Shown one piece after another: positions 1-50,263 of a DNA stretch of 50,263 nt. A program made the position numbers and the translations under genes. How positions within the stretch are numbered: position 1 is the stretch's first letter; each line of letters begins with the position of its first letter. Source of the stretch: Thermoleophilia bacterium (GTDB lineage Bacteria; Actinomycetota; Thermoleophilia; Gaiellales; Gaiellaceae); contig JAICWC010000006.1 of the NCBI GenBank assembly GCA_025934995.1, forward strand, positions 1 through 50,263, read 5' to 3'. Under the pieces are notes generated by a model, which saw nothing but the letters and a program-made list of their open reading frames with translations, had not been told where the DNA came from and searched no databases.

Positions 1-2049
1 ATGCTCGGCGAGTCGCTGTCGATGCTCGTGCCGCAGGTCGTCGGCTTCAAGCTGTCGGGCGCGCTGCCGGAGGGCGCGACCGCGACCGACCTCGTGCTGA
101 CGGTGACCGAGATCCTGCGCAAGGTCGGCGTCGTCGGCAAGTTCGTCGAGTACTTCGGCCCCGGCCTTCCGTCGCTGGCCCTCGCCGACCGCGCGACGCT
201 CGGCAACATGAGCCCGGAAACGGGGGCGACGTGCGGCTTCTTCCCCGTCGACGACGTGACGCTGCAGTACCTGCGACTCACCGGTCGCAGCAACGAGCGC
301 ATCGCGCTCGTGGAGGCGTACTGCAAGGAGAACCTCCTGTGGCACGACGTCGACGATCACCCGACGTACTCGCAGGTCGTCGAGCTCGAGCTCGGCGACG
401 TCGAGCCGTCGCTCGCCGGCCCACGCCGTCCGCAGGACCGCGTCCCGTTGTCGCGCGCGCGCGACGCGTTCATCGAGGCGCTCGACACCTTCGGCGTGCC
501 GTACCAGAACGGGACGTACGACAAGGAGGTCGCTGATTCGTTCCCGGCGAGCGACCCGCCGACCGGAGACGCGACGAGCGACGCCGACGTCGCGCCCGCA
601 CACACCGCGACGATCGACAAGAAGCGCGTCCCGGTCCGCGGCGAGGAGTACGCGCTCGAGCACGGGTCCGTCGTGATCGCGGCAATCACCTCGTGCACGA
701 ACACGTCGAACCCGTCGGTGATGATCGGCGCCGGGCTGCTCGCGAAGAAGGCGGTCGAAGCCGGGCTGCAGCGCAAGCCGTGGGTCAAGTCGTCGCTCGC
801 ACCCGGCTCGAAGGTCGTCACGGAGTACTACGAGCGCTCGGGGCTCGATCGCTACCTCGACGAGCTCGGCTTCAACACGGTCGGCTACGGCTGCACGACG
901 TGCATCGGCAACTCCGGGCCGCTCCCCGACGCGATCGGCGAAGCGGTCAACGAGGGCGATCTCGTCGTCTGCGCGGTGCTGTCCGGCAACCGGAACTTCG
1001 AGGCGCGCATTCACGGCGACGTGAAGGCGAACTACCTCGCGTCGCCGCCGCTCGTGGTCGCATACGCCCTTGCCGGCCGCATGGACGTCGACCTGCTGAA
1101 CGAGCCGCTCGGCGAAGGGACGAACGGCCCGGTCTACCTGCACGACGTCTGGCCGACGCCGCAGGAGATCGACGAGACGATCGCGTCGTCGATCGACGGC
1201 GACATGTTCACGCGAACCTACGGCGACGTGTTCACGGGCGACGAGCGCTGGCGCGAGCTCGACGTGCCGGAGGGCGACCTGTTCGCGTGGGACCCCGAGT
1301 CCACCTACGTCCGGTTGCCGCCCTACTTCGACGGCATGCCCCGCGAGCCGCGGCCGGTGGAGGACATCCACGGCGCGCGCGTGCTCGTCGCGCTCGGCGA
1401 CTCGGTCACGACCGACCACATCTCGCCGGCGGGGGCGATCCGTCCCGACTCGCCGGCCGGCACCTATCTCGTCGAGCACGGCGTCGAGCGCAAGGCGTTC
1501 AACTCGTACGGCGCGCGGCGCGGCAACCACGAGGTCATGGTGCGCGGAACGTTCGCGAACGTGCGACTCCGCAATCAGCTCGTACCGGGCTCGGAGGGGA
1601 CGTGGACGGTGCACGTGCCGTCGGGCGAGGAAGGGACGATCTACGAGGTCGCCGGCCGGTACCGCGACGAGGGGACACCGACGATCGTGCTCGCCGGGAA
1701 GGAGTACGGCAGCGGCTCGTCGCGCGACTGGGCGGCGAAGGGCCCGAACCTGCTCGGGGTGCGGGCGGCGATCGCGGAGTCGTACGAACGGATCCACCGC
1801 TCGAACCTGCTGATGATGGGGATCCTGCCGCTCCAGTTCATGCCGGGCGAGTCGCGCGAGTCGCTCGGATTGACGGGCCGCGAGGAGTATTCGATCGTCG
1901 GCGTCGAGAACGGCGAGGCGAGCGAGGTGACGGTGCGCGCCGACGACAAGGAGTTCCGCGCCCGCCTGCGGCTCGACACGCCGCGCGAGCGGGAGTACCT
2001 TCGCCACGGTGGCATCCTCCCGTTCGTCCTCCGTAAGCTCCTGGGATAG
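1..2049 (+). CDS. acnA: Aconitate hydratase A, 3' part (cut by window edge)
   Basis: TCA-cycle enzyme isomerising citrate to isocitrate through a [4Fe-4S] cluster. The visible 682 residues are the C-terminal three quarters of an AcnA/IRP-type protein of roughly 900 aa. The Met at base 1 is internal, so the true start lies outside the window. Cluster ligands are seen in SCTNTS (about residue 231) and in GCTTCIGNSGP (about 299-302). The swivel domain follows, with GDSVTTDHISPAGAI, NSYGARRGNHEVM and GKEYGSGSSRDWAAKGP, the last carrying the substrate-binding Ser/Arg loop. The end overlaps the next start by 41 bp, which suggests co-transcription with the two small genes downstream. Family assignment is secure; only the missing N-terminus is unknown. 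Confidence 0.97.
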   Translation: MLGESLSMLVPQVVGFKLSGALPEGATATDLVLTVTEILRKVGVVGKFVEYFGPGLPSLALADRATLGNMSPETGATCGFFPVDDVTLQYLRLTGRSNERIALVEAYCKENLLWHDVDDHPTYSQVVELELGDVEPSLAGPRRPQDRVPLSRARDAFIEALDTFGVPYQNGTYDKEVADSFPASDPPTGDATSDADVAPAHTATIDKKRVPVRGEEYALEHGSVVIAAITSCTNTSNPSVMIGAGLLAKKAVEAGLQRKPWVKSSLAPGSKVVTEYYERSGLDRYLDELGFNTVGYGCTTCIGNSGPLPDAIGEAVNEGDLVVCAVLSGNRNFEARIHGDVKANYLASPPLVVAYALAGRMDVDLLNEPLGEGTNGPVYLHDVWPTPQEIDETIASSIDGDMFTRTYGDVFTGDERWRELDVPEGDLFAWDPESTYVRLPPYFDGMPREPRPVEDIHGARVLVALGDSVTTDHISPAGAIRPDSPAGTYLVEHGVERKAFNSYGARRGNHEVMVRGTFANVRLRNQLVPGSEGTWTVHVPSGEEGTIYEVAGRYRDEGTPTIVLAGKEYGSGSSRDWAAKGPNLLGVRAAIAESYERIHRSNLLMMGILPLQFMPGESRESLGLTGREEYSIVGVENGEASEVTVRADDKEFRARLRLDTPREREYLRHGGILPFVLRKLLG

Positions 2050-2293
2050 CGTCCGCGCGGCGATCCTCGAGTCGCCGGGCGCCCTGCCGTCGTACGAGCG
2101 CCGCGCCATCTTCCGCGGCGAGGATCCGCCCGAGCTGCTCGCGCTGCTCGAGAAGGTGCGAACGCGCGCGTACGCGATCGTCGACGCAGACGTCGAGGGC
2201 ATCGACGTCGACGTCGTGATCGAGGCCGCGCTCGCAGCCGCGCTCGGTGAGGCGCTGCGCGACCGCGAGCGCGCGCTGGCGGCGATCGGGTGA
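2009..2293 (+). CDS. Small hypothetical protein between aconitase and AhpD-like selenoprotein
   Basis: A 94-aa acidic, helix-rich protein of unknown function. The GTG start at 2009 lies inside the aconitase gene. No other start precedes the region that looks coding (from WDSVRAAILESPG onward), so this start is taken by default. Its TGA (2291-2293) overlaps the GTG of the next gene in a GTGA, so the pair is probably translationally coupled. The conserved-looking core is YERRAIFRGEDPPELLALL followed by an Ala/Val-rich helix. No domain is recognised. Because it is coupled to a thiol/selenol peroxidase-like protein, it may act with it, but that is inference. Confidence 0.6.
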   Translation: MASSRSSSVSSWDSVRAAILESPGALPSYERRAIFRGEDPPELLALLEKVRTRAYAIVDADVEGIDVDVVIEAALAAALGEALRDRERALAAIG

Positions 2294-2820
2294 GATTCGC
2301 CGAGCTCGAGATCCCGCACGATCCGGATGTCTACGTCTCGGACATCGGGCAGGCGCTGCAGTACCGGCGCGACCTCTTCGGCGGCCCGTTCAGCGAGCTG
2401 CTGCAGGGCGTGATGCGCGGCGACTCGGAGTGGTCGGCCGGCGAGCGCGAGCTGATGGCGTCGTTCGTGTCGTCGCTCCGCCAGTGCCCGTTCTGAACGG
2501 AGGCCCACGGCGCGGTCGCGTCGTCAGCCCTGGAACCGGACGTCGTCGACGCCGTGCTGCGCGACTACGAGACCGCGCCGATCGACGAGAGGCTGCGCGG
2601 GGTGCTGCACTTCCTCGCGACGCTCGATCCCGCTCGTGCGTTCCAGGCCGGGGTCTCGCGCGAGGCGCTCCGCGATGCGATCGAGGTGAAGGCCGGGTTC
2701 GACCTGATCACCCGCTTCGCGGACACGATCGGGGCGAAGCCCGGCTCGGAATGCGGCCTGACGGGCGAACAGGTGCTCGCGCACGGCGCCCGCTTCTACG
2801 ACGAGGGCTACGTCCGCTAA
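2290..2820 (+). CDS. AhpD-like (carboxymuconolactone decarboxylase/peroxidase-related) protein, predicted selenoprotein with in-frame TGA
   Basis: Predicted alkylhydroperoxidase-type enzyme of 176 aa whose catalytic motif is C-P-F-U-T-E-A-H. The codon at 2494-2496 is TGA. Read in the same frame on both sides, the sequence gives an uninterrupted AhpD fold: RELMASFVSSLRQCPF, then TGA, then TEAHGAVASSA. In AhpD relatives the motif is E...CxxC...H, so TGA sits exactly on the second, resolving-type Cys. A SECIS-like hairpin follows at 2507-2524. The GTG start overlaps the previous stop. Downstream the protein has typical AhpD helices (LRGVLHFLATLD, REALRDAIEVKAGFDLITRFAD) and ends at a normal TAA. 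AhpD-like selenoproteins with CxxU are an established family. Expression requires SelA/B/C/D, which cannot be seen here. Automatic gene callers would split it into two fragments of 68 and 88 aa. Confidence 0.88.
2507..2524 (+). promoter_or_regulatory. Bacterial SECIS-like hairpin downstream of TGA(Sec)
   Basis: A 7-bp stem, ACGGCGC (2507-2513) with GCGTCGT (2518-2524, one G-U pair), closes a GGTC tetraloop at 2514-2517. The apical loop begins 18 nt after the TGA at 2494-2496, and its first two bases are G. This fits what is known of bacterial SECIS elements: an apical loop about 16-37 nt after UGA with a G at loop position 1 or 2. The hairpin lies inside the coding sequence, as expected for bacteria. 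Confidence 0.75.
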
Positions 2821-2908
2821 CCAACGAGCGCGCGCGCAGGCGCGCTCGCTCGAGAAGGAACTTCGCGCGCGGCCGTAGCTCGCGCAAGCGCGCTCGCTGG
2901 GTTGCGGA

Positions 2909-2938
2909 GCGCACCGGAGACCGCGCTCTCCGGTGCGC
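2909..2938. terminator. Perfect 12-bp hairpin between convergent genes
   Basis: GCGCACCGGAGA (2909-2920) pairs perfectly with TCTCCGGTGCGC (2927-2938) around a 6-nt loop. It lies in the 163-bp gap between the convergent selenoprotein and FMN-protein genes. Two further perfect stems flank it: 9 bp at 2825-2833/2840-2848 and 7 bp at 2960-2966/2970-2976. There is no U-tract, which is common in high-GC actinobacteria. A bidirectional terminator is the likeliest role. Confidence 0.6.
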
Positions 2939-2983
2939 GCAGCTCCTGTTCCGAGCGAGCGAGCGCGAAGCGCTCGCGAGCTC

Positions 2984-3598
2984 CTAGTACAGGCCTTCGC
3001 GCCTGCGGTACCGCTCGAGCCGCTCGGCCTCGTACTGCTCGACGTCGAGCGTCGGGTCGCTCACGGCCTTCAGCATCTCGCCGGAGGTCGGCATCGACTT
3101 CGGGTCGACGTGCTTCTCCGCATTCCAGAGGTCGGAGCGGATGAGCGCCTTCGAGCACTGCGTGTACGCCTCCGCCACCGTGACGAGGATGCCGAGCTTG
3201 GGCGTCTTCCCCTCCACCTCGCTGTCGCGCAGAAGCTCCGCGTCGTCGGTCAGCACGGCGCTGCCGTTGACGCGGAACGTCTCTCCGACGCCAGGGACGA
3301 GGAAGAGCAGCGCGACGCGGCCGCTCTCGAGCACGTTCGTCAGCGTGTCCGCGATCCTGTTGCCGGGCCGCTCGGGGATCAGCAGCGTCCGCTCGTCGAG
3401 GATGCGCACGAACCCGGCCGGGTCGCCGCGCGGCGACACGTCGAGACCGCCGCTCGCGCTCGCGGTCGCGACGCACACGAACGGCGACTCCTCGATGTAG
3501 CGCCGGAAGATGTCGTTGAGACGATCGGCGATCTTGCCCGCGACGAGATCGCTCGGCGACCCGATCAGGTCTCGGAGCTCTGACTCGGTTTCGACCAC
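2984..3598 (-). CDS. Pyridoxamine 5'-phosphate oxidase family FMN-binding protein (MSMEG_1061/DR2398-like)
   Basis: A 204-aa split-barrel flavin/FMN protein. The core ESPFVCVATASASGGLDVSPRGDPAGFV, then LLIPERPGNRIADTLTNVL, then GRVALLFLVPG, is the pattern of the PPOX-class subfamily often named after MSMEG_1061 or DR2398. The C-terminal segment with AYTQCSKALIRSDLW also fits. The physiological substrate of this subfamily is not established; flavin- or F420-dependent redox chemistry is plausible. The GTG start at 3598 lies 34 bp inside the end of qcrB on the same strand, so it is probably the last cistron of the respiratory operon. Whether it works with the cytochromes is unknown. Confidence 0.85.
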   Translation of the reverse strand: MVETESELRDLIGSPSDLVAGKIADRLNDIFRRYIEESPFVCVATASASGGLDVSPRGDPAGFVRILDERTLLIPERPGNRIADTLTNVLESGRVALLFLVPGVGETFRVNGSAVLTDDAELLRDSEVEGKTPKLGILVTVAEAYTQCSKALIRSDLWNAEKHVDPKSMPTSGEMLKAVSDPTLDVEQYEAERLERYRRREGLY

Positions 3599-4953
3599 GT
3601 GGCGAGCCTAGCCTCCGTCTCGGCCCTGTGACGGTCTTCCTCGACCTTCTCGCCTTCCCGAAGCTCCTTGCAGACCCAGTACGCGATCGCCCCGAACAGC
3701 ACCGGGCCGACGAAGACGAACACGCGGTAGAACCAGATCTGGCCCGTGTACGGGATTCCGAAGACGAGGTTGACGCGGTCCGACGAGCCGGCGACGAACA
3801 CGAGCACGACCCACGAGATCATGCCGATCCCGATCGCCGTCCGCCGCGGATTGTCGCGCGGGCGCTCGAGCACGTTGTGCCAGCCGTGGTCCCCGCTCCA
3901 CTTGCGCTCGAGCCACGGCCAGAAGTAGAGGAAGCCGAGGACGACGAGCGGGAACAGTGCGCCGCCCCAGAACGGGTTCGGGATGAGGGTGTACTTCCCG
4001 ATCACGACGTCGAAGCCGGGCACGAGGCGCAGGCCGCCGATCAGCCAGCCGAGATACCAGTCCGGCTGCGCACCGTTCGTCGCGTCGTACGTGTGGTACG
4101 GGCCCCACTGCCAGATGGGGTTGATCTGCACGAGGCCGCCGAGGAGGAACAGCACGCCGGCGACCGCGAGCATGAGACCGATCGAGCGCGGCGTCTGGCC
4201 CGGATAGGTGGGGACGCCCATGACGACGTGGTTCGACTGCGCGCGCCGTCGCTTGAACTGCGTGTGATGCCGGAACGCGACGAGCAGCAGGTGCGCCGTC
4301 AACAACATCCCGATCAGGATCGGGAAGAGCAGCACGTGCGCGATGTACATCCGCGGCCAGAAGACGTGCTGGCCCGGATACGGCCCGTGGAACAACCACT
4401 CCATGAGGTTCGCGCCGATGAAGGGCAGCGAGAGGCCGACGGAGTAGCCGATGACGAGGCCCATTCCCGAGAGCAGGTCGTCCACGAGCGAGTACCCCAT
4501 GTAGGCCTCGAGCAGCGACGTGAAGAGCATCGTCACGCCGAGCGCCCAGATCAGCCCACGCGGCCTCCGGTAGGCGCCCGTGAAGAAGACGCGGAAGAGG
4601 TGCAGGAGAATCGCGACGAGGAAAACGTTCGCCGCCCAGTGATGGGTCTGGCGGATGAGCAAGCCCGCCTTGACGTTGAGCGAGAGGTCGACGACCGACT
4701 TGTACGCCTCCGTCATGTGCTGCCCCTGCAGCGGCGCGTACGTCCCGTGGTAGACGACGTCGTTCGTCGAGTCGACGAAGAAGAACGTCAAGTAGATGCC
4801 CGTGCCGACGAGCACCATGAACGCGTAGAGCGCGACCTCGCCGAGCAGGAACGACCAGTGGTCCGGGAATAGGTAGCGGAGGACCTTGCGCAGGATCGGC
4901 GCGCTCGCGCTCCGTTCGTCCACCCACCGCACGACGCGCCGTGTGACGCTCAT
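3565..4953 (-). CDS. qcrB: Menaquinol-cytochrome c reductase cytochrome b subunit
   Basis: Integral membrane subunit (462 aa) of the cytochrome bcc complex. It oxidises menaquinol and passes electrons across two b hemes. The N-terminal transmembrane (TM) region carries RQTHHWAANVFLVAILLHLFR and AHVLLFPILI...LTAHLLLVAFRHH, which include the heme-ligating histidines. The Qo-site motif appears as PDWY (in QPDWYLGWL), the form common in actinobacteria instead of PEWY. The C-terminal TM helices belong to the subunit IV-like part, so this is a full-length fused b/IV type. The ATG at 4953 overlaps the qcrA stop as ATGA, which excludes the longer in-frame extension upstream. It belongs to the minus-strand respiratory operon. 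Confidence 0.96.
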   Translation of the reverse strand: MSVTRRVVRWVDERSASAPILRKVLRYLFPDHWSFLLGEVALYAFMVLVGTGIYLTFFFVDSTNDVVYHGTYAPLQGQHMTEAYKSVVDLSLNVKAGLLIRQTHHWAANVFLVAILLHLFRVFFTGAYRRPRGLIWALGVTMLFTSLLEAYMGYSLVDDLLSGMGLVIGYSVGLSLPFIGANLMEWLFHGPYPGQHVFWPRMYIAHVLLFPILIGMLLTAHLLLVAFRHHTQFKRRRAQSNHVVMGVPTYPGQTPRSIGLMLAVAGVLFLLGGLVQINPIWQWGPYHTYDATNGAQPDWYLGWLIGGLRLVPGFDVVIGKYTLIPNPFWGGALFPLVVLGFLYFWPWLERKWSGDHGWHNVLERPRDNPRRTAIGIGMISWVVLVFVAGSSDRVNLVFGIPYTGQIWFYRVFVFVGPVLFGAIAYWVCKELREGEKVEEDRHRAETEARLATWSKPSQSSET

Positions 4954-5948
4954 GACTCCGGGCTCGGCTTTCTGTTGCGCACGCCCCACCAGGCGGGGCC
5001 GACGGCGCCGTTGAAGTTGCCCTTCGCGCGCAGGAAGCCGCGCGCATCGATCTCGAGCGGCAGCATCGGCAGCGGCCGTCCGGCAGGGCCGAACTGCACG
5101 GTCCCGCCCGACGCCGGGTCGAACGTCGAGTAGTGGCACGGGCACACGAGCGCGGGCTTCGGCTCGTCCGGCGCGAACGTCGGCACGCGGTACATCGAGA
5201 TCGCACAGCCCGCATGCGTGCAGATCTTCGAGTACGCGACGATCCCGTTCGCGTCGTAGCCCTGCAGCTCCGGCGGCAGCTTCAGCGACGACGTGGGCAG
5301 ACGCACCAGCACGAGCGACGCGCCGGCCTCCTCCTTGTCCGCGCCTTCGGCGAAGGCGGTGTAGAAGTCCTTCTCCTCGATGTCGGACGCCCTGTACGGC
5401 CGGTCGTTCTCGTCGACGAGGCGCCGGCCGCGTGTCCACGGCGTGCCGAAGTAGTCCTTGATCCGCAGGATCGGCCCGAACGAGGCGGCCGGGACGAGCG
5501 CCGCCGTGACGAGACCGCCTCCCGCGCCGAAGAGCGCCAGCTTGAAGAGGCGACGCCGCGTCAGACGCGAGCCGGACTCCTCGACCGTGGAGGCAATCAG
5601 ATCGACTTCGCCGGCGTGCAGCTGGGGCGGGTATTCCTCGACGAGCTCCTCGGTGACGACGAGCCGGAGGGCGGTGACGATCAGCGCCGCCGCGAAGAAG
5701 ACGAGCGCGAGCCCGAGCGACAGGCCGAGGAACTGCGTCTGGTGCGGGATGCGGTCGACTGCATAGACGACGATGAAGCCGGCGCAGCAGAGGGACGACA
5801 GCAGGAGCAGGACGATCGCCCAGGTCTCGGCGCCGGGGTTCGCGTCCTCGTCCGGCACCACCCGCTCGGCCTTCGAGCGGGGCGAGCGCCGGCCGCGCCC
5901 GGCGACGAGCACGAGGCCCGAGAGCAGGAGATCCTTCGCCCTAGCCAT
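4950..5948 (-). CDS. qcrA: Menaquinol-cytochrome c reductase Rieske iron-sulfur subunit
   Basis: A 332-aa actinobacterial-type Rieske protein that carries the [2Fe-2S] cluster taking electrons from menaquinol. Cluster-binding boxes are CTHAGC and CPCHYSTFD, near residues 245 and 273. Unlike the single-helix proteobacterial form, it has three hydrophobic segments: AETWAIVLLLLSSLCCAGFI, FLGLSLGLALVFFAAALIV, and RRLFKLALFGAGGGLVTAAL. This is the known actinobacterial architecture. An RR just before the third helix resembles a Tat signal. The gene overlaps qcrB by an ATGA and qcrC by 8 bp. Confidence 0.96.
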   Translation of the reverse strand: MARAKDLLLSGLVLVAGRGRRSPRSKAERVVPDEDANPGAETWAIVLLLLSSLCCAGFIVVYAVDRIPHQTQFLGLSLGLALVFFAAALIVTALRLVVTEELVEEYPPQLHAGEVDLIASTVEESGSRLTRRRLFKLALFGAGGGLVTAALVPAASFGPILRIKDYFGTPWTRGRRLVDENDRPYRASDIEEKDFYTAFAEGADKEEAGASLVLVRLPTSSLKLPPELQGYDANGIVAYSKICTHAGCAISMYRVPTFAPDEPKPALVCPCHYSTFDPASGGTVQFGPAGRPLPMLPLEIDARGFLRAKGNFNGAVGPAWWGVRNRKPSPES

Positions 5949-6678
5949 GCAGCCGCTTCCCGATCACGAGGCAGACGCCGAGCAATGCCGAGCCGGCGAT
6001 GAACCACGACACGAGGCCTTCCGGAACGGGCCCGATGTTGCCGAGCGACCAGCCGCCGCGGTTGTCCGGGTGATTGGCGTACTCGACGTAGCGGATGATC
6101 GAGTCGAGTTGCTCGTCGCTGATCGCCTTCGCCGAGAACTTCGGCATCACGTACGGCCCGATGCGCACCGCCTCCGCGATCTGCGTCGGGGTCGCGTCGC
6201 CGAGCGCCGGCGGCACCGCGTTCGTCACGTAGCCGCCTTCCGCGACGATCTGGTGGCACCCCGCGCAGTGCGAGCGGAACAGCACCATGCCCTCCGAAAC
6301 ATTGCCGCGCTCGGGGTGCGGTCGCGGGACCGCGGGGCCCTTCCCGAGCGACGAGACGTAGCGGACGAGCGCGTCGATCTGCGCGCTGCTCAACAGGAGC
6401 CGCGACCGGCGCGGCTGAATGCCGTTGCGCTTCAACGGCATGTAGCCGGTGCGCAGGTAGAAGTCGGCCGCGAGCGCGCCGACGCCGTGCAGCGACGGCC
6501 CCATCCCGGTCTGCACCGACTGGTTGCGTGCCGCGCCGCCGCCGTAACGCTGCCCCGTCGAGCCCGCGCCGTCCGGCCCGTGACACGACGCGCAGTATCG
6601 GCCGAAGACCTGCTTGCCGTCTGCTGCGGCCGCGCTGCCCGCGAGCGTGAGCGCCGCGATGACGACGACGAGCCTCAT
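5941..6678 (-). CDS. qcrC: Menaquinol-cytochrome c reductase diheme cytochrome c subunit
   Basis: A 245-aa membrane-anchored cytochrome c with two heme c sites, CASCH and CAGCH, each within a cytochrome c domain (GKQVFGRYCASCHGPDG and FRSHCAGCHQIV). A Met ligand is likely in YVMPKFS. A signal peptide (RLVVVIAALTLAGSAAA) starts the protein, and one C-terminal helix (SWFIAGSALLGVCLVIG) anchors it. Diheme QcrC replaces cytochrome c1 plus soluble cytochrome c in actinobacteria and hands electrons directly to the oxidase. The ATG at 6678 is preferred over the GTG at 6690 because it forms an ATGA overlap with the preceding stop and begins directly at the signal peptide. Confidence 0.95.
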   Translation of the reverse strand: MRLVVVIAALTLAGSAAAADGKQVFGRYCASCHGPDGAGSTGQRYGGGAARNQSVQTGMGPSLHGVGALAADFYLRTGYMPLKRNGIQPRRSRLLLSSAQIDALVRYVSSLGKGPAVPRPHPERGNVSEGMVLFRSHCAGCHQIVAEGGYVTNAVPPALGDATPTQIAEAVRIGPYVMPKFSAKAISDEQLDSIIRYVEYANHPDNRGGWSLGNIGPVPEGLVSWFIAGSALLGVCLVIGKRLHG

Positions 6679-7049
6679 GCCTGGTGACACGTCCGGTCGA
6701 CGATCGTTCCGATCCCCGTGAGCAAGATGATCATCAGGAAGACGACGTTGCCGCCGAGCGACGCCGCTGCGAAGAAATGGATGCGACCGTACGGCGGCGG
6801 ATCCTGTTCCTCGACCTCGTACGTCTCGCGGAACACGATCGCCGAGGCGGCGAGCGCGACGAGCACGCAGACCGCTGCGAACACCATCAGCCCGAGCTGG
6901 ACCGCGTCATGCGGAATCCCCCAGCGGCCGCTCGCCGGATTGCAGACCGCCTGCGACGAACCGATCCCCGCGAGGAACTCGGCGAACCAGACCGGTCCGC
7001 CGACGAGGAAGCCGACCCACTGCAGGAGAGAGAGGCGGCGGACGCTCAT
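6675..7049 (-). CDS. Small three-helix membrane protein of the oxidase operon
   Basis: A 124-aa protein with three hydrophobic segments: LLQWVGFLVGGPVWFAEFLAG, QLGLMVFAAVCVLVALAASAIVF, and FFAAASLGGNVVFLMIILLTG. It sits between ctaE and qcrC and overlaps both with ATGA junctions. No family is recognised with certainty. Position suggests an accessory or supernumerary subunit linking the oxidase and bcc parts, but that is inference. Two Cys (QAVCNP and RTCHQA near the C-terminus) would face the same membrane side if all three helices form. Confidence 0.75.
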   Translation of the reverse strand: MSVRRLSLLQWVGFLVGGPVWFAEFLAGIGSSQAVCNPASGRWGIPHDAVQLGLMVFAAVCVLVALAASAIVFRETYEVEEQDPPPYGRIHFFAAASLGGNVVFLMIILLTGIGTIVDRTCHQA

Positions 7050-7618
7050 CGCGCAAAGGCCGGCGAGGTGACGGTGAGCGTGACCACGATCGTGAGGACG
7101 ATGACGGCGTACCAGTACAAGGCGATTGCGCGGACGGCCCTCGCCCGAAACTCCGTCATCCCGAAGAGCAGCTTCCAGAGGATCCAGGCGTCGAGCAGCA
7201 GGCCCACCGCGACGTGGCCGTGGTCTGCTCCGAGCAGGGTGTAGTAGATCGAGCCGTATGCGTGCTGCTGCGGCGTGAAGTGGTGAAGGTCGTCCTGGAA
7301 GTCGCTGACCTCCATCGCGAAGTAGCCCGACTGCACGAACAGTGCGAGCAGCAGCCACCGCCGCGGCGTCGTGGAACGGGCCGCCATCCACATCGGGAAG
7401 GCGGTCAGCATCAGCACGCCGAGCAGGACGAGAGGCACGACGATCTTCGGTTCCGGCGTCCCCGCGGGCGGCCACGGGTTGTTCTTGAACCGGAGGTAGA
7501 AGTACGAGCCGACCATCATCGCGAACAGCGCTGCCTCGGTCGCGATGAGCATCGCGATCCCCCAGACGCCGAGTGGGAAGCGCTCGCGCGCACGTGCGTC
7601 GACGCTCACATCAACCAT
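7046..7618 (-). CDS. ctaE: Cytochrome c oxidase subunit III
   Basis: A 190-aa multi-spanning subunit III of the heme-copper oxidase. Family features are GVWGIAMLIATEAALFAMMVGSYFYLRF at the N-terminus, then HAYGSIYYTLLGADHGHVAVGLLLDAWILW with the conserved H-x-H region, then the last helix YWYAVIVLTIVVTLTV. The ATG at 7618 overlaps the ctaD stop by 8 bp. A longer form from an ATG at 7639 cannot be excluded. It is the short, roughly five-helix form seen in caa3 oxidases. Subunit III stabilises the complex rather than carrying redox centres. Confidence 0.93.
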   Translation of the reverse strand: MVDVSVDARARERFPLGVWGIAMLIATEAALFAMMVGSYFYLRFKNNPWPPAGTPEPKIVVPLVLLGVLMLTAFPMWMAARSTTPRRWLLLALFVQSGYFAMEVSDFQDDLHHFTPQQHAYGSIYYTLLGADHGHVAVGLLLDAWILWKLLFGMTEFRARAVRAIALYWYAVIVLTIVVTLTVTSPAFAR

Positions 7619-9503
7619 GCTCCTGCGGCTCCTTCCCATGCCACCCCAGCAGCGTCAGCGCCAGGACCACCGCGAAGATCGCCGCGAACAGGTAGTGCGT
7701 GATCACGAGCATCGCGAAGAGCAGGGACAGCGCGAGCGCGAGCAGGATCGGCCAGGGCGACGAGTGCGGCATGTCGACGATCTCGCTCGTCCAACCGTCG
7801 ATGAGCGAGGAGACGTGTTGCTCGTGCCCGCGCTCGAGCGTGCCGACACCTGCCGTCAGGCGATGGCCGTCGCGCTCGCGGTCCTCCGCGTCCCAGTTCG
7901 CGTACGCGCTCGACACCGTCGGGATGACGGCGAAGTTGTACTCGGGCGGCGGCGACGGCACGCTCCACTCGAGCGTCGGCCCGTGCCACGGATCGGGGCC
8001 GGCAGGAGGGCCGCGGAAGTAGGAGACGACGAGGTTCGTGAACAGCGCCAGGATCCCCACCGCCGTGATGTAGCCGCCGATCGACTCGATCACGTTGTAG
8101 GACGTCCACCCCATGTCACCCGGATACGTGTAGACGCGCCGCGGCATCCCGAGCAGCCCGACGATGTGCATCGGGAAGAACAGGAGATTCGTCCCGGCGA
8201 AGATGATCCAGAACGAGATCTGGCCCGGTCGCTCGAAGTACAGCTTGCCGGTGACCTTCGGGAACCAGTAGTACATGCCGCCGAAGATCGGGAAGACCGC
8301 CGCTCCGAAGATGATGTAGTGGAAGTGCGCGACGACGAAGTACGTGTCGGTCGTCTGCTGGTCGAACGGGATCGCGAGGAACATGATCCCGGTCAGCCCG
8401 CCGGCCACGAACATGACGATGAAGCCGATGATGAACAGCAGCGGCGTCTTGAACTTCGGACGCCCCGAATAGATGCTCATGCACCACGCGAACACCTGAA
8501 TCGTCGACGGGATCACGACCATCGACGTCGCGCCGGCGAAGAAGATGAGCGTCGTCGACGGCAATCCGGTCGCGAACATGTGGTGCGCCCACACGCCGAA
8601 GCCGATGAAGACGACGAGCAGCTCGGCAATCGCGACGAGTGGGAACGCAATCATCTTGCGCCGCGTGAACGCGGGGATGATCTCGGTCGCGATCCCGAAG
8701 GCGGGAACGATGAGGATGTACACCTCGGGATGCCCGAAGAACCAGAACAGGTGCTGCCACAGGAACGACGAGCCCCCGTGGGCGACGTCGAAGAAGTGGA
8801 AGCCGAGGTTGCGCTGCAGGAAGAGGAAGATCAGGTCGACGCTCAGCGACGGCAGCGCGAAGATCAACCCGAAGGAGGCCGCGAGGAACGCGAAGCAGAA
8901 GAGCGGCATCCGGTTGAACGACATGCCCGGGGCGCGCAGCTTGAGGATGGTCACGATCAGGTTCGCGGCCGTCAGCGTCGACGCGATCGAGTTGAAGGCG
9001 AGCCCGACCGTGTAGAACTCGATGTTCCGCGACGGGTCGTGTAGACGGTCGGCGAGCGGCACGTAGTTGAACCAGCCGGCATCGGGGCCGAAGCCGCTGA
9101 ACAGGCCGATGTAGAGGAAGATCCCCGACGCGAGGAAGATCCAGAAGCTCAGCGCGTTCATGCGCGGGAACGCCATGTCGCGCGCGCCGATCATCAGCGG
9201 CACGAGGTAGTTGCCGAACGCGCCGGTGGTCATCGGGATGATGAACCAGAAGATCATCGTCATCCCGTGCACGGTGAACAGCTGGTCGAAGGTCTCGGGG
9301 CCGACGAGGTCGTTGTTGGGCTGGATCAGCTGCGAGCGCATGATCAGCGCCTCGACGCCGCCCGCTCCGAAGAAGACGAGCGTCGTCCAGAAGTAGAGAA
9401 GGCCGACGCGCTTGTGGTCTGTCGTCGTCAGCCAGCCGAGGACGCCGGGACGCTCCGCCCACTGCCGCTCGAGCCTGTCGACCCGTTCCGCGACGCTCGT
9501 CAC
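7611..9503 (-). CDS. ctaD: Cytochrome c oxidase subunit I with C-terminal two-helix extension
   Basis: Catalytic subunit (630 aa) of an A-type heme-copper oxidase that reduces O2 to water and pumps protons. Visible hallmarks are FTVHGMTMIFWF (heme a ligand), WQHLFWFFGHPEVYILIVPAFG (CuB His, cross-linked Tyr and K-channel region), GVWAHHMFATG (CuB His pair), and VVAHFHYIIFG (heme a3/a ligands). After the standard core (ending near YFRGPPAGPDPWHG) come about 100 extra residues: a charged linker and two close TM segments (PWPILLALALSLLFAMLVIT and LFAAIFAVVLALTLLGW). These look like a fused subunit IV. The GTG at 9503 overlaps the ctaC stop as GTGA. Confidence 0.96.
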   Translation of the reverse strand: MTSVAERVDRLERQWAERPGVLGWLTTTDHKRVGLLYFWTTLVFFGAGGVEALIMRSQLIQPNNDLVGPETFDQLFTVHGMTMIFWFIIPMTTGAFGNYLVPLMIGARDMAFPRMNALSFWIFLASGIFLYIGLFSGFGPDAGWFNYVPLADRLHDPSRNIEFYTVGLAFNSIASTLTAANLIVTILKLRAPGMSFNRMPLFCFAFLAASFGLIFALPSLSVDLIFLFLQRNLGFHFFDVAHGGSSFLWQHLFWFFGHPEVYILIVPAFGIATEIIPAFTRRKMIAFPLVAIAELLVVFIGFGVWAHHMFATGLPSTTLIFFAGATSMVVIPSTIQVFAWCMSIYSGRPKFKTPLLFIIGFIVMFVAGGLTGIMFLAIPFDQQTTDTYFVVAHFHYIIFGAAVFPIFGGMYYWFPKVTGKLYFERPGQISFWIIFAGTNLLFFPMHIVGLLGMPRRVYTYPGDMGWTSYNVIESIGGYITAVGILALFTNLVVSYFRGPPAGPDPWHGPTLEWSVPSPPPEYNFAVIPTVSSAYANWDAEDRERDGHRLTAGVGTLERGHEQHVSSLIDGWTSEIVDMPHSSPWPILLALALSLLFAMLVITHYLFAAIFAVVLALTLLGWHGKEPQEHG

Positions 9504-10480
9504 TTCAGGCTCTCGAGGTAGCGCGTCAACTGGCGCACCTGTGCGCTCGTCAGGTTGAGGTCGGGCATCAGGCTGCCCGGCTTCACCTGTTGCGGGTTGC
9601 GCAGCCACTCCGCCAGATGGGCCGGCGTGTTCGGGATCGTCAGCGCCGCGAGCGACGTCCGCGAGCCGACGTGCGTGAGGTCGGGACCGACGTGGGAATG
9701 CGCGGGCGTGCCTTGGATTGCGTGGCACGAGCTGCACTTGTCGTCGAAGAGCGCGTTGAAGCGCTTCGCCGGTCGCGCCTGCGCGCGCAGCCATCTCGCG
9801 AACCGGGCGGGCGGATCGGCGAAGACGTAGAACCCCATGTGCGCGTGCTGCAGTCCGCAGAACTCCGCGCACTGTCCGCGGTACCGCCCGGGCTTGTCGG
9901 CGTACAGCTCGACCCGGTTGACCTGATCGGGGAAGACATCGATCTTCCGGTTCAGCTGCGGCACCCAGAAGCTGTGGATGACGTCGTCGCTGTGCACCGA
10001 GACGATCACGTGTGTGCGAACCGGGATGTGGATCTCGTTCGCTGTGACGACGCTGCTGCCCGGGTAGCGAACCTCCCACCAGAACTGGTGGCTGATCACG
10101 CGCACGTCCAGGTCGTTGGTCGCCGCCGCCGCGGCGGGCGGCGACGTGCCGCGGATGAGAAAGATGTCCGAGTACGCGAAGAGCGCCGCGAGCACGAGAA
10201 TCGGCGTGACGATGCCGAGGGCGATCACCGTGATCGTCCCGGGCCGGTCTGCGCCTTCCACGCCCCGCTTGAACCACGCGGCCACGAGGATCGCGACGAT
10301 CACACCGAGGCCGACGACGGAGCCGCCGAGCATGATCCACCAGATCGTTGCGATCCCGTGCGCCGGCGGGCTGTCGGGGCGGAGCGCGTCCTGCTTCGAC
10401 CCGCAGCCGGCCGCGAGGAGCGCGAACGGCAGCAGTGTCAGGAGACGCGCCCCCGGTAACCATCTTCCCGACGATTTCAC
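9500..10480 (-). CDS. ctaC: Cytochrome c oxidase subunit II fused to cytochrome c (caa3 type)
   Basis: A 326-aa subunit II that accepts electrons from cytochrome c. The N-terminus is a lipoprotein signal (LLPFALLAAGCGSK), followed by two TM helices and a cupredoxin domain. The complete CuA site is GQCAEFCGLQHAHMGF (C-x3-C-x3-H-x2-M). The C-terminus is a cytochrome c domain with CSSCH and a probable Met ligand in SLMPDL, which defines the caa3 subtype. The GTG at 10480 is chosen because it places the signal peptide at the N-terminus; an in-frame TTG at 10489 is possible. It is the first cistron of the eight-gene respiratory operon, whose promoter must lie in the 52-bp divergent gap with ctaG. 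Confidence 0.95.
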   Translation of the reverse strand: MKSSGRWLPGARLLTLLPFALLAAGCGSKQDALRPDSPPAHGIATIWWIMLGGSVVGLGVIVAILVAAWFKRGVEGADRPGTITVIALGIVTPILVLAALFAYSDIFLIRGTSPPAAAAATNDLDVRVISHQFWWEVRYPGSSVVTANEIHIPVRTHVIVSVHSDDVIHSFWVPQLNRKIDVFPDQVNRVELYADKPGRYRGQCAEFCGLQHAHMGFYVFADPPARFARWLRAQARPAKRFNALFDDKCSSCHAIQGTPAHSHVGPDLTHVGSRTSLAALTIPNTPAHLAEWLRNPQQVKPGSLMPDLNLTSAQVRQLTRYLESLK

Positions 10481-10532
10481 GGTCGGCAACGGGGCTACCC
10501 GCGGCCGACCGGGTAAAACGAATCGTGTTACG

Positions 10533-11249
10533 ATGATTCAGATCGCGATCACCCTCCTCGCCGCCGTGCTCTATGCGGCCGCGGCAAGCCGCGTGAAGCG
10601 CAGGCGAGGTGACCTCGACGCAGCACGCGCGGCCTCCTACGGGGTGGGGGTCGCGCTGCTGGTCGTCGCGACGGTCGCGCCGCTCGAGGGCTCCTTCGCC
10701 GCGCACATGTCGCAGCATTTGCTCATCGGCGATCTGGCGCCGCTCTTCATGGTGCTCGGGCTGAACGGGCCGCTGCTGCGTCCGGCGCTCGCGCTACGAC
10801 CCATACGCGCGCTGCGCGTGCTCGCGCATCCGCTCGTCGCGCTGCCGCTATGGGCAGTGAACCTCTGCGTGTGGCATCTCTCGATCTTGTTCGACGCGGC
10901 GCTGCGACACGAGCCGCTCCATGCGCTGCAGCATCTCTGCTTCTTCGTCTGCGGGGCGCTGCTCTGGTCCGCGCTGTTCGAGCTGCTGCCGGGGCCGCGA
11001 TGGTTCCGGACGCCGCACCGGATCGCCTACCTCGGCGTGATGTGGCTCGTGTCGCTCTCGCTGTCGCAGATCTTCATCTGGTCGTCACATCCGTACTACA
11101 CGTACAAGTCGCTCGGCGACCAGCGCGCCGGCGGCGGGATCATGCTGCTCGAAGGCTCCGTGGTGATGGTCAGCGTGCTCGCGTGGCTGCTCTGGTGCGA
11201 GCTCCGCTCAGCGCCCGAGGACGCCGACGTCGTAGCCCTTCCGCTTTAG
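10533..11249 (+). CDS. ctaG: Cytochrome c oxidase assembly factor CtaG (caa3_CtaG family)
   Basis: A 238-aa polytopic membrane protein of the caa3_CtaG family, needed for copper/CuB assembly of caa3 oxidases in Bacillus. Visible family features are APLEGSFAAHMSQHLLIGDLAPLF, with the conserved H...QH, then WHLSILFDAALRHEPLHALQH, and the aromatic WSSHPYYTY segment. About seven hydrophobic helices fit the family. The ATG at 10533 is divergent from ctaC and only 52 bp away, so both share a control region. The stop overlaps the 3' end of the opposite-strand lipoprotein gene by 42 bp. Context with a caa3 operon supports the assignment. Confidence 0.93.
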   Translation: MIQIAITLLAAVLYAAAASRVKRRRGDLDAARAASYGVGVALLVVATVAPLEGSFAAHMSQHLLIGDLAPLFMVLGLNGPLLRPALALRPIRALRVLAHPLVALPLWAVNLCVWHLSILFDAALRHEPLHALQHLCFFVCGALLWSALFELLPGPRWFRTPHRIAYLGVMWLVSLSLSQIFIWSSHPYYTYKSLGDQRAGGGIMLLEGSVVMVSVLAWLLWCELRSAPEDADVVALPL

Positions 11250-11633
11250 GTCGGCGACGGCCGCGTCGAAGCCCCGGAAGCCGGCGCCCTTCCGGAACAC
11301 CGCGCCGTCCCGGCGGAATGCCGTTCGGTCGCCCTGCGCGATGTCGCGCACGAGCTTCCCGAGGATCGTGTCGGCGAAGCGAAAGCCGGTCAGGATCGTT
11401 CGGCGGTCGGCCTCCGCATCCGGCGGCGCCGGCACCGACGCGAGATCGAGCGTCGCGGCATGCACCTTCTTGTGCGCCGAGCGCAGCTGCGCCGTGGTCG
11501 TCATGGTCGAGCAGCACTGGGCGACGAGCAGCGCGTCCGCCTTGAGATGCCGCTCGAACCGCGCGCGTGCGCCGTTCCCCCCGCAGGCGGCGACGAGCAG
11601 GACGACGGCGAGTGCGGCAGCTCCGATGCGCAC
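11208..11633 (-). CDS. Small putative lipoprotein of unknown function
   Basis: A 141-aa protein with a clear lipobox signal (GAAALAVVLLVAACGGNG) and a soluble helical domain of about 115 residues. No domain is recognised. Features are a paired CC (VAQCCSTMTTT), a HKKVHAAT segment and a basic C-terminal part (FDAAVADLKRKGYDVGVL). The GTG at 11633 puts the signal at the N-terminus and is preferred over an upstream start at 11669, which would run into the TPP riboswitch on the other strand. It is convergent with ctaG. It is probably an outer-face membrane-anchored protein. Confidence 0.7.
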   Translation of the reverse strand: MRIGAAALAVVLLVAACGGNGARARFERHLKADALLVAQCCSTMTTTAQLRSAHKKVHAATLDLASVPAPPDAEADRRTILTGFRFADTILGKLVRDIAQGDRTAFRRDGAVFRKGAGFRGFDAAVADLKRKGYDVGVLGR

Positions 11634-11650
11634 GTCGGTAGTCTGATCGC

Positions 11651-11724
11651 ACCGGGGTGCCGCGCCCAAACGCGGCTGAGATCACACCCGTCGAACCTGA
11701 TCCGGCTCGTACCGGCGAAGGGAG
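11651..11724 (+). promoter_or_regulatory. TPP riboswitch (THI element)
   Basis: All the conserved THI-box blocks appear in order: ACCGGGGTGC (11651-11660), a P3-type hairpin CGCG-CCCAAA-CGCG, the invariant GGCTGAGAT (11674-11682), ACCCGTCGAACCTGATC (11686-11702), CCGG-CTCGTA-CCGG (P4/5 region), and the closing CGAAGGGAG (11716-11724). The closing GGGAG is also the best SD for the TTG start at 11734. That suggests TPP binding blocks translation by hiding the SD, the usual mode in actinobacteria. No U-tract terminator is seen. Confidence 0.95.
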
Positions 11725-11733
11725 TGAAGTCGT

Positions 11734-13044
11734 TTGTCGGAGAGAACGCCGTCCTGGGGCATCGAGCCGGTTCCGGAGCGCCTGCGCCGCTTCGGCGCGC
11801 TCGACAATGCGATGCTGTGGAGCAGCCTCGGCCTGAGCCTGCTCGTGCTCGTCGCCGGCACGGTGCTGGTGCCCGCGCTCTCCCTGCGCGCCGCGCTGCT
11901 CGCGATCGTCGTCGGCGGAATCTTCGGAAACGTCTTGCTCGGGCTCGCTGCGCTGCTCGGCGCCGAAGCACGCGTGCCGGCGATGGTGCTGCTCCGCGCG
12001 CCGCTCGGCCGGGCCGGGTCCTGGCTGCCGACCGCGCTCAACGTGCTGCAGAACGTCGGGTGGACGGTGTTCGAGGTGCTCGTGATCGCCACCGCGGCGC
12101 ATGCGCTCGTGCAGGGGCCGATGTGGGTCTGGAAGCTCGTGGCCGCCGGAGCCGCGACCGCGCTCGCACTCGTCGGCCCGATCGGCTTCGTGCGCGAGTG
12201 GGTGCGACGCTTCGCGCTCTGGGTCGTCCTCGCGTCGCTCGCGTACCTCACGTGGTGGGCGCTCCACGACGCAAACCTGAGCGCGCTCTGGTCGCGTCCG
12301 GGCAAGGGCGGGTTCCCGACGTTCTGGCAGGGCGTCGACCTGATGATCGCGATGCCCGTCTCGTGGCTGCCGCTCGCCGCGGACTACACGCGGTTCTCGC
12401 GCCGCGGGCGCAGCGCGTTCTGGGGGACGACCGTCGGCTACTTCATCCCGAACGTCTGGCTCTACGCGCTCGGTGCGATCCTCCTGTTGACGCGCGGGTT
12501 GAGCGACGCGCCGTCTGTGCTGACCGCGATCGCTGCGGGCGGCGCCGCGGCTGCGATCGCGCTCCTCGCGCTCGGCGTCGACGAGACGAAGGAGCCGTTC
12601 GCGAACATCTATTCCGCGGCGGTCTCCCTGCAGAACGTCCTGCCGCGCGTGCCGCAGCGGGCGTTGATCGTGATCGTGGCTGCGGTCGCGACGGCCGGAA
12701 CGTTCGTCATCGACCTCGTCCAGTACGCGAGCTTCCTGCTTCTCCTCGGCTCCTTCTTCGTGCCGCTCTTCGGGGTCCTGCTCGCCCAGTGGCTCGTCGG
12801 CGCCCGCGACCCATTCGCGGCCCGCGAGGTGCGCGCCGGCCAGATCCTCGCGTGGCTCGCAGGCTTCGGGCTCTACCAGTGGCTCTCGCCCTCCGGTCCA
12901 GGCTGGTGGACGCGCCTCGTCGACGTGACCCATCCGGCGATCGGCGGCTCGCTCCCGAGCTTCGCGGCTGCGTTCCTGCTCAGCATTGCGCTTACGCTTC
13001 CGGCCCGTGCGGCCGCTCGGCGTCATCGGGCATCTCTCGCGTGA
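11734..13044 (+). CDS. cytX: CytX-type hydroxymethylpyrimidine (HMP) transporter, NCS1 family
   Basis: A 436-aa transporter with about 12 hydrophobic segments of the nucleobase:cation symporter-1 family. N-terminal features (SWGIEPVPERLRRFGALDN, then WSSLGLSLLVLVAGT) and PMSWLPLAADYTRFSR are typical of the CytX/CodB branch. The TPP riboswitch directly upstream identifies the probable cargo as the thiamine pyrimidine precursor HMP or a close analogue, since CytX is a known TPP-regulated predicted HMP transporter. Translation starts at TTG 11734, 9 nt after the SD that is part of the riboswitch. The end overlaps the kinase gene by 38 bp. Confidence 0.9.
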   Translation: MSERTPSWGIEPVPERLRRFGALDNAMLWSSLGLSLLVLVAGTVLVPALSLRAALLAIVVGGIFGNVLLGLAALLGAEARVPAMVLLRAPLGRAGSWLPTALNVLQNVGWTVFEVLVIATAAHALVQGPMWVWKLVAAGAATALALVGPIGFVREWVRRFALWVVLASLAYLTWWALHDANLSALWSRPGKGGFPTFWQGVDLMIAMPVSWLPLAADYTRFSRRGRSAFWGTTVGYFIPNVWLYALGAILLLTRGLSDAPSVLTAIAAGGAAAAIALLALGVDETKEPFANIYSAAVSLQNVLPRVPQRALIVIVAAVATAGTFVIDLVQYASFLLLLGSFFVPLFGVLLAQWLVGARDPFAAREVRAGQILAWLAGFGLYQWLSPSGPGWWTRLVDVTHPAIGGSLPSFAAAFLLSIALTLPARAAARRHRASLA

Positions 13045-13765
13045 CGTCGTCGCGGGCGGAAGCCCGCGCATCGGCGGCGGCCCGTGGCATGCGGCGCGTG
13101 CGCTCCGCATGCTCGGGCACGACGCGTTCCTGTTCGCGAAATGCGGCGAGCGGGACTTCGGCCGCCGCCTCGCCGCGCTCGGCCTTCCGGTCTCGGTCAC
13201 CGTCGCCGGCGAGACGACGGCGTTCGAGTTCTCGTACGAGGGGAGCGTCCGCACCATGAGCGTCGGCGCGATCGGCGAGCCGTGGACGATCGAGGACCTG
13301 CCCCAGAACGTCTTGCGCCGGGTCGGCTGGCTGCAGGTGGCGCCGCTGCTGCACGGCGACTTCGACGCCGACGCGTTCGAATGGCTGGCGCGGGAGCGGC
13401 GGATCCTCTTCGACGGCCAGGGGCTCGTGCGGCGCCGCGAGCTCGGCCCGCTGGAGCTCGACGGCTCGCTCGACCACGGCGTGCTGCGGCACGTCTCGGT
13501 GCTGAAGCTCGCCGTCGAGGAGGCCGAGGCGATCGGCGACCCGCGAGAGCTCGGCGTGCCGGAGGTGCTCGTCACCCGCGGCGCGAGCGGCTGCGACGTC
13601 GTCACACGGGACGGCGTCGAGCACGTGCCGGCGCGCGACACCGGACGCGACCCGACCGGCGCGGGGGACGCGTTCGGCGCGGCGTATCTCGCGTCGCGTG
13701 CGGAGGGGCACGCGCCGGTCTCGGCCGCGCGCCGAGCGACCGCGGTCGTGGCGGCGGTGCTGTGA
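13007..13765 (+). CDS. PfkB-family carbohydrate/nucleoside/pyrimidine kinase
   Basis: A 252-aa ribokinase-fold kinase. The N-terminal GVIGHLSRDVV and GGGPWHAARALRMLGHD are the substrate-side motifs. The C-terminal DPTGAGDAFGAAYLA is PfkB signature 2, with GAGD anion hole and catalytic Asp. It is shorter than ribokinase (about 300 aa). The GTG at 13007 (RPLGVIGHLS) is preferred over a TTG at 12986. It is translationally coupled to the TPP-controlled transporter upstream and overlaps the next gene as GTGA. Because ThiD HMP kinases share this fold, phosphorylation of imported HMP is an attractive but unproven role; a sugar or nucleoside kinase is the alternative. Confidence 0.85.
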   Translation: MRPLGVIGHLSRDVVAGGSPRIGGGPWHAARALRMLGHDAFLFAKCGERDFGRRLAALGLPVSVTVAGETTAFEFSYEGSVRTMSVGAIGEPWTIEDLPQNVLRRVGWLQVAPLLHGDFDADAFEWLARERRILFDGQGLVRRRELGPLELDGSLDHGVLRHVSVLKLAVEEAEAIGDPRELGVPEVLVTRGASGCDVVTRDGVEHVPARDTGRDPTGAGDAFGAAYLASRAEGHAPVSAARRATAVVAAVL

Positions 13766-14151
13766 TCGCAGCAGTCGCCACCGTGGAGGGCGTCGTACTC
13801 GTCGACGTCGAGAACGAGGAGCCGCTGGGCGGCGGCACGGAGTTGCCCAGCGCCGATGTCCCCCATGTCGATCTGCCGCGCGTCGTCGCGGCTGCACGCG
13901 CCGGGGCGACGATCGCCTGCGTCGTCGAACGACGGCCTCCGCTCGCGATCTCCCGCGACGGCGGCGCAACGTGGACGGAAGCGGGCGGCGGCCTGCCTGC
14001 GGGCTTCGCGATCGCGATCGCCGAAGACGAGCCCGACCGGATGCTCTACGCGGCGCGCAACCGGCTCTACCTGTCGACCAACGGCGGCGTCTTCTGGCGC
14101 TCGCTTCCGTTCGAGCTGCCCGACATCGAAGGAATCGCCTGGCTCGACTAG
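13762..14151 (+). CDS. Small Asp-box (BNR-like) repeat protein
   Basis: A 129-aa protein with two Asp-box-like hairpins: SRDGGATW (fits S-x-D-x-G-x-x-W) and STNGGVFW, about 40 residues apart. Such boxes mark blades of sialidase-like beta-propellers, but 129 residues gives only two or three blades, not a closed propeller. No signal peptide is visible, so it appears cytosolic. The GTG overlaps the kinase stop (GTGA), placing it third in the TPP riboswitch transcript. Function is unknown. Confidence 0.7.
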   Translation: MIAAVATVEGVVLVDVENEEPLGGGTELPSADVPHVDLPRVVAAARAGATIACVVERRPPLAISRDGGATWTEAGGGLPAGFAIAIAEDEPDRMLYAARNRLYLSTNGGVFWRSLPFELPDIEGIAWLD

Positions 14152-14181
14152 AACTCTGCGGTCAGTGCGACCGTCGGGCCA

Positions 14182-14880
14182 TTGGCCGGCCTAGAGACCG
14201 CGGCCACCCTTCGCTTCGAGCCCGCCGTGCGCGTGAGGCGACTTTCCCGCGCGGAAGAAGGTGACCACGCTGCCCTTGCTCTCTCCGCCTCGTATCGCGG
14301 CGAGCGCGTCATCTCGATCGGCTTCGGCGACCTCGAGTCCGTCCGGCAAGGCCCCGCCGCGCGCGTCGTCCGCGAGGCCTGTTGGTTGCTGAAGCCGTGG
14401 GGGCGCGAGGGTCGGATCGAGCTGCGCGCACTGCGGCGTCCGGTGCGACGCGCATTGCTCGAATGCCTCGACGACGACGACGTGACCCTCGTCGCCGCGG
14501 CGCGCCGCAAGCTCGTGCTGCTGCCGGCGCCGAGCGAGCGCGAAAAGCTCGAGTCGAAGTTGACGCCCACGCGACGGAAGATGCTCCGCCTCGGCGAGCG
14601 CGACGGTGAACGCTGCGTCTGGTGCAGCACGCCGATCTCGTACCGCAGCATCCATGCGACGCTCGACCACATCCGCTGCCGCTCGCACGGCGGCGCCGAT
14701 GCGTTGGACAACCTCGTTCTCTCGTGCGCCTCGTGCAACCACCGGCGCGCGAACGCGCCGGCGTCGTCGTGGTTCGAGGATTGCCTGACGGCGGGTCAGG
14801 ACGTGGACGTGGACGCGGTGCTGCGCGCGATCGCGCGCTCCCACTCCCACCACGGAAACGCGCTGCGCCGCGCCGCCTGA
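14182..14880 (+). CDS. HNH endonuclease domain protein
   Basis: A 232-aa protein with a C-terminal HNH nuclease domain: a zinc-binding CVWCS, then TLDHIRCRSHGG (catalytic DH and H), DNLVLSCASCNHRR (N and second CxxC). The N-terminal 130 residues are basic and unrecognised. TTG 14182 gives the longest reading. GTG codons at 14227 or 14233 are equally reasonable starts, since the intervening sequence is poorly constrained. Solitary HNH proteins like this are common in high-GC actinobacteria and often of unknown role; no restriction partner is adjacent. Confidence 0.85.
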   Translation: MAGLETAATLRFEPAVRVRRLSRAEEGDHAALALSASYRGERVISIGFGDLESVRQGPAARVVREACWLLKPWGREGRIELRALRRPVRRALLECLDDDDVTLVAAARRKLVLLPAPSEREKLESKLTPTRRKMLRLGERDGERCVWCSTPISYRSIHATLDHIRCRSHGGADALDNLVLSCASCNHRRANAPASSWFEDCLTAGQDVDVDAVLRAIARSHSHHGNALRRAA

Positions 14881-14885
14881 GCCTC

Positions 14886-15716
14886 CTAGATCTGAAACTC
14901 GCCGCGCGCGACGATCACCGCGCATCCGGCGACCTCGATGTGCTCCGGCGAATGTGCGACCGCGTAGAGCACCGACCGGCGCAGGATCTCTTCGCCTTGG
15001 ACGATCTCGATCTCGTCGCCGAACGCGATGCGTTCGTGCCGCGCGAGATGGAGCGCGAGCGGGCCGGCCGCCGAACCGGTGGCCGGATCCTCGGCGATGC
15101 CGAGCCCAGGGCCGAACATTCGACTCTTCACCTTCGTCCCCTCGGCGGCGAAGCAGTTGAAGCCGTAGGTGCCGAGGCGCAGCAGCGCCGCCTGATCCGG
15201 ATCGAGCGCCGCGACGTCGTCGCGTGACGCGAGCGCGACGAACACGTGTGGAACGCCGTTGTCGTACACCTCGACCGGCAGCTGCGACTCGACGCCGCCG
15301 AGGGCGGCGAGCAGAGCGGGGGCCTGCGGGAACGGCTGCACGGTCGGAGCGGGCTGCCGCATGCGGGCGGAGACGATGCGCGCGCCCTCGCGCTCGAGCT
15401 CGAGCGCGATCGTCCCGCGCTGCGTCTCGAGCTTGATCTCGATCAGCTGCAGCGGACCGCCGAGCACGATCGCGGTGCCGAGCACGGGATGGCCCGCGAA
15501 CGGCAGTTCGAGCGAGGGCGTGAAGATGCGGAGGCGGACATGTCCGTCGGCCTCGGGCGGATAGACGTAGACCGTCTCGGAGAGGTTCGTCTCGCGCGCG
15601 AGCCGCTGCAGCTCGTGCTCCGGGATCTCGCGCGCGTCGGTGAAGACGGCGACCTGGTTGCCCTGGAGCGGCGTGTCCGTGAACACGTCCGCGATCGCGT
15701 AGCGAAAGCGCGCCAT
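14886..15716 (-). CDS. PhzF-family isomerase/epimerase
   Basis: A 276-aa protein of the PhzF/diaminopimelate-epimerase-like fold. Family landmarks are the N-terminal ADVFTDTPLQGNQVAVF, the catalytic Glu in ARETNLSETVYV, the FTPSLELPFAGHPVLGTA block, and the C-terminal EDPATGSAAGPLA. No phenazine genes are nearby, so the substrate is unknown; most chromosomal PhzF homologues are uncharacterised. Length is standard. It is convergent with the HNH gene (5-bp gap) and divergent from the secreted Ig-like protein. Confidence 0.93.
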   Translation of the reverse strand: MARFRYAIADVFTDTPLQGNQVAVFTDAREIPEHELQRLARETNLSETVYVYPPEADGHVRLRIFTPSLELPFAGHPVLGTAIVLGGPLQLIEIKLETQRGTIALELEREGARIVSARMRQPAPTVQPFPQAPALLAALGGVESQLPVEVYDNGVPHVFVALASRDDVAALDPDQAALLRLGTYGFNCFAAEGTKVKSRMFGPGLGIAEDPATGSAAGPLALHLARHERIAFGDEIEIVQGEEILRRSVLYAVAHSPEHIEVAGCAVIVARGEFQI

Positions 15717-15813
15717 CCCCCCAGCGTAAAGAGTCGGTTAAGTCGGATTCCGAACCTTTTTTCTCGGGAAGTCGTTTATCAATCGAAACCGAGAAAACTC
15801 CAAGGAGGGCTCG
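15717..15813 (+). promoter_or_regulatory. Divergent control region with 9-bp inverted repeat and strong RBS
   Basis: The 97-bp gap between phzF and the secreted protein is AT-rich for this genome. It holds TTTTCTCGG (15759-15767) and its inverted copy CCGAGAAAA (15789-15797), 21 nt apart, plus two AGTCGG direct repeats at about 15732-15747. A full SD, AAGGAGG (15802-15808), precedes the ATG by 5 nt, pointing to high expression. The inverted repeat could be a 5' UTR hairpin or an operator. Confidence 0.5.
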
Positions 15814-16623
15814 ATGATCCGGAAAACGTTCCCGCGCCTGTTGGGCGCGGCAGCCGCCGTCGTGCTGCTGGTGGTCGCGCTGACCGCAATCGCCGGCACC
15901 GGCTTGGCGGCGCCGACAGCCGCTCAGGCGAACTACGCGCCGACGAATTCGGCGGCGCCGACGATCAGTGGGACGCCGCAGGTCGGTCAGACCCTGACCG
16001 CCAACTCCGGCACGTGGAACAGCAGCACGACGCCGACGTTCTCGTACCAGTGGGAGCGCTGCGACACGGCGGGTAACAACTGCGCCGCGATCGCCGGTGC
16101 GACTGGGCAGACGTACACCGTGCAGTCGGCCGATGCAAACTCGACGCTCCGCGTCGTCGTCACGGCGACGAGCTCGAGCGGCTCGGGCTCGGCCACCTCT
16201 GCGCAGACCGCCGTCGTCTCGCAGCCCGGCCCCGCCGGTGTCATCAAGACGACGCAGGGCCAAACGTCGGTTCCGGCCTCGAGCGTGAACCTGCCGGAGC
16301 GCATGATCATCAACGGCATCTCGCCGGGCGTGATCCACAGCAAGCGCCCGTTCGTCGAGCGCGTCCACGTCGTGGACACGCGCGGCTTCGTCGTCCGTGA
16401 TGCGCTCGTGAAGATCACGGGCCTCCCGTACTCCTGGGCGCGCTCCGGCGCCGAGGTCCGCACGGACGTCAACGGCTGGGCGACCGTGACGGTCGTTCCG
16501 ACCCGCAACATGCCGGCCCGTCGCGGAACGTCACTCGTGATGTTCGTCCGCGCACGCGCCGAGGGACAGTCCCTGCTCGCCGGCTCCTCCACCCGCCGGC
16601 TCGTGCAGGTCACGCTCCGCTAG
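15814..16623 (+). CDS. Secreted protein with Ig-like beta-sandwich repeat
   Basis: A 269-aa exported protein. A signal peptide (RLLGAAAAVVLLVVALTAIAGT) is followed by one repeat of the type PTISGTPQVGQTLTANSGTW ... FSYQWERCDTAGNNC ... YTVQSADANSTLRVVVTA. This Ig-like module is very common in Thermoleophilia surface proteins. The two Cys could form a disulfide. The C-terminal domain (residues about 160-269) is different and includes KITGLPYSWARSGAEVRTD and GWATVTVVPTRNMP, resembling an invasin/Big-like fold. No catalytic motif is seen. The strong SD suggests abundant synthesis. A surface or matrix role is inferred. Confidence 0.8.
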   Translation: MIRKTFPRLLGAAAAVVLLVVALTAIAGTGLAAPTAAQANYAPTNSAAPTISGTPQVGQTLTANSGTWNSSTTPTFSYQWERCDTAGNNCAAIAGATGQTYTVQSADANSTLRVVVTATSSSGSGSATSAQTAVVSQPGPAGVIKTTQGQTSVPASSVNLPERMIINGISPGVIHSKRPFVERVHVVDTRGFVVRDALVKITGLPYSWARSGAEVRTDVNGWATVTVVPTRNMPARRGTSLVMFVRARAEGQSLLAGSSTRRLVQVTLR

Positions 16624-18001
16624 CAGCAGCGAACGGGTTCAGCTGCGCCGCCCTCGCCTCGGCGAGGCGGCGCAGCCGGCCCGACTCCACGCTCGCAAGC
16701 CGCTGCCAGAGCAACCAGTCGGCGGGGTCGAGCGCGACTGCGCGCCGGTAGGCGCCGGCGTCGTGCGTGACGTCGCCGATCACGAGCCACGGCTGCGGCG
16801 AGTACGGCTGCCAGCGCAGGGCGGCACGCGCGTCCGACTCTGCCGTGACGAAGTCGCCGCGCTGCGCGGCAGCCTGCGCCGCGGACAGTCGGCTGTTGCC
16901 CGCGTATGCGAGCAGCCCTGCCACAGCGAGCGCGGCAGCCATGGGAATGACGACGCGTGCGCGGAGCGGCCGCGGACGCACATCCGTGACGGCGAGAGCG
17001 GCGACGACGATCGCCGGGACCGTGACCGCAGCGAGCTCCCAGTCGAAGTCCACGGTCACACCGACGGCATACACCGCGACGCCGGCCGCGAGCTCCGGCC
17101 GGCGCGCCGTCGCAAGGGGAATCGCGAGCACCGCGAGCACGAGCGCCAGGCCGAGCGGGCCGAGCTCCGCGAGGGTCTCGACGTAGAGCGAATGCGCCTC
17201 TTCGGTCTGCTGCGGCACGTCGCGCTCGCGAACCCACCAATCGACGAACGTTCCGGCACCGCCGCCGAGCACGGGGTGCGCCTCCGCTTCGCGCGCGGCG
17301 GCGCGCCAGTAGTGATCGCGCTCGTGTCCGCCGACGACGAACGGCGAGGCGAGGAGCGCGGCGATCGCGAGCGGGACGACGACGAGGCGCAGGCGCGGGA
17401 TCGAGAAGACGATCGCCCCGGCGACCAGCGCCACCTCGGCGCCGAGGCTGTGCTGACGGACCAGCGCCGCGACGAGCGGCACGGAGCCGAGCCAGGCCCA
17501 CCGCGGTAGCGACGGCAACAGCACGAGCCCGAGCGCACAGAAGAGCGCGACCGCATTCGCGTAGCCGATCGGCGTCGTGCCGCCGGCGACGAGGTTCCAG
17601 CAGGCGACGACGACCGTGGCGCCTGCGACCGCACCGCGCGCGCCGAGCGGACGGCAGAGCACGACGGCGGTCGCGACGACCGCATAGAGCGTGACGCGCT
17701 GCGCCTCCTCGAGCGCCGACGCGGGCGAGGCCGACCAGAGCCACGAGGCAGCCGTCCACGCTGCGAACGCCGCGATTGCGGAGAGGAAGAGCGCGCCGTC
17801 GCGTCCCGGCCGGCGCAGCCGCACGAACGGCGCCAGCACGGCGATGCCGACGAGTGCGCGATCCCACGAGAGCGGGCGGAAACCGCCGTCGTCGCCTGCG
17901 AGACCGACAACGAGGGCGAAGAGCGCTACGCCTGCAAGTCGTGCGTCGACAACCGCTCCGTCAACAGCCGCCGGAAGCGGCCTGCGTCTCCGTCCACCCA
18001 T
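16610..18001 (-). CDS. O-antigen ligase/polymerase (Wzy_C) family membrane protein with TPR tail
   Basis: A 463-aa polytopic membrane protein. About ten hydrophobic helices are followed by the family motif region EEAHSLYVETLAELGPLGLALVL, where His/Glu residues are conserved in WaaL/Wzy ligases. The last 100 residues are soluble with TPR-like helices (AQRGDFVTAESDARAALRWQP and GAYRRAVALDPADW). The family joins or polymerises lipid-linked glycans at the outer face of the membrane. In a Gram-positive-type organism the acceptor is unknown. The ATG at 18001 gives a basic N-terminus before the first helix and overlaps the previous gene by 76 bp. It is convergent with the Ig-like gene, overlapping it by 14 bp. 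Confidence 0.8.
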   Translation of the reverse strand: MGGRRRRPLPAAVDGAVVDARLAGVALFALVVGLAGDDGGFRPLSWDRALVGIAVLAPFVRLRRPGRDGALFLSAIAAFAAWTAASWLWSASPASALEEAQRVTLYAVVATAVVLCRPLGARGAVAGATVVVACWNLVAGGTTPIGYANAVALFCALGLVLLPSLPRWAWLGSVPLVAALVRQHSLGAEVALVAGAIVFSIPRLRLVVVPLAIAALLASPFVVGGHERDHYWRAAAREAEAHPVLGGGAGTFVDWWVRERDVPQQTEEAHSLYVETLAELGPLGLALVLAVLAIPLATARRPELAAGVAVYAVGVTVDFDWELAAVTVPAIVVAALAVTDVRPRPLRARVVIPMAAALAVAGLLAYAGNSRLSAAQAAAQRGDFVTAESDARAALRWQPYSPQPWLVIGDVTHDAGAYRRAVALDPADWLLWQRLASVESGRLRRLAEARAAQLNPFAAASGA

Positions 18002-19056
18002 TGCCTGCACAGCGTGTACCCCGACGAGTAGGAGCTGATGTATCCACGCCAGGTCGGGTGCGTGAGGAACTCGATCGACTTCTCCGCCTGCTCGCGCGGC
18101 GCCAGCTGCCAGCGCACGAGATAGTCGATCACGTCGTTCTCGGACGCGCCGTCCAGATGCAGGAGGCGCGCCGCGTTCACCGACACGCCGCGCAGATCCT
18201 CGCGAGCCGAGCGCACCGCGTCCGAGGTTGCGGCGTCGTAGTCGATGCCGAGGTCCTCGTAGACCACCGGCGCAACCTCGTGCGCGCCGACGATCTCGGG
18301 AGCGAGCATCGCGATCCCCTCGCTGATCACGGCCTGCGGCGTTCCCGTGAGCTGCAGCGTCTCCTCGAGCCGTCCCTCGCCGTCCACGAGGAGCGCTTCC
18401 TTCCAGGCGTGCTCCGCATGGTGCCCCGGATAGATCTCGTGCGCGACGAGGCCGCCGAGCCCGTGCGCGTGCACCGGGAGATCCGTGTTGACGACGACGC
18501 GACTGCGGCGGCCGCCGAGGTAGTAGTTGAAGCCCGACCAGGGCTCGTCGCTGACGAGCTCGACCTCCGCCGCCTCGCCGTCCGGCAGGCCGACGAGCTC
18601 GCGCGTCCGCGCCCGCAGGAGCTCCTGGAAACGCCCGACCGCCTCGAGGATCCGGTCGGGCGGCAGGACCTGCGTCTCCTCCCACGCGCGGAACCGGTCA
18701 CCGAGGTCGCCGCTCCCGCGCAGCACCGCGTCGAGCCGTTCGTGCGAGGCGGCGAACACCGACTCGTCCGTGTGCTCGGGACGCACGCCGTAACAGCGCG
18801 TCACCTCGTCCTCCCAGGAGATCTCCTCACCGGCAAGTCGCCGCGCGGTCGTCTCGCAGCCGGCGAGCTGTGCGAGCAGCCAGGCATCGTCCGTCTCGCC
18901 CGCGAGCCGCTCTGCGTCCGCAGCGAGCGTCGCCGGCTCGACGAGGCCCTCGCGCTCTGCCTGCTCGGCGAGCTCGGCCGGGCCGTAGTAGGCGTCGACG
19001 AAGCCGTCGACGTGCCGGCCGAGTCGCAGGCCTAGGAGCAGATAGTCGTCGAGCAC
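17926..19056 (-). CDS. DUF885-like putative metallopeptidase
   Basis: A 376-aa mostly helical protein with the metal-binding motif HEIYPGHHAEHAW and a downstream SEGIAML segment, as in DUF885/M32-like peptidases (HExxPGHH, then a Glu). No signal peptide is seen, so it is probably cytosolic. Length is shorter than the usual 550-600 aa DUF885 proteins, so it belongs to a compact branch. The GTG at 19056 starts LDDYLLLGLRLGRHVDGFVD. It is divergent from the SixA-like gene with only 20 bp between starts. Peptidase activity is inferred from the motif. Confidence 0.75.
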   Translation of the reverse strand: MLDDYLLLGLRLGRHVDGFVDAYYGPAELAEQAEREGLVEPATLAADAERLAGETDDAWLLAQLAGCETTARRLAGEEISWEDEVTRCYGVRPEHTDESVFAASHERLDAVLRGSGDLGDRFRAWEETQVLPPDRILEAVGRFQELLRARTRELVGLPDGEAAEVELVSDEPWSGFNYYLGGRRSRVVVNTDLPVHAHGLGGLVAHEIYPGHHAEHAWKEALLVDGEGRLEETLQLTGTPQAVISEGIAMLAPEIVGAHEVAPVVYEDLGIDYDAATSDAVRSAREDLRGVSVNAARLLHLDGASENDVIDYLVRWQLAPREQAEKSIEFLTHPTWRGYISSYSSGYTLCRQWVDGDAGRFRRLLTERLSTHDLQA

Positions 19057-19076
19057 GAGCGGATTATCCTGGCGAG

Positions 19077-19463
19077 GTGCGCCTCGTGATCGTTCGACAC
19101 GCCGAGGCGGTGGCCGGGCAGCCCGACGAGCTGCGCCCGCTGACCGCCGGGGGCCGCGCGCAGGCGCGCGAACTCGGCCGGCGGCTGCGCGCGGACGGGG
19201 TCGAGCCGGATGCCGTCGTCTCGAGCCCACTGCTGCGCGCCCGCGAGACGGCGAGCGCGCTCGGTCTCGGTGAGCCCGAGATCGACGAGCGGCTCGCGCC
19301 GGGCGCCACACCCGAGGACGTCCGCTCGGTGGCCGAGGCGTACGGCGGCACCGTCGTCCTCGTCGGCCACCAGCCGGACTGCGGCCGGGCCGCCGCCGTC
19401 CTCGGCGACGGGACCGAGCCGCCGTTCCCGCCCTGCGGGCACGCAACGCTGGACCTCCCGTGA
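19077..19463 (+). CDS. Histidine phosphatase family protein (SixA-like)
   Basis: A 128-aa short member of the branched phosphoglycerate-mutase-like superfamily. The catalytic RHG motif is VIVRHAEAV, the second basic site SSPLLRARETA, and the C-terminal His VLVGHQPDCG. The short length and this motif set match SixA phosphohistidine phosphatases. The GTG at 19077 is the first start after the divergent gap. The TGA overlaps the ABC ATPase start as GTGA, so it is co-translated with an ABC exporter, which may be coincidental operon packing. Confidence 0.85.
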   Translation: MRLVIVRHAEAVAGQPDELRPLTAGGRAQARELGRRLRADGVEPDAVVSSPLLRARETASALGLGEPEIDERLAPGATPEDVRSVAEAYGGTVVLVGHQPDCGRAAAVLGDGTEPPFPPCGHATLDLP

Positions 19464-20299
19464 GCGCGATCTCCGTCCGCGGGCTGCGCAAGTCCTACGG
19501 CGCGTTGGAAGCCGTGCGCGGCGTCGACTTCGAGATCGAGGCCGGCGAGGTGTTCGGCCTGCTCGGGCCGAACGGCGCCGGCAAGACGACGACGGTGGAG
19601 ATCCTCGAGGGGTATCGCGCACGCGACGCGGGCGAGGTGACGGTGCTCGGCCACGACCCGCAGCACCCGGGCGCGGAGTTCCGGCAGCGGATCGGCGTCG
19701 TGCTGCAGCAATCGGATTTGTGGCCCAACCTGACGGTGCAGGAGGTGCACCGCGCGTTCGCCGGGTACTACGAGCACGCGCGCGACGTCGACGAGGTGAT
19801 CGAGCTCGTCGGCTTGAACGAGAAGCGCGACTCGCGCGTGAAGCAGCTGTCCGGCGGACAGAAGCGACGACTCGATCTCGGCGTCGCTCTCGTCGGCGAT
19901 CCCGATCTGATCTTCCTCGACGAGCCGACGACGGGTTTCGACCCGGCGGCGCGGCGCGCGGCCTGGGAGATGATCCGGTCGCTGCGCTCGCTCGGCAAGA
20001 CCGTCCTGTTGACGACGCACTACCTCGACGAGGCCGAGCAGCTCGCAGACCGAGTCGCCGTCATGCGTGACGGCGAGATCGTTCGCATCGGCACCCCGCG
20101 CGAGCTGACGAGCGCCGAGCTGCAGGTCGAGATCCGCTACCGCCTCAACGGCGAAGAGGTGCTCGTGCGCACGAGCGAGCCGACGCGTGTCCTGCACGAG
20201 CTCACGTCGGAGGCCTTGGCGCGAGGCGAAGAGATCGAGCGGCTCGAGGTCCGGCGGCCGACACTCGAAGACGTCTACCTCGCGGTGCTCGACGAATGA
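19460..20299 (+). CDS. ABC transporter ATP-binding protein (ABC-2 exporter type)
   Basis: A 279-aa ATPase of the drug/antibiotic exporter class. It has Walker A GPNGAGKTTT (about residues 37-46), Q-loop VVLQQSDLWPN, signature LSGGQKRRLDLG, Walker B LIFLDEPTTGFD and switch His TTHYLDEAE. The C-terminal 65 residues form the extra domain usual for CcmA/DrrA-like ATPases. It pairs with the permease that overlaps its stop by ATGA. The substrate is unknown. Confidence 0.93.
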   Translation: MSAISVRGLRKSYGALEAVRGVDFEIEAGEVFGLLGPNGAGKTTTVEILEGYRARDAGEVTVLGHDPQHPGAEFRQRIGVVLQQSDLWPNLTVQEVHRAFAGYYEHARDVDEVIELVGLNEKRDSRVKQLSGGQKRRLDLGVALVGDPDLIFLDEPTTGFDPAARRAAWEMIRSLRSLGKTVLLTTHYLDEAEQLADRVAVMRDGEIVRIGTPRELTSAELQVEIRYRLNGEEVLVRTSEPTRVLHELTSEALARGEEIERLEVRRPTLEDVYLAVLDE

Positions 20300-21042
20300 G
20301 GCTGTTCCTGCACCAGCTCCGCACGGAACAGCTGCTCTACTGGCGCTCGCGGGAGTCGGCCGTCTTCACGTTCATCTTCCCGCTGCTGCTGTTCGTGCTG
20401 CTCGGCTCGGTCTATTCGGGTCACATCTACGGCGTCAAGGCATCGCAGGCCCTGCTCTCCGCGCTGCTCTGCTACGGCTGCGTGATGGTGGCGTTCGCGG
20501 GGCTCGCGATCACGCTCGTCATTCGCCGCGAACAAGCGCTGCTGAAGCGTCTGCGCGCGACGCCGCTACCGCCCGCGACGTTCGTGGCGTCGCTGCTCGC
20601 GTCGACGCTGATCGTCTACGCGATCGAGGTGGTGGCGATGTTCCTGCTCGGGCGCGCAGTCTTCGGGACGCCGTTCCCCGCCAGGATCGGCTCGATCGCG
20701 CTCATCATCGTCCTCGGCGTCGCAGCCTTCGCCGCGCTCGGGCTCGCGCTGTCCGGGTTCGTGCGCTCGGCGGAAGGCTCGTCCGCGGTGATCAACCTGA
20801 TCGTCCTGCCGATGGCCTTCCTGACCGGCGCGTTCGGACCGACTCAGCACTTCCCGGCCTTCCTCCGCGACATCGGCGACGTGCTGCCGCTGAAATACCT
20901 CGTCGACCTGATGAACGCCGTCTATCTCCATCACCACACGATCTGGTCGAAACCCCTGGCGTTGGGCGTCCTCGCCGCCTGGGGCGTAGCCGGTCTCGTC
21001 CTTGCCGCGTTGAAGTTCCGATGGGAGCCGACAGCGTCATGA
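20296..21042 (+). CDS. ABC-2 type permease
   Basis: A 248-aa membrane protein with six hydrophobic segments and the ABC-2 permease layout: a cytosolic N-terminus (RLFLHQLRTEQLLYWRSRES), helices including FTFIFPLLLFVLLGSVY, and the conserved late block GSSAVINLIVLPMAFLTGAF followed by LPLKYLVDLMNAVY. It forms the transport channel with the ATPase encoded just upstream. ATGA overlaps occur on both sides, making a sixA-like/ATPase/permease/small-protein operon. Confidence 0.92.
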   Translation: MRLFLHQLRTEQLLYWRSRESAVFTFIFPLLLFVLLGSVYSGHIYGVKASQALLSALLCYGCVMVAFAGLAITLVIRREQALLKRLRATPLPPATFVASLLASTLIVYAIEVVAMFLLGRAVFGTPFPARIGSIALIIVLGVAAFAALGLALSGFVRSAEGSSAVINLIVLPMAFLTGAFGPTQHFPAFLRDIGDVLPLKYLVDLMNAVYLHHHTIWSKPLALGVLAAWGVAGLVLAALKFRWEPTAS

Positions 21043-21371
21043 CCGAGCTCGTGTTCCGTGCGGAGCCTCCGGCTCCCCCGGCGCTCGAGGTGCGCGTCAA
21101 TTTCGGCGTCTTCGCCGGCCGGAACGCGACCCAGGCGGAGATCGACGACCTGGCGCGCGCCCTGCACGAGGAGGTCGACTCGTTCGCGATCCTCGCGGAG
21201 GAGCGCCACGAGTTCGGCGGCGAGGTCGAGACGGCAGTGCGGCAGATAGTGATCGAGATCCCGACCGACCGGGACGGGCTCGAGGAGCGCGTGCTCCAGA
21301 TCGCCGACCGGTGGGCGACCGCGTGCATCCACGCGCGGAGCGACCTCGGCGAGCTTGGCTCCGAGCTCTAG
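21039..21371 (+). CDS. Small hypothetical protein in ABC exporter operon
   Basis: A 110-aa soluble acidic protein starting at an ATG that overlaps the permease stop (ATGA). An earlier in-frame ATG at 21021 is possible. Predicted alpha/beta content (LEVRVNFGVFAGRNATQAEIDDLARAL and AVRQIVIEIPTD) resembles a ferredoxin-like fold, but no family is recognised. The stop overlaps that of the convergent aminotransferase by 4 bp. Confidence 0.7.
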   Translation: MTELVFRAEPPAPPALEVRVNFGVFAGRNATQAEIDDLARALHEEVDSFAILAEERHEFGGEVETAVRQIVIEIPTDRDGLEERVLQIADRWATACIHARSDLGELGSEL

Positions 21372-22714
21372 CGAATACCGGCGGCGCTGAGCGCGAACTT
21401 CGTCAGCGACGAGGGCATCCTCCGCGCCTGCTTGACCGTGTCCCGCAATGCGCCGGCGAAGTCCGCGAGATCGTCGTCGGTGAGGACGAACGGCGGCAGG
21501 ATCCGCACGACCGCCATATCGTGGCCGGCGACCTGCGTGAGGATGCGGTGCTCCGTGAAGAGCGGGACCACCACGAGCTGCGCGAACAGGCCGCGCTGCG
21601 CGCGATCGAGCATGCGATACATGCGGCTGTCGCCCTCGAACTCGATCGCCCACATCAATCCCTTCCCGCGCACGTCCTTGACGACGTCGAACTCGTCGGC
21701 AAGCGGACGCGTGAGCTCGAGCAGCTTCTCGCCGAGCCGGGCAGAGCGGACGACGAGGTCGTGCTCGTCGAGCTCGTGCAACATCGCGAGCCCGGCGACC
21801 ATCGCGAGCTCGTTCGGCGCGAAGGTCGACCCGTGCGAGAGCGCGTGCGGCATCGAGTCGAACACCGCTTCGTGCACCGCCCGCGCCATGAGCAGCGCCC
21901 CGACCGGGACGTATCCGCCGGAGAGCGACTTCGCGACGGTGACGAGGTCGGGCTCGAGCCCCCAGTGCTCGAAGGCGAACATCGTGCCGGTGCGGCCGAA
22001 GCCCGTCATCACCTCGTCGACGCAGAACAGCGTCCCGTAGCGGCGACAGAGCTCCTGCACGCCGGGGAGGTAGCCGGACGGCGGCAGGTTGATGCCCTTC
22101 CCCTGGATCGGCTCGACGATGAAGACGGCGACGTCCTCTCGGCGCAGCTCTTGCTCGAGCGCATCGAGATCGCCGAAGGGCACCTGGTCGAAATCGGGCA
22201 GCAGGGGCTGGAAGCGCCGCGTGAACTCGCCGTTGCCGTTGGCGCTCAGCGAGCCGAGCGTCAGCCCGTGGAAGCCGTGGTCGGCCGAGATGACCCGCGT
22301 GCGCTTCGTCGCTGCGCGCCCGAGCTTGATCGCTGCCTCGTTCGCCTCGGTTCCGGAGTTCGTGAACAGGCAGCGCTCGATGCGCGGCGGAGTGCGCTGC
22401 AACAGTTCGTTCGCGAGCAATCCGGGCAGCGCCGTCACGCCCATCGCGAGCATCCCCGGCGTGTCGAGCTCGAGAGCCTCGATCAACGCCGCCCGCACGT
22501 TCCGGTTGTTGCGACCGACGTTGTACATCCCGAAGCCGCCGAGCAGGTCGAGATAGGAATTGCCGTCGGCGTCGTAGATGTGCGCGCCCTCGCCGCGCAC
22601 CCACTTGCGGTCGAAGCCGATCGTGCGCAGAACGCGGACGAACTGCGGATTGATCGTCTTCGCCCAGAGCTCGTGCTCGTCGCCCGCGTTTGCGATCAGC
22701 TCGCGCAGCTCCAT
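21368..22714 (-). CDS. Class III (PLP-dependent) aminotransferase
   Basis: A 448-aa fold-type I aminotransferase of the acetylornithine/ornithine/putrescine transaminase group. PLP-site motifs are the FTNSGTEANEAAIKLGR phosphate-binding block, FVDEV-type VDEVMTGFGRTG (Asp binding the pyridine N), and the Schiff-base Lys in VAKSLSGGYVPVGALL. The extended N-terminus (GDEHELWAKTINPQFVRVL) fits longer family members acting on diamines or glutamate semialdehyde-like substrates. No arginine genes are nearby, so the exact substrate is unresolved. The ATG at 22714 is chosen because the upstream extension is Arg/Ser-rich and non-conserved-looking. Confidence 0.9.
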   Translation of the reverse strand: MELRELIANAGDEHELWAKTINPQFVRVLRTIGFDRKWVRGEGAHIYDADGNSYLDLLGGFGMYNVGRNNRNVRAALIEALELDTPGMLAMGVTALPGLLANELLQRTPPRIERCLFTNSGTEANEAAIKLGRAATKRTRVISADHGFHGLTLGSLSANGNGEFTRRFQPLLPDFDQVPFGDLDALEQELRREDVAVFIVEPIQGKGINLPPSGYLPGVQELCRRYGTLFCVDEVMTGFGRTGTMFAFEHWGLEPDLVTVAKSLSGGYVPVGALLMARAVHEAVFDSMPHALSHGSTFAPNELAMVAGLAMLHELDEHDLVVRSARLGEKLLELTRPLADEFDVVKDVRGKGLMWAIEFEGDSRMYRMLDRAQRGLFAQLVVVPLFTEHRILTQVAGHDMAVVRILPPFVLTDDDLADFAGALRDTVKQARRMPSSLTKFALSAAGIR

Positions 22715-22727
22715 GCGGAGAGGGTAT

Positions 22728-23225
22728 CTAGGCGATCGCGGCGCGGATCGAAAGCTCAGGCCCCTCGAAGCAGACGTCGACGACCTTCGCAATCCGGCGG
22801 ACGAGCGCGAGCGCAGCCGGGTTGTCCGACGACGTGAGCGCGGTGATCTCGGTGATGCCTGCCATGCGGGCGTCGGCGACGAGCTCGGCCGCGAGGGCGG
22901 CGCCGATGCCGCTGTGCTGGTACTCGTCGGCGACGGCGAACGCGATCTCGGCGCTGCCGCGGGAGGTCCGCGCCAGCCGCGCGATCGCCGCAGGGCGCGG
23001 GTCGCCGGCGACCCAGGCGACGAGCGCGTAGTGCGACTCGTCCATCCGCGCGAGCTCCTCGAGCTCCCGGTCCGGCAGGCACGGCTTCGGCCCGTTGAAG
23101 CGCAGGCGTCGCGATTCCGGCCCGAGGCGGCCGAAAACGGCGAGCACCGTCGCCGTGTCCCCGTTTCGCAGGGGCCGGACGACGAGCTGCGGGCCGCGCC
23201 TCGGAGTGATCAGCCGGGTCTGCAC
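22728..23225 (-). CDS. GNAT-family N-acetyltransferase
   Basis: A 165-aa acetyltransferase. The acetyl-CoA signature is AFAVADEYQHSGIGAALAAELV (Q-x-x-G-x-G/A), preceded by the beta-strand block ALVAWVAGDPRPAAIARL. The C-terminal strand pattern (GITEITALTSSDNPAALAL) is typical, including the SSDN loop of protein/amine acetyltransferases. The substrate is unknown. The GTG at 23225 lies just downstream of a good -35/-10 pair, implying an almost leaderless mRNA. It is divergent from an HxlR regulator, which is the likely controller. Confidence 0.85.
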   Translation of the reverse strand: MQTRLITPRRGPQLVVRPLRNGDTATVLAVFGRLGPESRRLRFNGPKPCLPDRELEELARMDESHYALVAWVAGDPRPAAIARLARTSRGSAEIAFAVADEYQHSGIGAALAAELVADARMAGITEITALTSSDNPAALALVRRIAKVVDVCFEGPELSIRAAIA

Positions 23226-23229
23226 AGTC

Positions 23230-23262
23230 AGTTGGAAAAACCTACTAATGAGAGTTGGAAAA
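23230..23262. promoter_or_regulatory. Direct-repeat operator candidate for HxlR regulator
   Basis: AGTTGGAAAA occurs at 23230-23239 and again at 23253-23262, 23 bp apart (about two helical turns). The repeats sit in the gap between the divergent GNAT and HxlR genes and cover the predicted minus-strand promoter. HxlR-family dimers bind short repeats next to their own genes, so autoregulation and control of the GNAT gene are plausible. Confidence 0.5.
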
Positions 23263-23267
23263 GTCAA
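23239..23267 (-). promoter_or_regulatory. Sigma-A-type promoter for the GNAT gene
   Basis: On the minus strand TTGACT (23267-23262) is followed after exactly 17 bp by TAGGTT (23244-23239). The expected transcription start is about 7 nt further, near 23232, leaving only a few nucleotides before the GTG at 23225. The element overlaps both copies of the direct repeat below. Confidence 0.55.
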
Positions 23268-23291
23268 CCCTCTGTGGCACACTTCGTCGCG

Positions 23292-23741
23292 ATGGAGGAG
23301 ATCTACCCCCGCCCCTGCTCGATTGCGGGCGCACTGACCTTCCTCGGCGAGAAGTGGTCGTTCCTCGTCGTGCGGGAGCTGGCGCTCGGCGTCCACCGTT
23401 TCGACAAGATCGCGCGCAACACCGGCGCGCCGCGCGACATCCTCACGACGCGGCTGCGTCGGCTCGAGGCGGCAGGCGTGCTCGAGAAGCGGCAGTACCA
23501 GGAGCGCCCGCCGCGCTTCGAGTACGTCCTCACCGAGGCGGGCGACGAGCTGCGGCCGATCCTCCTCAGCCTTGCGCAGTGGGGCGACAAGTGGGCCGGC
23601 CCCGATCGCGTGACGATCTGGGAGCACGACTGCGGCGCCGAGCTCGAGGTCGAGCACACGTGTGCCGCGTGCGGCGGCGCGGTCACCGGCCGGAACGTGC
23701 GCGTGAAGCGCTACGTCTACCCGGCTACCGTTCCGGGGTAG
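23292..23741 (+). CDS. HxlR-family transcriptional regulator with C-terminal zinc-ribbon
   Basis: A 149-aa winged-helix regulator. The HxlR core is CSIAGALTFLGEKWSFLVVREL, with the conserved N-terminal Cys and GEKW, then HRFDKIARNTGAPRDILTTRLRRLE (recognition helix) and the wing LTEAGDELRPILLSL. The C-terminal 40 residues hold four Cys (HDCGAELEVEHTCAACGGAV) likely to bind zinc, a variant of the family. The N-terminal Cys is often redox- or electrophile-sensing. The ATG at 23292 is favoured, though GTG 23274 is in frame. It is divergent from the GNAT gene. Confidence 0.9.
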   Translation: MEEIYPRPCSIAGALTFLGEKWSFLVVRELALGVHRFDKIARNTGAPRDILTTRLRRLEAAGVLEKRQYQERPPRFEYVLTEAGDELRPILLSLAQWGDKWAGPDRVTIWEHDCGAELEVEHTCAACGGAVTGRNVRVKRYVYPATVPG

Positions 23742-23742
23742 C

Positions 23743-23814
23743 GCCCCCGTAGCTCAGTGGATAGAGCAGCGGTTTCCTAAACCGCGTGCACAAGTTCGAT
23801 TCTTGTCGGGGGCA
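23743..23814 (+). tRNA. tRNA-Arg (anticodon CCT)
   Basis: A full cloverleaf can be folded: acceptor GCCCCCG (23743-23749) with CGGGGGC (23807-23813), D arm GCTC...GAGC, anticodon stem GCGGT/ACCGC with loop TTCCTAA (anticodon CCT, reading AGG), T arm ACAAG-TTCGATT-CTTGT, discriminator A at 23814. CCA is not encoded. Its last 43 bp are the attachment core of the adjacent island. Confidence 0.97.
23772..23814 (+). repeat. attL (43-bp direct repeat inside tRNA-Arg)
   Basis: Identical over 43 bp to 31193-31235. It starts at the anticodon stem (GTTTCCTAAACC) and ends at the discriminator base, the crossover region typical of tyrosine recombinases that use tRNA anticodon or T loops. Confidence 0.92.
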
Positions 23815-23918
23815 TCGCGCAAAACGCGGCAAGACTGCCTGTTCTCCTTGATTCACGCCTTGAGCGCGAGATACATTGCCGTCCGATCTAGACCGCTAAA
23901 GTCCGGTCAACGCCAGGC

Positions 23919-23940
23919 GCGACTGTGGCGCGACTGTGGC
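23919..23940 (+). repeat. Tandem 11-bp repeat near attL
   Basis: GCGACTGTGGC is present twice in direct tandem (23919-23929, 23930-23940), 105 bp inside the left end of the island. Short direct repeats next to an attachment core are the usual form of integrase arm-type or excisionase sites, so this may be a leftover of the recombination module. The rest of 23815-23983 shows no gene. Confidence 0.5.
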
Positions 23941-23983
23941 GCAAAGCAAGGCCCCGCACCGCTGGAACGGTCGGTGGCGGTGC

Positions 23984-25357
23984 TCACGGCTCGCGGTAGT
24001 CGCTGAGCACCGCCACGAGGTTCTTGAGTCGTCGGTCGATGTAGAGCCTTGCTCGGGCGTGATTTGCGTTGAAGTCAAATTCGCCGGGTTCGACCGAGTC
24101 CGGCAATCCTGACATCTCATTCACGCGGTGGTAGTCAACGAGCGGCAGTACCTTCTTCAGCTCGCCGTCATCGCCATTGACGAGATCGCGCCACTCTGCA
24201 TGAGCGGCGAGCCAGCGTTCCCAAGCGACGTCACTGGCGACGCGACGCTGGAAGAGTTGCTGTCCCTCATTGATCGCACGATTTAGTAGCCCGACGATCC
24301 TCGACCGCTCCGCTTGAAGTTCGGCGGCGATGTCCTCCGTGACAATCCTGAGCGCCTTCCCATAGCCACTCTCCCAGACGTCGCCGCGTTCCTCCCCGAG
24401 GGCATCGAGCGCGTCCCCTGCGAGGTCGTATGCGGCGTCGAGTCCATCCTCAGGGAGGACGCCGAGGGTTACGCCCTCCCCGGCCCGGGTTCGACGCATC
24501 TCGGTCGTTGAGTTGACGTGATACGCAGCTACGTAGGCTCGCTCAAGCTGCGTGTACAGACCTGGGTCTTGGACGGCAACGAGTTCGTCGTACTCATCCC
24601 ACCGGAACGCGGGCAGCCTGAATCCGTCGCTGTAGTGGGGATGGGGCCTGGTCGACCGGACGATCTCGATCTTGTGTCGAATGTCCCGGAGTTCAGTGCC
24701 GAACTGGAGCTTTGCGGCCGCCAGACGCGCCAGCGCATCCATCGCACCCGTCGTCTCTAGTTCCGCTATCCGGATCTTCGCCTCCCCGAACTGCCGACGT
24801 AGATCCTCGGTCTCATCCCACTTCTTCTGGAAGGCATCGCGATGCGCCGTGTCCATTTCGACGAAAACGTCGTGCGCTCGCTTCCTTTCGGCCGCCGATT
24901 GTCTCCGGTCATGAAGAAGCTGGCTACGAAGCTCATTCCTCTGAACGAGAGGCGCCGTGACCCAGAGCCAGAGGTATGGCGCACCGAAGGCAGCTACAAA
25001 GCCGAGTAGGGCAGCGGCCGTCGTTATCCCGACCGAAGCTGTCTCGCGGTGGCCCCACGACAGGGCGAGCCCAATCGCGCCGGCGCTGATCGCGCACAAC
25101 CCTGCCCACAAACCGAACCTGACCGTGCTCGTTGCGAGCTGGTGGAACTCCCGCTGTGCTCGCGACCGAGCGTGCTCGGAGTGGTTTGGCTCAACTGCCG
25201 GGCGACGAAGAAGCGGGCGGAGGAAGACCCCAAGCAACGGCCTCTCGCTCCATCGAACGAGGGTCCGAAGAACGGAGTCCACGATCGCCAGCGCCGCCAA
25301 CGCCTCCTGTTCGCGGCCGGGTTGTTCGAGCGTCGTTCGCGGTTCACGCTCTTCCAT
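23984..25357 (-). CDS. Island membrane protein with coiled coil, unknown function
   Basis: A 457-aa protein. Residues about 1-70 are soluble and basic. Two adjacent TM helices follow (RFGLWAGLCAISAGAIGLAL and TTAAALLGFVAAFGAPYLWL). Next comes a long charged helix rich in heptads (ERKRAHDVFVEMDTAHRDAF, then KKWDETEDLRRQFGEAKIRI) and a C-terminal soluble domain of about 250 residues with no recognised motif. The ATG at 25357 is preferred over a start at 25432. A two-TM plus coiled-coil layout is common among membrane effectors of phage-defence loci, but nothing here proves that role. It lies 162 bp downstream of the HD-PRTase gene on the same strand. Confidence 0.75.
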   Translation of the reverse strand: MEEREPRTTLEQPGREQEALAALAIVDSVLRTLVRWSERPLLGVFLRPLLRRPAVEPNHSEHARSRAQREFHQLATSTVRFGLWAGLCAISAGAIGLALSWGHRETASVGITTAAALLGFVAAFGAPYLWLWVTAPLVQRNELRSQLLHDRRQSAAERKRAHDVFVEMDTAHRDAFQKKWDETEDLRRQFGEAKIRIAELETTGAMDALARLAAAKLQFGTELRDIRHKIEIVRSTRPHPHYSDGFRLPAFRWDEYDELVAVQDPGLYTQLERAYVAAYHVNSTTEMRRTRAGEGVTLGVLPEDGLDAAYDLAGDALDALGEERGDVWESGYGKALRIVTEDIAAELQAERSRIVGLLNRAINEGQQLFQRRVASDVAWERWLAAHAEWRDLVNGDDGELKKVLPLVDYHRVNEMSGLPDSVEPGEFDFNANHARARLYIDRRLKNLVAVLSDYREP

Positions 25358-25455
25358 GTAACGAGCGTAGCTTGACGATCTGCCCACATCGCTTGACGCA
25401 GAAAATGACGACGCGCCCACCCTGTTGCACAACCGTTGCGCCCCGTTGATTTGCA

Positions 25456-25488
25456 GGGACTTTAGTCCCGCGCCAGGTTACGCTAACC
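25456..25488 (-). terminator. Paired small hairpins downstream of HD-PRTase gene
   Basis: GGGAC-TTTA-GTCCC (GGGACT at 25456-25461, AGTCCC at 25464-25469) and GGTTA-CGC-TAACC (25476-25488) lie side by side 32-66 bp after the HD-PRTase stop. Neither has a U-tract. A weak terminator or mRNA processing site is possible. The rest of the 162-bp gap (25358-25519) shows nothing recognisable. Confidence 0.35.
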
Positions 25489-25519
25489 ACGCCTCCGGCG
25501 AGGTCGTGGTCGCACGGAC

Positions 25520-28378
25520 CTACTTTACGAGCGCGCTCCGCGCCCGAGCGGCCGCCGTCAACAGCTCACCAACGGTGTCACCTCCCAACTGCGACGTCAT
25601 GCGGAACGTCCTCTCCGCGAACTCCTCGAGCGCCTTGCGACCGTCCTCGATGCGCCCCTGGCTGACCGCGTCCACAGCCGTATCGACCTTGGCGAGGAGT
25701 TCGGCGGGCAAGGCCGAGGCGCGAACAATCGTCAGTAGTTCAGCGAGTTCGTCAGCGCGCCGTTGCTCCAACTCTCCGATGAGTTCCTCACCCCGGCGAG
25801 GGAACAGTGGCATCCAGTCTGCTCCGCGAAAGCGTCCCGCCTTCCAAAGCGCGGTTAGGGTCCCGGTCGGCGTGTTGTGCGCCATGACGACGGTGCGTCG
25901 TGCATCTCCATAGCCGAGCGCAAAGGTCTGGCACCGCTCGCTTGTCCATTTCATGGGAGCTTCCACGTGCTTCGTGCTCAGGAGCAACGACTCGCCCACT
26001 TCATGCATGAAAGCGACGAGCCCATCGCTAACGTGACTTGGCGCGATGACGTCAAGCGTCGATCTCTCGACGAGCGCGTCCGCGCCACCCGCAAGTCCGT
26101 GTGCGTCGGCGAGTTTTGCGAAGCTTGCGAGCTCTGCCGCCTCTGCGTAGATGAATCGAAACTGCACAGCACGCTTTCGCAGCTCTTCGATCTGCTCTTC
26201 GCTGAGGGGCATGGCAAGGTCCTCGTCAAGCTCAACGGGCTCACCGAACCACGACTGAATAACTGATCGAGCCTGGCTACCTGAAATCAGTACGTCGTCG
26301 TAGAAGACGATGCGCTCGACTTGCTTGAGAGCTTCCCCTAGAGCAAGTACTGGCGGCGGGTCATCGTGGTCTCGAAAGAAGTAGGCGAGATGCGAAGCAC
26401 TCTTCATGAGCCCATCCGTAAGGGGCACAAGCACGCACGGCGCTCCGTCTTCCTGCACGTAGTCGATGAACTCCTTGCCAAGCAAAGGACGGTCTAGGTA
26501 GTTGAGGTTCTCAAGTACTGACAGCATCGATGAGGCGTGAGCCTCTGGGAACTGATCAAGGAACGCCTCGATTCGCGCCTCCGACATGGCTGCGAGCGAG
26601 TAGGTCTGGAACCGCTTCGCGAGGGCTTCGATGCGGGCCGGCCGGTTACCGTGCCGGATATACCGCGACCTCGGTCGAAGCTTTCCCGCCGTTGCAAAGT
26701 ACGCAGGGTCACGCTTCTCAAGCTCACGTTTGATCGCCTCGACACGCTCGTAATCAACCTTCGCGTTGTCGGCGGTAGCTCTGCCCATCGCCAGGCTGTA
26801 CCGCCGATGCAGCACCACCTCGGTCGCGAGGTTCACAAGCTCAAGCTGACGATGGCTGCCTGTCGCGAAGACGAAGTAAGTCTCCGGAACATCGTGCGGG
26901 TGTGCTGCTGCCTCGGCCGAGAATGAACGACCAGGTCTCAGCTCCTTGCTCGGCAGGATCACCATGAATTGTGAGTCGTCTGGGCTCGGTCGCTCGGGCG
27001 GCGCGTCGACCCAAACGAGGGGAACCCCCTCCGAGGTGCCGAGAGTCTGCACCGCGTGTTCATACTCCTTGATGATCTCTGCCTGGAGGTCACGCCTCGT
27101 TGAAGCCACCGCCAGTTCTTGCTCGAGCGCGTCCCATGCCCGCTGTACGCTCGACTCAAGTCGTCCCTTTAGAGCTTCGGGCGCCTCCTCGACAAGGAAG
27201 CCGTATGAAAGAGCGGCGGCTCGCCGCGGAAGATTACGACGCTCGAGAAGTCGAACGAGATCGGCAATCTCTGGCAGTTCGGACGCCCCGAAGCTTCCAA
27301 ACAGCGAGTCATCGTGTCTGAGGAGTTCGGCCGGATGGAGATCGATCTTCGCGAGAATCTCCATGGCTATCCGCTCCGCGGCACGCGTCTTGTGATGCAG
27401 ATAGACGCGCTCAAACAGCATGTCCCGTGACACGGCGAGGTCATAAACGAGCCGGTGCCCCGTAAGATCTGTCCCTAGCACTAGCGCCTTGTCGCCGCGC
27501 GCCATCCTCGCGAGTACAACGTCTTCCACGTCGGCAGGTGAGTCGCGGACGAAATCGGCAGGCTCTGCGTGGACTGCCCGAAGCTTGTAGAGAAGCCTCT
27601 CAAGGTCAACGGCCACCGGCACGCCAGTTACGTAGCCGTCGCGAAACATGTAGTCCAGCTTGTCTGCGTCAATCACGTTTGACGTGATCTGGGCGATGAA
27701 CGCGGAGTCGATGGTCGCGGGACGACCGACGATTGCTGTTGCTGCGATTCCGACTTCCTCCTCGTCGTAGCCAGCAGCTTGCAGCAGGCGAGTAAATGAT
27801 GGCGTGCAGATCAACGCGAGCGAGAGCGTCTCGGCAAGGTGCGGCTGCGACACCTCCAGACACTCCGCAACGTCGGCCGAGAATTGTTCGATGTCATCGA
27901 GATGCTCTGATAGGTCGCCTTCCTCGGACGTGTAGTACCGCTCAGACACGTGCGAGAGCGGGAGGTGCCCCAGGTCGTGGACAAGACCCGCCAACCTGAC
28001 CGTGCGTCGGTGACGAGCGAGCTCAGCGCGATGAGCCGGAGAGCGCAACTCAATCGCCCTAAGCATCCGATCCGCTTGATGCATCGATCCGATGCTGTGC
28101 TCGAACCGAGAGTAACCGCCCGTCGGATACGTGAGGTAGCCCAACCCGAGTTGGCGGATACGCCGCAGTCGTTGGAAAGGCGGACTATCAACGATTGCGA
28201 CTTCGCTCGACTCGAGTCCGATCATCCCCCAGACGGCGTCCTTGACGGCCTTGGCCTCCGGATGCTCCGCGAGCAGATGCTGCGTGTACTCGTCGACTGA
28301 TTCGCCTACGTGCGCTTCGATCCGGTCGACGAGCCTCTTGAACGCCTCGGCCGCGAGCAGCGTGTCAAGCGGCTCCAA
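25520..28378 (-). CDS. Fusion of SAMHD1-like HD phosphohydrolase and phosphoribosyltransferase-like domain
   Basis: A 952-aa two-part protein. Residues about 55-450 are a SAMHD1/COG1078-type HD domain: DSPPFQRLRRIRQLGLGYL, metal ligands H94 (in SRFEHSIG), H134-D135 (LVHDLGHLPLSH) and Asp in DADKLDYMFRD (237-247). Such enzymes hydrolyse dNTPs or related nucleotides. Residues about 640-880 look like a PRTase-fold domain of the conflict-associated type: VFYDDVLISGSQA (691-703) matches the acidic PRPP-loop pattern, with HNTPTGTLTALW (834-845) and WMPLFPR further on. The TTG start at 28378 is 12 bp after the upstream gene, which suggests one transcript. A nucleotide-targeting defence effector is inferred; catalytic residues of the HD half are all present. 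Expected localisation is cytosolic. Confidence 0.8.
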   Translation of the reverse strand: MEPLDTLLAAEAFKRLVDRIEAHVGESVDEYTQHLLAEHPEAKAVKDAVWGMIGLESSEVAIVDSPPFQRLRRIRQLGLGYLTYPTGGYSRFEHSIGSMHQADRMLRAIELRSPAHRAELARHRRTVRLAGLVHDLGHLPLSHVSERYYTSEEGDLSEHLDDIEQFSADVAECLEVSQPHLAETLSLALICTPSFTRLLQAAGYDEEEVGIAATAIVGRPATIDSAFIAQITSNVIDADKLDYMFRDGYVTGVPVAVDLERLLYKLRAVHAEPADFVRDSPADVEDVVLARMARGDKALVLGTDLTGHRLVYDLAVSRDMLFERVYLHHKTRAAERIAMEILAKIDLHPAELLRHDDSLFGSFGASELPEIADLVRLLERRNLPRRAAALSYGFLVEEAPEALKGRLESSVQRAWDALEQELAVASTRRDLQAEIIKEYEHAVQTLGTSEGVPLVWVDAPPERPSPDDSQFMVILPSKELRPGRSFSAEAAAHPHDVPETYFVFATGSHRQLELVNLATEVVLHRRYSLAMGRATADNAKVDYERVEAIKRELEKRDPAYFATAGKLRPRSRYIRHGNRPARIEALAKRFQTYSLAAMSEARIEAFLDQFPEAHASSMLSVLENLNYLDRPLLGKEFIDYVQEDGAPCVLVPLTDGLMKSASHLAYFFRDHDDPPPVLALGEALKQVERIVFYDDVLISGSQARSVIQSWFGEPVELDEDLAMPLSEEQIEELRKRAVQFRFIYAEAAELASFAKLADAHGLAGGADALVERSTLDVIAPSHVSDGLVAFMHEVGESLLLSTKHVEAPMKWTSERCQTFALGYGDARRTVVMAHNTPTGTLTALWKAGRFRGADWMPLFPRRGEELIGELEQRRADELAELLTIVRASALPAELLAKVDTAVDAVSQGRIEDGRKALEEFAERTFRMTSQLGGDTVGELLTAAARARSALVK

Positions 28379-28390
28379 GGCGGCGGAAAC

Positions 28391-28837
28391 TTAGGCGACG
28401 TCGCGGTGTGCGTTGAGCAACGAGTCCGGCGCGTCTGACGTGAGATACGTATTCGCCAGTTCGAGAAACAACTCGCGCTCGTCAGCGTCGAACTGCCCAA
28501 GGATCTCCTCAGCGCGTCTCTTGTCCATGACCAGCGAGACACCCGGATAGTGCGGGTTGTGAGCGCCGAGGTCGCCCTTCTGGAGTTTGATCAACGCCTG
28601 ATCGAACTCCTTGTAGCGAGCGTTGTACGGATTCGGAACGAGCGCACGAGGCATCTTCGCGCTGCCGGCTCGGTGGCGAGTCCGCTCAGTCTTCAGTTGC
28701 GTCACGACGCGCTTGAACCGAACGTGATGTCGGTCAAACCGCGTGTCGACAAAGTCGAGATCATGTGCACGCAACGCGGCGAAGAACCCCAGGAAGAAGC
28801 GATCTTTGTTCAACCTAGGACCTCGCAAAGCCGCCAC
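28391..28837 (-). CDS. Island hypothetical protein upstream of HD-PRTase
   Basis: A 148-aa basic protein with no recognised domain. The GTG at 28837 is chosen because GGGGAG (28851-28846) lies 8 nt upstream; a longer reading to 29017 adds a stretch that does not look coding. Visible segments are NKDRFFLGFFAALRAHDLDF, RFDRHHVRFKRVVTQLK and an acidic helical C-terminus (RRAEEILGQFDADERELFLE). It ends 12 bp before the HD-PRTase start and is probably co-transcribed, so it may be a partner, sensor or antitoxin of that protein (inference). Confidence 0.65.
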   Translation of the reverse strand: MAALRGPRLNKDRFFLGFFAALRAHDLDFVDTRFDRHHVRFKRVVTQLKTERTRHRAGSAKMPRALVPNPYNARYKEFDQALIKLQKGDLGAHNPHYPGVSLVMDKRRAEEILGQFDADERELFLELANTYLTSDAPDSLLNAHRDVA

Positions 28838-29009
28838 GAACGTTGCTCCCCTTTCGTACCGAAACGCGTCACCGCGCCGCCCCCTTCCGGGCCGCTGCGC
28901 GCAAAGCAGACTGACATTGACATACCGAGCATTTGGTGTCCACCTGAACCGAAGAACAGTAGGGGTGGGAGAGTCACGATAATGTGTCAGATGGTACGGT
29001 CCGGTCCGG

Positions 29010-29492
29010 ATGGACACGGACCGGACCGCCTCCCCGCGACTCTTGTCGTGGCAACAAGTTCGACTGGCGGCGGGAGACGTGCAGTTGATCCTTATGGAGG
29101 AAGTTCTTAGACGGGGCCGCCTCGAGCGCCAGGCAATTCCCGAAGTCGTTCGTCAGCAGACCTTGATTCGAGATCTGACGCCGAGGAGTCCAAGCAACCT
29201 CCAGGACATCGCCGATCGGCTCTCGCAGGCGAACCTTCTCACGCGAACCGATCACGTCCCCATTGCGTACGTACCGAGTGACCACACGCGCACAGCTTTC
29301 GAGTTGCTCGTTCCGAAGGTGCGCGATAAGTCGGGAGCTCGACGCACCCGACGGCCGCGGCAGGACGCCGCCGCACGCACGATCCGGCTCACAGGAAATG
29401 CCGTATCGCCGGGCCTCTCCGCCCTCCTGGCAGCGGGAAGCAAGCTAAAGGCCGGCGAGGCAGCCGAGTTCCGGGTGGTCTGGCGCCGCTAG
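29010..29492 (+). CDS. Island hypothetical protein, divergent from HD-PRTase operon
   Basis: A 160-aa protein, the only clear plus-strand gene of the island. An ATG at 29010 begins a protein with helical N-terminus (QVRLAAGDVQLILMEEVLRR), a Pro-poor middle (PSNLQDIADRLSQANLLTR) and a basic linker (SGARRTRRPRQDAAARTIRL) before a short C-terminal part. The middle could form a small helix-turn-helix, which would suit a regulator of the divergent operon 172 bp away (28838-29009), but the match is weak. Coding status rests on length and plausible composition only. Confidence 0.5.
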   Translation: MDTDRTASPRLLSWQQVRLAAGDVQLILMEEVLRRGRLERQAIPEVVRQQTLIRDLTPRSPSNLQDIADRLSQANLLTRTDHVPIAYVPSDHTRTAFELLVPKVRDKSGARRTRRPRQDAAARTIRLTGNAVSPGLSALLAAGSKLKAGEAAEFRVVWRR

Positions 29493-29702
29493 CTTCGAGC
29501 TACGACGGCGTCGGGTCAATGGGCTGGTGCGCGTTCCACGTTTGCGTGGCGCAGTCAGCTCCTGCGAAACCCGCTACCGCACCGCCGCGAATGGCGACGC
29601 GGCCGACGCCCCGAGCGCGTTGACCGCGTTGACAAGCGCAGAGACGCTCAGGTGCTTGCCGCCTGATTCAGACGGGCCTCTGAGCGACAACACGAGACGT
29701 GG
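29493..29702. other. 210-bp gap between convergent island genes
   Basis: No supported gene. On the minus strand, a 39-codon reading frame (GTG at 29693 to TAG at 29574) directly follows the nucleotidyltransferase stop and has a coding-like segment (LSVSALVNAVNALG), but it has no good SD. It may be a small peptide or a decayed gene end. No hairpin with a U-tract was found. Confidence 0.3.
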
Positions 29703-30038
29703 TCACCCTTTGTCGGCGTCGAACTGCCACACAAGCTCTGCGCCTTCGCGCTCCGCAAAGCGCGTCTCCTTTGCCTCTCCCGGGTTGAGAAGGACAACGT
29801 GGGCGTGGAGCCCGAGGACATCTTGCATCGCACGGTCGAGACTGGCTCGATGCGAAACCGCGTCGGCGGCAGCGATCACGTCACCGTCGTATACGACGAG
29901 CAAGTCCACGTCACCCGCGTCCGCTGAATGGAGGGCCGATCCAAAGAGCCAGACTTCTCGGAGCCCAGAAAGGTCGGGCGCAGTTCGCCCGACGGTTGAT
30001 TCAACTGCGCTTCGGAGGTTCGTACTGGACGAAGTCAT
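29703..30038 (-). CDS. Minimal nucleotidyltransferase (MNT/Pol-beta superfamily)
   Basis: A 111-aa protein of the minimal nucleotidyltransferase class. The signature is VWLFGSALHSADAGDVDLLVVY: GS followed by D-x-D with the correct spacing for metal and NTP binding. The fold is the stand-alone MNT size (about 100-110 aa). The ATG at 30038 has an adjoining purine-rich SD (GGGAGGGAG) and overlaps the previous gene by 38 bp. MNTs often act as antitoxins that AMPylate a partner (MNT-HEPN) or as regulators. Here the partner upstream is not HEPN-like but a nuclease-fold-like protein, so a variant toxin-antitoxin or defence pair is inferred. Confidence 0.85.
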   Translation of the reverse strand: MTSSSTNLRSAVESTVGRTAPDLSGLREVWLFGSALHSADAGDVDLLVVYDGDVIAAADAVSHRASLDRAMQDVLGLHAHVVLLNPGEAKETRFAEREGAELVWQFDADKG

Positions 30039-30387
30039 CTCCCTCCCTATGCAGCGCACCCAGGAACTCGCCGAACTTGAAGACGGCGACGCCGTCGTCG
30101 TACCCGGCCTCCTTAGCATCCCATGTCCAGCTATTGAAGCCGCTGATCGTCACGATGCAGTTCACGTCTGGGTCTTCGTGACGGATGTGCATGTAGTCGG
30201 CCACGCCGAGCGTGTAGACGTCACACAGCCAGACGCGGACCGTCGAGAGCCCGTCGCGCTCCACGATGTAGAGGTTGGGCGACTCCTGCCTGACCGACGT
30301 CACGCGGTTGTGTTCCCGCACGGCGCGGATGAAGAAGTCGATCGACTTCTTCGCCGGCGCGTCATCCCAGTCCCGCCCGCTCCCCAT
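30001..30387 (-). CDS. Restriction-endonuclease-like small protein
   Basis: A 128-aa protein. The block VNCIVTISGFNSWTWDAKEA, then VAVFKFGEFLGAL resembles the C-terminal half of Mrr/REase-like folds (strand, F-x-x-x-A helix, strand, helix). The N-terminal region, SIDFFIRAVREHNRVTSV, is the first helix of that fold. A canonical PD-(D/E)xK core was not located with confidence, so catalytic activity is uncertain; D in VWLCDVYTLG and in HEDPDVNC are candidates. It begins 6 bp after the HNH stop and overlaps the MNT start, making it the middle gene of a three-gene operon. The resemblance is by pattern only. Confidence 0.55.
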   Translation of the reverse strand: MGSGRDWDDAPAKKSIDFFIRAVREHNRVTSVRQESPNLYIVERDGLSTVRVWLCDVYTLGVADYMHIRHEDPDVNCIVTISGFNSWTWDAKEAGYDDGVAVFKFGEFLGALHREGDDFVQYEPPKRS

Positions 30388-30393
30388 CAGCGC

Positions 30394-31080
30394 CTAAGGC
30401 TCGAAGATGTCGTCCATCTCTGAGGGGAAACGCGGGGCGTACGGGTCCGCCTCGCCAGTGATGTGCTTCCGAGCAAAGGCGTCCGCATGGACTCTGAATT
30501 TCGCTGCGACCGACAGTTCGTCCTGCGTCAAGAACTCCTCGTTCCGCTCTAGGAGCCGCGCGATCTGCCAGTTGTTTGGGATGAGAACGCGCCTGACCTC
30601 CTGGAGCCAACGCTGAGGAGCTTCACTTAGTGGATCGTCGGCAGCCGGACTTTCGGGACCATACGTCTCCCACCACGTCCGGTTCTCCCTCATCAAGGCC
30701 CGAACCCGAGTGAAGAGCTCGTCGCGGTTGCCGAGCCTGGGGACGTCAACGGCGTCGCGAATCCTTTGCTCGTGTTCGCGCTTCCACTCCTGCAACAGTG
30801 CCTCGTCGTAAAGGTCTTGAAGCTTCATCTTGTCCACCAATGTGTGGCAGGTCGGGCAGAGGAGGACGATGTTCTCGTACTCGTCGCGCTCAGAGATTGA
30901 TAGCTCAGCATCTCCCCGTGGCCCCTTTTCGGACTGCGCGATGACGTGGGCCATCTCCTTGATTGACGCGATCTTCGTCGCGTGGACGTCGGGGAAGAGG
31001 TCGGCCCGACAGGCAGGGTTGGCGCAATGCCCCCCGGACCTTGCGAGGAGCATCCGTTCGGTGTCCGCGGAGATAGCCAC
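30394..31080 (-). CDS. HNH endonuclease with C-terminal helical domain (first gene of island operon)
   Basis: A 228-aa protein with an N-terminal HNH domain: CANPACRADLF (zinc Cys pair), IKEMAHVIAQSEKGPRG (catalytic His in AH-x-I), and NIVLLCPTCHTLVDK (N and second CxxCH). Residues about 100-228 are helical and unrecognised (DELFTRVRALMRENRTWWET). The first-position GTG at 31080 is 112 bp from attR. Such HNH proteins occur both in restriction/defence loci and alone. Here it heads an operon with a nuclease-like protein and a minimal nucleotidyltransferase. The gap 31081-31192 contains no gene. Confidence 0.85.
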   Translation of the reverse strand: MAISADTERMLLARSGGHCANPACRADLFPDVHATKIASIKEMAHVIAQSEKGPRGDAELSISERDEYENIVLLCPTCHTLVDKMKLQDLYDEALLQEWKREHEQRIRDAVDVPRLGNRDELFTRVRALMRENRTWWETYGPESPAADDPLSEAPQRWLQEVRRVLIPNNWQIARLLERNEEFLTQDELSVAAKFRVHADAFARKHITGEADPYAPRFPSEMDDIFEP

Positions 31081-31192
31081 AGCCTCACCGGATCTAGTCT
31101 GACGCCGCCCTCGGCTGGCGTCTCAGCGTTCGACCGCGGCGCGTAGTGCTGCGCGCCTCCCGTTTTCCCCATGGTTGAGCCAAATGCGCGCT

Positions 31193-31235
31193 GTTTCCTA
31201 AACCGCGTGCACAAGTTCGATTCTTGTCGGGGGCA
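31193..31235 (+). repeat. attR (second 43-bp copy of the tRNA-Arg 3' end)
   Basis: An exact copy of tRNA nucleotides 30-72. The bases immediately upstream do not form the 5' half of a tRNA, so this is not a second functional tRNA gene. It marks the right end of the island; the alpha/beta hydrolase stop codon lies 6 bp further on. Confidence 0.92.
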
Positions 31236-31240
31236 CTCTC

Positions 31241-31945
31241 TCACTCGTCCGCCAGGTGCGGCACGTGTTCGCCTGCGATCGCGGTAAGAAGGCCCGCAAG
31301 TGCTTTTGGATCAGCGACCTGGGCATCGTGGTGCGTGTCGATCTCCGCAATCGGCCAGCCCCCCTCGCGGGCGCGCTCGATCGACGCCTCGAGCGGGACG
31401 TCGCTCTGCAGACACTTCACGTACGAGCGTGGGATCGCGTCGCCGCGACCGTCGAGCTTGATCGGCGCCTCGAAGCAGGCGAGCGGATGCGCGCGCGACC
31501 GTTCGAGATACCACGCGGGATATCCAGCCGGCGTCCCGCCCGGCGGGCGGACGAGACCGGCGACCGCAGCGCCGCGGAGAGAGGCGCTCAGCTCCGGCCC
31601 CGCGAGATCGAACAGCGACTCGCCGTTTCGTGGAACGAAACCGTCGACGTAGACGAGCCGCGCGATCCTCTCAGGGACGCGGTCGGCGGCTCCCGTCACA
31701 ACCATGCCGCCGTAGCTCTGCCCGACCAGGATCACGCCGCGAAGTCCCTCATACTCGAGATGCTGTACGACGTCTTCGACGTGCGAGTCGAGGTCCAGGG
31801 CCGGCGAGACGAGATGACTCCGTTCACCGAGCCCGGTGAGCGTCGGGCGCGTCACGTCGTGCCCGTCCGCCTGCAGGAAGCGCGCCACGTCCCGCCACTC
31901 CCAGCCGCCGCCGAAGCCGCCGTGGACGATGACGAACGTCGCCAT
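31241..31945 (-). CDS. Alpha/beta hydrolase (MenH/MES-like)
   Basis: A 234-aa alpha/beta-fold hydrolase. It has the oxyanion block TFVIVHGGFGGGWEW, the nucleophile elbow GQSYGGMV (Ser), and the C-terminal His-containing TGHH-like segment (EIDTHHDAQVADP). Its small size and the sequence LTGLGERSHL resemble plant methylesterase/hydroxynitrile-lyase-like proteins widespread in bacteria. The substrate is unknown. The ATG at 31945 starts directly at the first strand; the upstream extension is spurious. The stop is 6 bp beyond attR, so this gene was the neighbour of the tRNA before island insertion. Confidence 0.9.
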   Translation of the reverse strand: MATFVIVHGGFGGGWEWRDVARFLQADGHDVTRPTLTGLGERSHLVSPALDLDSHVEDVVQHLEYEGLRGVILVGQSYGGMVVTGAADRVPERIARLVYVDGFVPRNGESLFDLAGPELSASLRGAAVAGLVRPPGGTPAGYPAWYLERSRAHPLACFEAPIKLDGRGDAIPRSYVKCLQSDVPLEASIERAREGGWPIAEIDTHHDAQVADPKALAGLLTAIAGEHVPHLADE

Positions 31946-32006
31946 GGGGGCGACCGTACCCCGCGACGACGGTGAACCGCGTGCCCTCGATCCCCGTACC
32001 CGTTCC

Positions 32007-32195
32007 GTGACCGTCGCCAGGCGCATCCTCGGTGCCGTGCTCGTCCTCACGGGCGCCGTCTGGGTGGGACAGGGGCTGGACCTCATCCAGGGCTCGTCGA
32101 TGACCGGGAGCACGTTCTGGGCCGTTGTCGGCGGGATCTGCCTCGCGGCCGGGCTCGGGCTGCTCAGCTGGCCTTGGCGCCAGCAGCACGCCTAG
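32007..32195 (+). CDS. Small two-TM membrane protein
   Basis: A 62-aa hydrophobic protein starting at GTG 32007. It has two helices (RRILGAVLVLTGAVWVGQGL and GSTFWAVVGGICLAAGLGLL) joined by the loop LIQGSSMTG. This pattern (GQG then GSSMTG then FW) recurs in short actinobacterial membrane proteins of unknown function. It is divergent from the hydrolase. Confidence 0.7.
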   Translation: MTVARRILGAVLVLTGAVWVGQGLDLIQGSSMTGSTFWAVVGGICLAAGLGLLSWPWRQQHA

Positions 32196-32257
32196 TATCC
32201 GACCGCGCGCCCGACCCGTTTCCCCCTTGGACTGCAGACCGCCCAAGGAGGCAACCG

Positions 32258-32920
32258 GTGAAGCTTTTCGGAAAGCGCAACAAGCCCGTTTCGATGGACG
32301 AGGTCGAGGCCGAGCAGGCCGTCTCCCTTCCGAACAAGGAAGTGATGTCACTGCTCGACGTGAACGCGAACGTCGACCTCGGGCTCGATCTCGCCGCTCC
32401 GGTCGACCTGGCCGCGGCCGCGAACCTCAACGTCGCCGCGCCGATCGAGGCATCCGCGGCCGCGAACGTCGCGAGCCCGGACGCACAGGCGGTCAGCGAG
32501 GCATACCAACACGGTTCGATCAGCCAGGGGATCACCGGAGACGCGACGGCGACCGCACCGCAGCACGCGAGCGTCGCACAGGACTCGAGCAGCGCGTTCG
32601 GCTCCGACCCCGCGCCGACCACCGGCGGCACGCCGAGCGGGACGACCGTCGGCGGCGCCGACTCCCTCCTCAACGGCGGCAGCCTGCTGGACGCGAACGT
32701 CAACCTCCACGCCGACGCGAACCTCGCAGCGCCGATCGACGGCGCGGTTGCGGCGCAGGGCAACGTCGCTGCCCCGGTCGACGCGGCCGTCGCCGCGAAC
32801 GTCGCGTCGCCCGGCGCGGCGGCCGAGGCGCTCGCGCCGCAGGAGGTCAACATCGACCAGAACATCGACGGCAACGTCCAGGCGACCGCCGAGCAAACGG
32901 CCGACGTCGAGCAGAAGTAG
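32258..32920 (+). CDS. Ala/Asn-rich protein with gapless 111-residue internal duplication, possible peptide precursor/substrate
   Basis: A 220-aa protein of unknown family. The GTG at 32258 follows a full SD (AAGGAGG, 32245-32251). Residues 1-32 are a distinct charged leader (KLFGKRNKPVSMDEVEAEQA, then LPNKEVMS). Residues 33-108 align without any gap to 144-219: shared positions include AAP (46-48/157-159), NVAAP-type (58-62/169-173), AANVASP (68-74/179-185), I-x-Q (88-90/199-201) and G (94/205). The spacer 109-143 is Gly/Ser/Thr-rich. There is no Cys, no signal peptide and no TM. It lies 16 bp before an M50 peptidase with a PqqD-like N-terminus, so it may be the cognate substrate or precursor (inference). 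High expression is suggested by the SD. Confidence 0.75.
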   Translation: MKLFGKRNKPVSMDEVEAEQAVSLPNKEVMSLLDVNANVDLGLDLAAPVDLAAAANLNVAAPIEASAAANVASPDAQAVSEAYQHGSISQGITGDATATAPQHASVAQDSSSAFGSDPAPTTGGTPSGTTVGGADSLLNGGSLLDANVNLHADANLAAPIDGAVAAQGNVAAPVDAAVAANVASPGAAAEALAPQEVNIDQNIDGNVQATAEQTADVEQK

Positions 32921-32936
32921 TTGACGGCGCGGCCGC

Positions 32937-35249
32937 ATGACCGCGACTGACGAAACGCTCGTCCTCCGCCCGGCCGAGACGCGAAATGCGCTTGCCCGGG
33001 CGGAGGGCATCGAGCTGCTCGGCGACGTCCACGGCTCGGGGTACGCCGGCGGCGCGGCGCTCGTCCGCCGCGCGGACGGCCAGGTCGTGCAGCTCGGGCC
33101 GCTGCTGTACGCACTGCTGAAAAACCTCGACGGGCACCGCACGACCGCGGAGCTCGCAGACGTGCTGTGCGAGCAGATCGGCCGCCCGTGCGACGAGGAG
33201 CACGTGGTCGCGCTCGCCCAGAAGCTCGCCGACCAGGGTCTGCTCGCCGGTCACGAACACAACGCACCGCCGCGGCGCAACCCGCTGCTCGCGCTTCGGT
33301 GGAAGGTACTCGTCACCGATCCGAAGTGGACGTCGCGCCTGACGGCGCCGTTCACGTTCCTCTTCCTACCCTTCATCGTCTGGCCGGTCGTCGCGTGCTT
33401 CGTCGGCGTCTGCTGGTTCGTGTTGTTCCACAAGGGCATCGCCTCCGCGACGCGGGACGCGTTCGACAAGCCGCAGTTGCTCCTGCTCGTGTTCGTGCTC
33501 GCCGTTCTCTCCGCCGGCTTCCACGAGATCGGTCATGCAGCCGCGACGCGCTACGGCGGTGCGACACCCGGTGGGATGGGGATGGGCCTCTACCTCGTGT
33601 GGCCGGCGTTCTACACCGACGTCACCGACGCGTACCGCCTGCCCCGCCGCGACCGACTGCGGGTCGATCTCGGCGGCCTCTACTTCAACGCCCTCGTCGC
33701 CGTCGTGACGCTCGGCGTCTGGGCTCTGTGGCGCCACGACGCGCTGCTGCTGCTCGTCGCCCTGCAGCTGCTGATCATGGTGAAGAACCTCTCGCCGGTC
33801 ATCCGCTCGGACGGCTACCACATCCTGGCCGACGCGACCGGCGTGCCGGATCTCTATGCGCACGTCGGACCGACGCTGAAGCGCCTGCTGCCCTGGCGCC
33901 GCCGTGAGCCGTCGGCGCTGACCGGACGCGCGCGCCTGCTCGTCACCGCGTGGGTGCTCGTCGTGACGCCGGTTCTGCTCGCGATGCTCCTCGGCGCGAT
34001 TCTCCTGTTGCCGCGGTTGGTCACGACGGCGTGGGACAGCGGGCACGTGATCGGTGGGCGCATCCCGCACCAGAGCGCCACCGGCGTGCTCGCCTCGCTT
34101 CTCCAGCTGCTCGCGCTCTCGCTCCCGGCGATCGGAAGCATCCTCGTGACGCAGCGGCTCGTCCGCGGCGCGCTCGCGAAGGGTTGGACCTGGAGCGACG
34201 GACGCCCAGGCCGGCGCGCGGCCGTCGTCGCCGTCGCCGCGGGAGTCGCGTGCACGGCAGGTTGGGCGCTCTGGCCGGCCGGCCAGTACCAGGCGGTCGA
34301 GCCGTACGAGCACGGAACGCTCACGAGCTTCCTCCAGTCGCCGACTGCAGTCGCCCGGCCGGTCGACCCGGTGCGCGTCGCGCTGACGCCGGGGCGGCAC
34401 CTCGCCGTCGCGATGATCCCGGTCGGCGGGGCGACGAAGGCGCATCCCGCGTTCTTCTTCGTTCCCGGCCGGAACGGACAGCCCGGTGTCGGGATCCTCA
34501 GCAACGGCGCCGGCAGCTCGGCCGCGTTTCCGTTCCGCCTCCCCGGCCCGCCGGGCCCGGGCGACACGCAGGCGCTGGCCGTGAACACGACCGACGGCAC
34601 CGTGGTCTACAAGGTCGCGTACGCGGTGATCACGGTTCAGGACGGCGCCCCGGTGACGAACACGAACGGCGCGTACGCGCTCGCGGACTGTCACGCGTGC
34701 GCCGCGGTCGCCGTTTCGTTCCAAGTCGTGCTCGTCGTCGGAACGAGCAAGAACATCGCGCCGATCGATGCGGCGGTCGCCCTCAACAACGACTGTCCGG
34801 CCTGCCTGACCGTCGCACTGGCGAACCAGATCGTCGTCACGCTCAGCTCGCAGCCGACGCCCGAGCTCGTGGCGAAGCTGCAGGCTGCGCTGCAACAGCT
34901 CGACGCGGTGCCGTCGCTCAGGTCCGCGTCCGCGATCACCGACCTCGTGAACCAGGTGCAGAAGCAGATCGACTCGGTGCTCCAGCAGAGCAGCCAGGTC
35001 GCGACGACGCCGGCGACGACGACGACCACTCCGCAGACCACCACCACTGCGACGACCGGCACGACCACGACGCCGTCTAGCGCCACGACGACGACCGCCA
35101 CGACCCAGACGACGCGCGCGACGACGACGGCGCCCGCGGCGACGACGACGAGTCAGACGACCACGCAGCAGACCACGACGACGTCGACCGCCACCACGAC
35201 CGCGTCGACGACGACCGATACGACGCCGACCACCACGACGACGCCTTAG
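32937..35249 (+). CDS. PqqD-like/M50 peptide zinc metalloprotease with Cys-repeat domain and Thr-rich tail
   Basis: A 770-aa membrane protein. Residues about 40-105 resemble a PqqD/RRE peptide-recognition domain (YALLKNLDGHRTTAELADVL). TM helices enclose the M50 site HEIGHA (196-201) with the late Asp in SPVIRSDGYHIL, as in the 'putative peptide zinc metalloprotease' (YydH-like) group used in peptide maturation. About eight helices in total. Residues about 460-680 are extracytoplasmic with two parallel Cys pairs, DCHACAAVAVSFQVV and DCPACLTVALANQIV, separated by NIAPIDAAVALN, a motif very like repeats in the protein encoded just upstream. The last 80 residues are Thr/Ala/Gln-rich (mostly TTT), a likely glycosylated wall-spanning stalk. 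Function is inferred as site-2-type processing of a peptide at the membrane. Confidence 0.85.
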   Translation: MTATDETLVLRPAETRNALARAEGIELLGDVHGSGYAGGAALVRRADGQVVQLGPLLYALLKNLDGHRTTAELADVLCEQIGRPCDEEHVVALAQKLADQGLLAGHEHNAPPRRNPLLALRWKVLVTDPKWTSRLTAPFTFLFLPFIVWPVVACFVGVCWFVLFHKGIASATRDAFDKPQLLLLVFVLAVLSAGFHEIGHAAATRYGGATPGGMGMGLYLVWPAFYTDVTDAYRLPRRDRLRVDLGGLYFNALVAVVTLGVWALWRHDALLLLVALQLLIMVKNLSPVIRSDGYHILADATGVPDLYAHVGPTLKRLLPWRRREPSALTGRARLLVTAWVLVVTPVLLAMLLGAILLLPRLVTTAWDSGHVIGGRIPHQSATGVLASLLQLLALSLPAIGSILVTQRLVRGALAKGWTWSDGRPGRRAAVVAVAAGVACTAGWALWPAGQYQAVEPYEHGTLTSFLQSPTAVARPVDPVRVALTPGRHLAVAMIPVGGATKAHPAFFFVPGRNGQPGVGILSNGAGSSAAFPFRLPGPPGPGDTQALAVNTTDGTVVYKVAYAVITVQDGAPVTNTNGAYALADCHACAAVAVSFQVVLVVGTSKNIAPIDAAVALNNDCPACLTVALANQIVVTLSSQPTPELVAKLQAALQQLDAVPSLRSASAITDLVNQVQKQIDSVLQQSSQVATTPATTTTTPQTTTTATTGTTTTPSSATTTTATTQTTRATTTAPAATTTSQTTTQQTTTTSTATTTASTTTDTTPTTTTTP

Positions 35250-36079
35250 TGCACGAAGTTCGGCAGCGGCGCCCCGGGTAGCGGAGCCGGGGGCGCGTTG
35301 CGCCCGAACACCGTCGCGCGGTAGCTGACGGTGAAGCCGCGACCGGTCGGCGAGATGGGGTTCGGCACTGCGCCGGCCGAGTTCGACTTCGCGGTGTAGT
35401 GCGCATCGCCGGCGCTCGGTGCGAGCGCAATCGGCGTCAAGAGCCACATCGGGTCGGTGAGCACGCCCATGTGGCCGTTCGCGGTGAGCGCGATGCTCGA
35501 GAAGCCGACGCTCTTGAAGTTCGAGAGCGGCACCACGTCGCACGCCGACTGGCTCCGGCAGAGCGAGGGAGCTTCGGCCACCCACTCGGCAGAGGTCGTG
35601 TCGACCGCCTGCTGCACCGCGACCGTGATCGAGTAGCGCTTCCTCGTCGTCTGGTCGGCGATGCTCATGATCACGGTCTGTCCCTGGACGACGAGGGCGG
35701 ACGTGACGAGATCGCCGGGATGGACCTTGAGCGAGATGAAGTTGGCCGGATCGGGGACGATCTCGGTCCATGCTCGATACAGGGGCACGCCGTTCGGCTC
35801 GCAATCGGCCGACGTGCCGAGCTGCTCGAGGGCGGGAGACTGCGGCGTCGAGCCGCCGATGCCGACCCAGAACGCCGCGGATGTGCCGGCCCGGGTGCAG
35901 ACGACCTTCGGAACGCGCCAGGAGCCGGTCGCCTGCGTGAACGTGAGCGGCGCTGCACCCGCCGGCGTGGACGCCACGTAGCCGGACCAGTTCGAGCTCA
36001 GCTGCAACGCTGCCAATCCGATCGCGAAGAAGCTCACGGCGCGACCGAAGCGACGACCGGGGTCGCGAGTCCCTTCCAC
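35246..36079 (-). CDS. Secreted peptidase of the G1 (eqolisin) family
   Basis: A 277-aa protein. A hydrophobic N-terminal segment (AVSFFAIGLAALQLS) serves as signal or anchor, then the G1 pattern: NWSGYV at the mature start, FWVGIGG, a Gln in EQLGTSADC matching the catalytic Gln, and the Glu in AEWVAEAP matching the catalytic Glu. Eqolisins are acid endopeptidases using a Gln/Glu dyad, best known from fungi, with bacterial members in soil taxa. Four Cys may form disulfides. The GTG start at 36079 leaves 18 bp to the glycosidase stop upstream on the same strand, so the two are probably co-transcribed. It is convergent with the M50 gene, overlapping it by 4 bp. Confidence 0.8.
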   Translation of the reverse strand: MEGTRDPGRRFGRAVSFFAIGLAALQLSSNWSGYVASTPAGAAPLTFTQATGSWRVPKVVCTRAGTSAAFWVGIGGSTPQSPALEQLGTSADCEPNGVPLYRAWTEIVPDPANFISLKVHPGDLVTSALVVQGQTVIMSIADQTTRKRYSITVAVQQAVDTTSAEWVAEAPSLCRSQSACDVVPLSNFKSVGFSSIALTANGHMGVLTDPMWLLTPIALAPSAGDAHYTAKSNSAGAVPNPISPTGRGFTVSYRATVFGRNAPPAPLPGAPLPNFVH

Positions 36080-36097
36080 ATGGACGGGCGATACCCG

Positions 36098-38158
36098 TCA
36101 GCTCACTCTGTACGCCTCGACTCCGGCCGTGTAGGTGAAGGTGACGTTCGAGCCGGACCGCGTGAACGGCACGGGTGCGCCGACGGAGGTGGTCACGCTC
36201 GTGCCCGGGAGCGTGACCTGGAAGTCGCCGCCGACCGGCTGGCGGACGATCGTCGTGCCGCCGCTTCTCTGCTCGATCACCCAGTGGTCGCCGGGGTACG
36301 CCTGCACGGTCACGTCGGTCGCAGTCGCCCGGAACCCGTGCGCCTCGATGCCGTCATAGGTCTTCTCCGAACGATTTGCGAGGACGGTGAGGTCGCCGAA
36401 GACGCTCCGTGTGACACCGGGCGCGAGCGTCGTGAAGCTCGCGAGCGGCACACCTGCGTAATGGGGGCCGAGCGCCTCCTGCAGCCGCGCCGCCAGCACG
36501 AGCCACGGGTCGGCCTCGCCCCCGGGGTGCCACTCGACCGACTCGACGAGCCCGAACGCCGCATTCCACGTCAGCACGTCCCCGTCGATCGCCATTGTCA
36601 GCGGATAGAGATCGTGCTGGTACATGAGCACCTTGTCGTGGAGGAGCCATGTCGCCAGCGGATACGGCTGCCAGTTGCCGGCGCCGAAGTAGCGGTCGAC
36701 GGCTCCGAGCTCGCGCTGCATCATCAGCAGCCCACCGTGGAAGCCGACGACGTCGGCGGCGAGCCTGTCCCACCCGTCCTCGGCCATCAAGCAGCGGCTG
36801 CTGACGGGCGCGAGCAGCGAGAGCCAGCCGTCGTCGTACGCGAGCGGGGTCGGTGCGGAGGGGGCGAAGTCGCGCAGCCACGGTCGTGCGCCGATCTGGT
36901 CGAGGAAGACGCAGTCGGCGCCGAGCCCACGCCATGCGTCGAGCTCCTGCAGCGCCCGCTGCCGCACGACCGGCGACCACGGCGAGACGATCACGCCCTC
37001 GTGATCTCCGTAGTCGATCGTCTGCGGCGCGCCGGCTGCGTCGAGGGCCGCCACAGCCGACTGCGTCGTCTGCTGCATCGTCGGCGACGACGGATCCCAC
37101 CAGCTCAAGTTGTCGTACGGCATGAACACGTCGCCGTGCGCATGCGCGTCCGCGACGAGCGCTGCGAGGCTGCCCCATTGCGGGTCGCCCGGCAGGAAGT
37201 CGGGGTCGCCGGTGTCGTGCCCTCCGACCTGGTAGGCGACCGGGTGGAGGAGGATGGGCGACGGCAACTGCGCGAGCGGCCACTTCGCGTAGGGCTCGGC
37301 GACCTTGGCGACATCTGCCTTGACGAGGGGCGCGCGCGCGAACGTCGCCAGCGACGGCCCGAGCTTCGCGGCGAGCGAGGGATACGCGTCGATCCCGTTG
37401 TCGTTGCGGTAGGCGAGGATCGACTCCTCGGCCGTGTCTCCGACCCGCACGCGCACGATCGGGCTGGCCCACGTCGTGTGCGGTAAGACCCACGTCTCGA
37501 ATTGATGGATCACGCAATAGGCGTCGCCAGAGCAGGGCGCGTTGCCGCCGAGATGGAGGAAGCCGAGCGAGACCGGCGCGATCGGGCCGCGGTTGACCGT
37601 GTAGACCGCGACGTGGCCGCCGCCGCTGTCGAGTGCGAGATAGTCGGCGAACGCCCACCGTGAGGGATAGATCTGGATCGGATTCCCGACACGCGAGAAG
37701 AAGCTCGGTCCGAGCCGCAGCCCGGGCAGCACGTTCGGCGTGTAACCGGCCTGAACCGTCCGCGTGTCCCCGACGAGCCCCGCCGGGAAGCGAACCTCGT
37801 CGCGCGTCGAGCCGCCGCTCGCGACCCGGAGTCGCAGGTCGAACGACTTTGCTGCCGCACGGAGCGTCACGGTCGCCGTCTTCCCGTACGTCAGCGTCAG
37901 CGTGTGGCCGCGCCACGTGTGCGCGGGGCGGAACGAGCAGCCGCCGAGCGACGTCGCATGGTGGTCCGGGTTGAGCCACCACATGCAGCCGTATCCCGCA
38001 CCGAGCAGCTTCCGGCCGCGTGCGTCGTCGATCTCGACGATGCGCCCGTTTTGCGCGCTCAGGACGACGCTGTAGCCCGGCGCGTGGACCACCAGCCGGT
38101 CGCCCTGCTGCGAAAAGCCGATCGCGACGGCCGCGGCGACGCTGGCGAGGACCCCCAT
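36098..38158 (-). CDS. Secreted DUF6259-like glycoside hydrolase-like protein
   Basis: A 686-aa exported protein with signal segment GVLASVAAAVAIGFS. The N-terminal 270 residues are beta-sandwich-like (GYSVVLSAQNGRIVEIDDAR). The central region is a TIM-barrel-like block with candidate catalytic residues in DCVFLDQIGARPW and CLMAEDGWDRLA. A C-terminal beta domain begins near VFGDLTVLANRSEK. The order resembles DUF6259 proteins, thought to be related to GH101-type glycosidases. The substrate is unknown. The ATG at 38158 is only 8 bp from the start of the opposite-strand GH5-like gene, so the two share essentially no intergenic promoter. Confidence 0.7.
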   Translation of the reverse strand: MGVLASVAAAVAIGFSQQGDRLVVHAPGYSVVLSAQNGRIVEIDDARGRKLLGAGYGCMWWLNPDHHATSLGGCSFRPAHTWRGHTLTLTYGKTATVTLRAAAKSFDLRLRVASGGSTRDEVRFPAGLVGDTRTVQAGYTPNVLPGLRLGPSFFSRVGNPIQIYPSRWAFADYLALDSGGGHVAVYTVNRGPIAPVSLGFLHLGGNAPCSGDAYCVIHQFETWVLPHTTWASPIVRVRVGDTAEESILAYRNDNGIDAYPSLAAKLGPSLATFARAPLVKADVAKVAEPYAKWPLAQLPSPILLHPVAYQVGGHDTGDPDFLPGDPQWGSLAALVADAHAHGDVFMPYDNLSWWDPSSPTMQQTTQSAVAALDAAGAPQTIDYGDHEGVIVSPWSPVVRQRALQELDAWRGLGADCVFLDQIGARPWLRDFAPSAPTPLAYDDGWLSLLAPVSSRCLMAEDGWDRLAADVVGFHGGLLMMQRELGAVDRYFGAGNWQPYPLATWLLHDKVLMYQHDLYPLTMAIDGDVLTWNAAFGLVESVEWHPGGEADPWLVLAARLQEALGPHYAGVPLASFTTLAPGVTRSVFGDLTVLANRSEKTYDGIEAHGFRATATDVTVQAYPGDHWVIEQRSGGTTIVRQPVGGDFQVTLPGTSVTTSVGAPVPFTRSGSNVTFTYTAGVEAYRVS

Positions 38159-38166
38159 CGGGCACC

Positions 38167-39252
38167 ATGATGCCTATGCGCTTTCTGGGGTCAGCGCTCG
38201 CGGCACTCGCATTCGTCGGTCACTCCGGGACGCACCTGACCCTGAACGGGAAGCCCTGGCGGTTCGGGGGCGCCAACATCGAGTGGCTGGGCGTCTCGAA
38301 CTACGGTCCCGCGTCGCCGACGCCGCCGCGCTTCGCCAGCCATGCCGAGGTCGACCAGGCGCTCACGACGGCCGAGCAGCTCGGCGCGCGCGTCGTCCGC
38401 GCGCAGACGCTCGGCGACTCCGTCGGCTGCGACGTGTGCCTCGAGCCGGAGCTCGGCGTGTTCAACGCGGAGGCGTTCTCACACGTCGACTACGCGGTCG
38501 CCGCCGCGCGCGAGCGCGGCCTGAGGCTGATCATCACGCTCGTCGGCGACGACGCGGCGGCCGGCGGCAGCGGCTGCGTCTACCTCGCCTGGCGCGGCAT
38601 CGACGTCCCGAACTGCTCGCTTTCGAACATGGACCCGTTCTTCACCGACCCGCAGGTGATCGCGGACTTCGAGGCGCACGTCGCTGCAGTCGTAAGCCGA
38701 TACAAGAACAATCCGACGATCCTCGGCTGGGACCTGATCAACGGCGGCGGCAGCCCGCCCGGCTGGACGAAGACGATCGCGAACTTCGTGCGAGGCATCG
38801 ACCGACGGCATCTGATCCTCTCCGACGCCTCGAACGCACGGCTGAAGAACGTCGACGCATGCGTCTCGTTCATCTATCCGCACTGGAACGAGGGGATGGC
38901 GGGATTCGCGCGGCCGCGGATCGACGCGTGCGCCCGCGCGCACAAGCCCTACATCGCCTACGAGTACGGCTGGGATCGCACGAACTGGCCGACCGTCGCT
39001 GCGTTCCGCTCCTTCCTCGCTTCCCTGCAGCGGAATCCAGAGATCGCGGGGGACGCATTCTGGGCGCTGGAGCTGCGAAGCCGCCCGATTCCCGCGGACG
39101 TCACCGATCCGCAGCTGGCGGCGACACGTGAGAGCGGCGAGTGGTGGGCGCTCTACGTGCCGCCGCGCGCGACGCTCGTGAACACCACGGCCGACATGAA
39201 GGCGCGGACGCAGGTCATCGCGGCGCACAACCGGGCGATGGCCCATCCTTAG
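38167..39252 (+). CDS. GH5/mannanase-like secreted protein lacking the usual acid/base Glu
   Basis: A 361-aa TIM-barrel protein of the endo-beta-mannanase type. It has a short signal (RFLGSALAALAFVG), LTLNGKPWRFGGANIEWLG at the start of the domain, NPTILGWDLINGGG (182-195), and KPYIAYEYGWD with the nucleophile Glu at 266. In GH5 enzymes the acid/base Glu sits in the motif N-E (usually NEP) after strand 4. Here N192 is followed by Gly193, so that Glu is missing. The protein may be a catalytically altered or carbohydrate-binding relative, or may use another residue (E242 in PHWNEG is a candidate). Three consecutive possible ATGs exist; 38167 is the first. Confidence 0.75.
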   Translation: MMPMRFLGSALAALAFVGHSGTHLTLNGKPWRFGGANIEWLGVSNYGPASPTPPRFASHAEVDQALTTAEQLGARVVRAQTLGDSVGCDVCLEPELGVFNAEAFSHVDYAVAAARERGLRLIITLVGDDAAAGGSGCVYLAWRGIDVPNCSLSNMDPFFTDPQVIADFEAHVAAVVSRYKNNPTILGWDLINGGGSPPGWTKTIANFVRGIDRRHLILSDASNARLKNVDACVSFIYPHWNEGMAGFARPRIDACARAHKPYIAYEYGWDRTNWPTVAAFRSFLASLQRNPEIAGDAFWALELRSRPIPADVTDPQLAATRESGEWWALYVPPRATLVNTTADMKARTQVIAAHNRAMAHP

Positions 39253-39285
39253 CCGCCTCTCACGTGGCACGGCACACTTAAGCCT

Positions 39286-39957
39286 GTGCTGGTGCTCGTG
39301 GCAGACGACGATCGCGCTGTCCGGGAGGCCCTGGAGCGCGCCCTGCAGCTGAACGGCTTCGACGTCGCCCTGGCCGCCGACGGGAACGAGGCGATCACGG
39401 CGACGACCGACCGGACGCCCGACGCCCTCATCCTCGACGTGATGATGCCCGGCTACGACGGGCTCGACGTCACGCGGCGATTGCGGCGCGAGGGAAACCG
39501 GGTGCCGATCCTGCTCCTCACGGCGCGTGACGCCGTCGGCGACCGGGTCGAGGGGCTCGACGCCGGCGCGGACGACTATCTGCCGAAGCCGTTCGCGCTC
39601 GAGGAGCTGCTCGCGCGTCTTCGCGCGCTGCTGCGCCGCGCCGACGCGGCGCCGGCGGAGTTGCTGCGCTTCGCCGACCTGACGTTCGACGTCGGCTCGA
39701 TGGAGGCGCGCCGCGGCGGGCGTCGCTTCGAGCTGACGACGACCGAGGCGCACCTGCTCGAGCTGTTCATGCGCAATCCGCGGCAGGTGCTGCCGAGGTC
39801 GCTCATCTACGAGCGCGTGTGGGGCTACGACTTCTCGCACACGTCGAATGCGCTCGACGTCTACGTCGGCTACCTGCGGCGCAAGACGGAAGGTGAGGAC
39901 GACGCCCGCCTCATCCACACGGTGCGCGGCACCGGGTACGTCCTCCGCGAGCCGTGA
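39286..39957 (+). CDS. OmpR/PhoB-family response regulator (MprA/TcrX-like)
   Basis: A 223-aa two-domain regulator. The receiver domain holds DDD (acidic pocket, LVADDDRA), the phosphorylation Asp in [12 protein letters not shown] (residue 51), Thr in LLLTARD and Lys in DYLPKPF. The C-terminal winged-helix DNA-binding domain has [36 protein letters not shown] and VRGTGYVL. The GTG at 39286 matches the domain start. Its TGA overlaps the kinase start as GTGA, forming a classical two-component operon. Target genes are not evident. Confidence 0.95.
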
Positions 39958-41249
39958 CGCTTCGACTCCGACTCACGCTCGTTGCGACGGCCGTCGTCGC
40001 TGTGGTCGTGACCGCTGCGTCGTTGACGACGTACTTCGTCATGCGGCACGAGCTCTACACGCAGGTCGATGCCCAGCTCGCGGCGCACGCACAGGATCCA
40101 CACGGCGTCTTCCGCGGCTTCAGTCCGTTCAACGGCGACTACGTCGCGGCAGTGACGCCCGACGGCGCCCTGGTCGCCGGCAGCGACCAGATTCCCATCG
40201 ACCGCTCGATCAGGAATGTCGCGGCGGGGAACGGCGGCCCGTTCTTCCGCAACGCAACCGCCGAAACCGAGCGCAACACGACGATCACGCTCCGGGAGAT
40301 CGTCGCGCCCGCAAGCCCCAGCGGGGCTGTGATCGTGGCGCGCAACATCGACTACATCCACCACGACCTCGAGCGGCTCCGCCGCATCCTCATCCTCGTC
40401 GCGCTCGGTGCGCTCGCGGCCGCCGCAGCGCTCGCCGCGCTCGCGTCGCGCACGACTCTGTCCCCGGTGCTGCGCTTGACGGCGGCCGCCGAGCGAATCG
40501 CGCGCACGGGCGACCCGAGCGAGCGCGTCGACGAATCCGGCGGCGGCGAGCTCGCTCGGCTCGGCGGCGCGTTCAACACGATGCTCGGCGCGCTCGAGGA
40601 GTCACTCGAGACACAGCGGCGGTTCGTCGCCGACGCCTCGCACGAGCTCCGCACCCCGCTGACGAGCATGCAGACGAACATCGAGGTCCTGAAACAGCAG
40701 GAGCGCCTTGCCCCGGCGCAGCGCGCACAGCTCTTCGGGGACCTCGAGCGCGAGGCGCACGAGATGCGCGACCTGATCACGGGCCTTCTCGAGCTCGCAC
40801 GGGGGGACGCGAATCTCGAGCGACGGCCCGTGCAGCTCGACGAGCTCATCGAATCGGCCGTCGAGCGCGCCCGTGCCCGCTTCCCGGACGTGCGCTGGGT
40901 GGACGATCTCGAGCCGACGCGCATCGCCGCCGTGCCCGAGCGCGTCGAGCGCGCCGTGTGGAACCTGCTCGAGAACGCCGGCAAGTGGAACACGAACGGA
41001 CACCCCGTCGAGGTGCGCCTCACGGACGGCGAGCTGAGCGTCCGCGACCACGGGCCCGGCATCGCCGCCGAGGACCGCGAGCGGATCTTCGACCGCTTCT
41101 ACCGGGCGACGTCTGCCCGCTCGCTCCCCGGATCGGGCCTGGGCCTCGCGATCGTCCGCGAGGTCGCGGAGGCGCACGGCGGCACCGTCGTCGCCGAGGC
41201 GGCCCCGGGCGGCGGGGCGCTCCTCAAGCTTCGCTTGCCGAAGTCTTAG
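39954..41249 (+). CDS. Sensor histidine kinase (MprB-like)
   Basis: A 431-aa membrane kinase. Helix 1 ([20 protein letters not shown]) and helix 2 ([19 protein letters not shown]) enclose an extracytoplasmic sensor of about 110 residues. A HAMP domain follows. The H-box is [20 protein letters not shown] with the phospho-acceptor His. N-box [13 protein letters not shown]1 box [21 protein letters not shown]2 GSGLGLAIV. The output partner is the response regulator immediately upstream (4-bp overlap). The signal is unknown; MprB relatives respond to envelope stress. Confidence 0.95.
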
Positions 41250-41357
41250 GCCTGTCTCATCGCGGACTGCGACGATCGGAGTGCCGCAGCAACCCTCCAC
41301 CAACTGTCCGGCGCCTCGCTTCCGCCTCCCCTGCGACTCGGGGCGCCGGGCTCCTCT

Positions 41358-42014
41358 TCAGAGCGTCTTCCGGACTCCGGCTTCGTCGGCGAGATCGGCC
41401 AGCTGAGCGTGCAGGTCGCCCTCGAGCGACTCGCGCGACGCGCCACGGCGGAACACCGGCAGCACCTGCTGCTTCTGGACGTCCTCGAGCAGGAAGGCGA
41501 GGCCGCCGTACATCGCGATGCCGAAGATGGCGACGGCGATCCAGCCCGACGCGGTCCACGCCCACGCCGGCCCGTGCCATTCGTGCACGCCCGCGAATGC
41601 GGCCCGCACCGCCGAGATGCCGAGAATGACGGCGATCATCGGCTTCCCCGAAATCGCAGCGATCGCGAGCAAGGCGATCGTGAACGCGAAGCCGAACTCG
41701 TAGAGGCCGACTGCGCGGCTGAGCGCGTCTTGCGATGCCTGTGTGTCGGCGAGCCCGAGCGCCAGCCACGACGTCGCAAACAAGCCGAGCCCCGTCGCGC
41801 CGAAGGTGTCCCGCGCGAGGAAGGCGATCACCGCTGAAAGAAGCTCGAGCGGGAACACGAACGCCGCGAGAATCAGGCCGACGGTGTGGCGATCGCTGGG
41901 ATGGAGCCACCCGTTCGCAAGGCCGCCCAGCAGCAACATGCCGATGCCGAAGCTGAAGAAGCCGAGCGCGAGCGACGTCGCGTACGGGCGTACGACGATT
42001 CGGACTTCCGTCAC
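41358..42014 (-). CDS. Acetate transporter-like membrane protein (GPR1/FUN34/SatP family)
   Basis: A 218-aa protein with six hydrophobic helices and a charged C-terminal tail (GDLHAQLADLADEAG). The start RPYATSLALGFFSFGIGMLLLG and the block GATGLGLFATSWLALGLAD fit the AceTr/SatP pattern (six-helix channel for acetate or succinate), although the hallmark NPAPLGL box is degenerate here (RPYATSL). Alternative: an uncharacterised six-TM family. The GTG at 42014 lies 9 bp after the next upstream gene's stop. It is convergent with the histidine kinase; the 108-bp gap between them holds no gene. Confidence 0.6.
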   Translation of the reverse strand: MTEVRIVVRPYATSLALGFFSFGIGMLLLGGLANGWLHPSDRHTVGLILAAFVFPLELLSAVIAFLARDTFGATGLGLFATSWLALGLADTQASQDALSRAVGLYEFGFAFTIALLAIAAISGKPMIAVILGISAVRAAFAGVHEWHGPAWAWTASGWIAVAIFGIAMYGGLAFLLEDVQKQQVLPVFRRGASRESLEGDLHAQLADLADEAGVRKTL

Positions 42015-42023
42015 ACGGACGAG

Positions 42024-42719
42024 CTACCGCCGCAGGCGGCGGAGAAAACCGGGCGACGCACTTTCCTCGACGGCGTCCGGCTCGTCGACGTGCTCCCACG
42101 GATCGACCGCAGGCGCGCCGATGACGGTCAACGCTTCGGGCTCGGTCTCCTCGTCGGGCTCGACTGCTTCCGCGGGGCCCCACTCGGGCGCCGGGACTTC
42201 GACGTACGGCGCCGGCTCCAGCAGGTCGGCCGCGATGAAGCCTTCGGCCGGCGCGACGTAGCGCGCGCGTGCTGCGAGCCATTCAGCGCAGGCGACGATC
42301 GCGAATGCGGCCGCCATCAGGATGACGATCGTCGTGTTCGCGAGATGCGACACGCCGGCGACGACCGCGACCGCGATGATCAATGCGGCCTCCGCGACGA
42401 GCCTGATTGCGACCGTGGAGATCTCCGGCCGAACGCGCTCATAGCGCTCGGTCGCCCAGGACGGCTCGTCCCCCGCGCCGAAGGACAGCGCGCGGATCGC
42501 GCGCAGGTCGTTGCGGAGCGCGTCGGCGTCGCGGCGAAAGACCTCGACGGCCTCGAGCGCGCTCAGCGACGCGTCGAGCTGGGCGGCGTGGCGATAGAAC
42601 GAGTCGAAGGCGGCGCGCACCGCCTCCTGGTCGTAGCCCTGGTCGGCGATCGGCAACTCCTCGATCCGCGGCAGGGGGCCGGGCTGGGCGTCGGGGGAGG
42701 GCCAGGCGTCGGACGTCAT
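42024..42719 (-). CDS. Two-TM hypothetical protein
   Basis: A 231-aa protein of unknown function. The N-terminal 90 residues are helical and acidic (YDQEAVRAAFDSFYRHAAQL, then LEAVEVFRRDADALRNDLRA). Two close TM helices follow (LVAEAALIIAVAVVAGVSHL and TTIVILMAAAFAIVACAEWL), then a Pro/Glu/Ala-rich cytosolic tail ending in LRRLRR. The ATG at 42719 is preferred over GTG 42725. It follows treY by 18 bp on the same strand and may be in the trehalose operon. The layout resembles anchored scaffolding proteins, but no family is recognised. Confidence 0.7.
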   Translation of the reverse strand: MTSDAWPSPDAQPGPLPRIEELPIADQGYDQEAVRAAFDSFYRHAAQLDASLSALEAVEVFRRDADALRNDLRAIRALSFGAGDEPSWATERYERVRPEISTVAIRLVAEAALIIAVAVVAGVSHLANTTIVILMAAAFAIVACAEWLAARARYVAPAEGFIAADLLEPAPYVEVPAPEWGPAEAVEPDEETEPEALTVIGAPAVDPWEHVDEPDAVEESASPGFLRRLRR

Positions 42720-42737
42720 CGGCACAAGTATGCGGAT

Positions 42738-44640
42738 TCAGCGTAAAAGGGAGAGTTCCTGGGCGAACTCCTGCAGGAGATCATCGTCGCACGTGCAGGT
42801 CGCGCCCGGACGCAGCGGGACGACGACCTTCACGCGCCCGCCCCGCACGAAGCCGACGTGGTCCGGCCCGAGGTCGAGCGGCTCGTACGAGCCGAAAAAC
42901 GCCTCGGGATACTCGGCGCGCACGGCCAGCACCCGTCGAATCAGGTGCGTCTTCAGCGTCTCGTGCCGCGGGGTGGGCTCCGCGAGCGCCTGTTGATGCC
43001 GCCGCCAGTCCACCGCGCGCCGGTTGTCCGGGTCGACGAGATTGAGCGACCAGAAAGCGTCGCCCTGGTAGATGTCCGGCAACCCGGGCGACGTGAGGCG
43101 CAACAGGAGCGCGCCGAGAGACGCGTGCTCGCCGGCCCGCGCCACCTCCCCCACGAAGGGCTCGAAGTCGTCGAGGAACGCATGGTTCTCGTACAGCCCC
43201 CGCACGAACGACTTGACACGCTGCTCGTGCCGTTCGTTCGGCTCCAGCCAGTTCGTCGTCCGCTTCGCCTCGCGGAGCGCCTTCTGGAGATACGCCTCGA
43301 GCCGCGCAGGGACGATCGGCCACGCGCCGACGAGCGTCTGCCAGACGAGGTACTCCTCGTTCGGATCGTCCATCCCGCCGGTCAGCTCGCGCCAGCGCTG
43401 CACCCGCGCGGCCCACTCTTCGTGCATCCCGGCGAGCGCGCCGATGCGCGCTCGCACGTCGCCCGCACGCTTCGTGTCGTGCGTCTGCGAGGCGAGCAGT
43501 TGCAGCGGGTGGCGCTCGTGCCGTGCGGCGGCGGTCTCGTGGAACTCCGCCGGCGCGAGCGTGAAGCGGTCCGGGTTGCCGCCGACCTCGTTCAGCGCCG
43601 TGAGTCGGAAGTAGCGGTAGAACGCGGTGTCCTCGACTCCCTTTGCCATCACCGGCCCCGTCGTCTGCTGCCACCGCGTCACGAACTCCGGATGCTCGAA
43701 GTCGAGGACGACGCGACGGAGATCGTCGGGGAGAACGGCACATGCCTTCCGGTCCTCCTCGTCGACGCGGTCGGCCTCGACATACGTGCGGTACACGTGC
43801 AGCGACGCCGCCGACTCTTCGAGCCCGTCGAACGGGACCAGCGCGCGCAATCGCTCGAACTCCTGCGAGAACGTCGTTCGGGCAACTTCGAGCTTCGCCT
43901 CGTGCGCGAGCTCTGCGAACGTGTGCGTCTCCCCGGTCAGCTCGCGGTACAGCTCCGTCAGCGGCTCCTCACCGCTCGGATCGACGAAGAGCGCCGTCAC
44001 GTCGTTTGCGAACTCGTAGCCCGTCGTCCCTTCGACCGGCCAATCGCGCAGCGGCTCGCCGGGCTCGAGGATCTTCTCGACCCAGACGCGATGCGCACCG
44101 CTGTCGCGCAGCCGCTCGAGGTACTCGCGCGGATTCGCGAGCCCGTCGGGGTGGTCGATCCGCAGCCCGTCGACGTAGCCCTCGTCGAGGAGCTCGAGGA
44201 TCTTCGCGTGTGTCGCCGCGTAGACCTCGGGATCCTCGACGCGCACCCCGCCGAGCTCGCCGATGTCGAAAAAGCGGCGGTACCAGCCGGTCGTGCGATC
44301 CCAGTCGAAGTACTTCTCGCGCAGGTCGAGGTCGCGCCAGTACGGATTCTCGCGCTCGTTCTTCGCCATGTGATTCGGGACGATGTCGAGCAGGATCCCG
44401 AGGCCCGAGTCGTGCGCCTCGCCGCACAGCGCGCGGAACGCATCCTCTCCACCGAGCTGCTCGCTTATCTTCGTCGGGTCGACGACGTCGTACCCGTGCG
44501 TCGACGTGCTCTGGGCCTGGAGTGACGGCGAGAGGTAGAGGTGCGAGATCCCGAGCTCGCGCGCGTAGGGCACGACGATCCGGCGGGCGCGCTCGAAGCC
44601 GAATTCAGCCGTCAGCTGCAGCCGGTACGTGCAGCGGAAC

Positions 44641-44648
<8 letters not shown>
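42738..44648 (-). CDS. treY: Malto-oligosyltrehalose synthase
   Basis: Converts the reducing-end alpha-1,4 linkage of a maltodextrin to alpha,alpha-1,1, giving maltooligosyl trehalose (GH13). The start STYRLQL-type motif is FRCTYRLQLTAEFGFERA. Others: HLYLSPSLQAQSTSTHGYDV, LLDIVPNHMA, catalytic Asp in VDGLRIDHPDGL, Glu in RVWVEKILEPGE, and MAKGVEDTAFYRY. At 636 aa it is shorter than many homologues (about 720-800), missing mainly insertions in the middle. The GTG at 44648 overlaps the treX stop by 8 bp. It works with TreX (supplies linear glucans) and TreZ (releases trehalose), both in this operon. Confidence 0.95.
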
Positions 44649-46742
<2,094 letters not shown>

Positions 46743-46743
<1 letters not shown>

Positions 46744-48272
46744 TAGTCGCGAAGCGCCACGGTCTTGTTCGCGAAGTCGACGTCGAGCTCGACGTGGCCG
46801 CGTCTCAGGCGGAGCCGCTTCGCCTCGTCGTCTGCCTCGACGACCTCGAGCTCGTGGGGCAGCTTCCGCCGCAGCTCGAGTAGCCGTCGGTAGAGCGGGT
46901 CGGGCCGGCGGCCGTCGGAGAGCTTCGAGCGCAGGAACGTCTCGACGTCCTGGGGATCGGGCACCCCCTCACCCGCGAAGGATGCGAACGCCTCGAACTC
47001 CTGCTTCCGCCCTTTACGGGTCGCGGCTGCGATCTCGGGGTCGATGTGATCGGTGAAGAACTGGAACGGGTGCGGCTCGAGTGTCTCCTCGCCCATGAAG
47101 AGGAGCGGCGTGCACGTGCTGAACAAGGTCACCGCCGCGGCCACCTTCAGCGCGTCGGGCGGCAGGCGGTCGCCGAGGGCGCGGTTCCCGACCTGATCGT
47201 GGTTCTGTGCGCAAACGACGAGCCGGCGCGTTTCGTGTCCGCGGCCGCGCAGGTCTGCGGCGAGACCGCTGACCGAGCCGTACTCCGCGTAGTACCCGTC
47301 GCGTTCGCCGGTGAGGAGGACGTGCAGCTCGTGGTGCGAGCGATCCGCCCATTGCGCGTCGTGTCCCCACTCGTCGATCGGACGCCAATCGTCCGTCTCC
47401 ATCTCGGAAATCACGAGCGCGTCGCCGACGCGGTCCTTGATCTCCTTGCAGATGTGCGTCGGCGAGTCGTCGAAGATCGCGTGGACGGCGTCGAGGCGTA
47501 GGCCGTCGACGGCGTAGTCGCGGATCCACATCTCTGCATTCTGCGCGGCCCACTCGCGCACGCCGCGGTTCTCATAGTCGAGGGCGTCGCCCCAGAAGGT
47601 CGAGTGCTTCGACGTGAAGTACGGCGCGAATGCCGTGAGCGCCTCGTTTCCCGGCCCGACGTGGTTGTACACGACGTCGAGAATCACACCCAGGCCGATC
47701 TCGTGCGCGGCGGCGACGACCCGCGCGAGCCCCTCCGGGCCGCCGTATGCAGGATGCGGCGCGTAGGTGTAGAGACCGTCGTAGCCCCAACCGCGTTGAC
47801 CGGGAAACGTCGCAACCGGCATCAACTCGATCGCCGTGACCCCGAGCTTCCGCAGCCCCCGGAGCTTCGGAATCACTGCGTCGAAGGTCCCCTCGTCCGA
47901 GAACGTGCCGACGTGCAGCTCGTAGATGACGAGCTCGTCGAGGCTCAGCCCGATGGGTTCGTCGGCGACGCGGCGCGGGTCGAGGACCGCCGACACGCCA
48001 CGGACGCCGTACGGCTGCCAGCGTGAGCACGGATCGGGCAGGGTCTCGCCGCCGTCGGCGCACACCAGGTACTCGTCGCGGTGCCCGCCGGGAAACGAAC
48101 CGGTGAAGTTGCCGCCGTCGTCGCTGCGGTCGAGGGGGTGCGCGCCGTTCGCGGTGTGAACCGCGAGCGAGCGAGCAGTGGGCGCCCAGACCGTCAGCTC
48201 GACGGTTCCGTCATCATGCGGGACCGCTCCGAGCATCCCCGGCGCGTACCCCCGGCCCCGCGGCTGAATCAT
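46743..48272 (-). CDS. treZ: Malto-oligosyltrehalose trehalohydrolase
   Basis: A 509-aa GH13 enzyme that cleaves trehalose from the end of maltooligosyl trehalose. It has an N-terminal beta-domain (GTVELTVWAPTARSLAVH), then YELHVGTFSDEGTFDAVI, WGYDGLYTYAPHPAYGGPEG, VVYNHVGPGNEAL, nucleophile DGLRLDAVHAI, Glu in LVISEMETDDW and CAQNHDQVGNRALGDRL. The C-terminal beta-domain is present. It is the first gene of treZ-treX-treY. The ATG at 48272 gives a 12-residue leader before an alternative ATG (GMLGAVPHD). Trehalose made this way protects against desiccation and osmotic stress. Confidence 0.95.
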
Positions 48273-48302
48273 GGGAACCGCGGCGAATCGCTTCTTAGAA
48301 AA

Positions 48303-48445
48303 GGGGATAACCCCCGTTTTGCATGTCGTGACATTTCGCCCCGGCGATTTGCAGGCGTTCTTGCGAAGGACACGGCCGGTTCCGTCGGCGAACGCACCGT
48401 CACGAAACTGTCAATGGGGATAACCCCCGTTTTAGGTTGCGTGAC
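48303..48445. repeat. Duplicated 18-bp element plus spacer-conserved CGTGAC in the treZ upstream region
   Basis: GGGGATAACCCCCGTTTT occurs at 48303-48320 and 48416-48433 (113 bp apart). Each copy is followed after exactly 6 bp by CGTGAC (48327-48332 and 48440-48445). The second CGTGAC is also part of a palindrome, CGTGAC-GGTCTC-GTCACG (48440-48457). A TTGACA is present on the minus strand at 48413-48408. The repeats lie in the only gap (48273-48466) that can hold the treZXY promoter. A tandem operator or a duplicated promoter is plausible. Confidence 0.7.
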
Positions 48446-48466
48446 GGTCTCGTCACGGTTCGTGTG

Positions 48467-50155
48467 CTAGCGGCCGACGGCGTAGCCTTGCATGCCGCGC
48501 GGGTTCGCTCCCGCACGCAGCCCGCCGCCACGCGAGCGCGAAACCGCGCTCACGCGGCCGAGCGTCCACGGCCCGCTGACTTCGACGGCGTGGCCGCGCT
48601 CGCGCAGGCCCTGCATCGTCGCCTCGCCGGCGCGGTCCTCGACCGCGACATGGCGAGGAACCGTTTCGCGCGGATAGAAGCTCGACGGGAACGCCTCGGT
48701 GTGATGGTTCGGCGCATCGATCGACTCCTGCAGATTCATCCCGAAATGCACGTGCGCGAGGAACACGTGCAGCGTCCACTGGTCCTGCTGGTCGCCGCCG
48801 GGCGTGCCGAGCGCGAGGTACGCCTCGCCGTCGCGCGCCGCCATCGTCGGGGACAGCGTCGTCCGCGGCCGCTTGCGCGGCTCGAGCGAGTTCGGCAGGC
48901 CCTCCTCGAGCCAGAACATCTGCGCGCGCGTGCCGAGCGGGAAGCCGAGCGCCGGAATGACGGGCGCGCCCCAGAGCCAGCCGCCGCTCGGAGTCGCGGC
49001 CACCATGTTCCCCCACCGATCGACGACGTCGAGGTGCACGGTGTCCCCCCGCGTCGGCTCACCGACGCCGGGCGCGAGCTCGACCGCGCCGACCGGCCCG
49101 GGCAGCCGCGGGGCGTCACCGCCCGGGCGCAGCTCCGACGATGCCTCGTCGCCGACGAGTGCGCGCCGCTCCTCCGCGTACTCACGGCTGAGCAACATGT
49201 CCATCGGCACGTCGACGAAGTCCGGATCGCCGTACCACGCCTCACGATCCGCGAACGCGAGCTTCGCGCACTCGGTGATCGTGTGCACGTACTCCGCCGT
49301 CGCGTGGCCCATCGCGGCGAGGTTGAAGCCTTCGAGCAGCCGCAGCTGCTGCAGGAAGACGGGCGCCTGGCTCCACGGGCCCGCCTTCAACACGGTCAGG
49401 CCGTGATAGTCGACGGCCAGCGGCTCTTCCCAGCGCGGCCGCCAGTCGGCGAGGTCGTCCGCGCTCAAGAGCCCGGCGTGGCGCTCGCCGGAGCTGTCCA
49501 TCCACTCCTGCCCCTGGAACTCGATCATCGCCTCGGCGACGAAGCCGCCGTACCACGCGTCGTACGGATCGTCGGCCTCGAGGACGCGCCTGTACGTCTG
49601 GGCGAGCTGCGGGTTCCGCAGCGTGTCGCCGACCGGCAGGTAGAGCTCCGCGGAGGTCGTCCATTCGTCGCGGAACAGCTGCTCGACATTCCGGATCGCG
49701 CCGGCGATCTGCGGCAGCACGGGAACGCCGTGCTCCGCGTAGTCGATCGCGTATTGCAGGACGTCGGCGAGCTCCATCGTCCCGTGGTCGCGCAGCATCG
49801 TCACCCAGCCGCCGAACGCACCGGGGACGACTGCAGCCAACGGGCCCGTGCCCGGGACGAGTTGTAGGCCGAGCTCGTCGCGATAGCGCGTGATCGTCGC
49901 CGCCGCAGGCGCAGGCCCTTGTGCGCAGAGGACGCGCGGCTCGCCGCCCGCGGGCCAGACGATCGCAGGCAGGTCGCCCCCGGGACCGTTCAGGTGCGGC
50001 TCGACGACCTGCAGCGTGAACCCGGCCGCGACGGCCGCGTCGAAGGCGTTGCCGCCGCGCTCGAGCACCGCCATCCCGGCTGCGGACGCGAGCCAGTGCG
50101 TCGACGCGACCATCCCGAAGGCGCCGCGTAGCTCGGGACGCGTCGTGAAGCTCAT
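48467..50155 (-). CDS. Gamma-glutamyltransferase family protein
   Basis: A 562-aa Ntn-hydrolase of the GGT family, which self-cleaves at a Thr to form two subunits. The N-terminal half has GMVASTHWLASAAGMAVLERGGNAFDAAVA and VEPHLNGPGGDLPAIVW. The cleavage-site Thr is in TRGDTVHLDVVDRWGN, followed by the TPSGGWLWGA block and LALGTPGGDQQ. GGTs hydrolyse or transfer gamma-glutamyl groups of glutathione-like peptides; GGT-like proteins also act as acylases. No signal peptide is seen, so it is probably cytosolic. The ATG at 50155 overlaps the stop of a peptide ABC transporter ATPase (ATGA), which suggests a role in using imported peptides. Confidence 0.92.
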   Translation of the reverse strand: MSFTTRPELRGAFGMVASTHWLASAAGMAVLERGGNAFDAAVAAGFTLQVVEPHLNGPGGDLPAIVWPAGGEPRVLCAQGPAPAAATITRYRDELGLQLVPGTGPLAAVVPGAFGGWVTMLRDHGTMELADVLQYAIDYAEHGVPVLPQIAGAIRNVEQLFRDEWTTSAELYLPVGDTLRNPQLAQTYRRVLEADDPYDAWYGGFVAEAMIEFQGQEWMDSSGERHAGLLSADDLADWRPRWEEPLAVDYHGLTVLKAGPWSQAPVFLQQLRLLEGFNLAAMGHATAEYVHTITECAKLAFADREAWYGDPDFVDVPMDMLLSREYAEERRALVGDEASSELRPGGDAPRLPGPVGAVELAPGVGEPTRGDTVHLDVVDRWGNMVAATPSGGWLWGAPVIPALGFPLGTRAQMFWLEEGLPNSLEPRKRPRTTLSPTMAARDGEAYLALGTPGGDQQDQWTLHVFLAHVHFGMNLQESIDAPNHHTEAFPSSFYPRETVPRHVAVEDRAGEATMQGLRERGHAVEVSGPWTLGRVSAVSRSRGGGLRAGANPRGMQGYAVGR

Positions 50156-50263
50156 GCCTGCGAGACCATCTCGGCGGCGTTCTCGACGAGTCGCGGCGCG
50201 GGACGGTCGCGTGCAACGAGATGGCACGCGACGAGATGGCCCGGTGCGAATTCGCGCAGCTCC
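50152..50263 (-). CDS. Oligopeptide/dipeptide ABC transporter ATP-binding protein, C-terminal fragment at window edge
   Basis: Only the last 36 codons are inside the window. They read in frame to a TGA that overlaps the GGT start. The segment REFAPGHLVACHLV is the characteristic end of OppF/DppF-type ATPases, whose last domain carries G-H-x-x-A-C-H. The nucleotide-binding motifs lie beyond the window edge. Assignment rests on this short tail and on the link to a peptide-degrading enzyme. Confidence 0.7.
   Translation of the reverse strand, partial: ELREFAPGHLVACHLVARDRPAPRLVENAAEMVSQA

Follow-up and report, generated by a model that had tools for sequence, protein, structure and literature searches.

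A predicted AhpD-like selenoprotein gene and its conserved small upstream gene in a Thermoleophilia genome

Reports of AhpD-like selenoproteins with a CxxU motif date from 2005 for the Sargasso Sea (PMC1088965) and from 2008 for GOS (PMC2398784), and an inventory of 2026 lists AhpD-like selenoproteins under TIGR01926 and NF041238 (PMC13188914), according to the accessible parts of these three papers. For AhpD itself, the available portion of PMC3141380 gives a proton relay with the spacing Glu-(11)-Cys-(2)-Cys-(3)-His. A bacterial SECIS hairpin has a small loop containing a G, and its distance from the UGA, by the rule in the accessible text of PMC10778597, is 16-37 nt. PMC12013277 contains none of the terms AhpD, carboxymuconolactone and Actinobacteria.

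The window, by which we mean the whole stretch of 50,263 nucleotides of Thermoleophilia DNA that was analysed, contains a candidate gene for such a protein. Ordinary open reading frame calling breaks it into fragments of 68 aa (2290-2496) and 88 aa (2554-2820), as a preliminary description of this DNA had expected, and because the gene is split in this way the enzyme is easily lost from annotation. The frame at 2290-2820 has one internal TGA, at codon 69 (2494-2496), and the following features were assigned to it:

2290..2820, + strand: predicted AhpD-like selenoprotein gene with a GTG start, 176 residues and a TAA stop, translated with TGA as selenocysteine (Sec)
2494..2496, + strand: putative selenocysteine codon TGA (U69), with TGA in the same column in 30/30 aligned CxFU-type genes
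2485..2508, + strand: active-site motif C66-P-F-U69-T-E-A-H73, with C66, residue 69 and H73 invariant in 22/22 aligned sequences

The GTG start at 2290 overlaps the stop codon of the upstream gene as GTGA, and an ATG at the corresponding position of the nearest relative (L020) speaks for it. The TGA had been proposed to fall on the second position of an AhpD CxxC...H motif, and the translation agrees, reading C66-P-F-U69 with H73 after it. In the 22 aligned sequences, which are a selection of the homologues examined, E54 (codon 2449-2451) is invariant along with C66, residue 69 (C or U) and H73. The four residues E54, C66, U69 and H73 of the selenoprotein have the AhpD proton-relay spacing given in the accessible part of PMC3141380, and position 68 is Phe, not His or Tyr. 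With the TGA read as Cys, the product scores 26.3 bits against Pfam CMD (PF02627; gathering cut-off 23). It misses the cut-offs of the TIGR01926 peroxidase-related enzyme family (46.9 vs 81.8) and of the NF041238 AhpD-related (seleno)protein family (31.3 vs 175). An AlphaFold model of the selenoprotein (pLDDT 91.1) retrieved AhpD-type peroxidase-related structures in Foldseek with a probability of 1.00.

We searched for homologues of the selenoprotein in 129 genomes of the same order and, separately, in 396 genomes of the phylum. The first search gave 60 matches in 51/129 genomes, of which 54 have an internal TGA, five have no stop and one has a TAG that lies past the domain. All 46 genes that were examined among the 54 TGA-bearing matches have the TGA at the CxxU site. 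Thirty of these 46 are of the CxFU type, and in every one of the 30 the TGA falls in a single alignment column with no other in-frame stop; these genes are related to one another, and two of them (L039 and L040) are nearly identical. This conservation bears out the earlier proposal of one protein read in the same frame across the TGA, and the possibility raised with it, that homologues stop at this codon, fell away, as the relatives continue past it. The median dN/dS is 0.30 before the TGA and 0.35 after it (21 pairs of the seven nearest genes), suggesting similar purifying selection on both sides. The phylum search matched 126/396 genomes. Among the 14 sites read outside the order, six have TGA, seven have TGC or TGT, and one (L097) has a Cys but lacks the motif's first Cys. 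Homologues that carry Cys in place of the TGA, which the preliminary description anticipated, thus exist at 7/14 of these loci.

Two observations on individual loci were made along the way. L055 (G100:C4, 18198-18743 and 18801-19283) has two tandem CPFU selenoprotein genes behind one partner gene of the kind described below. The near-identical selenoprotein loci L039 and L040 come from genomes assigned to different genera (G095 and G109), which could reflect either transfer or a misbinned contig.

These comparisons bear on two other explanations of the internal TGA. A true stop, leaving a decaying gene or two separate short proteins, would agree with the two open reading frames of standard calling, and TGA is also an ordinary terminator here, both in the upstream gene (2291-2293) and at the ends of some homologues. 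However, the TGA occupies the same column in 30/30 genes with no other stop, purifying selection appears similar before and after it, and the codon falls on the catalytic Cys, with Cys forms found elsewhere; we consider a true stop most improbable. The fragmentation of the draft genome (200 contigs) would be in keeping with a sequencing or assembly error that turned TGC into TGA, which had been named as a possible refutation. However, the same TGA is found in independently assembled genomes, which refutes an error for the family, and because it is present in 30/30 aligned relatives we exclude a sequencing error; the probability that we leave to it is negligible. Sequencing error, pseudogene and true stop are all very unlikely, and it is highly probable from sequence comparison that 2290-2820 encodes an AhpD-like protein decoded with Sec at the TGA.

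The preliminary description further implied that this genome holds a Sec-decoding system, and it named a lack of selB and selC as a possible refutation. The genome assembly (2.85 Mb, 200 contigs, 88% complete, 5.9% contamination) carries tRNA-Sec on contig C48 (ARAGORN: SeC, anticodon tca), together with selA and selB, both over cut-off, and selD on C181, also over cut-off. All four components of the implied system were therefore found, selB and tRNA-Sec among them, although the genome is a draft. C48 aligns collinearly with one contig of G108, a genome of the same genus, in two long blocks with DNA identities of 82% and 84%, and the tRNA-Sec is 99% identical between the two. Against G108, the aconitase of the window is 91% identical and the selenoprotein 78%. 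Because C48 is collinear with G108 and the aconitase and selenoprotein are similar to those of G108, the window contig and C48 are plausibly of one lineage.

Two further stretches of this genome concern selenium. A second piece of selA lies at a contig end (G000:C155:12759-13439, L018) and is 90% identical over 242 residues to the selA of C48, which hints at a strain mixture in the bin. A formate dehydrogenase alpha (FdhA) stretch (G000:C195:15719-16468, L101) reads UHSSTV with one in-frame TGA and is likely to represent a second selenoprotein of this genome; its match to the family is partial and below the cut-off.

The Sec trait is common in the order, because selA scores over cut-off in 77/129 genomes. 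We placed weight on the high-quality subset, in which selA is over cut-off in 14/14 TGA-homologue genomes that are >=90% complete and <=5% contaminated, and not on the comparison of all 129. In that wider comparison, among the matches listed, selA is over cut-off in 35/47 TGA-homologue genomes vs 42/82 others (p 0.015), tRNA hits of 91-92 nt occur in 30/47 vs 36/82 (p 0.044), and either marker or a selA fragment occurs in 36/47 vs 52/82 (p 0.17). The 12/47 TGA-bearing genomes without selA over cut-off, again among the matches listed, are all <90% complete. The Rfam tRNA-Sec model was rejected as a marker of the trait; it matched 129/129 genomes, a tally that says little because the model matches tRNA-Ser too.

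A second AhpD-like Sec type, CHYU, was seen at L066 (G056), L068 (G061), L072 (G058), L073 (G053) and L074 (G057). These CHYU genes lie at most some 3-4 kb from selA on the same contig, and in G053, G056, G057 and G058 that contig also carries tRNA-Sec, so that the CHYU gene seems to lie within a sel gene cluster.

A stem-loop follows the TGA in the window:

2507..2524, + strand: SECIS-like hairpin with a 7-bp stem, assigned from RNA folding, synonymous constraint and pair counts

The hairpin is made up of ACGGCGC (2507-2513), the loop GGTC (2514-2517) and GCGTCGT (2518-2524). The preliminary description had a hairpin with a GGTC loop starting 18 nt after the TGA; that position is where the loop starts (17 nt between), the stem having begun 11 nt after the TGA. 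With 17 nt between UGA and loop, the hairpin fits the bacterial SECIS range of 16-37 nt given in the accessible part of PMC10778597, as had been claimed. Folding energy was tried twice as evidence for a SECIS and was uninformative in this GC-rich sequence: the energy is ordinary (z -0.65, with 46/200 shuffles folding at least as well), and relative to synonymous recoding the mean z is -0.63 over 30 genes, with p <=0.05 in 1/30. RNAfold of a 30-nt slice gave a hairpin of the 2507-2524 type in 21/30 genes and a different hairpin in 9/30.

It is the comparative signal, not folding energy, that provides strong evidence for the hairpin at the level of sequence. Codons +3 to +9 after the TGA, the stretch occupied by the hairpin, have the highest synonymous constraint of 141 seven-codon windows in the 30 CxFU-type genes (0.83 where 0.50 is expected; z 13.6; 300 shuffles reached at most 0.58), against a background that is raised by the relatedness of the genes (median z 2.1), and a second peak starts at codon +17 (z 7.4). 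The loop is GGUC in 22/30 genes and AGUU in 8/30, always through the coupled codons GCG-GTC or GCA-GTT, and the switches between the two may represent few events. Loop positions G22 and T23 are invariant in 30/30, and SelB binds GU loops such as this one. Across 29 distinct rows, 98.5% of the cells of the 7-bp stem are paired, and four of its seven pairs never vary. One compensatory change was found, in L024, where a G-U pair has become C-G with two residues altered, and L026 breaks three stem pairs as aligned. When the loop cap is included among the pairs, both sides have changed in 8 cells, which was reached by 0/500 shuffles; the number of pair types is not unusual (449 of 500 shuffles).

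SelB-dependent decoding of UGA always competes with termination. The TGA could on this general ground act as a switch, with the 68-residue fragment working without selenium and the full-length protein made only when selenium is ample; we found nothing that specially favours such a switch. The 68-residue fragment ends right before the catalytic Sec and is without the following helices, and constraint goes on downstream of the TGA, both of which argue against a switch and make it very unlikely.

What is added here beyond the preliminary description is a small gene directly upstream of the selenoprotein gene:

2009..2293, + strand: small conserved gene upstream, 94 aa if started at GTG 2009 (start uncertain), ending with TGA at 2291-2293

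This partner gene overlaps the start of the selenoprotein gene by GTGA. A partner lies directly upstream of 28/30 CxFU-type genes, with 48-102 nt between the profile matches, and the products are of about 80-95 residues. Of the two CxFU-type genes without an adjacent partner, one is a second tandem copy and the other lies at the edge of a contig. Within the order we counted 31 strong partner hits (E 2e-20 or better), and by coordinates 29 of them lie before a TGA-bearing gene. In G077 the partner is followed by an AhpD-like start that is cut by the contig end, on our reading of the frames. We also observed at L109 (G060:C60, partner 8378-8599) an AhpD-like start that soon loses homology (again on our reading of the frames), apparently a decayed copy of the gene pair. 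The partner was not found beside CHYU-type Sec genes in the stretches examined, and of the two CPWU-type genes L044 has one and L043 has none. Outside the order, partners occur in six genomes of five families, next to five Sec forms (L076, L077, L080, L081 and L082) and a single Cys form (L083, which is one locus with L098).

The window copy of the partner has no Pfam or NCBIfam match, and so none over the CMD gathering score. Among 25 partners, 16 match TIGR01926 weakly (best E 1.8e-5), 11 match a T7-like family (best E 0.00067) and five match CMD weakly (best E 0.00088). In a profile comparison the partner aligns with the selenoprotein's C-terminal helices (probability 88, E 2.9e-6). The partner model (pLDDT 92.5) has AhpD-fold structures as its nearest matches, with TM about 0.6, probability up to 0.99 and E about 0.5, none being <0.001. 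The predicted fold of the partner thus weakly resembles part of AhpD. The partner might touch the selenoprotein, the two being subunits of one complex, a proposal that we advance tentatively.

Alternatively, the upstream gene could be a coupling leader, a chaperone or a regulator that shares the helical fold by chance, with the selenoprotein acting alone. The GTGA overlap in the window, the absence of a conserved Cys (20/25 partners have none at all), the weak constraint on the partner (median dN/dS 0.63 over 300 pairs) and fold hits only at E about 0.5 would all be compatible with such a role. However, the similarity to AhpD is weak but consistent, and the pair is kept where aconitase was not found adjacent, in other families and with the Cys form. 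We regard a leader, chaperone or regulator as a serious possibility, a little short of evenly balanced.

The remaining features of the neighbourhood are:

1..2049, + strand: aconitase AcnA, N-terminal part outside the window, adjoining the pair in close relatives
2984-3598, - strand: FMN-dependent PPOX-type flavoprotein of the MSMEG_1061 family (TIGR04025 over cut-off), downstream of the pair
11643-11740, + strand: TPP riboswitch (Rfam, over gathering score)

Aconitase lies beside the pair in six close relatives (L020-L025) and was not found in the stretches examined from other relatives. Because it is seen only in these six, aconitase linkage was set aside as a functional clue. An Rfam search of the window gave two matches over gathering score, a tRNA and the TPP riboswitch, and none in the selenoprotein and partner region.

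A conserved Sec codon, the Sec machinery and the gene pair are each established as far as comparison of sequences can do so. In the reading that we prefer, 2290-2820 would be one intact gene for an AhpD-like (CMD-fold) selenoprotein, in which the hairpin at 2507-2524 would guide SelB, carrying Sec-tRNA, to decode the UGA at 2494-2496 as selenocysteine. Sec would stand at the place of the second catalytic Cys of classical AhpD, C66 would probably act as the resolving residue, E54 and H73 would probably form the proton relay, and the product is predicted to be most likely a thiol/selenol peroxidase or a peroxiredoxin reductant. We infer this chemistry with modest confidence, as fairly probable. 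The upstream gene at 2009-2293 would probably be co-translated, and its product is probably a half-AhpD-like subunit of the same complex.

The two genes may together represent a distinct two-gene selenoenzyme, a CxFU AhpD-like protein with a dedicated, mostly Cys-free half-AhpD subunit encoded directly upstream, which occurs across several families of the phylum and persists with a Cys form in at least one genome. It would be the hairpin, more than the protein, that constrains the codons following the Sec, with a G-C/A-U cap round an invariant GU and, in one relative, a change from G-U to C-G by way of two residues. This fuller proposal is possible, with nearly but not quite an even chance of being right. 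If the reading is correct, selenoproteins of a class that was first described from sea-water metagenomes are widespread in an actinobacterial lineage, and the constraint after the UGA would be a clear example of an RNA signal that shapes protein sequence. The locus would also offer a testable case in which a selenoprotein and an unnamed half-fold protein form a conserved pair, and the natural Cys form in G220 would allow the chemistry of Sec and Cys to be compared. No description of the partner pair was found in the literature searched, which took in few subscription papers.

The preliminary description was right that AhpD-like CxxU selenoproteins are already known, having been on record since 2005 (PMC1088965). 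Like those known from the accessible text of PMC1088965, PMC2398784 and PMC13188914, the window protein has CxxU in a domain of the AhpD type, and a hairpin follows the UGA; unlike them, it falls below the TIGR01926 and NF041238 cut-offs and is paired with a small upstream gene. It shares the Glu-(11)-Cys-(2)-Cys-(3)-His spacing of AhpD from Mycobacterium tuberculosis and PA0269 from Pseudomonas aeruginosa, and differs from both in the predicted Sec for the second Cys and in the Phe at the His132/Tyr50 position (PMC3141380, accessible portion). Its best sequence and fold matches are the peroxidase-related AhpD-fold structures 2pfx, 2prr, 3c1l, 6k40 and 2oyo (TM about 0.64-0.72), but identity to these is 22-28% and their deposited names do not include 'selenoprotein'. 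Within the order, the AhpD-like Sec genes of CHYU type (e.g. L045-L047 and L074) have TGA at the same CxxU site, whereas they have no small upstream partner in the stretches examined and lie near selA and tRNA-Sec in several genomes. The AhpD-like CxxU selenoprotein is thus a known kind, of which the window gene is a variant with a conserved partner.
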